The translations under genes and the position numbers were made by a program. This document shows, piece by piece, positions 1 through 32,240 of a stretch of DNA of 32,240 bases. The notes below the pieces were generated by a model. It was not told the DNA's origin. It worked only from the letters and a program-made list of their open reading frames with translations, and did no database searches. The stretch covers positions 1 to 32,240 of IMG/VR virus record IMGVR_UViG_3300042547_000564, one strand, 5' to 3'. The stretch comes from a virus. The number at the start of each line of letters is the position of its first letter. The stretch's first letter is position 1.

Positions 1-1
1 T

Positions 2-361
2 GAGGAAGTAGTAGTTGCTATGGAGGGATACGCCTACGGCTCTCAAATGGCAAACATGGCAGGAGAACTTGGCGGTTTAGTTAAGTTAACTTGTTTTATG
101 GGTCTTGACAATTTTCACGGCAAGTATCCCTACATAATCCCACCGACAGTTCTTAAAAAATATGTTACTGGCAAGGGCAACGGCATTCAGAAAAATCAAA
201 TACTGCTTCACGTGTATAAAAAATGGGGTGTAGAGTTTACTGACGACAACGCTGCTGACTCTTACGCGCTCGCTCATTTAGCTGCTGGAAGGCACGGCCT
301 TTCTTATGAAAAAGATATTTACAACAACATACAGGACCCTAAATATAGAGAAAAGCCTTAA
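2..361 (+). CDS. RuvC-like Holliday junction resolvase (5'-truncated by window edge)
   Basis: The open frame runs in from the left edge, so only the C-terminal part (about 119 residues) is visible. It starts EEVVVAMEGYAYGSQ, matching the acidic EGYA(Y/F)G segment of phage RuvC-like nucleases. It continues with a basic KKYVTGKGNGIQKNQ stretch and ends with DDNAADSYALAHLA, which resembles the C-terminal acidic metal-binding motif of the RNase H-like fold. The family cuts branched DNA during phage recombination, replication or packaging. The Met at position 20 is internal to this motif and is not the true start. The remaining N-terminal strand and first catalytic Asp should lie outside the window. 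Confidence 0.85.
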   Translation, partial: EEVVVAMEGYAYGSQMANMAGELGGLVKLTCFMGLDNFHGKYPYIIPPTVLKKYVTGKGNGIQKNQILLHVYKKWGVEFTDDNAADSYALAHLAAGRHGLSYEKDIYNNIQDPKYREKP

Positions 362-373
362 GCTTTAAGCATT

Positions 374-604
374 ATGGACCAGCCTATTCCCATTAGCTCT
401 TTAAAGCCTGATTACGAGGCAGCCATGGATATGCGTGGAACCCCGACCCATGTCTGTGTTTGTGGGTCAACCCTGTGGAACGTAAAAGCTATGTTTGAAG
501 ACTATGAGATTTCTATGTACTTTTTAGACATGGAGTGCGCCCTATGCGGGTCTTTAGCCACCGCTCCCACCCTAGTAGATAGTCCAGGTTACACCCCTAA
601 TTAG
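374..604 (+). CDS. Small zinc-ribbon-like protein
   Basis: This is a 76-residue protein of unknown function. Two cysteine pairs, CVCG near residue 28 and CALCG near residue 55, are spaced as in a treble-clef or zinc-ribbon knuckle, so zinc binding is likely (inferred from spacing only). It lies 12 bases after the resolvase stop and is probably co-transcribed with it. No convincing Shine-Dalgarno precedes the ATG. Several other small CxxC proteins occur in this rightward block. Confidence 0.7.
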   Translation: MDQPIPISSLKPDYEAAMDMRGTPTHVCVCGSTLWNVKAMFEDYEISMYFLDMECALCGSLATAPTLVDSPGYTPN

Positions 605-666
605 TAGTTAAATTGCCGTATATTATTTCTCACGGGAGTACTACTAGACGAATACAGAGGAACTAC

Positions 667-948
667 ATGTCCGAAATACAAGAAGAGCAAGTATTACGCG
701 TAGGCGCAGGCAGTAACCCACAATCCGTGGCCTCAGCTATTGCACACGCCATATACGAAAGCAATACTTGCAAGATTAGAGCCGTAGGCGCAGGCGCAGT
801 AAATCAAGCTGTGAAAGCGATTGCTATTGCTCGAGGCTACACCGCTCCCAGAGGTATTGACCTAGCCTGTGTGCCGGGGTTTGCCTCAGTTGAAAGTAAC
901 GGTGACACTATCAGTGCTATCGTTTTTAGAATTAATGCAGTCAGTTAA
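667..948 (+). CDS. spoVS: SpoVS-like protein
   Basis: The 93-residue product matches the SpoVS family along its length. It has LRVGAGSNPQSVASAIAHAI, then IRAVGAGAVNQAVKAIAIAR, then a GIDLACVPGF segment and a final beta strand. Known SpoVS proteins are about 86 residues, have an Alba-like fold, and affect sporulation and septation in Bacillus; nucleic-acid binding is proposed. The ATG at 667 is chosen because GAGGAACT lies just upstream and the family homology begins here; the longer frame would need a TTG at 613 and adds an unrelated leader. A phage copy may act on host or phage nucleic acid; that role is inferred. A weak hairpin follows the stop. Confidence 0.85.
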   Translation: MSEIQEEQVLRVGAGSNPQSVASAIAHAIYESNTCKIRAVGAGAVNQAVKAIAIARGYTAPRGIDLACVPGFASVESNGDTISAIVFRINAVS

Positions 949-975
949 GCCTTATTTTTCAAGAGTAAGGCCGTA
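948..975 (+). terminator. Weak hairpin after spoVS-like gene
   Basis: GCCTTA and TAAGGC form a 6-bp stem around an 11-base T/A-rich loop immediately after the stop codon, followed by a T-containing stretch. It may be a weak terminator or processing site; the stem is short. Confidence 0.35.
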
Positions 976-1013
976 TTGTTGTATTACCAACTCTTAGGCC
1001 GAAGAGGTATAAA

Positions 1014-1334
1014 ATGAAAGAACCAAAGAGCAAGTTTTCTACGATGGAAACCAGCGCTGCCCGCGGAGCACGAAACGCTTCTGCTGAAGGCACTTCTGGC
1101 AAGCTTGTTAAGAAGAAGGGCGCTCAAGCTGGCGACCCCTACGCACAAGCAAAACCTTCACGTAAGAATGTAAAAGCAGCTGGCGCACGTGCGTATGGTA
1201 TTAGAACTGCAATGCCTACTTACAAAGACCCTGCTGCAGGAATGACACAAGCTAACGGCAGAGTATTTACTGCTGCGCTAAACCGTCAAGCCCCTAACTT
1301 TTCGTCAGGTGCATCAGACGCTTTAGCAAACTAA
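1014..1334 (+). CDS. Small basic hypothetical protein
   Basis: This is a 106-residue Lys/Ala/Arg-rich protein without a recognised domain. An AGAGG Shine-Dalgarno precedes the ATG. The composition (KKKGAQ, KPSRKNVKAAGARAYG) suggests a disordered, possibly nucleic-acid-binding or virion-associated protein, but no function is assigned. A strong hairpin terminator follows 18 bases after the stop, so this is the last gene of its transcription unit. Confidence 0.75.
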   Translation: MKEPKSKFSTMETSAARGARNASAEGTSGKLVKKKGAQAGDPYAQAKPSRKNVKAAGARAYGIRTAMPTYKDPAAGMTQANGRVFTAALNRQAPNFSSGASDALAN

Positions 1335-1351
1335 CAACTTAATAGCGAAAT

Positions 1352-1390
1352 AGGACCGAAGCCTAACGGCTCGGTCCTATTTGCATTTTC
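1352..1390 (+). terminator. Rho-independent terminator
   Basis: AGGACCGAAGCC pairs with GGCTCGGTCCT (one bulged A) around a TAAC loop at 1352-1378, followed by ATTTGCATTTTC. It closes the unit ending with the basic protein at 1334. Confidence 0.8.
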
Positions 1391-1469
1391 TCGTTTTGTA
1401 ACGCCAATAATTGTTAAAGTGTGTTAGGCTAATGACACTCATGTAGTTAAGCATGAATGGGAGAGGCCT

Positions 1470-1712
1470 ATGTTATCTGAAAAGATATTAAATATAGCTA
1501 AAGAAGGCTCTATAAATGGCTGTGTTGTAAAGGTATGGTTAATTACTCAACCAAAAGAATTACAAGAAGCATTTGATTCGTTGATTAAAAGTCCAAATGC
1601 AAACCTTTCCGTAGCTTATAGGTACATATGTGAAGAAAATAGCAATTTACCATTTAAAAGAACTTCTTTCGTAACTCATATTAGAGGGAGATGCACTTGT
1701 CCAGTGAGCTAG
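1470..1712 (+). CDS. Hypothetical small protein, possible DNA-binding
   Basis: This is an 80-residue protein with GGGAGAGG just upstream of the ATG. It has helical segments (EKILNIAKEG, ELQEAFDSLI) and a C-terminal stretch with HIRGRCTCPVS. The pattern is loosely like small phage helix-turn-helix repressor-like proteins, which is a weak inference. It overlaps the start of the metallophosphoesterase gene by 16-22 bases, so the two are probably translationally coupled. It begins a new unit after the terminator near 1352. Confidence 0.7.
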   Translation: MLSEKILNIAKEGSINGCVVKVWLITQPKELQEAFDSLIKSPNANLSVAYRYICEENSNLPFKRTSFVTHIRGRCTCPVS

Positions 1713-2713
1713 TAGAAAAATTAACTACACTTTTAGAAACTGAAGTCCCTGAAACAGCTTGGCTTTGGCCACCTATTCAACAGGCTTCACCTACAGTTAT
1801 AAAACCAGCTGTGTATAAAGATAAAAAGTCTAGCAAAGGTCAATACAAGTTAGTTATGTTTGTACCAGACCCACAAATTGGATACAGAAAGTATGAAGAC
1901 GGTACATTAGACCCGTTTCATGACGAGGCCGCAATTGACGTTCACTTTCAATTATTATCGTATTTAGAAGCAAAATATGGTGTAGATGAAATTATTCATT
2001 TAGGAGATTTTTTAGATTTACCGACTATGGGTAAGTATGCCCAAGAAGAAATGTTCGCACACACAGTACAACCAGCTATAGATTACGGACATCAGTTGTT
2101 AGCTAAACAAAGAGCAACTTGTCCAAATGCAAAAATTGTTTTAATTGAAGGTAACCATGATTGTCGTATGAGTAAGTTTATTACTATGAACGCCATGGCA
2201 TCTAAAGGTATTAAAAGGGCTATGCCAAAGCCAGATTCTTGGCCTGTCATGTCTATTCCTTATTTACTCAGATTAGACGAATTAAAGGTCAAGTATATTG
2301 GCGCCTATCCAGCAGGAGAGTATTGGTTAAATAAAAGTCTACGAGCTATCCACGGAACCAGCGTTCGCTCTGGGGGTTCAACAGCCAGTGCGTATGTAAA
2401 CAAGAATCCTCACATTTCTACAATTTTTGGACACGCACACAGACAGGAGATGCAATATAAAACTGTACATGACCAAGACGGTCCCATCAGAAGCGTTTCA
2501 GCAAGTCCAGGGTGTTTATGCCGTGTGGACGGAGCAGTCCCTTCTTATGGCAGTGGCCTTAGTGAGCAAGGCCGTCCAGTAAAGCATTGGGAAGATTGGC
2601 AACAAGGAGTTATGATTGGCTGGATTAGGGAAGATGGCCATTTTATACTGCAGCCAATTAACATTTTAGATGGTTGGACGGTTCACGAAGGAAAAGAGTT
2701 TACCGCTAACTAA
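1691..2713 (+). CDS. Calcineurin-like metallophosphoesterase
   Basis: The 340-residue protein carries the phosphoesterase motifs in order: PDPQIG near residue 59 (Asp of motif I, with Gln in place of the usual His), GDFLD at 105-109, GNHD at 154-157, and GHAHR near residue 250. These residues bind two metal ions and hydrolyse phosphomono- or diesters; phage members are usually assigned to DNA repair or nucleotide turnover, but the substrate is unknown. GAGGGAG touches the ATG at 1691, so the in-frame TTG at 1697, with a normal 6-base gap, may be the true start. It overlaps the upstream gene. Confidence 0.9.
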   Translation: MHLSSELVEKLTTLLETEVPETAWLWPPIQQASPTVIKPAVYKDKKSSKGQYKLVMFVPDPQIGYRKYEDGTLDPFHDEAAIDVHFQLLSYLEAKYGVDEIIHLGDFLDLPTMGKYAQEEMFAHTVQPAIDYGHQLLAKQRATCPNAKIVLIEGNHDCRMSKFITMNAMASKGIKRAMPKPDSWPVMSIPYLLRLDELKVKYIGAYPAGEYWLNKSLRAIHGTSVRSGGSTASAYVNKNPHISTIFGHAHRQEMQYKTVHDQDGPIRSVSASPGCLCRVDGAVPSYGSGLSEQGRPVKHWEDWQQGVMIGWIREDGHFILQPINILDGWTVHEGKEFTAN

Positions 2714-2727
2714 CGTTCTGATAGGCG

Positions 2728-2733
2728 TATTAT
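2728..2733 (+). promoter_or_regulatory. Candidate -10 box of a leaderless transcript
   Basis: TATTAT lies exactly six bases before the ATG at 2740 and no Shine-Dalgarno is present. This spacing would place the transcription start on the A of the start codon, as in actinobacterial leaderless mRNAs. No clear -35 is visible. Confidence 0.5.
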
Positions 2734-2739
2734 GTATGT

Positions 2740-3267
2740 ATGCCAGGTACCCATCAGAATGTACAGAGTCTCGGAGCTTCGGGACTCTATGGAACTTACA
2801 CTAATTACGGTGGCGGCGGTGTTCCTGTTGCTCGTTCTGAGCTCGACTATTTACGTATGGGTGTGGGTCGAGAACCTTCCGCAGAGTATCCAGATGGGTA
2901 CCTAGGCACTATACGTTCACGACGTGACGACAGAGGCCTTGCTAACGGAACTTCTGACCGCGTCTTAGATAAAATGAAACAACGTGTAGGACAACGTTCC
3001 TACCAACGTGGAGTGCATCGCGGAGAACGCATTGACCCATCAGATTATTATTATCCTTCTGGTTTAGATAGAGACCGTGGAATTAAAAGACAAATGGCTG
3101 CCGCTCGTCGCGGAGACCTTGTACCTAGAAACGCACCAGTATCTAAACTAGCACCTGCACCTCATTTAGTAAATGATGGTAAAGCAAATACAAAACACAA
3201 CGCTCCATATGAAGTAAACCAACGACGCGTTGACCAAATTTCTAGATTAAAGCCTGGGTGGAATTAA
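2740..3267 (+). CDS. Hypothetical phage protein, Arg/Tyr/Gly-rich
   Basis: This 175-residue protein has no recognised domain. It is rich in Gly, Tyr and Arg (TYTNYGGGGVPVARSELDY, RGVHRGERIDPSDYYYPSG), suggesting a disordered, basic, possibly virion-associated protein. The stop overlaps the ATG of the next gene by one base (TAATG). The start has no Shine-Dalgarno and appears leaderless. It heads an array of small coupled genes that runs to 5317. Confidence 0.75.
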   Translation: MPGTHQNVQSLGASGLYGTYTNYGGGGVPVARSELDYLRMGVGREPSAEYPDGYLGTIRSRRDDRGLANGTSDRVLDKMKQRVGQRSYQRGVHRGERIDPSDYYYPSGLDRDRGIKRQMAAARRGDLVPRNAPVSKLAPAPHLVNDGKANTKHNAPYEVNQRRVDQISRLKPGWN

Positions 3268-3629
3268 TGCCAAATACACCTGATGGAGTATATGGAGAAA
3301 GACCATGGTCTACTAACAGACCTTGGATAGCGGCTGGTAAAGCTGCGTATCCTCCTCAAGCATATATTGGCCCATTTGCCAGTAATCAAGAAAGACTATT
3401 AACTCAATCTTTAGAAGTAGCTAACATGACGGCTGAAGAGATTCAAGAATACGTACGCCCACCCCTGCCTCAGGTAGAGATGTTTCCACCTAGATTTGGG
3501 TATAAGAACACGGAATACAGTATTGAGGATATCGTTGAGCTTACTAGCAGGACTTACGAAAGAACTGATTATGCTCAGCAGCCAAACACTACTGAGTCCA
3601 CCAGTCGAAACACCCTAGGACAGGTATAA
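3267..3629 (+). CDS. Hypothetical protein
   Basis: This 120-residue protein starts MPNTPDGVYGERPW at the ATG overlapping the previous stop (TAATG). A longer reading from 3258 would run into the upstream gene for no gain. It contains Pro/Tyr-rich segments (RPPLPQVEMFPPRFGY) and a short acidic helix (TAEEIQEYV). No family recognised. Its position inside the coupled array argues that it is a real gene. Confidence 0.75.
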   Translation: MPNTPDGVYGERPWSTNRPWIAAGKAAYPPQAYIGPFASNQERLLTQSLEVANMTAEEIQEYVRPPLPQVEMFPPRFGYKNTEYSIEDIVELTSRTYERTDYAQQPNTTESTSRNTLGQV

Positions 3630-3632
3630 AAT
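3627..3632 (+). promoter_or_regulatory. Candidate -10 box of a leaderless transcript
   Basis: TAAAAT begins within the stop codon of the previous gene and ends six bases before the ATG at 3639. A poor -35-like TCGAAA lies about 16 bases upstream. The spacing matches the other proposed leaderless starts in this window. Confidence 0.45.
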
Positions 3633-3638
3633 AGGATT

Positions 3639-3854
3639 ATGGAAAATACAATTACGTATTTAGACGACCAAGGCGAAGGCATGCCCTACGTGCTTGACCC
3701 GGTAACCGGTAAAAGTTTATCCGTGTACAACGGGTCAGTTCCATGCGGAAGTTGCGGGTCCCTATTAAATCCAGTTCAATCTTTATCATCCACCCTATGT
3801 CAACCATGTGGCCGTAAGAAAGCAGCTAAATCAGTTGCTAACAGAATGGCTTAA
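3639..3854 (+). CDS. Zinc-ribbon protein
   Basis: This 71-residue protein has two CxxC knuckles, CGSCGS near residue 37 and CQPCGRKKAAK near residue 54, followed by a basic tail. That is a typical four-Cys zinc ribbon. The biological role is unknown; zinc ribbons in phages often bind nucleic acids or recruit host proteins. The N-terminal half (YVLDPVTGKSLSVYNGSVP) forms a short beta-rich lead into the ribbon. Confidence 0.75.
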   Translation: MENTITYLDDQGEGMPYVLDPVTGKSLSVYNGSVPCGSCGSLLNPVQSLSSTLCQPCGRKKAAKSVANRMA

Positions 3855-3865
3855 GAAAGGTAAAC

Positions 3866-4072
3866 ATGACAGTCAATAACTCACGTTCACAGAACGCAGA
3901 TATGTTAGAAGGCGCAACAGACGGTAAGTACCGTAAGCGTCGTCCAAACACAACTGTAGCCCCAGGTATGGGCGACCAGATTGTTGTTCAAAACCGTGCA
4001 GGTTTAAATCCTTATATGAATTATGATTTTATTAATTCAGAGGCTCCTAACAAAGTAAACCCAGGAGCTTAA
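3866..4072 (+). CDS. Small basic hypothetical protein
   Basis: This 68-residue protein is preceded by GAAAGG at a good distance. It is Asn/Arg/Lys-rich (KYRKRRPNTTVAPG) and has no recognised domain. It lies one base before the next gene and is clearly part of the coupled array. Confidence 0.7.
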   Translation: MTVNNSRSQNADMLEGATDGKYRKRRPNTTVAPGMGDQIVVQNRAGLNPYMNYDFINSEAPNKVNPGA

Positions 4073-4073
4073 T

Positions 4074-4391
4074 ATGGCAAAGCCAGCCCGCGCCAATCAA
4101 AGAAATGCTGGAGAGCACATTCTTAATAGAAAGCCTTTCAAAGCATCTAACTTTTCAGGCGGTAGTTCTTCTACAGGGCTAGGTCGTTTGCCAGAAGATG
4201 AAGCAGCAAAGTTTAAAGAGCATAACCCTGAGTACGTAGTTAACTCGTACCAGACACCAATTGCTTGGTATTCTGAGAAAGCTGGATGGCACGTGCCAAG
4301 CACTAAATATAGCTCGTCTACATCTAAGCATCAAAACGTAGTTCGTCGTGCAGTCGAATTTGGCGAAGGTAAGGATGGAGCAACAAAGTGA
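4074..4391 (+). CDS. Conserved-looking phage protein (TPIAW/YSSSTSKHQ motif)
   Basis: This is a 105-residue protein. Its central segment has NSYQTPIAWYSEKAGWHVP followed by YSSSTSKHQN. That resembles a short domain seen in many phage proteins, where Y-x-TPIAW is followed by a Trp and then a YS-x-(S/T)TSKHQ motif; the family name is not certain (possibly DUF8033). The function is unknown. The N-terminus is basic (MAKPARANQRNAG). The stop overlaps the GTG of the next gene (GTGA). Confidence 0.75.
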   Translation: MAKPARANQRNAGEHILNRKPFKASNFSGGSSSTGLGRLPEDEAAKFKEHNPEYVVNSYQTPIAWYSEKAGWHVPSTKYSSSTSKHQNVVRRAVEFGEGKDGATK

Positions 4392-4576
4392 TTCCAAGTA
4401 AGAGTCAATTTAATTCTAGCAAAGAAGGCTTAGCCGTTTTAGGAAAGGCCGTTTCTGCAGCAAAAGAAAAAAATGAAGCAGCAAAGAATGACCCATGGGT
4501 AAATACTGGTAAAGACGTAGCAAACGATTATCGTGACCCAATGCCATCAGTTAAAGTAGTAAAGAAAGCAAAATAA
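4388..4576 (+). CDS. Small basic hypothetical protein
   Basis: This 62-residue protein starts with GTG at 4388, overlapping the previous TGA by four bases, and ends in TAATG overlapping the next start. It is Lys/Ala-rich (GKAVSAAKEKNEAAKNDP) and probably helical. No function can be assigned; both overlaps strongly support the frame. Confidence 0.7.
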   Translation: MIPSKSQFNSSKEGLAVLGKAVSAAKEKNEAAKNDPWVNTGKDVANDYRDPMPSVKVVKKAK

Positions 4577-5127
4577 TGAAGCCAGTATCTGCGCAATTTA
4601 AAAAAATTGAACTTCCAACTCAAAGCGAACAAGAAGTACGCGCTGTAGTGGCTAAAGGAAATAAAGTTGCAAACGCAAAGCGAGAAGCTTCTGATAGCGT
4701 ATTTGAACAAGATTTACGAATGATTGCAAAAGAAGAAAAGGGTTCTAAAGTAGAGAACAATCTAAGAGTCCGTGCTGCTGCTGACGACACTGGACCTCTA
4801 CGCAACCTAACTGAACGTGAGCACGGATTTGTTCAACAGGCACAAAATCGTTTTGAAAGAAGCACTGGACCTGAAAAAGAAGCACATCGTAAACAAATTG
4901 GAAAAGCGCTTCAAAAAGGCGTAATTGATAGTCGACGTGTAACTAGATTAGCTTGTCAAACCCCAGGTTGCGGTAGTTCTGTATCTATGGAATCCTCAAA
5001 GGGAGATGTAACCTGCCCTTCTTGTACAGCTTCTGGAGATAAGGCTGGAGCAACATATAAAGACCGCCCAGAAACCGTTATGAGTGGAGACCGTTCTGAC
5101 GTGGGTACAAAACGTGGCCGCGCCTAA
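4576..5127 (+). CDS. Hypothetical protein with C-terminal zinc ribbon
   Basis: The 183-residue protein has a long charged helical N-terminal part (residues 1-120, Lys/Glu/Arg-rich). A zinc ribbon follows, LACQTPGCGSS near residue 126 and VTCPSCTASG near residue 147. The tail RSDVGTKRGRA is basic. It may bind nucleic acid, which is inferred from the ribbon and charge only. The start is coupled to the upstream stop through TAATG. Confidence 0.75.
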   Translation: MKPVSAQFKKIELPTQSEQEVRAVVAKGNKVANAKREASDSVFEQDLRMIAKEEKGSKVENNLRVRAAADDTGPLRNLTEREHGFVQQAQNRFERSTGPEKEAHRKQIGKALQKGVIDSRRVTRLACQTPGCGSSVSMESSKGDVTCPSCTASGDKAGATYKDRPETVMSGDRSDVGTKRGRA

Positions 5128-5317
5128 AAAACTACAAAACATCCCTGACAGACCAGAGTTTGAAGGTCGAGATGTGTACAAACATACAGTTGGGGACGAC
5201 AAAGCAGCAACCGCAGCTAAGTTAGATAAACTTGGTGAGACTAATCCAAACGATTTAAGAATCCACGCTGGTGGATATTACTCAGTTTTAAAGAAACCTA
5301 AAAAGAATACGAAATAA
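5114..5317 (+). CDS. Small basic hypothetical protein
   Basis: The likely start is GTG at 5114, giving VAAPKKLQNIPDRPEF and a 67-residue product that overlaps the upstream gene by 14 bases. A longer frame opens at 5084 but lies within the zinc-ribbon gene. It is Lys-rich with a C-terminal KKPKKNTK. It contains a short segment IHAGGYYSVLKKP. No family recognised; the exact start is uncertain. Confidence 0.6.
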   Translation: MAAPKKLQNIPDRPEFEGRDVYKHTVGDDKAATAAKLDKLGETNPNDLRIHAGGYYSVLKKPKKNTK

Positions 5318-5340
5318 CTAGCCTTATCTGATAGGCTACA
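5317..5340 (+). other. Short near-perfect palindrome in gap
   Basis: TAGCCTTATC followed by TGATAGGCTA is a near-perfect 10+10 inverted repeat with almost no loop, 24-46 bases upstream of the next start. It could be an operator or a weak attenuator. Confidence 0.35.
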
Positions 5341-5363
5341 CGTTCTACGATTAGGAGCATCAA

Positions 5364-5897
5364 ATGGTTTTAGACCTGTCTACTTTAAATGACGGTGGAG
5401 CTGAACAAGAACCCCATTTTAGACTATTAGTTTGTCGTACCTGTAAAACGATTGATGAACTTCCTTCAGCAGACCAAGACCCAAGTAACGTACTTTTAGA
5501 GATAACAGTAGAGCGCCATGGTGCAGACCATATAGGTGTTTTATACAACGTACCAGCCGTCATTTGGATGTCTGAGAAAATGAGACCACAAGTTATCGAA
5601 CAGATACAAGGTGGCGGTTCGTCTGGATTAGACGCTTTTGGAACCCAATTTTATGCAACTAAGATGCAGTTTGCAGAAGACGCTATGGCTTGCTACGGAC
5701 AACATAATAGGCCTAAGGGTCAGTGCCCTGACTACAAGTCAGAAAAGAAAGTATTAAAACCAGGAACTGCTAAAGACAGAGCAGATGCGGGGTTGTCTTC
5801 AACTCCAACAGGCCCTAAGATATATCTATGCGATTTTTGTCCAGTTAAATCGTTTAATATGACCAAGCACCATGAGTCGAAGGGACTATACAAGTGA
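5364..5897 (+). CDS. Cys-rich (zinc-binding) phage protein
   Basis: This 177-residue protein is preceded by AGGAG seven bases before the ATG. It carries several cysteine motifs: LVCRTCKTID near residue 23, ACYGQHNRPKGQC in the middle, and a C-terminal finger-like CDFCPVKSFNMTKHHESKG (C..C...H.H spacing). At least one structural zinc site is likely. A hypothetical regulatory or replication-related role is possible but nothing is shown. It overlaps the next GTG start by four bases. Confidence 0.75.
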   Translation: MVLDLSTLNDGGAEQEPHFRLLVCRTCKTIDELPSADQDPSNVLLEITVERHGADHIGVLYNVPAVIWMSEKMRPQVIEQIQGGGSSGLDAFGTQFYATKMQFAEDAMACYGQHNRPKGQCPDYKSEKKVLKPGTAKDRADAGLSSTPTGPKIYLCDFCPVKSFNMTKHHESKGLYK

Positions 5898-6211
5898 CAG
5901 AAGAACAAGAAGTAGAAACACCTAATACTGATAATACAGAGATGGTTCAACGTTCTGGAGTTACTGCGTTCTTACTAATTAAACTAGATAGCGGAGTGTG
6001 GAAAGCTGTAACTGATTTGACTACCCCTCTGGCTGTAGACCGTCAGGCTGTAGTTACAGACATTAAGCAAGGCTGTCAAGAGATTGGGGATGCGATACGT
6101 ACTCAAGAGCTTGCATGGGCTGTTTCCCAACATTTGAAGCAAACTGGGGGTGAGGATAGCCAGCGCGTAGGGGCCTCAGTGCGAGATGCTTTGGATAGAC
6201 GCCAAATCTAA
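5894..6211 (+). CDS. Hypothetical acidic/helical protein
   Basis: This 105-residue protein starts with GTG overlapping the previous stop (GTGA). The N-terminal 20 residues are acidic and disordered (EEQEVETPNTDNTE). The rest includes a beta-like segment GVTAFLLIKLDSGVWKAVTD and helices with KQGCQEIGDAIRTQ. No domain recognised. Its stable coupling to the Cys-rich gene suggests a shared function. Confidence 0.7.
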   Translation: MTEEQEVETPNTDNTEMVQRSGVTAFLLIKLDSGVWKAVTDLTTPLAVDRQAVVTDIKQGCQEIGDAIRTQELAWAVSQHLKQTGGEDSQRVGASVRDALDRRQI

Positions 6212-6244
6212 AATCTTGTAAACTGTAACGACAGGGGGTTCGCC

Positions 6245-6478
6245 ATGTTCGTAGAAATGATTTGCACTTGTGGTGCATCATTGCAAATGGAACAAAATGA
6301 AAATGAAACTGCGTTATGGTTGTTATCTTCAAGATTTGTTGAAGCCCACACCGATTGCGGATTTGTTTCTGGAATAAATAAAGATAGACCAGAAGAAACA
6401 ACTAAATATAATATAAACTTTAAACCAAGAGCTAAACGTTATCATCTTGATGACCCAGACGAAGACGAGGACGATTAA
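6245..6478 (+). CDS. Small hypothetical protein, zinc-binding-like with acidic tail
   Basis: This is a 77-residue protein with AGGGGG ahead of the ATG. CTCGASL near residue 7 and AHTDCGF near residue 35 could supply a Cys/His metal site. The C-terminus is strongly acidic (DDPDEDEDD). Function unknown. It ends two bases before the nucleotidyltransferase-fold gene. Confidence 0.7.
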   Translation: MFVEMICTCGASLQMEQNENETALWLLSSRFVEAHTDCGFVSGINKDRPEETTKYNINFKPRAKRYHLDDPDEDEDD

Positions 6479-6480
6479 AC

Positions 6481-7380
6481 ATGCTAGAACCTGCGGAGAC
6501 CTCGTTTTTTAGCAGGCCTTCTGCGGGATTAGACCCTAGATTGTTTAGAAATGGGAAAGTAATCCCTAAGGTTAGAAATTCTATCCTTCAAATACTATTT
6601 AATCATGTGAACTCCCGTTTTACGGGCTCTGAGTCATGGATGCACGTTTGGTTAGCGGGTTCTGGTGTTTCATACCAATGGGCCGCTCACAGAGAACCTG
6701 CAGACCTAGATTGCCTTGTTGGTGTGGACTTCATAGGATTCCGTCAGTCTAATGAAGACTACGCTAGATTTAGCAATAAAGAGATTTCCCAAATGTTCAA
6801 TGAGGGTTTCAGAAAAGAGATTTATCCAGAAACCGCAAATTTCATGGGAGTGTTCGAGTTAACTTTTTATGTGAACATCCAACCAAATATTTTGGATTTA
6901 AAACCATATGCTGCCTATTCACTAACTGACGATGCGTGGGTTGTTGCCCCAACCACAGAAGAACTCGTAGTAGACCCATCTTGGGAACAAAAAACACAAC
7001 GAGACAAAGACATGGCGATTGAGATTCTAAAACGCTACGGCGCATCAATGTCTAAATTAGAACAATCTTCTAACGAGTCTGCTAGAGTAAACGCCTCAAG
7101 AGAAAGAGAGAACGCGTTGACCCAGGCTGTTGGTCTTTATGAAGATATACACTCTGGAAGAAAACACGCATTCAGTGAGTCTGGAAAAGGATACGGTGAT
7201 TGGTTTAACTACCGTTGGCAATCTGGTAAACGGTCTGGTATTGTTCAAGGATTACAAAAGTTAAAAGAATTAAAAGAATCGGATTTTAAAACTTTTTCTG
7301 AAAAAACATACGGCTCAGAGTTAGCAGACGCTAACGTTCTTATTCGTAGGGCAGCTTCACAACGTATTAACCGCAGTTAA
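6481..7380 (+). CDS. Nucleotidyltransferase-fold protein
   Basis: The 299-residue protein has HVWLAGSGVSYQ near residues 56-66 followed by PADLDCLVGVDF at 73-84. This is the G(S/G)...DxD arrangement of the polymerase-beta nucleotidyltransferase superfamily, with D75 and D77 as probable metal ligands. Similar proteins occur in actinobacterial phages. The substrate (tRNA end, small molecule or protein) is unknown. The C-terminal part (residues 200-299) is charged and helical with a YGDWFNYRWQSGKRSG segment. Confidence 0.75.
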   Translation: MLEPAETSFFSRPSAGLDPRLFRNGKVIPKVRNSILQILFNHVNSRFTGSESWMHVWLAGSGVSYQWAAHREPADLDCLVGVDFIGFRQSNEDYARFSNKEISQMFNEGFRKEIYPETANFMGVFELTFYVNIQPNILDLKPYAAYSLTDDAWVVAPTTEELVVDPSWEQKTQRDKDMAIEILKRYGASMSKLEQSSNESARVNASRERENALTQAVGLYEDIHSGRKHAFSESGKGYGDWFNYRWQSGKRSGIVQGLQKLKELKESDFKTFSEKTYGSELADANVLIRRAASQRINRS

Positions 7381-7406
7381 ACGAAAAAGAATTCGGAGCA
7401 CAAACG

Positions 7407-7868
7407 GTGTCAATTATATGTTTTATGGACGGTGTTTTAAGAACCGATACTAAAGTACCAATTTTTGAAGGTATTTCTGTTTACAGAGCTTTAAACAACG
7501 GAACTAAAGTTGTATTAGGCGTAGATGATGAAAAAGAAGCATCTAGATGGTGTAGAGAACACAGGTTTACAGAGTTAGATGGTTTTATTGACAATACTGG
7601 TTTAGAAAGCGTAGAACCAGATAAAAAAGATTTTGCTAAAGTCCAAAAACTTCAAGCACAAGGCCCTATATTTTTAGTAATTACCTCTGATTTAGAATTG
7701 GCTAAATTATGTATAGAAAACGGAATAAGAGTATTTCTATTTCTACACCCTAAGTACTTAAGTCACAAGTTTAGACCAGATGGGCGTGAAGGACGACGTA
7801 GTTGGGAAGACATTCAAGGCGAGCTAGATAGACAGGTTCAGCTTATTGCCGAGGACCCACGTATATGA
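7407..7868 (+). CDS. HAD-like protein with altered nucleophile motif
   Basis: The 153-residue product starts at GTG 7407 with GGAG upstream. Its N-terminus, SIICFMDGVLRTD, aligns with HAD motif I (DxDG(T/V)), but the first Asp, the usual phosphoryl-accepting nucleophile, is replaced by Phe. A later LVITSDLELAKLCIENGIRV resembles motif II and the following helix of small HAD phosphatases. The protein is either a degenerate, non-catalytic HAD or an enzyme working differently. It overlaps the next gene by four bases (ATGA). Confidence 0.65.
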   Translation: MSIICFMDGVLRTDTKVPIFEGISVYRALNNGTKVVLGVDDEKEASRWCREHRFTELDGFIDNTGLESVEPDKKDFAKVQKLQAQGPIFLVITSDLELAKLCIENGIRVFLFLHPKYLSHKFRPDGREGRRSWEDIQGELDRQVQLIAEDPRI

Positions 7869-9331
7869 ACATAGTTTATTTAGGTGCAGAGGTTCCTAGC
7901 AATAGAACTATTTTGACTGCAGCTGGAGCTAGCTGCATGGGAGTCAGCTTCTGGGGCCTTCAAAGACGTGGCATGCCTAAAACGATAAAATACGAGCTAA
8001 AAAATTATTTTCCAGACAACGTCAGGCTTTTTTTAAATGCTGGAATACCATTTAAACGAGATTTCCTTCAAGCTGAGTTAGCTGACTTTGCAGCTGATTA
8101 CGAAGCGTTTGTAGCTGAGAACTTAGACAGGATTGAGGGGTTTACTGAGGTAGACCACCCACAGCTTACCCAGTTGTTCATAGACGAGCAGCGAGTTACC
8201 AGTTGGTCCGATGTGCCAGAGGAAAAGTTCTGGCCTGTATGGCATGGAGAGGACTTAGAGAGCCTTGCAGTTCGGTATTTAAACGTAGCTTTGCCTGGAA
8301 ATTTAATTGAAAATGAAACCAGTTTGTCAGCAAAGACTAGGCGACTCAGTACCATACACGGAACTACTTTCCATGCTTTGGCTAGCGCCAAGCCAGACAA
8401 CCTGCGACAGGTACCTGTAGAGACCGCTAGCACCCTTTCTTGGCTATCCCCCATGATGCGTGGAGAAACGATTGTTTGGGATGGAACAAAACTGCTTCGT
8501 TATCCTAAGCGTATGAAAGAACAATCACGCCCTAGATACAAGTCCATATACGAGCGGGCTGGTCTAGATTTCGATAGGATACTGGCAGACGACGCAGTAG
8601 AAATATCAAAGCTTGCTGTTTGGTCTTACCAACAATACGAGGATTGGCATCGTCGATTAGGAGAGAACGTAGTAACTATGAGTGATGAACTAGTACCCCA
8701 ACAAAATGCGGAAACACCCCCTGCTGAAGTTACTCCGAGGGGGGTTGGTATGCGGAAACTTGAACAACGTAAACCAGAAGAAATGGGTGTTTTACCCGTG
8801 CTTGGAGTAGAGGTTCAGAGAGTACTTGAACCCGATGATGACGGCAACATGGTTATTAAAGATGTCACCACACTAAGGTCCAATAGCACTAGTTTGCGTG
8901 TATGCGATACGTGCTTTGTTGCAGCTAACTGCCCTGCTTTTAAACCACAAAACACCTGTGCTTTTAACTTACCAGTAGAGGTTAAAACTAAAGAGCAGTT
9001 GAAGTCTTTGATTAACGCTTTACTTGAAATGCAGGGCCAAAGAGTGGCTTTCGCTAAGTTTAGCGAAGATTTGAACGGCGGATACCCCGACCCAAACGTC
9101 GGACAAGAGATGGACAGATTCTTTAAAATGTTAAAAACTATTAAAGATTTGGACGACTCACGAGAGTTTATTCGTATGACTGTAGAGCGTCAAGGAGCTG
9201 GTGGAGTACTATCTGCCATCTTCGGAGACAGGGCTCAAACTCTTCGAGAATTACCAAATGAAGGATTAAACGAAAGCAAAACTAACGAGATTATTAAGCA
9301 GATTACGGACACAGACAAGGAGAACTCGTAG
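7865..9331 (+). CDS. Large phage protein: TIM-barrel (TGT/DpdA-like) N-terminus plus C-terminal Cys cluster
   Basis: The 488-residue product has two parts. Residues 1-150 (MNIVYLGAEVPSNRTILTAA..., VRLFLNAGIPF, then KFWPVWHGEDLESLAVRYLN) resemble the layout of phage TIM-barrel proteins related to tRNA-guanine transglycosylase/DpdA. The usual DSG(G/A)F signature is NAGIPF here, so the catalytic Asp is lost. Residues 347-365 hold four cysteines (C347, C350, C356, C365), a probable zinc site, followed by helices like those of small DNA-binding or terminase-type proteins. The relationship is from memory of family patterns, so the name is tentative. Confidence 0.55.
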   Translation: MNIVYLGAEVPSNRTILTAAGASCMGVSFWGLQRRGMPKTIKYELKNYFPDNVRLFLNAGIPFKRDFLQAELADFAADYEAFVAENLDRIEGFTEVDHPQLTQLFIDEQRVTSWSDVPEEKFWPVWHGEDLESLAVRYLNVALPGNLIENETSLSAKTRRLSTIHGTTFHALASAKPDNLRQVPVETASTLSWLSPMMRGETIVWDGTKLLRYPKRMKEQSRPRYKSIYERAGLDFDRILADDAVEISKLAVWSYQQYEDWHRRLGENVVTMSDELVPQQNAETPPAEVTPRGVGMRKLEQRKPEEMGVLPVLGVEVQRVLEPDDDGNMVIKDVTTLRSNSTSLRVCDTCFVAANCPAFKPQNTCAFNLPVEVKTKEQLKSLINALLEMQGQRVAFAKFSEDLNGGYPDPNVGQEMDRFFKMLKTIKDLDDSREFIRMTVERQGAGGVLSAIFGDRAQTLRELPNEGLNESKTNEIIKQITDTDKENS

Positions 9332-9336
9332 TAACT

Positions 9337-9648
9337 ATGAACGACCAAAACAATATGGAACAGGGTAGTCCTAAAAACATACTAGATGAGGCAACTAGAT
9401 TAGTTACTGGAGATAGAAATAATGCGTACGACCACCCCCTAGATAACTTCACTCGTATTGCAAAGATATGGTCAGCGATACTAGGATACGAAGTGACCTA
9501 CAGACAAGTCGCACTTTGTATGGACGGCGTTAAACTTGCTAGAGAGTCTTATAAGTCTAAACAAGATAATCGTATTGATGGAGCTGGCTATTGGTTAGCT
9601 CTAGATATGGCTATAAACGAAGAAGAACGAAGAAGCACAACCAACTGA
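9337..9648 (+). CDS. DUF6378-like phage protein
   Basis: This is a 103-residue protein. The pattern ILDEATRLVTGDRNNAYDHP, then LDNFTRIAKIWSAIL, then VALCMDGVKLARE and DGAGYWLALDMAI matches the widespread phage family DUF6378. Members are found beside nucleotide-metabolism genes and are helical. Biochemical function is unknown. It lies directly upstream of RNR, which fits a nucleotide-related role by context. Confidence 0.8.
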   Translation: MNDQNNMEQGSPKNILDEATRLVTGDRNNAYDHPLDNFTRIAKIWSAILGYEVTYRQVALCMDGVKLARESYKSKQDNRIDGAGYWLALDMAINEEERRSTTN

Positions 9649-9687
9649 ACCAGTTTTAGTTTTCCCAAAAAGGTAGACTAAGACACT

Positions 9688-9714
9688 CCCCCTAACTCAC
9701 ACACAGGGGTTTTG
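9688..9714 (+). terminator. Possible weak terminator before RNR
   Basis: CCCCT and AGGGG pair around an 11-base loop and are followed by TTTTGTATT. The stem is only 5 bp, so this may be an attenuator rather than a full terminator. The 100-base gap is too short for a cobalamin riboswitch. Confidence 0.35.
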
Positions 9715-9748
9715 TATTCACAACACACATACGAGAATAGGAATTGAA

Positions 9749-11788
9749 ATGGCATTTTCTTTTAAATTAGCAAACGAGTTCGTAGACGGATACCGAGCAA
9801 AGCCAGTCCCTTGGGGTTATAAAGATGCGGCAGGTAACTCGGTAGGAGAGGTAACTTTCCTTCGAACTTATTCTAGATTAAAAGAAGATGGAACCAAAGA
9901 GACTTGGGTTGATGTATGCGAGCGCATAGTCAACGGCATGTATTCCTTACAGAAGGACCACTGCAAGTCTAGCCGACTTCCTTGGAACGATTCAAAGGCA
10001 CAAGCCTCTGCTAAAGAAGCCTTTGACCGATTGTTTAATTTTAAGTGGACACCCCCAGGCCGAGGTCTGTGGATGATGGGCACACCAGTAGTTAACGAAC
10101 AAAAGAACAGTGCAGCTTTGCAGAACTGTGCATTTGTGTCCACAAGTGAGATGACTAAACTAAACCCAGCAAAACCATTTGCGTTTTTAATGGAAGCCAG
10201 CATGCTAGGTGTTGGAGTGGGATTTGACAGCAAAGGCGCAGACAAAGAGTTTACTATTTACAAGCCGTTGGCTTCAGATGCCGAGACAGTGATTGCGGAT
10301 ACCAGAGAAGGTTGGGTTGATTCACTAAGCCAATTACTAAACTCATATTTAAAACCTGAACAACCAATGCCTAAATTCGATTATTCGCAAATTAGACTAG
10401 CTGGGGAACCCATTAAAACATTTGGAGGTACAGCTGCTGGGCCGGGGCCGCTGAAGAGACTTCACGAGTCTATTAATAAACTGTTTAATAGCAGAGAAGG
10501 AAATACTTTAACCCGAATTGATATTGCTGATATAGGAAATTTAATAGGAGTTTGCGTTGTGTCGGGCAACGTACGCCGCTCAGCTGAGCTCTTGCTTGGT
10601 AAGGTTGATGACGAGGACTTCTTGAATCTTAAGAACGCTGAGGTATTTCCAGAGCGTAACTCCTATGACCCTAAGAATCCAGGGTGGGCTTGGATGTCCA
10701 ACAACTCTGTAGAGGTAGGCGTTGGCGATGACTTGTCTAAAATTGTTGATGGCATTAGGTTAAACGGAGAACCTGGAGTTATTTGGATGGACGTAACTCG
10801 CAAGTATGGTCGCCTTATTGACCCACCTAACAATAAAGACTGGCGAGCCGCTGGTTACAATCCTTGTGCTGAACAGTCTTTAGAATCATTTGAGTGTTGC
10901 ACACTTGTAGAAACGTATTTAAATAGACATGACAGTCTTGAAGATTTTAAGAGAACTCTTAAGTTTGCCTATCTATACGCCAAGACTGTTACGCTTCTCC
11001 CAACTCATTGGGAAGAAACCAACGCAATCATGCAACGTAACCGTCGTATAGGAACTTCTATCTCTGGTATCGCTAACTTTGCTGACAGAAAAGGTGTACC
11101 TGTCCTTCGTGAATGGATGGACACAGGCTATTCAGTTATTCAAGGGTATGACAAGCTTTACTCAGAGTGGCTCGGTATCCGTGAATCAATTAAGATGACA
11201 ACAGTAAAGCCTTCGGGAACTGTGTCAATCTTGGCTGGAGAATCTCCAGGAGTTCATTGGACTCCAGGCGGTCAATACTTCTTAAGAGCAATCAGGTTTA
11301 GTAATGAAGACCCAATGCTTCCCCTATTCACTATGGCTAACTATACTGTTGAGCCAGCAAGTGAATCTCCCAACACTACTTCTGTTGTGTTCTTCCCAGT
11401 AGAGTCTATGGCTAAAAGGTCTGAGAAAGATGTAACTATCTTTGAGAAGATGTCGTTGGCTTCTATGGCTCAACGCCATTGGAGCGATAACTCAGTTTCA
11501 GTTACAGTTTCGTTCAATCAAGAGACTGAAGGAGAGCATGTAGGAACTGTGCTGCACATGTTTGATGGCCAGCTGAAGACAGTCTCCTTCCTTCCTATGG
11601 GAAATACTATTTACCCACAAATGCCTTATACTCAAATAACAAAACAGGATTATGAGGAGTATGTATTTAAGTTAATGCCAATTGATTTTGCTGGCGTCTA
11701 TGCTGGCCTGGCCGCCGATGCAATTGGAGAGGCTTATTGCACAACAGACGCTTGTGAGATAAGCTTTATTAAGAAGGAGAATAAATGA
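9749..11788 (+). CDS. nrdJ: Adenosylcobalamin-dependent ribonucleoside-triphosphate reductase (class II, monomeric)
   Basis: The 679-residue enzyme reduces ribonucleotides (probably triphosphates) to deoxyribonucleotides using an adenosylcobalamin-generated radical. Key residues are visible. NPCAEQ at 371-376 gives C373 and E375. FECC places the radical Cys at C384, eleven residues on as in the Lactobacillus leichmannii enzyme. C127 in LQNCAFV is the partner of C373 equivalents. C664 and C669 in YCTTDACE form the C-terminal reductant pair. Length is slightly shorter than the about 739 residues of the Lactobacillus enzyme. It is coupled to nrdH by an ATGA overlap and supplies dNTPs for phage replication without oxygen dependence. 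Confidence 0.95.
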   Translation: MAFSFKLANEFVDGYRAKPVPWGYKDAAGNSVGEVTFLRTYSRLKEDGTKETWVDVCERIVNGMYSLQKDHCKSSRLPWNDSKAQASAKEAFDRLFNFKWTPPGRGLWMMGTPVVNEQKNSAALQNCAFVSTSEMTKLNPAKPFAFLMEASMLGVGVGFDSKGADKEFTIYKPLASDAETVIADTREGWVDSLSQLLNSYLKPEQPMPKFDYSQIRLAGEPIKTFGGTAAGPGPLKRLHESINKLFNSREGNTLTRIDIADIGNLIGVCVVSGNVRRSAELLLGKVDDEDFLNLKNAEVFPERNSYDPKNPGWAWMSNNSVEVGVGDDLSKIVDGIRLNGEPGVIWMDVTRKYGRLIDPPNNKDWRAAGYNPCAEQSLESFECCTLVETYLNRHDSLEDFKRTLKFAYLYAKTVTLLPTHWEETNAIMQRNRRIGTSISGIANFADRKGVPVLREWMDTGYSVIQGYDKLYSEWLGIRESIKMTTVKPSGTVSILAGESPGVHWTPGGQYFLRAIRFSNEDPMLPLFTMANYTVEPASESPNTTSVVFFPVESMAKRSEKDVTIFEKMSLASMAQRHWSDNSVSVTVSFNQETEGEHVGTVLHMFDGQLKTVSFLPMGNTIYPQMPYTQITKQDYEEYVFKLMPIDFAGVYAGLAADAIGEAYCTTDACEISFIKKENK

Positions 11789-12048
11789 TGACTGTAACTG
11801 TTTACACAAAACCAGATTGCCCTGCTTGTGACGCTACTAAAAAGTATCTTGACAGGGATAGTATTCCGTACTCTACCGTTGACGTGAGTACTGATGAGAA
11901 CGCCTACGAACTTGTTAAGTCTCTTGGGTATTCATACACTCCAGTAGTGGTAAGTGGAAATGTCCATTGGTCTGGGTTTAGACCAGATAAAATTGCTTCA
12001 CTTAAGCTTATGCGAGATAGAGTCGCTAATTCAGTAATTGACAAATAG
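11785..12048 (+). CDS. nrdH: NrdH-type glutaredoxin
   Basis: The 87-residue thioredoxin-fold protein has the redox site CPAC at residues 12-15 (other NrdH proteins usually have CVQC or CVPC) and a typical C-terminal HWSGFRPDKI. It would pass electrons to the neighbouring RNR, whose C-terminal Cys pair is present. ATGs at 11785 and 11788 are both possible starts; the first overlaps the RNR stop. Two terminators follow within 140 bases. Confidence 0.92.
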   Translation: MMTVTVYTKPDCPACDATKKYLDRDSIPYSTVDVSTDENAYELVKSLGYSYTPVVVSGNVHWSGFRPDKIASLKLMRDRVANSVIDK

Positions 12049-12086
12049 TGTGATAGGGTAATACCGCAATTACCTCTCTCTCCAAA

Positions 12087-12128
12087 GGGGCCCTAGTTAG
12101 TGGGTAGCTAGGGCCCCACCTCTTTTTA
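12087..12128 (+). terminator. Strong terminator for the rightward unit
   Basis: GGGGCCCTAG and CTAGGGCCCC form a perfect 10-bp GC-rich stem with an 11-base loop (12087-12117), followed by ACCTCTTTTTA. It ends the RNR-nrdH unit. Confidence 0.9.
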
Positions 12129-12137
12129 AAAAACAAA

Positions 12138-12188
12138 AAGCCCCGCAGTTGGCTACTCTCGGTAGTCCTTAAACTGCGGGGCTTATTT
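12138..12188. terminator. Bidirectional terminator at the convergence point
   Basis: AAGCCCCGCAGTT pairs with AACTGCGGGGCTT (13 bp, 12138-12150 with 12172-12184), flanked by A-rich and T-rich sequence on both sides. The loop holds a second small stem (GGCTAC/GTAGTCC). It serves both the rightward unit and the leftward genes that end just beyond. Confidence 0.9.
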
Positions 12189-12194
12189 GTTAGT

Positions 12195-12257
12195 TTAATT
12201 AAATAATAAAGCTGTTAATGATAAGAGAAGGGCTATCAAAGATTCTTGATACATCAT
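12195..12257 (-). CDS. Possible 20-residue hydrophobic peptide
   Basis: The frame MMYQESLIALLLSLTALLFN lies after the acidic protein gene and before the terminator. It is a single hydrophobic helix long enough to cross a membrane. GAGAGAG lies about 15 bases upstream, further than usual. AT-rich sequence can produce such frames by chance, so the assignment is uncertain. Confidence 0.3.
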   Translation of the reverse strand: MMYQESLIALLLSLTALLFN

Positions 12258-12280
12258 TAAAATATTAAATAACTCTCTCA

Positions 12281-12394
12281 CTATTCGTCCTCATCAAAGT
12301 CATCATCTTCTTCTTCGAACTCATAGACATCGTCATCTTCAATACTAGGTGAGGGTCTGCCCCAATCAGGATTTGGGATTATCTCTGTTGGCAT
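12281..12394 (-). CDS. 37-residue acidic protein
   Basis: The frame reads MPTEIIPNPDWGRPSPS followed by an almost entirely acidic tail (residues 19-37, mostly Asp and Glu). The ATG overlaps the stop of the upstream gene (TAATG), which strongly supports it. Its charge suggests a DNA-mimic or protein-binding function, but this is speculation. The leftward transcription unit ends shortly after at the terminator near 12138. Confidence 0.65.
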   Translation of the reverse strand: MPTEIIPNPDWGRPSPSIEDDDVYEFEEEDDDFDEDE

Positions 12395-12654
12395 TATGCA
12401 CGCACCTCAGTATGGTTTCTCATGCTTACTGGCTTTTGGTTTTCAGGGTTTGACGCCGTAATCTCCCAAGTCAACCTTCCTCTCCCAATTTGTTCAGCGC
12501 ACCACTTCTTTGCTTTAGCACTTGTTGTCCATGCGCTACAACCTTGTTTTGTAATTTTACCTTCACGGTCTTTTGCTACGAACTCGGAAAGCCATGCACC
12601 GCTCTTTTCCATGTTCTTTGAAACCGTAAAGTAGTAATGTGATTTGTCTACCAT
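12394..12654 (-). CDS. Small hypothetical protein
   Basis: This 86-residue protein is preceded by AAAGGAGAG. It has beta-like SHYYFTVSKNMEKSGAWLSEF and a Trp/Lys-rich middle (SAWTTSAKAKKWCAEQIGRG). No family recognised. It is coupled to the acidic protein downstream. Confidence 0.75.
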   Translation of the reverse strand: MVDKSHYYFTVSKNMEKSGAWLSEFVAKDREGKITKQGCSAWTTSAKAKKWCAEQIGRGRLTWEITASNPENQKPVSMRNHTEVRA

Positions 12655-12686
12655 TTATCTCTCCTTTACAAGAGGTCTTGTTTAGT

Positions 12687-12866
12687 TTAGCTTACTCCGT
12701 CTAACTCTCTCACCGTTTGTTTAGTGAAAGGAATAGTCGTTACTCTCACGTCAGACGAGCCGACTGTATACCATGCTATCAGATGTTCGAGCATAGTCCT
12801 GAATTGTTCTGACGTTGGTGTCCCGCCGTGGCTGAACTCCACTTCGAACCTGTATTTTTTGTCCAT
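12687..12866 (-). CDS. 59-residue hypothetical protein
   Basis: The frame starts MDKKYRFEVEFSHGGTPTSE and continues with a helix (FRTMLEHLIAWYTV) and a strand (SSDVRVTTIPF). Its ATG overlaps the stop of the upstream gene (TAATG). The beta-alpha-beta pattern suggests a small folded domain. Function unknown. Confidence 0.7.
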   Translation of the reverse strand: MDKKYRFEVEFSHGGTPTSEQFRTMLEHLIAWYTVGSSDVRVTTIPFTKQTVRELDGVS

Positions 12867-13096
12867 TAGTTTGTTCCGTTCATTATCCGTATTGCCTGCC
12901 CTAGTTGCTGACTAGCGGTTTCATCTCTCTCGTATGTTAGTTCGTCAGAGTTAAAAATGCTACCTGATTTTTCCCATTTGTTTAGTTCGGGATAGTAAAT
13001 TGTGCCGTCAGGGAAGTTTGCGCTCTCTGTGTCCGTATCCCAAGACCACCCCTCACCTTCCGTGTAACGAACTACAAAGAAATGTTCAGTTGTCAT
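12866..13096 (-). CDS. Small hypothetical protein
   Basis: This 76-residue protein is preceded by GAGAGGAAATAGC. It is acidic with aromatic residues (YTEGEGWSWDTDTESANFP), then a helix near the C-terminus (ASQQLGQAIRIMNG). No domain recognised. It is the first gene of a three-gene coupled run (12394-13096). Confidence 0.7.
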   Translation of the reverse strand: MTTEHFFVVRYTEGEGWSWDTDTESANFPDGTIYYPELNKWEKSGSIFNSDELTYERDETASQQLGQAIRIMNGTN

Positions 13097-13204
13097 TTTG
13101 CTATTTCCTCTCTCTATTTATGTATTTGTTTATTACAGTTACTACTCCCCTGCTTTTCGATAGCTCCAGGGCTTTGGCCGCCATCAAAGTTTGGGTAGGC
13201 AGGG

Positions 13205-13360
13205 TTATTCGCTTTCTAATGTTAAAGTAGTAATTTCCTCTGTGCTGATTACCCACACGGCGTCAACAAGTTCTTCATCACCATTTAGCAGAGCGTTGGT
13301 CGCTTGGTCTTTATCTTGTGCCGTTATTAGTGCTTCTAGTGTTACTTTGTATTTTGGCAT
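13205..13360 (-). CDS. 51-residue hypothetical protein
   Basis: The frame starts MPKYKVTLEALITAQDKDQA and contains a second strand-like segment (VDAVWVISTEEITTL). AAGGAGCAACC immediately precedes the ATG, and the gene lies 9 bases after the zinc protein. It resembles small beta-alpha-beta proteins such as the one at 17674-17934, which also has strand, helix and strand. Function unknown. Confidence 0.7.
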   Translation of the reverse strand: MPKYKVTLEALITAQDKDQATNALLNGDEELVDAVWVISTEEITTLTLESE

Positions 13361-13369
13361 GGTTGCTCC

Positions 13370-13537
13370 TTAGTTATCTCGGTCTGAGTGTAGTTCGTAT
13401 TCCCACAATTCGTGGTTGCTTTTTATTTCATCAACAGAATCATAAAGAAAGAAGTCTGTTAAACAGGTTGGACAGTTTCCTTTATTAGTGGTAATGACGG
13501 TTTGATAGCAACCGTCACAATAAACAGTATCGGGCAT
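13370..13537 (-). CDS. 55-residue zinc-ribbon protein
   Basis: The frame starts MPDTVYCDGCYQTVITT and has CDGC at 7-10 and CPTC at 22-25, a compact four-Cys zinc ribbon. The C-terminal half is acidic. The Shine-Dalgarno (AGGGGGGG) is part of a hairpin lying between this gene and the VWA gene, so its translation may depend on RNA structure. Confidence 0.7.
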   Translation of the reverse strand: MPDTVYCDGCYQTVITTNKGNCPTCLTDFFLYDSVDEIKSNHELWEYELHSDRDN

Positions 13538-13542
13538 AACCC

Positions 13543-13564
13543 CCCCTAACTTTTGTGTTAGGGG
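13543..13564 (-). terminator. Hairpin overlapping the zinc-ribbon gene's ribosome-binding site
   Basis: On the minus strand CCCCTAAC and GTTAGGGG form an 8-bp stem with a 6-base loop, followed by GGGTTATG. There is no T run, so it is more likely an attenuator or ribosome-binding-site-masking hairpin than a true terminator. Confidence 0.5.
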
Positions 13565-13577
13565 CGATTATTGCCTA

Positions 13578-15500
13578 TCAGCGAGAGGAACGCAAGCGTT
13601 TCCGCACAATGTCTTTGGCGACTTTGACAAGCCCTCTAGGGTCAGCAATCGCCCTGAATACCTGCGCTCCATGAGAGAGTTGCTCTATCGGCATGTATGG
13701 CTCACCAAGAAATACCATTACAGTAGTTGTTCCCATGTCGTTAAGGCGTTGGATTATTTCATCACCTTCATAGAAGCCACCGTCAGTAAGCATAATAACA
13801 AGCTTGGTAGGCTTGATACTTGCCTTCATAATTCTTTCGGTTTCTACCAATGCGAAGTGAGGATTAGTTCCACCACTACAGTCGAGTGACTTGTAATCAG
13901 ACTTGGCTTTCTCATCACCGTCATAGAGAACTTTGGAATTGTGGTTGTATGACAAGATAGTTACACGACCTTGTATTTTCTCAATGGCTCGCTTAATCAC
14001 CCAACCTGCTCGGGATACTGCGTCAATGTCACGATACATAGAGCCTGACTTATCTACTAACAAGACTGCCTCAATCTCGTGGTTGTCGTTGCCCTGCTCC
14101 CAACGGTCGAACAGTTTGTTTATGTCATTTATGTTTGCGTTCATGGCTCGCTTCTTGTTAAGGCGACCACTTGGCTTCTCCAATCCCCATGCTGGGTCTG
14201 CCTCAATGCGTAAGCGTTCTAGTTCTGTTGCGAACGCTCTGACCGTTGCTACATCTCCGCCCGTAGGACTTTTGAGGGGAGCGTTCTGCTTTGTAAGAAT
14301 TGTCTTATTAGCATTTGATTTACTAATTGACTTTTGTGTTTCCTTAATTTTATTTATTACATCACTATTATTCTTGGCACGGTTGACCTCATCAGTCAAT
14401 CTATCCAATGCGTCTTGCTGGCGTTCCGCTTGCTCTGCTTTAGGCAAGTCTGTTTCATCGTTGCCACCGTGTCCGTGTGAGTGGTTCTTGTCCTCAGGGT
14501 TTAGGTTGGGGTCGGTTTCAGGGTCGCTTATGTTTAGTGCTTCCTGCTCCTTGCCTGTTTGAGGGCGACCGTTCTTTAGTGGACTGCGAGAGCCACAACC
14601 GTTTGGTGTATCTGTTCCCTCAGGAACTAATGGACTGAACTCTGTAATTATTTCTTTGGCAATAGCGTAGTCACGAGGAAATACTAGAGTGCGGTATTTA
14701 TTTATTAAGTAATAGACTTTCTTTGCTTGCTCTAGTCCGTGCTTCTCAGCATAAAGCTTGCCAATACTGGTTCGACAATCGTATGAGAAATACTTACGAC
14801 CCGCTAACAAGATAAAACTATCGCCAAGTCGTTCACCACTATTCCTAATAATGTATTCCCCAAGAGTTGCTAACAAGAAGTTTCTAGTAGCAGGGTATTT
14901 AGTTACCAAGAAGGTTTCGGCACGGTTGTCCTCTAGTATGTTAAAACTGGTTTGATAATTGTTTTCTTTGACCCACGCACCTAAGTCTGAACCAATGCGG
15001 GGTGAATAGAGGAGATGAGCGACTTCATGGAAGTTAAGCCCATGTAATCCTATTAAAGTATTTTCATCAACGCCGTTAATAATACTTTCGTTAAAAGAAA
15101 TAACTTTACCGTCATTCCAAGCAGGGGCTTCCACTCCGTCTGCTGGTGTTCCAATGCGAACCTCAATGTCCAAGCCACCTGTCAAGATACGGTCGGCTTT
15201 CTGATACACGGCGCAGTAACTATCTAACAAGTTATTCTTGACAGTTAGTTTCTGTTGCTTGTCCTCAGCAATTTCTTTGAGGGTTTCTTGGAACTCCTCA
15301 CGAAGGGCTTGATACTCCTCATGGTTCTGTTCACGCAAGGTTGCTATGTCAACACCTGAGGACTTAGCAAGTTCATCAAGTTCTTGATAATTTTTCTCAC
15401 GATAAGTTGGGTTATTCTCACGCAACCATGCGTTCCACTCCGTATCTACTTCTTGCCAAGATAGTTGAGCGGTGAGTTCTCGTAATGTTCTTTTAGCCAT
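13578..15500 (-). CDS. VWA-domain protein with metallopeptidase-like N-terminus (CobT/DUF2201-like)
   Basis: The 640-residue protein has a LNFHEVAHLLYSPR segment with HEVAH at 158-162, the zinc-binding HExxH signature. A charged Asn/Glu/Lys-rich linker (about residues 290-420) follows. The C-terminal VWA domain carries the metal-ion-dependent site DKSGS at 483-487, GGTNP and LTDGG. This layout resembles DUF2201 or CobT-type proteins, which act with MoxR-class AAA+ ATPases. The start overlaps the stop of the ATPase gene by 8 bases, so the two form a functional pair. The phage role is not known; remodelling of a protein complex is inferred from the family. Confidence 0.85.
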   Translation of the reverse strand: MAKRTLRELTAQLSWQEVDTEWNAWLRENNPTYREKNYQELDELAKSSGVDIATLREQNHEEYQALREEFQETLKEIAEDKQQKLTVKNNLLDSYCAVYQKADRILTGGLDIEVRIGTPADGVEAPAWNDGKVISFNESIINGVDENTLIGLHGLNFHEVAHLLYSPRIGSDLGAWVKENNYQTSFNILEDNRAETFLVTKYPATRNFLLATLGEYIIRNSGERLGDSFILLAGRKYFSYDCRTSIGKLYAEKHGLEQAKKVYYLINKYRTLVFPRDYAIAKEIITEFSPLVPEGTDTPNGCGSRSPLKNGRPQTGKEQEALNISDPETDPNLNPEDKNHSHGHGGNDETDLPKAEQAERQQDALDRLTDEVNRAKNNSDVINKIKETQKSISKSNANKTILTKQNAPLKSPTGGDVATVRAFATELERLRIEADPAWGLEKPSGRLNKKRAMNANINDINKLFDRWEQGNDNHEIEAVLLVDKSGSMYRDIDAVSRAGWVIKRAIEKIQGRVTILSYNHNSKVLYDGDEKAKSDYKSLDCSGGTNPHFALVETERIMKASIKPTKLVIMLTDGGFYEGDEIIQRLNDMGTTTVMVFLGEPYMPIEQLSHGAQVFRAIADPRGLVKVAKDIVRKRLRSSR

Positions 15501-16848
15501 TTATTGCCACCTCATCTACCTGAGTTGGTGCTACCTCAACAGTAATGCCAAGTTCTACACCAATGTTCGGCTTGTATGTATCTAATACAAGTTTGACTGC
15601 TTCTCGCTCCTCATCAAGGAAGCCATTTACATAAGAGGAAATGGCGTAATCCAAGTTTAGGTTGGTAGCGTTCTTAATAAAGTTGGCTAGACCACGAGTT
15701 GAGATAGGAGTATCAAGGTCGCCCTTGTTAGATAACTCCCTGAGTTTGGTAGCCATTTCTAGCAACGCTTTGTTCTTGATTAGTTTGCTTTCGATAGAGT
15801 GGTCGTATGGGAAATCTAACTTATGGTGAAATCTATCTACCCAAGCTTGATTCATTGGTCGAGTTCCTCTGTAGTTAGGGTTCATGTCAGCAATAATCAA
15901 GAGGTCTTTGTGAGCCTTGATAACTTCACCACCGTTTTCCATAATTTGTATCTCACGGCGGTCGTCAAGTAAGCCGAACAGAATTGTGGTGACACGCTCA
16001 GGCATGAAGTTCACTTCGTTGAGAAGTAGCACTCCACCGTTTCTTACCAAGTCTGTTACAGGACCGTCTTGCCAACGGAAGTGTCCGTCAGGGGTTGGTA
16101 TCCATGAACCGAATAACTGGGTTGGCTCTAAGCCAATATGACTAGAGACATTGTAATAGCGGTAGCCACGAGTGCTTGCGTATCCCAAGACTGACATAGT
16201 TTTTCCGCTACCTGCGTGACCCATGATTAGTATGTTCTCGTTGTTGGTCATGGCGTTGTCATAAATAGCGTATTCGATAAGCCCATTTATTTTTCTGTTT
16301 ATGTATTTCTTAGACCAATCTAATGTTGGAATAGTTGCTAGTTCCATAATTACTGGGCTTGCTCCAACCAATACTGGTGCTTCCTGCTGTTTATGTGCCT
16401 CTGCGCTTACTTCCCTAACAGGCTCGACAGGTTTGGTTAGTGGAGTTAGCACTACAGGACTGTTACGGCGACCGTCTTTGACATAGGAGTTAAGTGTCAT
16501 GTCACCTGCGATTAGTCGAAGGGTTAGGTCAGCGACTACGGCTCGGTGTGTGTCCACAGGCTCGACAGGACTGGTTTGTTCTAAGGCGGTCATGGCTTTG
16601 ACGGCAAGGGTTGTAATCTGACCGACTGCCAAGCCCTCAATGTCCTTGTAAGTAAGTGGCACGGCGACTGGCATGTAAGTCACCATGTCTAGTGGTAGTT
16701 CATCTAAGCAAGTCTGTTTCCAAGCTTGACCACGACCACGGCTTCCGTTTGAGAGGCGGTGATAACACACCACCTCATTTTTGAGAGGAGCGATAAGGCT
16801 TTGCGCCTTGCCCTCATTTGTTTCTGTTTCTACTAATAGAGCAATCAT
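15493..16848 (-). CDS. MoxR/CobS-type AAA+ ATPase
   Basis: With the ATG at 16848 the product is 451 residues. Residues 210-217 are the Walker A motif GHAGSGKT. The Walker B segment VLLLNEVNF at 273-281 has Asn in place of the usual Asp. IIADMNPN is sensor 1 and WVDRF carries a probable arginine finger. The first 200 residues are less conserved. Family members use ATP to load metal or remodel partners with a VWA protein, which is the next gene. A TTG at 16923 would add 25 residues but lacks good support; AAAGGAAA precedes the chosen ATG. Confidence 0.88.
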   Translation of the reverse strand: MIALLVETETNEGKAQSLIAPLKNEVVCYHRLSNGSRGRGQAWKQTCLDELPLDMVTYMPVAVPLTYKDIEGLAVGQITTLAVKAMTALEQTSPVEPVDTHRAVVADLTLRLIAGDMTLNSYVKDGRRNSPVVLTPLTKPVEPVREVSAEAHKQQEAPVLVGASPVIMELATIPTLDWSKKYINRKINGLIEYAIYDNAMTNNENILIMGHAGSGKTMSVLGYASTRGYRYYNVSSHIGLEPTQLFGSWIPTPDGHFRWQDGPVTDLVRNGGVLLLNEVNFMPERVTTILFGLLDDRREIQIMENGGEVIKAHKDLLIIADMNPNYRGTRPMNQAWVDRFHHKLDFPYDHSIESKLIKNKALLEMATKLRELSNKGDLDTPISTRGLANFIKNATNLNLDYAISSYVNGFLDEEREAVKLVLDTYKPNIGVELGITVEVAPTQVDEVAING

Positions 16849-16955
16849 TAGGAGTGGGTTTCCTTTTCGTGTGGGTAGGCAATCGGGTGACTGCCTTGTG
16901 GTCTGAGGGTAGTGGATAGCCAATTAAATAGCGAATTAGGTAATACCTTATTTGA

Positions 16956-16974
16956 TAACGATTAAGTAACGGTT
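16956..16974 (+). promoter_or_regulatory. Octamer direct repeat 1 (candidate operator)
   Basis: TAACGATT, AAG, TAACGGTT: two octamers at 11-bp spacing, about 108 bases upstream of the AAA+ ATPase start. One of six copies in the leftward arm. Confidence 0.6.
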
Positions 16975-17015
16975 TCCTGCTTTTAAGTGACCGAACTGTT
17001 GTGCGAACTGGGTCG

Positions 17016-17072
17016 TCACCTCATCACCTTTGGTGGCGGTGGCGGTGGTGGAGTTTCACCATGCGTGGTCAT
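17016..17072 (-). CDS. Possible 18-residue poly-proline leader peptide
   Basis: The frame MTTHGETPPPPPPPKVMR contains seven consecutive prolines and lies about 170 bases upstream of the AAA+ gene, read in the same direction. Poly-proline stretches stall ribosomes when EF-P is limiting, so it could be an attenuating leader. No clear Shine-Dalgarno is visible and the frame is short, so it may be chance. Confidence 0.25.
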   Translation of the reverse strand: MTTHGETPPPPPPPKVMR

Positions 17073-17496
17073 AAGCAGGGCTTGGCGGTCGTGAGCAATC
17101 CCCCTATTTAATTCCCTGTTTAATCCTCATAGTAATAATAAGAGAGAGAGTAATCGTATTTCCTGAGCAGGGGTGCTACTGGGTAGTAACTACCTATCTG
17201 GCAGGGAAGCCGTAGGTCTGGTCGTATAAATACGGCTCGACAAGTTTGGTAGGCAGTAGCCCAACGAGCGCATTGGCGAGCGCAGGGCGCAGGCTAGGCA
17301 GGCTTGTCGGGCTGGCTGAGCCATGCGCTCGCCATTGGGTTATGTTCCTGTTTAATCCATAGAGGTAACAAGGGGCGCACTCTCTCTGCGCTCGCTCTCT
17401 CTCTTGCTTGGTCAAGCTTGACAGTCCTGTTGTGCTCTCTCTCTCTTTGAGAAAGCGGTAGCACAACGAGCCTCTGCTTGTCAATAGATTCTCCCG

Positions 17497-17515
17497 ATTC
17501 GTTATGAAATCGTTA
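17497..17515 (-). promoter_or_regulatory. Octamer direct repeat 2 (candidate operator)
   Basis: On the minus strand TAACGATT, TCA, TAACGAAT. It sits 16 bases from hairpin H1 and faces the noncoding region upstream of the AAA+ operon. Confidence 0.6.
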
Positions 17516-17531
17516 TAGAGGCTTGACAGGC

Positions 17532-17616
17532 TTGTTTGGGTTGGGCTTAATGGCTATGGCTGGTTTTTAGCAAAACAAGCCGTTCCAGCCATAGCCATTA
17601 AGCCCAACCCAAACAA
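17532..17616. repeat. Long perfect inverted repeat H1 (32-bp arms)
   Basis: Arms at 17532-17563 and 17585-17616 match perfectly over 32 bp with a 21-base loop. The outer end carries TTGTTTGGGTTGG. The inner half (ATGGCTATGGCTGG) is nearly the same as in hairpin H3. Confidence 0.95.
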
Positions 17617-17618
17617 AA

Positions 17619-17646
17619 CTGCCCCGAGTCAGGGGACTCAGGGCAG
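17619..17646 (-). terminator. Leftward terminator of the 17674-18722 unit
   Basis: CTGCCC and GGGCAG close a two-part stem (6 bp plus GAGTC/GACTC, one mismatch). On the minus strand it is followed by TTTTGTTT, which is also the edge of hairpin H1. Confidence 0.85.
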
Positions 17647-17673
17647 GTTTGCTCTCGACTTGGGAAGGGAGAA

Positions 17674-17934
17674 CTATGTGTCTTGCAAAGGCTCGACAAT
17701 TCTGTGTGGTTCTGATGAAAGGCTTTCCATAATGTCGTAGAAGGTTGAGGACGGCTTCTCCTCTGTTGGAACTATCTCATCTACGCTTGTTTCTGCTCCA
17801 TTTGTATAGCCAAGGTTGTCATAGTCAATACCGCTAAGCGCCGTAGCAATCGCAACGGCATGGTCGTGGTCATTTGCTTCAATAACACAGGTGGCTTCGT
17901 GGTGGACAGTAGCCCAAACTTGGTAGAAAGGCAT
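17674..17934 (-). CDS. Small hypothetical protein
   Basis: This 86-residue protein starts MPFYQVWATVHHEATCVIEA with a beta strand, then a helix (HDHAVAIATAL) and an acidic, disordered C-terminal half. The ATG is coupled to the Api92-like gene by TAATG. The strand-helix N-terminus is common in small phage proteins. No function recognised. Confidence 0.75.
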   Translation of the reverse strand: MPFYQVWATVHHEATCVIEANDHDHAVAIATALSGIDYDNLGYTNGAETSVDEIVPTEEKPSSTFYDIMESLSSEPHRIVEPLQDT

Positions 17935-18722
17935 TACTCAGCCCCCTCTACAGTCGTAGGTATCTTGATAAGTTTGCCCCACTCAGCACAGCCATAATCG
18001 TTACGAAGGTCGTCATAATCCGTATCGTCCATGTTGTCACTGTCGCAAGCGTAGCAGTAGTCATACATCTCCATTTTCAGACCGTGGTTAATCTCCAAGT
18101 CTGTGTCAAATACTTGTGCGCCTTCTTCCCAATGGATTTCTCCTGCAAAATTGTCACCTTCGTCCAAGAACCTACTTGTAAAGTTAAGGTCAGGAAAAAG
18201 CTCGGCAAGTTTGTTTATAGCCTCTACAGGTGGCGACCATGCGGTTGCGTAAGAATACATAAGTTTGTTAGGTGTGGCTGTATAGGTGGACTGACTAATC
18301 TCCCACTTCGTTCCCCACTCCCGAATGTTCCAGTGATACCAATCTTGTCCAGTCTGTATGTCTTGATAGAACTGAGCCATACTTTCTTGCATGTCAAATG
18401 TAACCTTCTTTTCTAAGGCTTCCTTTATGACTTGGATAACTTCACCAACCTGCGTTGGTTCAATGTTTGCGCTCGCTTCCTCACGCTGGCGTTTTTCCTC
18501 AGCAAACTTCTCGTCTGACTTGAAGCCAAAGTAACTTGCTAAGTCTGTTGGGCTTACAATGTTCCACAGTTGGAACACGCCCTTATGTTCTCCTTGCGAT
18601 ACCTCGTTGGTATTCCAATCTTGGCTATAGGTAGTGTAGGACTGTCCTACTAACTCCCTCAACCTGTCAAGACTGTCTTGGTTGCCTGTTATGACAAGCC
18701 TGTTCTCAACCCAGTTTGGCAT
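17934..18722 (-). CDS. Api92/DUF1281-like ferredoxin-fold protein
   Basis: The 262-residue product starts MPNWVENRLVITG, the hallmark opening of the DUF1281/YubB/Api92 family. It also has YHWNIREWGTKWEI near the middle and WSPPVEAINKLAELFPDL. Known members occur on phages and plasmids and have a ferredoxin-like fold; their function is not established. GGGAAGG precedes the ATG. The operon-like pair (with the gene at 17674) ends at the terminator near 17619. Confidence 0.85.
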   Translation of the reverse strand: MPNWVENRLVITGNQDSLDRLRELVGQSYTTYSQDWNTNEVSQGEHKGVFQLWNIVSPTDLASYFGFKSDEKFAEEKRQREEASANIEPTQVGEVIQVIKEALEKKVTFDMQESMAQFYQDIQTGQDWYHWNIREWGTKWEISQSTYTATPNKLMYSYATAWSPPVEAINKLAELFPDLNFTSRFLDEGDNFAGEIHWEEGAQVFDTDLEINHGLKMEMYDYCYACDSDNMDDTDYDDLRNDYGCAEWGKLIKIPTTVEGAE

Positions 18723-18834
18723 TATCTCTTTCCTTCCCTAGTAGTTGTTATGGCGTGAGTGTCACTCTCTCTCTCCATGCGCTCATTGAATACTATTTGT
18801 TTCTCTTTGTCCACGCCGTATCGCTTTTATTTGG

Positions 18835-18853
18835 TAACGATTTGATAACGATT
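18835..18853 (+). promoter_or_regulatory. Octamer direct repeat 3 (candidate operator)
   Basis: TAACGATT, TGA, TAACGATT: two identical octamers at 11-bp spacing, one base from hairpin H2 and about 113 bases upstream of the Api92-like gene. Confidence 0.65.
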
Positions 18854-18854
18854 A

Positions 18855-18926
18855 TGTTTGGGTCGGTAAGCATAGGTAGTTCGGAGCTGTTCCAGACCTC
18901 CCTACCTATGCTTACCGACCCAAACA
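18855..18926. repeat. Long perfect inverted repeat H2 (25-bp arms)
   Basis: Arms at 18855-18879 and 18902-18926 pair perfectly over 25 bp around a 22-base loop. The outer end is TGTTTGGGTCGG; the inner half is different from H1, H3 and H4. Confidence 0.95.
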
Positions 18927-18950
18927 AAATAGCATTTTGGTAATACAAAA

Positions 18951-18983
18951 ATAGCCCACTCCGCTATTTGCGAAGTGGGCTAT
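18951..18983 (-). terminator. Leftward terminator of the 18992-19875 unit
   Basis: ATAGCCCACT pairs with AGTGGGCTAT (10 bp). On the minus strand TTTTTGTATT follows. Confidence 0.9.
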
Positions 18984-18991
18984 CGTATTTG

Positions 18992-19390
18992 TTAGATGTA
19001 GCGCACTACATCTTTATACAATGACGCACCAACGAACGGGTCAGTAGTCATATTAAGCAGTTTTATCGTGTTGTTGATTTCCTCTGCTTGATGATTTGGT
19101 AATGTTCCTTCAGGGCTATCTGCTCTTTCAGGTTCTTTAGGCAAGGCTGTTGTTTCTTTGTAGGTGTATTTGATTTCTATGGTGTTTCTCCAAGTAGATA
19201 CATTTACATCCTCAAAGTCCAACTTGCCAGACTTGGCTAAAGAAGCCAACTTTTCTGACCAAGCCTTTTTCTCAGCCTCATACTTAGCGTTGTTCTTTTC
19301 CTGAATAGCGTTAGCCTTTTCGCCCAACGCTAATCTATCTTGTAGAGCCTTGATAAGCATAGCCTTATCTACTTTTACTCTAGCGGTCAT
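18992..19390 (-). CDS. Hypothetical protein with coiled N-terminus
   Basis: This 132-residue protein has a long charged helix (residues 8-58, with ALGEKANAIQEKNNAKYEAE) that may form a coiled coil, then a beta-rich part (STWRNTIEIKYTYKETTALP). No domain recognised. The start is coupled to the DUF4192-like gene by TAATG, so both are probably made together. Confidence 0.75.
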   Translation of the reverse strand: MTARVKVDKAMLIKALQDRLALGEKANAIQEKNNAKYEAEKKAWSEKLASLAKSGKLDFEDVNVSTWRNTIEIKYTYKETTALPKEPERADSPEGTLPNHQAEEINNTIKLLNMTTDPFVGASLYKDVVRYI

Positions 19391-19875
19391 TAGTTGCCAC
19401 CTTCCGTAATAGGTGTATCAGCATTTTGTTCCAATCCCTCAACGACCTTTGGGTGTAGTTCCTTACGCATAGTTCCCATCGCTGAGTTTGTCCAGCCAGC
19501 CTCAATAACTCGGTCTAGCAGTTTTGCTAAACTGTATTGAGAGTTGATTTGTAGTGCGAAAGCCAACGCTTCCTTAGCACTTTCATCTGCGCCAAGTTCA
19601 TAATAGAAAGCAGATAGGCACGCATAGAACGGCACTTTATCCATTTCATTATCAACTTGGTTGATTACATTTACGGCTACTGAGGTCATAACCTCTAGGT
19701 TGTCGCACTTGGCTAGACCTAAGAAGTAATCTCGGTGCTGTAAGTTAGTAGTCATAGCGACTACGGCATTAGCAACCGCTTCCTGCGGATACTCTTGCTT
19801 GTCTAACTCGGCAGATACTAGAGTGTCTATTGCTTCCACTCCATCTCTCCAAGTTAGTTGGGTTGTTGTGTTCAT
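19390..19875 (-). CDS. DUF4192-like protein
   Basis: This 161-residue protein has the segment VPFYACLSAFYYELGADES followed by AKEALAFALQINSQYSLAKL and LLDRVIEAGW. This resembles the C-terminal half of DUF4192, an actinobacterial family with a repeated helical A...YxLG...A..AL...YSLA.LL pattern. The usual family protein is much longer, so this is a short phage form. Function unknown. It supports an actinobacterial host. GGGAAGG precedes the ATG, and a stem-loop sits just upstream of it. Confidence 0.75.
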   Translation of the reverse strand: MNTTTQLTWRDGVEAIDTLVSAELDKQEYPQEAVANAVVAMTTNLQHRDYFLGLAKCDNLEVMTSVAVNVINQVDNEMDKVPFYACLSAFYYELGADESAKEALAFALQINSQYSLAKLLDRVIEAGWTNSAMGTMRKELHPKVVEGLEQNADTPITEGGN

Positions 19876-19889
19876 CTCTCACCTTCCCA

Positions 19890-19908
19890 TTAGCAGACCA
19901 TCTGCTAA
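19890..19908 (-). promoter_or_regulatory. Leader hairpin next to the Shine-Dalgarno
   Basis: TTAGCAGA and TCTGCTAA (8 bp) flank a 3-base loop directly upstream of TGGGAAGG in the leader of the DUF4192-like gene. The adjacent ATAAGAGAAC (plus strand) is shared with the leader at 22504. Confidence 0.55.
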
Positions 19909-19944
19909 TAAGAGAACTCTCTCACGCTTATAGATGTAAAGCAG

Positions 19945-19963
19945 ACTTGTTATCTAATCGTTA
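19945..19963 (-). promoter_or_regulatory. Octamer direct repeat 4 (candidate operator or promoter element)
   Basis: On the minus strand TAACGATT, AGA, TAACAAGT, followed by CTGCTTT. It is one of three copies with the same longer block (also 21172 and 22559), each 55-75 bases upstream of a start. Confidence 0.65.
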
Positions 19964-19967
19964 TAAA

Positions 19968-20046
19968 TGTTTGGGTTGGCTACTATGGCTATGGCTGGCG
20001 TGTTCACTAGCGTTCACAGCCATAGCCATAGTAGCCAACCCAAACA
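19968..20046. repeat. Long perfect inverted repeat H3 (30-bp arms)
   Basis: Arms at 19968-19997 and 20017-20046 pair perfectly over 30 bp with a 19-base loop. The outer end is TGTTTGGGTTGG and the inner half ends ATGGCTATGGCTG as in H1. Confidence 0.95.
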
Positions 20047-20047
20047 A

Positions 20048-20082
20048 AAAGCCCCCCAAGCTTTGTAGGCTTGAGGGGCTTT
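20048..20082 (-). terminator. Leftward terminator of the DUF932 gene
   Basis: AAAGCCCC and GGGGCTTT plus CAAGC/GCTTG form a two-part stem with one mismatch. On the minus strand TTTTTGTTT follows, running into hairpin H3. Confidence 0.9.
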
Positions 20083-20085
20083 GTG

Positions 20086-21090
20086 TTATGCCGAGACTGC
20101 TTCTCGCACTACTGAGAGGATGCGAGCCTTCTCCGCATTTACAACTGGGTCAAACCCACTTGCTCCTGCGATTAATGACTCATTGCTTCCACGCTTTGCA
20201 CGATAGTAATCTAGGCGCTCGGTGAGAGCGTTTAGCGCTCCCCATGCTGTGCCTTTGATGTTGGCATTAGTTGGAGATTGCAGATATAGGTCCTGGATTA
20301 GACCAACCTTGTTATCGTAGCGAGTGAGAGCAACCTTGTTGGCTGTATCATCAGGCTTTGGATAAAGTGTCTCAACAATCTTGTTGAATTGAACGTTAGT
20401 TATTGTTGATTCGAATAACTCACGAGCCATGGTCTCGAATGAATCCATGTGTGCGAATGTCAAACCGAGAGCCTCTCGGGCTGCAGCGATACGACCGTCG
20501 ACTGTGCTTGTGTGACGAATCTTGAATGATTGCTTAGAACCATTCAATGCCATGTTAAGAGTGTTTTGGCAAACAACTCTAACTGGTGTGATGTTCGCTT
20601 GAACTGCTGTTGAGCCGTCATGCGAAGTGTGAACGAGTAGATAAGTTGTTGTCTTATCGTTAGCGCCCTGCTCATCTAGGATGAATTCTCTAGGCACTAC
20701 CAATGAGCCGAATACGACTCTACCGTTTTTAATTGAGCCAGCGGATTCCCATGAGGCACCGCCGTCTAGTATGCCGTCACCGAATGCGAATAACTCCTCA
20801 TTCTGCACGACTTTGTATCGGTCACCGACCACTGATAGAACATCAGTGCCCTGTCCGAATGGATTAGTCCGAGTCACCATGTATGACTCAGAAACGAAGT
20901 TGTATTTGTCCTTCTCGATTAACTCAAGATTGACATTCCAATCGTTTAACTTAGCAGACTTGAGCATAACCTCAGTGGTTACATTCTCATCTTTGTCGAA
21001 TAGAGCGTTAGCAAGGCCATGCCATGCGGGCTCTCCTCTAAGTGCGAACGCAACTGTGCCGTCCTCACCTATCTCTAACTCATGTGCCAT
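20086..21090 (-). CDS. DUF932 / TIGR03299-like phage protein
   Basis: The 334-residue protein starts MAHELEIGEDGTVAFALRGE and contains PAWHGL, SVVGDRYKVVQNEELFAF, then NITPVRVVCQNTLNMAL and FKIRHT. This is the typical order for DUF932 (phage/plasmid-like TIGR03299). Such proteins are common on large phages and plasmids; biochemical function is unknown. ATG 21090 is preferred over the GTG at 21120 because GAAGGTGAG sits 8 bases upstream and the MAHE start matches the family. It is a single-gene unit. Confidence 0.9.
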   Translation of the reverse strand: MAHELEIGEDGTVAFALRGEPAWHGLANALFDKDENVTTEVMLKSAKLNDWNVNLELIEKDKYNFVSESYMVTRTNPFGQGTDVLSVVGDRYKVVQNEELFAFGDGILDGGASWESAGSIKNGRVVFGSLVVPREFILDEQGANDKTTTYLLVHTSHDGSTAVQANITPVRVVCQNTLNMALNGSKQSFKIRHTSTVDGRIAAAREALGLTFAHMDSFETMARELFESTITNVQFNKIVETLYPKPDDTANKVALTRYDNKVGLIQDLYLQSPTNANIKGTAWGALNALTERLDYYRAKRGSNESLIAGASGFDPVVNAEKARILSVVREAVSA

Positions 21091-21171
21091 GTATCTCTCA
21101 CCTTCTATTAGCACAAACACCAGCGACTTGCTGATAGGTAGAACATTAGGGCATCTCTCCTAGTAATGCAG

Positions 21172-21190
21172 ACTTGTTATGCAATCGTTA
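21172..21190 (-). promoter_or_regulatory. Octamer direct repeat 5 (candidate operator or promoter element)
   Basis: On the minus strand TAACGATT, GCA, TAACAAGT, followed by CTGCATTA. It lies 82 bases upstream of the DUF932 start and 9 bases from hairpin H4. Confidence 0.65.
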
Positions 21191-21198
21191 TAAAGCCC

Positions 21199-21273
21199 CC
21201 AACCCAAACATTCAGCCAATCAGCCGCAGAAGCAATAGCGATAGGCGGCTGATTGGCTGAATGTTTGGGTTGG
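21199..21273. repeat. Long perfect inverted repeat H4 (29-bp arms, reversed element)
   Basis: Arms at 21199-21227 and 21245-21273 pair perfectly over 29 bp with a 17-base loop. The conserved element is again at the outer end but in opposite orientation (CCAACCCAAACA first), so it is not a simple copy of H1-H3. Confidence 0.95.
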
Positions 21274-21280
21274 CCGCCCT

Positions 21281-21322
21281 CTCTGCGAGGATTGGAAACT
21301 CAAGCAGAGAGTGCGACCAACA
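21281..21322 (-). other. Stem-loop after the 21328-21552 gene
   Basis: CTCTCTGC and GCAGAGAG are 8-bp arms between the gene end and hairpin H4. No T run follows, so it is not a clear terminator. Confidence 0.4.
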
Positions 21323-21327
21323 TCTGT

Positions 21328-21552
21328 TTAGAACGGAGGCGTGCTCTTCTGTGCCTCGTTCCAAGTTTGATAATCGTCCATGTCATCAAGAGGTGGCTCT
21401 AGCTGACCTGTATACCAATCGTTTGTATCTTGTTCACCTGCGCCGTAGCCTTCAATAAATCCTTCTCGTCGTCCAATTCGATAGAAGGTGAAGCCTACTA
21501 TGCAAGCAAGGATTATGTCTATCATCAGATTAAATCCATTGTAAAACATCAT
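21328..21552 (-). CDS. Small single-TM membrane protein
   Basis: The start at ATG 21552 gives 74 residues beginning MMFYNGFNLMIDIILACIVG, a probable transmembrane helix at residues 6-25, followed by FYRIGRREGF and an acidic C-terminus. TTGGAG lies 7 bases upstream. The longer frame from 21603 runs through a GC-rich hairpin and has no ribosome-binding site. No function recognised. Confidence 0.7.
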   Translation of the reverse strand: MMFYNGFNLMIDIILACIVGFTFYRIGRREGFIEGYGAGEQDTNDWYTGQLEPPLDDMDDYQTWNEAQKSTPPF

Positions 21553-21577
21553 TGCATTACTCCAATCTAGTAGAGAA

Positions 21578-21600
21578 GGGGGCGAGTATTTCCCGCCCCC
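21578..21600 (-). terminator. GC-rich hairpin between two small genes
   Basis: GGGGGCG and CGCCCCC form a 7-bp stem with a 9-base loop. On the minus strand it is followed by TTCTC, a weak U tract. Confidence 0.55.
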
Positions 21601-21607
21601 CACTTTG

Positions 21608-21862
21608 TTACTGTTGTATTAAGCGCTCGTATTCCTCGTGCGCTTGGCGTAGGTTTGCTAGACGACCTTCGTCTAGTGTAGTTACTGCGCTATCCAACTT
21701 CTCGGATAGTTCTTTGGCTTGTTTGAAGTTAAGCCACATTGCTATTCCACAGATTTCAACGATTACCTCGTTGTCTGTTTCACGGGGACGAACCGAGATG
21801 TCTATTGACTCCTCGGCTTTGCAAGCCCACAGAGTTATATCTGTGTAGTCGGCTCTTGCCAT
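21608..21862 (-). CDS. Small hypothetical protein
   Basis: This 84-residue protein starts MARADYTDITLWACKAEE after TTGGAGAAACAA. It has strands (IDISVRPRETDNEVIVEICG) and a C-terminal helix (LANLRQAHEEYERLIQQ). The TTG at 21874 is part of the ribosome-binding site, not the start. No domain recognised. A repeated 30-base element lies just upstream. Confidence 0.7.
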   Translation of the reverse strand: MARADYTDITLWACKAEESIDISVRPRETDNEVIVEICGIAMWLNFKQAKELSEKLDSAVTTLDEGRLANLRQAHEEYERLIQQ

Positions 21863-21890
21863 TTGTTTCTCCAATCGTTCTAGTAGTTAG

Positions 21891-21922
21891 GTGAGCCTTT
21901 TTAACTCGTGCTCAGGAGTGAC
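21891..21922 (-). repeat. Leader repeat, copy A
   Basis: GTGAGCCTTTTTAACTCGTG with CTCAGGAGTGAC: about 28 of the first 31 bases match copy B at 22080. TGAGC and GCTCA can pair around 13 bases. It lies between the 40-residue gene and the gene at 21608. Confidence 0.8.
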
Positions 21923-21925
21923 GGA

Positions 21926-22048
21926 CTACTTACATTGTTCTAGCAAGTAGTTATTAACTATCTGCCAGTCTGCTTCAGTTACAGGTTCGACCTTGTTAAA
22001 CTTTAACTCGGTGATTGTAACCTTCACGACATCTCTTACAAGAGTCAT
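21926..22048 (-). CDS. 40-residue hypothetical protein
   Basis: The frame starts MTLVRDVVKVTITELKFNKV and has TTGGAGGTAAGA directly before the ATG, a strong ribosome-binding site. It is flanked by two copies of the same leader repeat. Function unknown; it was easy to miss because of its size. Confidence 0.75.
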   Translation of the reverse strand: MTLVRDVVKVTITELKFNKVEPVTEADWQIVNNYLLEQCK

Positions 22049-22079
22049 GTTCTTACCTCCAATCCAATCTAGTGGGTAA

Positions 22080-22110
22080 GTGAGCCTTTTTACCTCATGC
22101 TCAGGAGTAA
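22080..22110 (-). repeat. Leader repeat, copy B
   Basis: GTGAGCCTTTTTACCTCATG with CTCAGGAGTAA, nearly identical to copy A at 21891. It lies between the gene at 22124 and the 40-residue gene. Confidence 0.8.
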
Positions 22111-22123
22111 TGCTATTAAGTTG

Positions 22124-22486
22124 TTAGTAGACCGAAACTCGGTCTATGTCTGCAGACTCTGACTCAATGCACATTGCATCATCATCAGACTCGAAGCCTT
22201 CAGGGTATCGAAGGTTATTCGAGATGTCGTCCTCTGTCCAGTTCAGGGGAACTGTAACAGTGAGCGAATAAGAAACCCTGACACTAACCTCAACTTGCTT
22301 AACGAGGTCAATGCTGAAGATTTCAGCGATAGGCTCGGCATGTTCGCCGAGGTCGTCGAAGTTATCGACGATGTATTCACGCAACTGAGCCACCATGACT
22401 CTATGCTGTGTGATTTGCTCTGAGAAGCGAGAGGCTCTTTCGGTGACCTCTCTTAACTCTGAGCAGGTGTTGGACTCTGTGTCCAT
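22124..22486 (-). CDS. Hypothetical protein, acidic C-terminus
   Basis: This 120-residue protein starts MDTESNTCSELREVTERASR with a long helix (residues 8-40), then a beta-rich middle (VKQVEVSVRVSYSLTVTV) and an acidic tail (FESDDDAMCIESESADID). GGGAAGG lies six bases upstream of the ATG; the TTG at 22501 lies before the ribosome-binding site and is not the start. No family recognised. It is the first gene of a leftward run of four. Confidence 0.75.
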   Translation of the reverse strand: MDTESNTCSELREVTERASRFSEQITQHRVMVAQLREYIVDNFDDLGEHAEPIAEIFSIDLVKQVEVSVRVSYSLTVTVPLNWTEDDISNNLRYPEGFESDDDAMCIESESADIDRVSVY

Positions 22487-22503
22487 GAGGCACCTTCCCA
22501 ATC

Positions 22504-22524
22504 TATCGGGTGTCTGTCCCGATA
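22504..22524 (-). promoter_or_regulatory. Leader hairpin next to the Shine-Dalgarno
   Basis: TATCGGG and CCCGATA (7 bp) flank a 7-base loop directly upstream of the TTGGGAAGG Shine-Dalgarno of the 22124-22486 gene. ATAAGAGAAC beside it is shared with the leader at 19890. Confidence 0.55.
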
Positions 22525-22558
22525 AGAGAACAATGCCATAGGCGAGAGGCTAAAGCAG

Positions 22559-22577
22559 ACTTGTTACCAAATCGTTA
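22559..22577 (-). promoter_or_regulatory. Octamer direct repeat 6 (candidate operator or promoter element)
   Basis: On the minus strand TAACGATT, TGG, TAACAAGT, followed by CTGCTTTA, about 73 bases upstream of the start at 22486. It also lies in the divergent gap shared with the rightward gene at 22711. A TCGAACA/TGTTCGA palindrome lies nearby at 22593. Confidence 0.65.
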
Positions 22578-22592
22578 TAATCGCTGTCCTCT

Positions 22593-22608
22593 CGAACATC
22601 TGTTCGAC
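22593..22608. promoter_or_regulatory. Short palindrome in divergent gap
   Basis: TCGAACATCTGTTCGA is a 7-bp perfect inverted repeat with a 2-base centre, in the gap between divergent genes. It has the form of a dimeric repressor site. Confidence 0.4.
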
Positions 22609-22698
22609 CCCCCCACCATTAACGACACGCCCGACCTCGTGGGCCGCCAGGGCAAAAATATAGGTGACATGTGAAAAGCTAGGCAGTAGCCTAAGTGA

Positions 22699-22704
22699 TA
22701 CTCT
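22699..22704 (+). promoter_or_regulatory. Candidate -10 box of a leaderless transcript
   Basis: TACTCT (TANNNT) lies exactly six bases before the GTG at 22711, the same spacing as at 2728, 3627, 23443 and 31223. There is no Shine-Dalgarno ahead of this start. Confidence 0.45.
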
Positions 22705-22710
22705 TCCGCG

Positions 22711-23190
22711 GTGGACAATAAAAGAATTATGCGTAAGTACTCGAAAGGTTATCTTGCGTTTACTCAAGGCAAGTTCGATGAGTGGGCAGTTTATGTTAAG
22801 TATCCTAACTTTCCAGAGTGGCCTACTGATAAGTGGTACTTCATAAAATTACGGGTGTATCAGCAATATGTAGGAAAAGCGGCTTACGAAGATTTTTGCG
22901 GGTTATACGATAAAACTACTGCAGATGTAAGTGATGAAGTATTTGATTGGATTGAAGATATTTCTAAGAAGTACCCTAATCCTGAAGAGACAGCTGTGGT
23001 ATTTGGTATCTACTACATGACTATGATTGCTGAAGAGAACAAAGAGTTTGCGGTGCTGAAGAAACGCATTAAACGGCTTGGAGTACATCAAGTGCTGGTA
23101 GAGGGCCTAAAGCCAGAGTTAGCTGCTAACTTCTCTAAAGGACGCCCTGCCTGGGAGCTTGTACACGAATGTCACGACAGAGGGTTTTAA
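22711..23190 (+). CDS. Conserved phage protein of unknown function (DUF7004-like)
   Basis: This is a 159-residue protein. KGYLAFTQGKFDEWAVYV, WPTDKWYF, then IYYMTMIAEENKEFAVLKKR followed by IKRLGVHQVLVEGL and ANFSKGRPAW resemble a conserved family seen in phages and plasmids (possibly DUF7004, from memory). It is helical and charged. The GTG at 22711 has a TANNNT box six bases upstream; an internal ATG at 22729 is an alternative start. It opens the right rightward region. Confidence 0.75.
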   Translation: MDNKRIMRKYSKGYLAFTQGKFDEWAVYVKYPNFPEWPTDKWYFIKLRVYQQYVGKAAYEDFCGLYDKTTADVSDEVFDWIEDISKKYPNPEETAVVFGIYYMTMIAEENKEFAVLKKRIKRLGVHQVLVEGLKPELAANFSKGRPAWELVHECHDRGF

Positions 23191-23210
23191 TACCTGATTA
23201 ATTCTCTTGC

Positions 23211-23447
23211 ATGCCCTACTATTGCCCAATGTTTACACAATGGTTATTAGCACAACGTGAAATGAGCGGGGAGGTCGGCCTAGCTGGAAAGCTTGCGTGG
23301 GCGGAGATAAACAACGGCATGGTAGCTCGTAAGGACCATCCACTATTCTTCTGGAAAGAGCACTTTGAGCATAGAGGCAGGCCTGATTTGTTCAGGTTAT
23401 TTCTTGTTGCCTATTTAGAGTTTAAAGAAACATCTTCTAAGGCATAA
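23211..23447 (+). CDS. YozE-like small helical protein (tentative)
   Basis: This 78-residue protein contains FTQWLLAQREMSGEVGLAGK and FWKEHFEHRG, then a C-terminal FRLFLVAYLEFK. The pattern (F..WL..Q, small helices, then YLEF) resembles the YozE/SAM-like fold. That is a weak match. No Shine-Dalgarno is visible; TAATTC six bases before the ATG is a weaker leaderless candidate. Function unknown. Confidence 0.65.
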   Translation: MPYYCPMFTQWLLAQREMSGEVGLAGKLAWAEINNGMVARKDHPLFFWKEHFEHRGRPDLFRLFLVAYLEFKETSSKA

Positions 23448-23448
23448 T
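23443..23448 (+). promoter_or_regulatory. Candidate -10 box of a leaderless transcript
   Basis: CATAAT ends six bases before the ATG at 23455 and overlaps the preceding stop. It lacks the first T of TANNNT but has the same spacing as the other sites. Confidence 0.4.
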
Positions 23449-23454
23449 TCTTAT

Positions 23455-23661
23455 ATGAACCCTAATGACTCTCAGTGGAACGTAGTTCAGCTATCAGAGA
23501 AGCGTTTTAGTAAAGCCAATGCCGCTTCATCTCAGTTTGGACCCATTCGTAAGGGTATCGTAAAACCTAAGTCATCTAAACAGGGGGATAGCGATTCATT
23601 ACGTCAACACGAAGATGAAGCTATCGCACTAGGCAATAGCTGGCGTGATGCGGATAAGTAA
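23455..23661 (+). CDS. Small basic hypothetical protein
   Basis: This 68-residue protein (MNPNDSQWNVVQLSEKRFSK) is basic in the middle with no domain. It ends in TAATG overlapping the next start. It is the first gene of the second array of micro-genes (23455-25803). Confidence 0.7.
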   Translation: MNPNDSQWNVVQLSEKRFSKANAASSQFGPIRKGIVKPKSSKQGDSDSLRQHEDEAIALGNSWRDADK

Positions 23662-23804
23662 TGTCCGCAAAGTTTAAGCGAGCCTCTAAATTTAATCCCA
23701 TCCAAATAAAGGATGGACACATCGTACGCCTTCGTAAAGATGGACGCATCGCAGCAGTTCTAGATACTTGGCCTCCTTCTAACAGTAAGAAAAAAGACAA
23801 GTGA
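23661..23804 (+). CDS. 47-residue basic hypothetical protein
   Basis: The frame starts MSAKFKRASKFNPIQIKDGH and continues with IVRLRKDGRIAAVLDTW, a strand-turn-strand unit, then a Lys-rich tail. The start overlaps the previous stop (TAATG) and the end overlaps the next GTG (GTGA). Function unknown. Confidence 0.7.
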   Translation: MSAKFKRASKFNPIQIKDGHIVRLRKDGRIAAVLDTWPPSNSKKKDK

Positions 23805-23983
23805 AGAAATCCGTAGGTGTAGTTACTGCATATCTGCCTCGGTCAAGCGAATTTGCAAAAGGTCAACAGTTTAGAAGAATAAGTGACCGTATATTTGGGG
23901 GACCACGAGGTACTGTTCAACGGTATTCTTCTTCTATGGCAGCAAGAGATGTTGTTTCTAAATCAATTGAGAGACAAAAATGA
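23801..23983 (+). CDS. 60-residue basic hypothetical protein
   Basis: Starts at GTG 23801 (KKSVGVVTAYLPRSSEF after the initiator). It is Arg/Ser-rich and no domain is recognised. Both ends overlap neighbours by four bases. Confidence 0.7.
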   Translation: MKKSVGVVTAYLPRSSEFAKGQQFRRISDRIFGGPRGTVQRYSSSMAARDVVSKSIERQK

Positions 23984-24087
23984 CAGAACGTAACACTGAT
24001 GTTGATTGGAAACTTCAAAATGAGCTACGTAAACAATGGCTCTTAGATAATCCAGATGCTCAATATGCTGGATGGACTTCAATATGA
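23980..24087 (+). CDS. 35-residue hypothetical protein
   Basis: The frame MTERNTDVDWKLQNELRKQW continues with LLDNPDAQYAGWTSI. Its ATG overlaps the upstream TGA (ATGA) and its end overlaps the next ATG. It is helical and Trp-rich for its size. Function unknown. Confidence 0.65.
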   Translation: MTERNTDVDWKLQNELRKQWLLDNPDAQYAGWTSI

Positions 24088-24167
24088 GTGAGAGTGGATA
24101 CGCCGACACTTGGTTAGAAGACGAGTATGATTATGGAATTATGACTTACGTAAGGAGCAGCAACTAA
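24084..24167 (+). CDS. 27-residue acidic peptide gene
   Basis: The frame MSESGYADTWLEDEYDYGIM ends in TYVRSSN. The ATG overlaps the upstream stop (ATGA) and its own stop overlaps the next ATG (TAATG). It is unusually short but fully embedded in the coupled array. Confidence 0.55.
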   Translation: MSESGYADTWLEDEYDYGIMTYVRSSN

Positions 24168-24478
24168 TGGGACGTAACAACGCAGACTTTAGTGCAGGAA
24201 ATAAGTTAGACCCTCGTGTTTTTATAGAGGGTAAGCACGTTGGTTTTCAAGACCAAGACGGAAATTTTATGAATTGGGACCAAGATACAGCGGCTCAAAA
24301 ACACTACGCTGCACAAGGTTACAACAAAGGTACTGCTGGCGACATGCTTAAAAAGTCTAAAGCTCGTATTGCTGAGTCAACTGAAGCTGGAAGCGGTGCT
24401 AATCAAAACGCACGAAAAGCCAGTAAAGAAAGAACAGCTGCAAGAGAAGAAGCGCGTCGTCAAGAACGCGGTGAATAA
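24167..24478 (+). CDS. Hypothetical protein with charged C-terminus
   Basis: This is a 103-residue protein. The N-terminal half has VFIEGKHVGFQDQDGNFMNW; the C-terminal half is Ala/Arg/Glu-rich and probably helical (RTAAREEARRQERGE). AAGGAGCAGCAAC lies upstream and the start is coupled by TAATG. Function unknown. Confidence 0.7.
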   Translation: MGRNNADFSAGNKLDPRVFIEGKHVGFQDQDGNFMNWDQDTAAQKHYAAQGYNKGTAGDMLKKSKARIAESTEAGSGANQNARKASKERTAAREEARRQERGE

Positions 24479-24768
24479 TGGCCGAGGCAAAAAAGTTTGG
24501 ACCTTACAAAGGTTCTAAGAAAAACGGTGGACGTCCTATTTACGTCTACAAGAAAAAAGTAAATGGCAAGTGGGTAACAACCTCTAAGGATAAGGCCCGT
24601 GCTGATTACGAGTCTAAGAATGGCAAGCTACCTAAGGGGACCGATGTTGACCACAAAGACAATAACAAAAATAACGATTCTCCTAGCAACCTTCGCGCTA
24701 TTTCTAAAAGTAAAAACGTGGCGAAAGAAAACAAGCGCCGAGCGGGCAAGAAAGAGAACGAAAAATAA
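24478..24768 (+). CDS. HNH endonuclease
   Basis: The 96-residue protein has an HNH core: DVDHKDNNKNNDSPSNLRA with D58-H59, N71 (SNLR) and N80 as probable metal and catalytic residues. The N-terminal part (PIYVYKKKVNGKWVTTSKD) is basic and may bind DNA. It may be a free-standing homing-type nuclease or a host-directed nuclease. It is coupled on both sides by TAATG overlaps, which argues that it is settled in this operon. Confidence 0.85.
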   Translation: MAEAKKFGPYKGSKKNGGRPIYVYKKKVNGKWVTTSKDKARADYESKNGKLPKGTDVDHKDNNKNNDSPSNLRAISKSKNVAKENKRRAGKKENEK

Positions 24769-25034
24769 TGCCTAGAAATAATGGAGACCTAGTTCAAGGT
24801 CAAGAAGACGGCGCTGAGGGTAAAAAGCCTAAAGTAGTTCCGCCTATTTCTTTTCCTCTACCCTCTACAATTAAGTCTAAAAATAAAATTCCTGACTCTT
24901 TTTCTTTAAAAGAAGAGAACTTTTGGACTGAAGGTGGACCACTAGCTGATACTGCAGAAACGCCTAGAAACAGAGCTGGAGATGATGATGATACGTTCCG
25001 TTTTGGAGCTGGTGGAAGGAAAAGAAAACTTTGA
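24768..25034 (+). CDS. Hypothetical protein
   Basis: This 88-residue protein is rich in Lys, Pro and Asp (KKPKVVPPISFPLPSTIKSK). It appears disordered and has an acidic DDDDTF run near the C-terminus. No family recognised. It overlaps a TTG start of the next small gene. Confidence 0.65.
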   Translation: MPRNNGDLVQGQEDGAEGKKPKVVPPISFPLPSTIKSKNKIPDSFSLKEENFWTEGGPLADTAETPRNRAGDDDDTFRFGAGGRKRKL

Positions 25035-25204
25035 GAAACAATAAAGATTTTTCAGAGGCTAAAGATACTAGGTCTGAGATTGAGATTCGTAGAGCTTTTC
25101 TACAGGGAGATGCTACGGCCTCTCCTACATTATCTGATGGAACCCGAATGACTAAAGACTCCCACCCAAACATGTTCGGCTCCTCTAAGAAGGGAAGCAA
25201 GTAA
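25031..25204 (+). CDS. 57-residue hypothetical protein (TTG start)
   Basis: The frame opens with TTG at 25031 overlapping the previous TGA (TTGA) and reads RNNKDFSEAKDTRSEIEIRR after the initiator. It ends in TAATG at the next gene. The two couplings support it, although the start codon is rare. Function unknown. Confidence 0.6.
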   Translation: MRNNKDFSEAKDTRSEIEIRRAFLQGDATASPTLSDGTRMTKDSHPNMFGSSKKGSK

Positions 25205-25437
25205 TGATTCCAAAGAAACCACAGATTAAAACTACGATAAACGTTAGTAAAGAAGGAATTCACAAAATGGATTCCGAAGGTGTATCTAAGGTAAACGAAA
25301 ATACAGGAGAAGGTTTATTTGTGCCTTTTACTATGACTAGTAAAAAGACAGGTATTTCTTTCTCTGGTTCAGCTTTAGGTAAAGCACACCTTGATGATAT
25401 GAAGAAGCGCCACGGCGAAGGCTGGGACTTTACCTAG
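25204..25437 (+). CDS. Hypothetical protein
   Basis: This 77-residue protein has alternating strands (PQIKTTINVSKEGIHKM, GEGLFVPFTMTSKKTGISF) and a C-terminal helix. The pattern suggests a small beta-rich domain. No family recognised. It is coupled to the preceding gene by TAATG. Confidence 0.7.
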   Translation: MIPKKPQIKTTINVSKEGIHKMDSEGVSKVNENTGEGLFVPFTMTSKKTGISFSGSALGKAHLDDMKKRHGEGWDFT

Positions 25438-25439
25438 TC

Positions 25440-25556
25440 ATGGGTTGGGCAGAAGGAACATGTTCTGAAGAGCCTACATGGTCTTTAGATGATGCGGTTG
25501 ATAACGTAGATAACGGAGTAATGAAAAATGGCAAAGTCAGAAGCCTGGACTCGTAA
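25440..25556 (+). CDS. 38-residue acidic hypothetical protein
   Basis: The frame MGWAEGTCSEEPTWSLDDAV begins two bases after the previous stop and overlaps the next gene by 29 bases in another frame. The acidic N-terminal part looks real, but the long overlap weakens the call. Confidence 0.45.
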   Translation: MGWAEGTCSEEPTWSLDDAVDNVDNGVMKNGKVRSLDS

Positions 25557-25803
25557 AGAGGGTAAGAACGCTAAAGGCGGTCTTAATGAAAAAGGACGTA
25601 AGTCTTACGAAAAAGCTAATCCAGGAAGTAATTTAAAACCCCCTGTTAAAAAAGAACAAGCTAAGAAGTCTCCTAAGTCTGCTGCTCGTCGTAAATCTTT
25701 TTGCTCTCGCATGGAGGGTATGAAGAAAAAGAACACGTCTAGCAAGACTGCTAAAGACCCAAATAGTAGAATTAACAAGTCCCTTCGCGCATGGGACTGC
25801 TAA
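25528..25803 (+). CDS. DUF6321-like phage protein
   Basis: The 91-residue, very basic protein has the motif series AWTRKEGKNAKGGLNEKGRK, SFCSRMEGMKKKNTSSKTA, DPNSRINKSLRAWDC. This matches the phage family DUF6321 as I remember it. Function unknown; basic charge suggests nucleic-acid or capsid association. CGGAGTAATG lies upstream. Confidence 0.8.
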   Translation: MAKSEAWTRKEGKNAKGGLNEKGRKSYEKANPGSNLKPPVKKEQAKKSPKSAARRKSFCSRMEGMKKKNTSSKTAKDPNSRINKSLRAWDC

Positions 25804-25829
25804 CCCACTCTAGAGAATAGGTAAAAATA

Positions 25830-26588
25830 ATGGCAACAAATAACAACGGTAATCTTCTTGATACCGCTGGTAACGTATTCGTTGACTTTGCTTGGGGAAA
25901 TTTCCCAATGCAACCAAACGATGAGCGTACAACCTCAGCGGATTACACAACTGCACCATCAACCACAGTAGTAGCAGCAAATGCAACTGGAAACTACGGA
26001 TGGAGCGGATACACCGTATACCCAAGCTCACGCTTGAACCCAACACTTTCTAACCACAATGTGGCAGAAGCAAAGTATGCTGGATTCCCAGACTTTGCGT
26101 CAGGAGACGGAGCATACATTTCAGGTGTTGCTTACATCTCAGTACCAAACGTTCTTGGTCTAACAACAGCCTTGGCTATTGATGCTCTTCGTGACGCTGG
26201 TTACGAATCAGCTTCAATTACAACAGCTACCGCAGCTACAAACGCAGCTATTTCAGTAACTGCAGCAGCTCGCACAGCTGGTTCAACAACTGCAACTCTT
26301 ACAGCAACCGGAGCAGGCGCAGCCTTCCCAGTTGGTACAAAGATTACAGTTGCATCACTTGCCTCAACAGGTGCAGAACTCAACGGTACCTGGACAGTTA
26401 CAGCTAATGCAACTAACACAGTTTCATTCGTATCTTCTGCTTCAACCGTACTTGCCCTCACAGGCTTGGCTGCTGGAACAGTCGCGGGTGCTGCTGGAAC
26501 AATCAAGTCTCAGTCAACAGCTGCAAATGCAGCTTCAGTTGCTTCAACAGCTACAATCACAGTTACACCATTCGCAACAGCTTCATAA
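25830..26588 (+). CDS. PASTA-domain structural protein
   Basis: This 252-residue protein has a PASTA-like segment at 104-131 (ISVPNVLGLTTALAIDALRD). The C-terminal half is Ala/Thr/Ser-rich with repeated strands (TTATLTATGAGAAFPVG), typical of Ig-like virion surface domains. Its codons favour C-ending forms more than those of neighbours, suggesting high expression. It could be a capsid decoration or tail protein. A strong terminator follows 28 bases after the stop. Confidence 0.7.
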   Translation: MATNNNGNLLDTAGNVFVDFAWGNFPMQPNDERTTSADYTTAPSTTVVAANATGNYGWSGYTVYPSSRLNPTLSNHNVAEAKYAGFPDFASGDGAYISGVAYISVPNVLGLTTALAIDALRDAGYESASITTATAATNAAISVTAAARTAGSTTATLTATGAGAAFPVGTKITVASLASTGAELNGTWTVTANATNTVSFVSSASTVLALTGLAAGTVAGAAGTIKSQSTAANAASVASTATITVTPFATAS

Positions 26589-26616
26589 AAACAAATTACA
26601 CTTTTAGTGTAGTATT

Positions 26617-26655
26617 AGAAGCGGCAGGCCAAAAGCCTGCCGCTTCTTTATTTTA
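26617..26655 (+). terminator. Strong Rho-independent terminator
   Basis: AGAAGCGGCAGGC and GCCTGCCGCTTCT form a perfect 13-bp stem with a CAAAA loop, followed by TTATTTTA. Confidence 0.95.
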
Positions 26656-26664
26656 GGAGATAAC

Positions 26665-26886
26665 GTGATTACAGCAGAAAAGATGCAAGAAGTCTTAGAT
26701 TTTAAAGACGAGCCTTTAACTGCAAATGACCGCTGCGATAGTTGCAGTGCTGCAGCTAAAGTAAGAGTTCATATGAAAGCATCTAATTTAGAATTAATAT
26801 TTTGTGGGCATCATATGAAAGAAAAACAAGAAGCTTTAAGTTCTGTTGCATACTTTAACCCTGATTGGAATACTGAGTTACAGTAA
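26665..26886 (+). CDS. DUF7455-like small zinc protein
   Basis: The 73-residue protein starts at GTG 26665 after TAGGAGATAAC. DRCDSCSAAAKVRVHM followed by LELIFCGHHMKEKQEAL resembles DUF7455, an actinobacterial family with the same DRCDxC...FCxHH pattern. C and H residues likely bind one zinc. Function unknown; it supports an actinobacterial host. Confidence 0.8.
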   Translation: MITAEKMQEVLDFKDEPLTANDRCDSCSAAAKVRVHMKASNLELIFCGHHMKEKQEALSSVAYFNPDWNTELQ

Positions 26887-26898
26887 CATCAGAGGTAA

Positions 26899-29751
26899 AT
26901 GTTAATACTGCGCATATTCGCAGCAACAGTCCTCACATTATTTCTATTTTTGCTTGGCCAATCAAACGCGAGCGCTACTGACCCTGCCCCAGAACAGGTA
27001 GCAGTTAGTCCTGCTTCCACAGAGTCTTCGAACGAATCGACTCCAACTCCATCTCCAAGTCCAGAACCTTCTTCTGTAACTTCGGACCCTCAAACTTCCA
27101 GTACGAATTCTGGTGCTGAGGCAAGTCCTGCCCCGAGCCCCGAGCCAACTCCAGAGCCTTCACCCGCTCCTTCAGAGACCTCAACATCACCTTCACCAAC
27201 ACCCAGTCCAGAGCCAACCCCAGCCCCAACCCAAACAGAAACCACACCACTTGTTCCATCAGTTACCTCCGTCCAAGAAAAAATTGAGAATGCAACTGTA
27301 ACATTAAGCACTGCTATATCAACAGCAAGTACAGAACAAATTTCTGCAGCAGCAGAGCCAGTAGCAACAGCTCAAACAGCAATTGCAGCAGCAGAGTCAG
27401 CAACAGTAGTAGCAGTGACCGCAGTAGCAGCAGTTGAGTCACAAACAGCAGTAGTAGCAGTAGTAACGCAGGACGTTACTACTGCAACCGCAGTTGTTGC
27501 TACAGCCACAGCAGCAGTAGAGTCTCAAACAGCAGTAGTAGCAGTTGCAACAACTAACTTAACTAATGCTCAAACTACATTGACCGCTCTTCAAAATACC
27601 CCTTCAGATAGCAAGACCTACACAACTGAAGGATATGTAGCCCCTGTTGCTCCTGAAACCCCAACAGTTACTACAACTACACTCCCAACTATGTATGACG
27701 GCTTTACAAAAATTAGTACGCCTTTTGATATAAAAATGGGTAACACAGTTTATGAAGGTCAAGGAACAAACAGCCAAATTTACGTAACCTCAAAAGCAAC
27801 GATTACCTTTGGCAATGGCGACTATAACTGGTGGGATTTTCCAGCAGGAGCACATATCTCAGTCTTTGGCAGCGACTTTATGAACGATAATGCAAATGGC
27901 TCTTCAACTGTTGTAAAAACTACCGAAACTACTTTAGAAGTTGACTGGAATTTACACAAATTTGCACAACCAAATAGTCCTATTACAAATGTAAATTGGA
28001 AGATGACAGTCAATCCAACAACAGGTGAATGGACTGGTGTAGGAACCGTTGCAGGAAATACCACCAATCTTCATAACGGTCCTCGTATTGGTGTTCGTGA
28101 AACTGCAGGTGCTCCAGTACAGCCAATGACCAATGTAACCAATGAAACTTTAACGGCTCAAATTACAAGCCAAACAGCAGTAGTCGCTGATAAAACAGAA
28201 GTTAAAGCAGTTGAAGTTGCTGTTCTTGCAACTGTTACAGAAGTGCAAACAACAGCAGTGACAGCACTTGCAACAGCTCAGACCACATTAACAACAGAAA
28301 CTCAAACATTAACTACCCTCCAATCAACAGCTACAACAGCAATTACAACTGCTAATACTTTAGCTGATACCGCTACATCTACAGTTGCTGCTGCAGTCAC
28401 AGCTCTTCAAACTCCAACTCCTCAGCCAACTCCAACACCCGAGCCAACTCCCGCACCGCAGCCAGAGCCAACACCAGCCCCACAACCAGAGCCAGCACCA
28501 CAACCCGAACCTTCACCAGAACCTCCTACAGTTCCACCAGTGGTCCCCGAGCCCACCCCGGTTCCAGAACCTCAACCTGTTCCTCAACCTGAACCAACTC
28601 CTCAGCCCGAGCCTCCTGTAAATCCCAATCCAGAGCCTCCCGTTGAGCCTGAGCCAACTCCTCAACCTGAGCCGCAACCAACCCCAGAACCCGAGCCTGA
28701 GCCTGTGCCAGAGCCAGAACCTCTTCCTGAGCCGCCTGTAGAGCCTGAACCAACTCCTGAGCCTGAACCTGACGCACCTACTGAACCTGCCCCTGATACA
28801 GAAACGCCATCAGAACCCACAGAAGAGCCACCACTACCGGTAGAGCCCGAAGCACCACCCGTAGAGCCCGAGGCGCCTCTGGAACCTTCCACACCCGAGG
28901 AACCAACACCAGAACCAGTGTCACCAGAGCCAGAGCCAGAAAATCCGTCCACAGAACCATTAGAACCTCCTATTGAAGAAACAGTTCCAGAGACTATCAC
29001 ACCTGAAGAAGCGGTGGAGTCTGCGGTTGAAGATGTTCTATCTGACGGCAACTTAACAGCAGCAGAGTCTGATGCTGTTGTTGACTCTTTAATGGCTGAC
29101 GGAGAAGTTACAGAGGCTGAAGCTACGGCTTTAATTGAAGCACTAAGCGATGGCGGTAAGTTAACCGTTGCCGAAGAGTCTTTAATCTTAGATGCTTTAT
29201 CAGCTGATGGAGAGGTTACACAAGCAGAAGTAAACAACCTTTCAGAAACCCTTGCTGGAGATGGAAAGTTTACAACGGCAGAAAAAGAACTTGTAGCAGA
29301 AGCCCTTATTGAATCAGTAGCTCCTGGAGAAACTCTTACAAAAGAACAAATTCAAGAGGCTGGCATTGCTTATCAAGACCTTCCTGAACAGACCCCTGTT
29401 GAGGTTAGGCAGGATGAAAACGGTAATGAAGTTATAATTACAGCAGACGTAGCTGCGGCTCTAGTTTTACTAGAGAACCCATCCGAATTAGTTGGCGCAA
29501 TATTTAGCGACCCAGGTGAGGCACTTCAAGCACTAGGAAGTATCGGTGCAGACATGTCCCCTGAAGAACGTGAAGAAGCAACTGAAATGGTTGTTGCTGC
29601 CGTTGTGGCTGCAGGTGCTGCTATGAATGCAGTTGGTGCAGCAGCAGGTGCTACTGGAGGTTCAACCTCTGGAGGCTCAAGTGGTGGAGGAAATTCTGGG
29701 GGAGGAGCTCCTTCCGGAGATAGTAAGGGAGTTAGGAGACGTAAACCATGA
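26899..29751 (+). CDS. Long secreted Pro/Thr/Glu-rich protein with EF-hand-like repeats
   Basis: The 950-residue protein has a clear signal peptide ([20 protein letters not shown], cleavage likely near residue 26). A Pro/Ser/Thr-rich stretch (about 45-115) is followed by Ala/Val-rich segments with internal duplication ([10 protein letters not shown] twice). A beta-rich domain (about 264-405) comes next, then a long Pro/Glu repeat region (about 505-690), then five repeats of about 18 residues at 714-806 ([54 protein letters not shown]). The tail is a hydrophobic Ala/Gly segment, a Ser/Gly linker and KGVRRRKP. It is probably exported or on the virion; a wall-contacting or adhesin-like role is inferred only from composition. 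Confidence 0.75.
28411..28968 (+). repeat. Pro/Glu-rich degenerate repeat region inside the secreted protein gene
   Basis: Imperfect repeats of PEPTPxPEP type run through about 185 codons. The coding repeats are degenerate at the DNA level, with mixed synonymous codons. Such regions can expand or contract. Confidence 0.85.
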
Positions 29752-29918
29752 AGATAGTTAAAGACATGATTGACCAGCTATGGACTCTATTAGGAATGTT
29801 TATTGCCTGGGTAGTTCTAGATGGCTCAGCTAAGACCGTTGTGGGATACGCAATTGTGGGAACATTAGTTGCTTGGGCGGTTACGTACCCATTAAGGAAC
29901 CCTAAGGACGAAGAGTGA
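29748..29918 (+). CDS. Small two-TM protein, possible holin
   Basis: The 56-residue frame starts [20 protein letters not shown]. It has two hydrophobic segments (about 10-25 and 30-47), a short loop between, and a charged C-terminus. ATGA coupling links it to the large gene, and it precedes a lipoprotein and the endolysin. Size and topology suggest a holin or spanin-accessory protein; this is inference. Confidence 0.65.
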
Positions 29919-30139
29919 TGTTAAAAAGATTTTTACTAACAGCGGTACTTGCGCTGTCTTTAACTAGCTGCGGATACGACGGACAATTTAGATATCCATG
30001 TCAAGACCCAAAAAATTGGGAAACCGCTGAATGTAAGCCACCTATATGTACTTCTACAGGAACTTGTCCTGTAGACTTAGTTAAAACATCAGACGGAACT
30101 ACCGCTACTGTAGAACCAGAGGGAACACCAAATGAGTAA
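29918..30139 (+). CDS. Small lipoprotein
   Basis: The product (about 73 residues) starts [19 protein letters not shown], a lipoprotein signal with lipobox LTSC, then CQDPKNWETAECKPPICTST. This Cys-Pro-rich mature part resembles small phage lipoproteins found near lysis genes. The ATG at 29918 overlaps the previous stop; a GTG at 29915 is an alternative. It is probably membrane-anchored; its role in lysis or superinfection control is not shown. Confidence 0.8.
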   Translation: MLKRFLLTAVLALSLTSCGYDGQFRYPCQDPKNWETAECKPPICTSTGTCPVDLVKTSDGTTATVEPEGTPNE

Positions 30140-30539
30140 AGAACGTTTATCACCACAAGACCTAGATGCCCGCTTAAAGTTTATTCTAGGCATCACATTA
30201 GGCGCAATTTTGCTATGCACATCACTAGGTATTCTTTACGGCCTTTTATTTGTGACACAGCCAATCGGAGCACAGTCAGAAAATGACAAGATGTTCTTTA
30301 ACGTTTTGGGAAGTATTGCAACATTTATTACAGGAACCCTTGCAGGTATCCTAATTGGTTCATCTGGTGCTAAAGATATTATGAAAGCACAACTAGATAA
30401 CAAAGAGATGGACGCTAAAAACACACAAGCGGACAAAAAACTTGAAGCAGAGATTGATGCTACAGCTGCACGTTTAGCAGCAAAACCTGATGGTCAAATG
30501 CCAGAAGAACAACCAGTAGATACTGACTGGGATAAATAA
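30132..30539 (+). CDS. Two-TM membrane protein, holin candidate
   Basis: The 135-residue protein has two hydrophobic helices, LKFILGITLGAILLCTSLGI (about 15-40) and SIATFITGTLAGILIG (about 60-78), then a long charged C-terminal helix (residues 85-135). The topology fits phage holins and small envelope proteins. It overlaps the lipoprotein gene by 8 bases and precedes the endolysin. Confidence 0.75.
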   Translation: MSKERLSPQDLDARLKFILGITLGAILLCTSLGILYGLLFVTQPIGAQSENDKMFFNVLGSIATFITGTLAGILIGSSGAKDIMKAQLDNKEMDAKNTQADKKLEAEIDATAARLAAKPDGQMPEEQPVDTDWDK

Positions 30540-30617
30540 GTGAATTGGATACAGGCATCAATTATTTTTGGTCCTGTATTAATTGTATTAATTGCATTTT
30601 GGAAGGATATTAGATAA
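30540..30617 (+). CDS. 25-residue membrane peptide gene
   Basis: The frame starts at GTG 30540 and reads NWIQASIIFGPVLIVLIAF after the initiator, then WKDIR. It is almost a single membrane helix with a basic end. It begins right after the upstream stop and overlaps the endolysin ATG (TAATG), so it is very likely translated. It may be a lysis regulator, but this is inference. Confidence 0.6.
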   Translation: MNWIQASIIFGPVLIVLIAFWKDIR

Positions 30618-31177
30618 TGGCAGACCGAGGAACAGCAGCTAAACTTATTGAAGTTGCTAAAGGTGAACTAGGAACTATTGAAGGACCTAAAGATAACGAA
30701 ACAAAGTACGGCGCTTATACAAAGGCTAACTTCCAACCATGGTGCGGCTCTTTTGTTATGTGGTGCGGAAATGAAGCAGGAGTAAAAATTCCCAATACTG
30801 TTTACACACCAGCCGGAGCACAGGCATTTAAGAAAGCTGGTGCATGGATTGACGGAGATGTGGCTGACCCAGAACCAGGTGATATCGCGTATTTTGATTT
30901 TCCCTCAGATGGCGTCGATAGAATTTCTCACGTAGGTATTGTTATCAAAGACAATGAAGATGGCACTGTTTGGTGTATTGAGGGAAACACATCTTCAAAG
31001 AAATCTGGAAGCCAAAGAAATGGCGGAGAAGTTTGCAAACAACTTCGTGCTTTTAAGAAAAACAAGGCTGGAGTTATGATTTCAATCGTAGGATTTGGGC
31101 GCCCTAAATTCAAAGCAGCTGGAGCATCAACAAACTCTAGCTCTACTGAGGATAAATGCCCTACTTGTGGCAAGTAA
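30617..31177 (+). CDS. CHAP-like endolysin
   Basis: The 186-residue protein has the catalytic order of CHAP amidase or endopeptidase domains: Cys43 (PWCGSFVMWC), DPEPGDIAYFDF, His105 (ISHVGIV), and E122/N124 (IEGNTS). The C-terminal KCPTCGK may bind zinc or hold a metal-dependent fold. It would cut peptidoglycan at the end of infection. Coupling to the 25-residue membrane peptide and the two-TM proteins upstream marks a lysis cassette. Confidence 0.9.
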   Translation: MADRGTAAKLIEVAKGELGTIEGPKDNETKYGAYTKANFQPWCGSFVMWCGNEAGVKIPNTVYTPAGAQAFKKAGAWIDGDVADPEPGDIAYFDFPSDGVDRISHVGIVIKDNEDGTVWCIEGNTSSKKSGSQRNGGEVCKQLRAFKKNKAGVMISIVGFGRPKFKAAGASTNSSSTEDKCPTCGK

Positions 31178-31222
31178 TTAAATAAAATGAGTACATACAA
31201 GGTCAAACTAGAGAAAGTGGCT

Positions 31223-31228
31223 TAAACT
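31223..31228 (+). promoter_or_regulatory. Candidate -10 box of a leaderless transcript
   Basis: TAAACT (TANNNT) ends six bases before the ATG at 31235. No Shine-Dalgarno precedes that start. Confidence 0.45.
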
Positions 31229-31234
31229 TCTATT

Positions 31235-31996
31235 ATGGCTACTTTTGATATGAAAAAACCCTCAACTAGTGCAGAGGGTGATGCAGCTTCTAATTTTGGT
31301 AAGAAATCAGGAAAAGCATCTGCTTTCGGAAATGCACTACAAGTTGGTGTAGGTATCTTTGCTGGTTCTAAAGGTAAAAACCCTAGTCAAGGTGCTGGCG
31401 GCGGTGGCGGCGGTTCAAGAGAACGAAGTGCTGAAGACTGGCAAAATGAAAACACAATGAAAGAGTACGACCTCGATAGAGAAACACGACGAGGCGACTA
31501 TCATTATGGAGCATCAGGTAAAAACACCCCTGAAGGTAGCAAACTAAGAAAACTTGCTGCGGATGGTAAAGGTGGATTTAGCGTTGAATACGGAGATGTA
31601 ATTAAAGATGTACAAAATCAAACAGCTGGTGACTCAACACCAAAACCAAATCCTTCCGGACACTCTGAAGGCAAGCAGTGGAGTTCTACAGGTAAGTCTA
31701 AGGGCAGAAAAGGCACTTACACCGATACCCGTGCAGCTGTAGCTGGCGGTCATATTACAGAAGAAGACGCAATAGAGATTAGCCCAACATACGCTAAAAA
31801 GTACGCATCTAGAGCAGCAGGTAAAAAAGCAAATGCTTCAGGGTTTGATACACCTTCAAAACCAGTTAAATCTAGAAAGTCTGGTATTAACAAGGCTTCT
31901 GATGGAAGTTACTCAGTAAACCCGGAACCAAGTTCAACAATGTTAAGTAACGAAGCAAATTATTTAGCAAGTAAACGCCGTGGAAAAAGAAGTTAA
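31235..31996 (+). CDS. Hypothetical protein, Gly/Lys/Ser-rich
   Basis: This 253-residue basic protein has a Gly-rich stretch (GAGGGGGGSRERSAEDW) and Lys/Ser-rich, low-complexity regions. It has a short helical unit (NTMKEYDLDRETRRGDYHYG) near the middle and no recognised domain. It may be a virion or DNA-associated disordered protein. The start is preceded by a TANNNT box six bases upstream. Confidence 0.7.
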   Translation: MATFDMKKPSTSAEGDAASNFGKKSGKASAFGNALQVGVGIFAGSKGKNPSQGAGGGGGGSRERSAEDWQNENTMKEYDLDRETRRGDYHYGASGKNTPEGSKLRKLAADGKGGFSVEYGDVIKDVQNQTAGDSTPKPNPSGHSEGKQWSSTGKSKGRKGTYTDTRAAVAGGHITEEDAIEISPTYAKKYASRAAGKKANASGFDTPSKPVKSRKSGINKASDGSYSVNPEPSSTMLSNEANYLASKRRGKRS

Positions 31997-32144
31997 CAGC
32001 CCCCTAAACGTCCCTAGTGAGCCAGTAAAACTACTTACTGGACGTAGCAGAGAATTTAGAGACGCTATAACAAAGGCAGGTTGGAAGCCCTCTATTCCCG
32101 GTATGGTGACTCAGGCTATTCAATGGAACAGGTGGTCCCCATGA
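31980..32144 (+). CDS. 54-residue hypothetical protein
   Basis: The frame starts at GTG 31980, overlapping the previous gene by 17 bases, and reads EKEVNSPLNVPSEPVKLL after the initiator, then GRSREFRDAITKAGW. It ends overlapping the next ATG (ATGA). Helical and basic at the C-terminus. Function unknown. Confidence 0.65.
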   Translation: MEKEVNSPLNVPSEPVKLLTGRSREFRDAITKAGWKPSIPGMVTQAIQWNRWSP

Positions 32145-32240
32145 GTAGAGCAAAAGAGTTTACATACGTCCAACCCAAACTAATAACAGTGCGGGATTCT
32201 CGGTTTGGACTACGTAAAATATTCTTAAATGACAAAGAAA
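32141..32240 (+). CDS. Hypothetical protein (3'-truncated by window edge)
   Basis: Starts MSRAKEFTYVQPKLITVRDS at 32141, overlapping the previous stop, and runs off the right edge. Only 33 residues are seen; no family can be assigned. Confidence 0.6.
   Translation, partial: MSRAKEFTYVQPKLITVRDSRFGLRKIFLNDKE

Follow-up and report, generated by a model that had tools for sequence, protein, structure and literature searches.

Regions without protein genes are usually overlooked in phages. The HK022 put RNA is a factor-independent antitermination leader acting directly on RNA polymerase, and its distance downstream of the early promoters varies, putL lying just past PL and putR about 270 nt beyond the start of PR (PMC9378689). 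RNA-based origins have been described in prophages of cluster A mycobacteriophages (PMC7157519). In actinobacteria, PHO boxes are made up of units of 11 nt with GTTCACC, a GlnR site contains two units of this length (PMC6988585), and an MtrA site is formed by two short repeats five nucleotides apart (PMC5650626).

The stretch of DNA studied here (the window) comprises 32,240 bases of an IMG/VR virus record, with rightward genes at 1–12 kb and from 22.7 kb on, and leftward genes at about 12.4–22.5 kb. Within the leftward block, ahead of a gene pair for an AAA_5 ATPase and a VWA-type protein, a region without protein genes is located, which is a compound regulatory region. It contains a short element, GGCTACTGYC-N33-CCAGAY-N24-palindrome (window 17261–17182, minus strand), whose first block is GGCTACTG. 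This element is conserved, is present in a single copy and lies, in constant sense, between a promoter-like sequence and the operon. The region is read here, with a probability of roughly 0.47, as a noncoding transcription unit of an actinophage lineage that would act on the operon by means of its transcript.

The element resembles put RNA in its length of about 70–95 nt, its variable distance downstream of a promoter (promoters being predicted here) and its operon sense. However, put carries two stem-loops within about 70 nt and is found twice per genome, whereas the element occurs once and has no conserved helices beyond a short palindrome; because the structural definition of put fails, the element was not classed as put. 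RNA-based prophage origins share with this locus a gene-free actinophage region of about 400–670 bp making a noncoding RNA, which for the window is a presumed transcript, but the element uses conserved short blocks instead and no sequence match was found. With regard to parABS, no ParA or ParB match was obtained among the leftward-block proteins scanned around the region.

Phages of Bendigovirus (Gordonia phages Gray and GMA6) carry the same AAA and VWA-type pair, with a gap of about 1 kb containing a promoter-like sequence before the rightward operon to which the pair belongs. They differ in that the GGCTACTG element was found neither by pattern nor by model, and in that the gap is separated from the AAA gene by at least two small genes. 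Their gene-free stretches (L140, positions 1875–3032, in Gray; L142, positions 935–1988, in GMA6) may represent another noncoding RNA; that of Gray also holds repeated GC-rich motifs.

Extent and gene content of the region

The operon downstream of the region is a chaperone-like unit of two genes:

15493–16848, minus strand, AAA_5 ATPase, first operon gene (Pfam AAA_5, E 1.1e-20; start set by homology)
13578–15500, minus strand, VWA-domain protein, second operon gene (weak Pfam VWA_2 match, E 4.8e-5, under the curated cut-off)

The closest cultured relatives of the AAA protein belong to Gordonia phages (Bendigovirus) and to Brevibacterium phage Cantare; for this reason the phage most likely infects an actinobacterium. 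On the plus strand, positions 7865–9331 carry a gene like those for queuine tRNA-ribosyltransferase and positions 9749–11788 one for ribonucleotide reductase.

Because the AAA homologues begin at the ATG at 16848, the gap extends from 16849 to 17673 (825 nt), up to the next leftward gene upstream (17674–17934). The first-pass annotation had described about 0.8 kb free of genes, and indeed no credible protein gene was found between 16848 and 17674; its right limit of 17531, however, cuts through the strongest structure, a hairpin at 17527–17621. Searches of the window for tRNA and tmRNA genes yielded none, and the Rfam search gave no match at or above the gathering score. Weaker Rfam matches were microRNA models fitting the long hairpin by shape and were discarded as not real.

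Two minus-strand open reading frames of 96 and 56 aa in the gap could suggest a hidden small protein gene. The longer one, the largest of the gap (17194–17484, minus strand, TTG start), has no Pfam or PHROG family match, and conservation is confined to short motifs. Moreover, the spacer between these motifs differs by single nucleotides (32, 33 or 34 nt), and the conserved blocks are 40–42 nt apart depending on the relative; since this distance differs, any codon frame is broken. A hidden gene was rejected on this block spacing and is hardly credible.

Read leftward, the region consists of a terminator, a hairpin with 37-bp arms, an 11-nt repeat box (box 1), a predicted promoter (P1) and GA-rich tracts, followed by a second hairpin (17271–17337), the conserved element, a second 11-nt repeat box (box 2) and the AAA gene. 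Given this order of box, promoter, gene-free stretch, box and gene, P1 would serve a noncoding product or a long leader.

The conserved element and its distribution

Relatives were collected through homologues of the AAA protein, at first 10 and then 80 loci, 58 of which had sequence upstream of the AAA gene. In the window the element comprises the following features:

17179–17273, minus strand, conserved element, match to the sequence model (41.2 bits, E 2.6e-11; a near-twin is in the training set)
17254–17261, minus strand, block 1, GGCTACTG (invariant through the selection of the set; in 55/58 relatives)
17216–17221, minus strand, block 2, CCAGAC (32 nt past block 1)
17182–17194, no strand assigned, block 3, palindrome GGTAGTTACTACC (64.5% of cells paired; covariation 0.317 versus 0.167 in shuffled sequences)

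The 55 relatives with GGCTACTG upstream of AAA include phages whose AAA identity is as low as 47%, and block 1 was letter-perfect in relatives with AAA proteins only 47–57% identical to that of the window. In two of the three remaining loci the contig starts too near the gene, and in the third, L110, the element is located 2.2 kb further upstream. As the element set was selected by the GGCTACTG motif, the fair statement of its conservation is the proportion of 55/58 among loci chosen by protein alone.

The 55 elements (CCAGA or TCAGA allowed) were reduced to 39 sequences less than 92% alike. The spacer between blocks 1 and 2 measured 32–34 nt in 38 of them, the exception being L096, with 42 nt through a 9-nt duplication; block 2 reads TCAGA in L092. 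The palindrome follows about 30 nt after the start of CCAGA, and its inner pair alternates between TAG..CTA and TAT..ATA. Block 3 was also considered as a promoter (TATATGATAAG) and discarded, there being no -35 at a usable distance.

The pattern GGCTACTGYC + GGNNTA + CCAGAY was found in 33 stretches among 2.9 million viral contigs. All except one were contigs already obtained through the AAA gene (32/33), and the remaining match, L150, is a fragment of 7.9 kb in which hairpin, boxes and promoters form the same cassette. In about 85,000 prokaryote genomes the pattern matched 12 times, scattered over unrelated phyla and near the estimated chance level. Each of ten phages of 72–98 kb had exactly one element (10/10), and the reversed pattern had none. 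The sequence-only model recovered three diverged copies outside the training set (L110, L029 and L120); applied to five complete cultured phages with the AAA/VWA pair it found no element, an empty answer that alone is weak, although the same model works on the lineage. When the element was compared by Blast with 50,697 phage records, no real match appeared. By these comparisons the element is previously undescribed and nearly exclusive to one lineage of uncultured phages related to actinophages. Since the element keeps its first block letter-perfect at an AAA identity of about 47%, is single-copy and is near lineage-exclusive, its function is directly testable. Its lineage-wide presence in a single copy was beyond the reach of one sequence, as was the recognition of the octamer pair of the first-pass annotation as part of a block-wide set of boxes.

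Predicted promoter, leader and proposed mode of action

Two further features precede the element:

17455–17484, minus strand, predicted promoter P1, TTGACA-18-TGCTACCGC (consensus match only; start expected near 17448)
17271–17337, no strand assigned, hairpin upstream of the conserved element, 22-nt arms (identical in L006)

The -35 TTGACA of P1 and its spacing are retained in L006 and L008. Between the predicted start and the AAA gene there is a leader of about 600 nt carrying no protein gene, which in the comparison with L006 was 98–100% identical at 17188–17363 and 82–94% in the remainder.

The region had been regarded as unusual and probably functional on account of its stems, CT-rich runs and octamer repeats, a view that stands, although its reasons were only partly right. 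Inverted repeats exist at 17271–17337 (86% complementary) and 17429–17467 (78%), as does the exact palindrome at 17182–17194, but general structuredness was overstated. Between the predicted start and AAA, the minus-strand leader folded with a z of -4.0 (60 shuffles), against +0.8 to -4.5 in control stretches of equal length, the -4.5 control itself containing a hairpin; since the leader lies inside the control span, general structure is not the remarkable feature. A longer stretch of the minus strand reached -7.6, with just 20 shuffles. The core of the elements folded a little better in sense (mean z of -1.26) than in antisense (-0.75), with -0.27 in a downstream control, which favours the noncoding transcript. 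The CT-rich runs are real (GA on the transcribed strand), and many leaders of relatives contain GA dinucleotide runs (e.g., L078, positions 1–110), which often fill the -35/-10 spacer. CT runs are present about 100–200 nt downstream in roughly 60% of relatives. A long-range (GA)n:(CU)n closing helix is not claimed; GA runs are also present downstream, and many lineages are without CT runs.

Covariation was sought by RNAalifold, averaged pair probabilities, APC-corrected mutual information and an exhaustive 4-bp helix scan. With these four methods no conserved helix was detected in the elements of the relatives, and the block 3 palindrome alone was supported. Covarying stems, which according to the first-pass annotation would support an RNA, were thus not found apart from one short palindrome that would also fit a DNA-binding site. 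An extended hairpin around GGC-UACU-GCC was attractive in single sequences but was not retained, the values from flank shuffling (p 0.08 and 0.35) being not significant.

The absence of conserved secondary structure apart from the palindrome, and the fixed spacing, which also fits a DNA site, argue against a noncoding RNA. Mainly because only the palindrome covaries, a DNA-level site was kept as a serious rival, possible although not the favoured one: GGCTACTG, CCAGA and the palindrome would be binding sites for a protein of phage or host origin (a regulator, an architectural or a packaging factor), with no RNA role. The rigid spacing of both intervals, the palindrome itself and the lack of RNA stems agree with it. 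So does the situation in L106 and L120, where the nearest promoter-like sequence overlaps block 1 (as judged by eye) and block 1 might not be transcribed. A site on DNA fits less well with the position of the element. An extended -10 promoter was predicted wholly upstream in 19 of the 39 sequences (a match was absent in 20), and its -10 ended anywhere from 4 to 193 nt before block 1, yet the orientation of the element always agrees with that of the genes downstream, and it keeps its place between the promoter-like sequence and the first gene where those genes are different. Four small genes separate it from AAA in L110, and in L029 it lies ahead of other small genes, with no AAA in this 51-kb fragment; these two arrangements indicate that the element belongs to the start of the transcription unit and not to the AAA start codon.

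For the noncoding transcription unit, the following course is proposed. P1, behind the terminator and the long hairpin and beside box 1, would make a leftward transcript, about 600 nt of it without protein, holding a single conserved element (GGCUACUGYC, 33 nt, CCAGAY, about 24 nt and the short palindrome). This transcript could constitute a long 5' leader of the AAA/VWA operon, or it could be an RNA in its own right; both are possible since AAA has its own second box just upstream. An independent RNA would lack a visible 3' end, as no terminator was seen past the element. Since its position is comparable to that of put RNA, the element most likely works at the RNA level, on the transcript, in expression of the operon; it might, for example, load a protein or RNA polymerase so that transcription continues through the long untranslated leader. 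Transcription, RNA-level action and any antitermination role are what we infer from the arrangement of the locus. If the element is an RNA, it would be an actinophage regulatory RNA without conserved stem-loops. More doubtful is the wider proposal of a new family of phage regulatory RNAs, in which a single-copy leader or small RNA, defined by two linear motifs at fixed distance and not by conserved stems, would recruit RNA polymerase or a phage protein and control the AAA/VWA operon across the lineage.

A small RNA, a long leader or an origin had been suggested initially. The presence of a single-copy element between a promoter-like sequence and the operon, in constant sense in about 55 phage contigs, supports a conserved, separately promoted noncoding unit; the suggestion of an origin gained no support and would be a less likely alternative.

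Repeat boxes, DnaA boxes and long hairpins

The repeat boxes of the region are as follows:

17500–17518, plus strand, box 1, 11-nt-period direct repeat CGTTATGAAATCGTTATAG (period 11 enriched in the leaders of relatives)
16954–16971, minus strand, box 2, 11-nt-period direct repeat CGTTACTTAATCGTTATC (just upstream of AAA)

Box 1 corresponds to the octamer pair noticed in the first-pass annotation, which is thus real. A search for repeat boxes gave 9 matches in the window, with 1.9 expected, and CGTTAY-type units were present at six leftward unit starts (16956, 17500, 18835, 19948, 21175 and 22562). Each box of the window closely precedes a gene start except box 1, which is followed by the gene-free stretch and then by another box. 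Repeats with an 11-nt period were detected in 30/39 leaders, versus 4.3 (maximum 7) in shuffled sequences and 6/39 coding stretches.

Two boxes of the window region have at least two direct repeat units of 11 nt, as PHO boxes do, and the boxes thereby resemble the PHO, GlnR and MtrA sites of OmpR-family regulators in being 11-nt-period direct repeats near promoters. The GTTCACC heptamer of PHO boxes occurs in some relatives (L102 with three units), and GTTCAC-type units are present in the leaders of L102, L107 and L116. The units of the window differ in being CGTTAY instead of GTTCACC, and are putative binding sites.

In one subclade, perfect DnaA boxes TTATCCACA are found where other relatives have the 11-nt repeats. 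They number up to 10–11 per phage, nearly all within about 7 kb and mostly on one strand, with 0–1 in the reversed control; the blocks are located at 80.8–87.1 kb in G003, 5.0–11.7 kb in G007 and 41.4–48.6 kb in G013 (L183–L185), the boxes often just after long hairpins. Host DnaA might control the phage promoters of this subclade. The window has no DnaA box. A full-text literature search gave nothing on DnaA boxes at actinophage promoters or on PHO boxes in phages. Judging from the boxes, the promoters of these phages may be coupled to response regulators of the host or, in the DnaA-box subclade, to DnaA; such coupling would link infection to the nutrient or cell-cycle state of the host.

DnaA boxes flank the element on both sides in G003, G007, G011 and G013. 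This could indicate a replication origin, either RNA-primed as in cluster A mycobacteriophages, which shows that RNA-based origins exist in actinophages (PMC7157519), or R-loop based, and the region is single-copy, gene-free and conserved, with a purine-rich predicted transcript. Nevertheless, DnaA boxes are also present at other promoters of the same block and are not specific to the element site. The origins of RedRock, Alma and Gladiator showed no similarity, their closest approach to the block pair having 3–4 mismatches in 13 and the model finding nothing. No clear GC-skew switch was seen at the element, although GC skew is uninformative as an origin test, the block being oriented opposite to the remainder of the genome. 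An origin is accordingly rated as unlikely.

Promoter-like sequences and boxes each occur twice in several relatives, and boxes are present at all promoters of the block, as would be seen if the region were simply a long 5' untranslated region transcribed from tandem promoters, whose motifs would be transcription factor sites without a special role. But while the repeat boxes and DnaA boxes recur throughout the block, the GGCTACTG element is absent from the other promoters, with one copy per genome. An ordinary untranslated region is, on this account, quite improbable.

The upstream end of the region is formed by two structures:

17619–17646, minus strand, intrinsic terminator of the upstream leftward gene (17674–17934), 12-pair stem and T-rich tail
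17527–17621, no strand assigned, long hairpin with 37-nt arms (95% complementary), conserved ends TGTTTGGGTTG / CAACCCAAACA

The long hairpin has a z of about -12, and hairpins of this type occur in three copies in the window, with none expected by chance. The family (window 17533–17615, 18855–18926 and 19968–20046; 47 stretches in IMG/VR) has conserved ends, TGTTTGNGTTG / CAACNCAAACA, and inner stems that are unrelated yet complementary, and is placed in the leftward block between a terminator and the next promoter.

Contig ends cluster within about 750 bp upstream of AAA in 18/58 contigs of relatives. Several of them fall inside or beside the long hairpin (L063, L106 and L107), and G002 resembles a circular genome cut at the region upstream of AAA; the cluster therefore probably reflects assembly breaks at hairpins, rather than physical genome ends or a cos/pac site.
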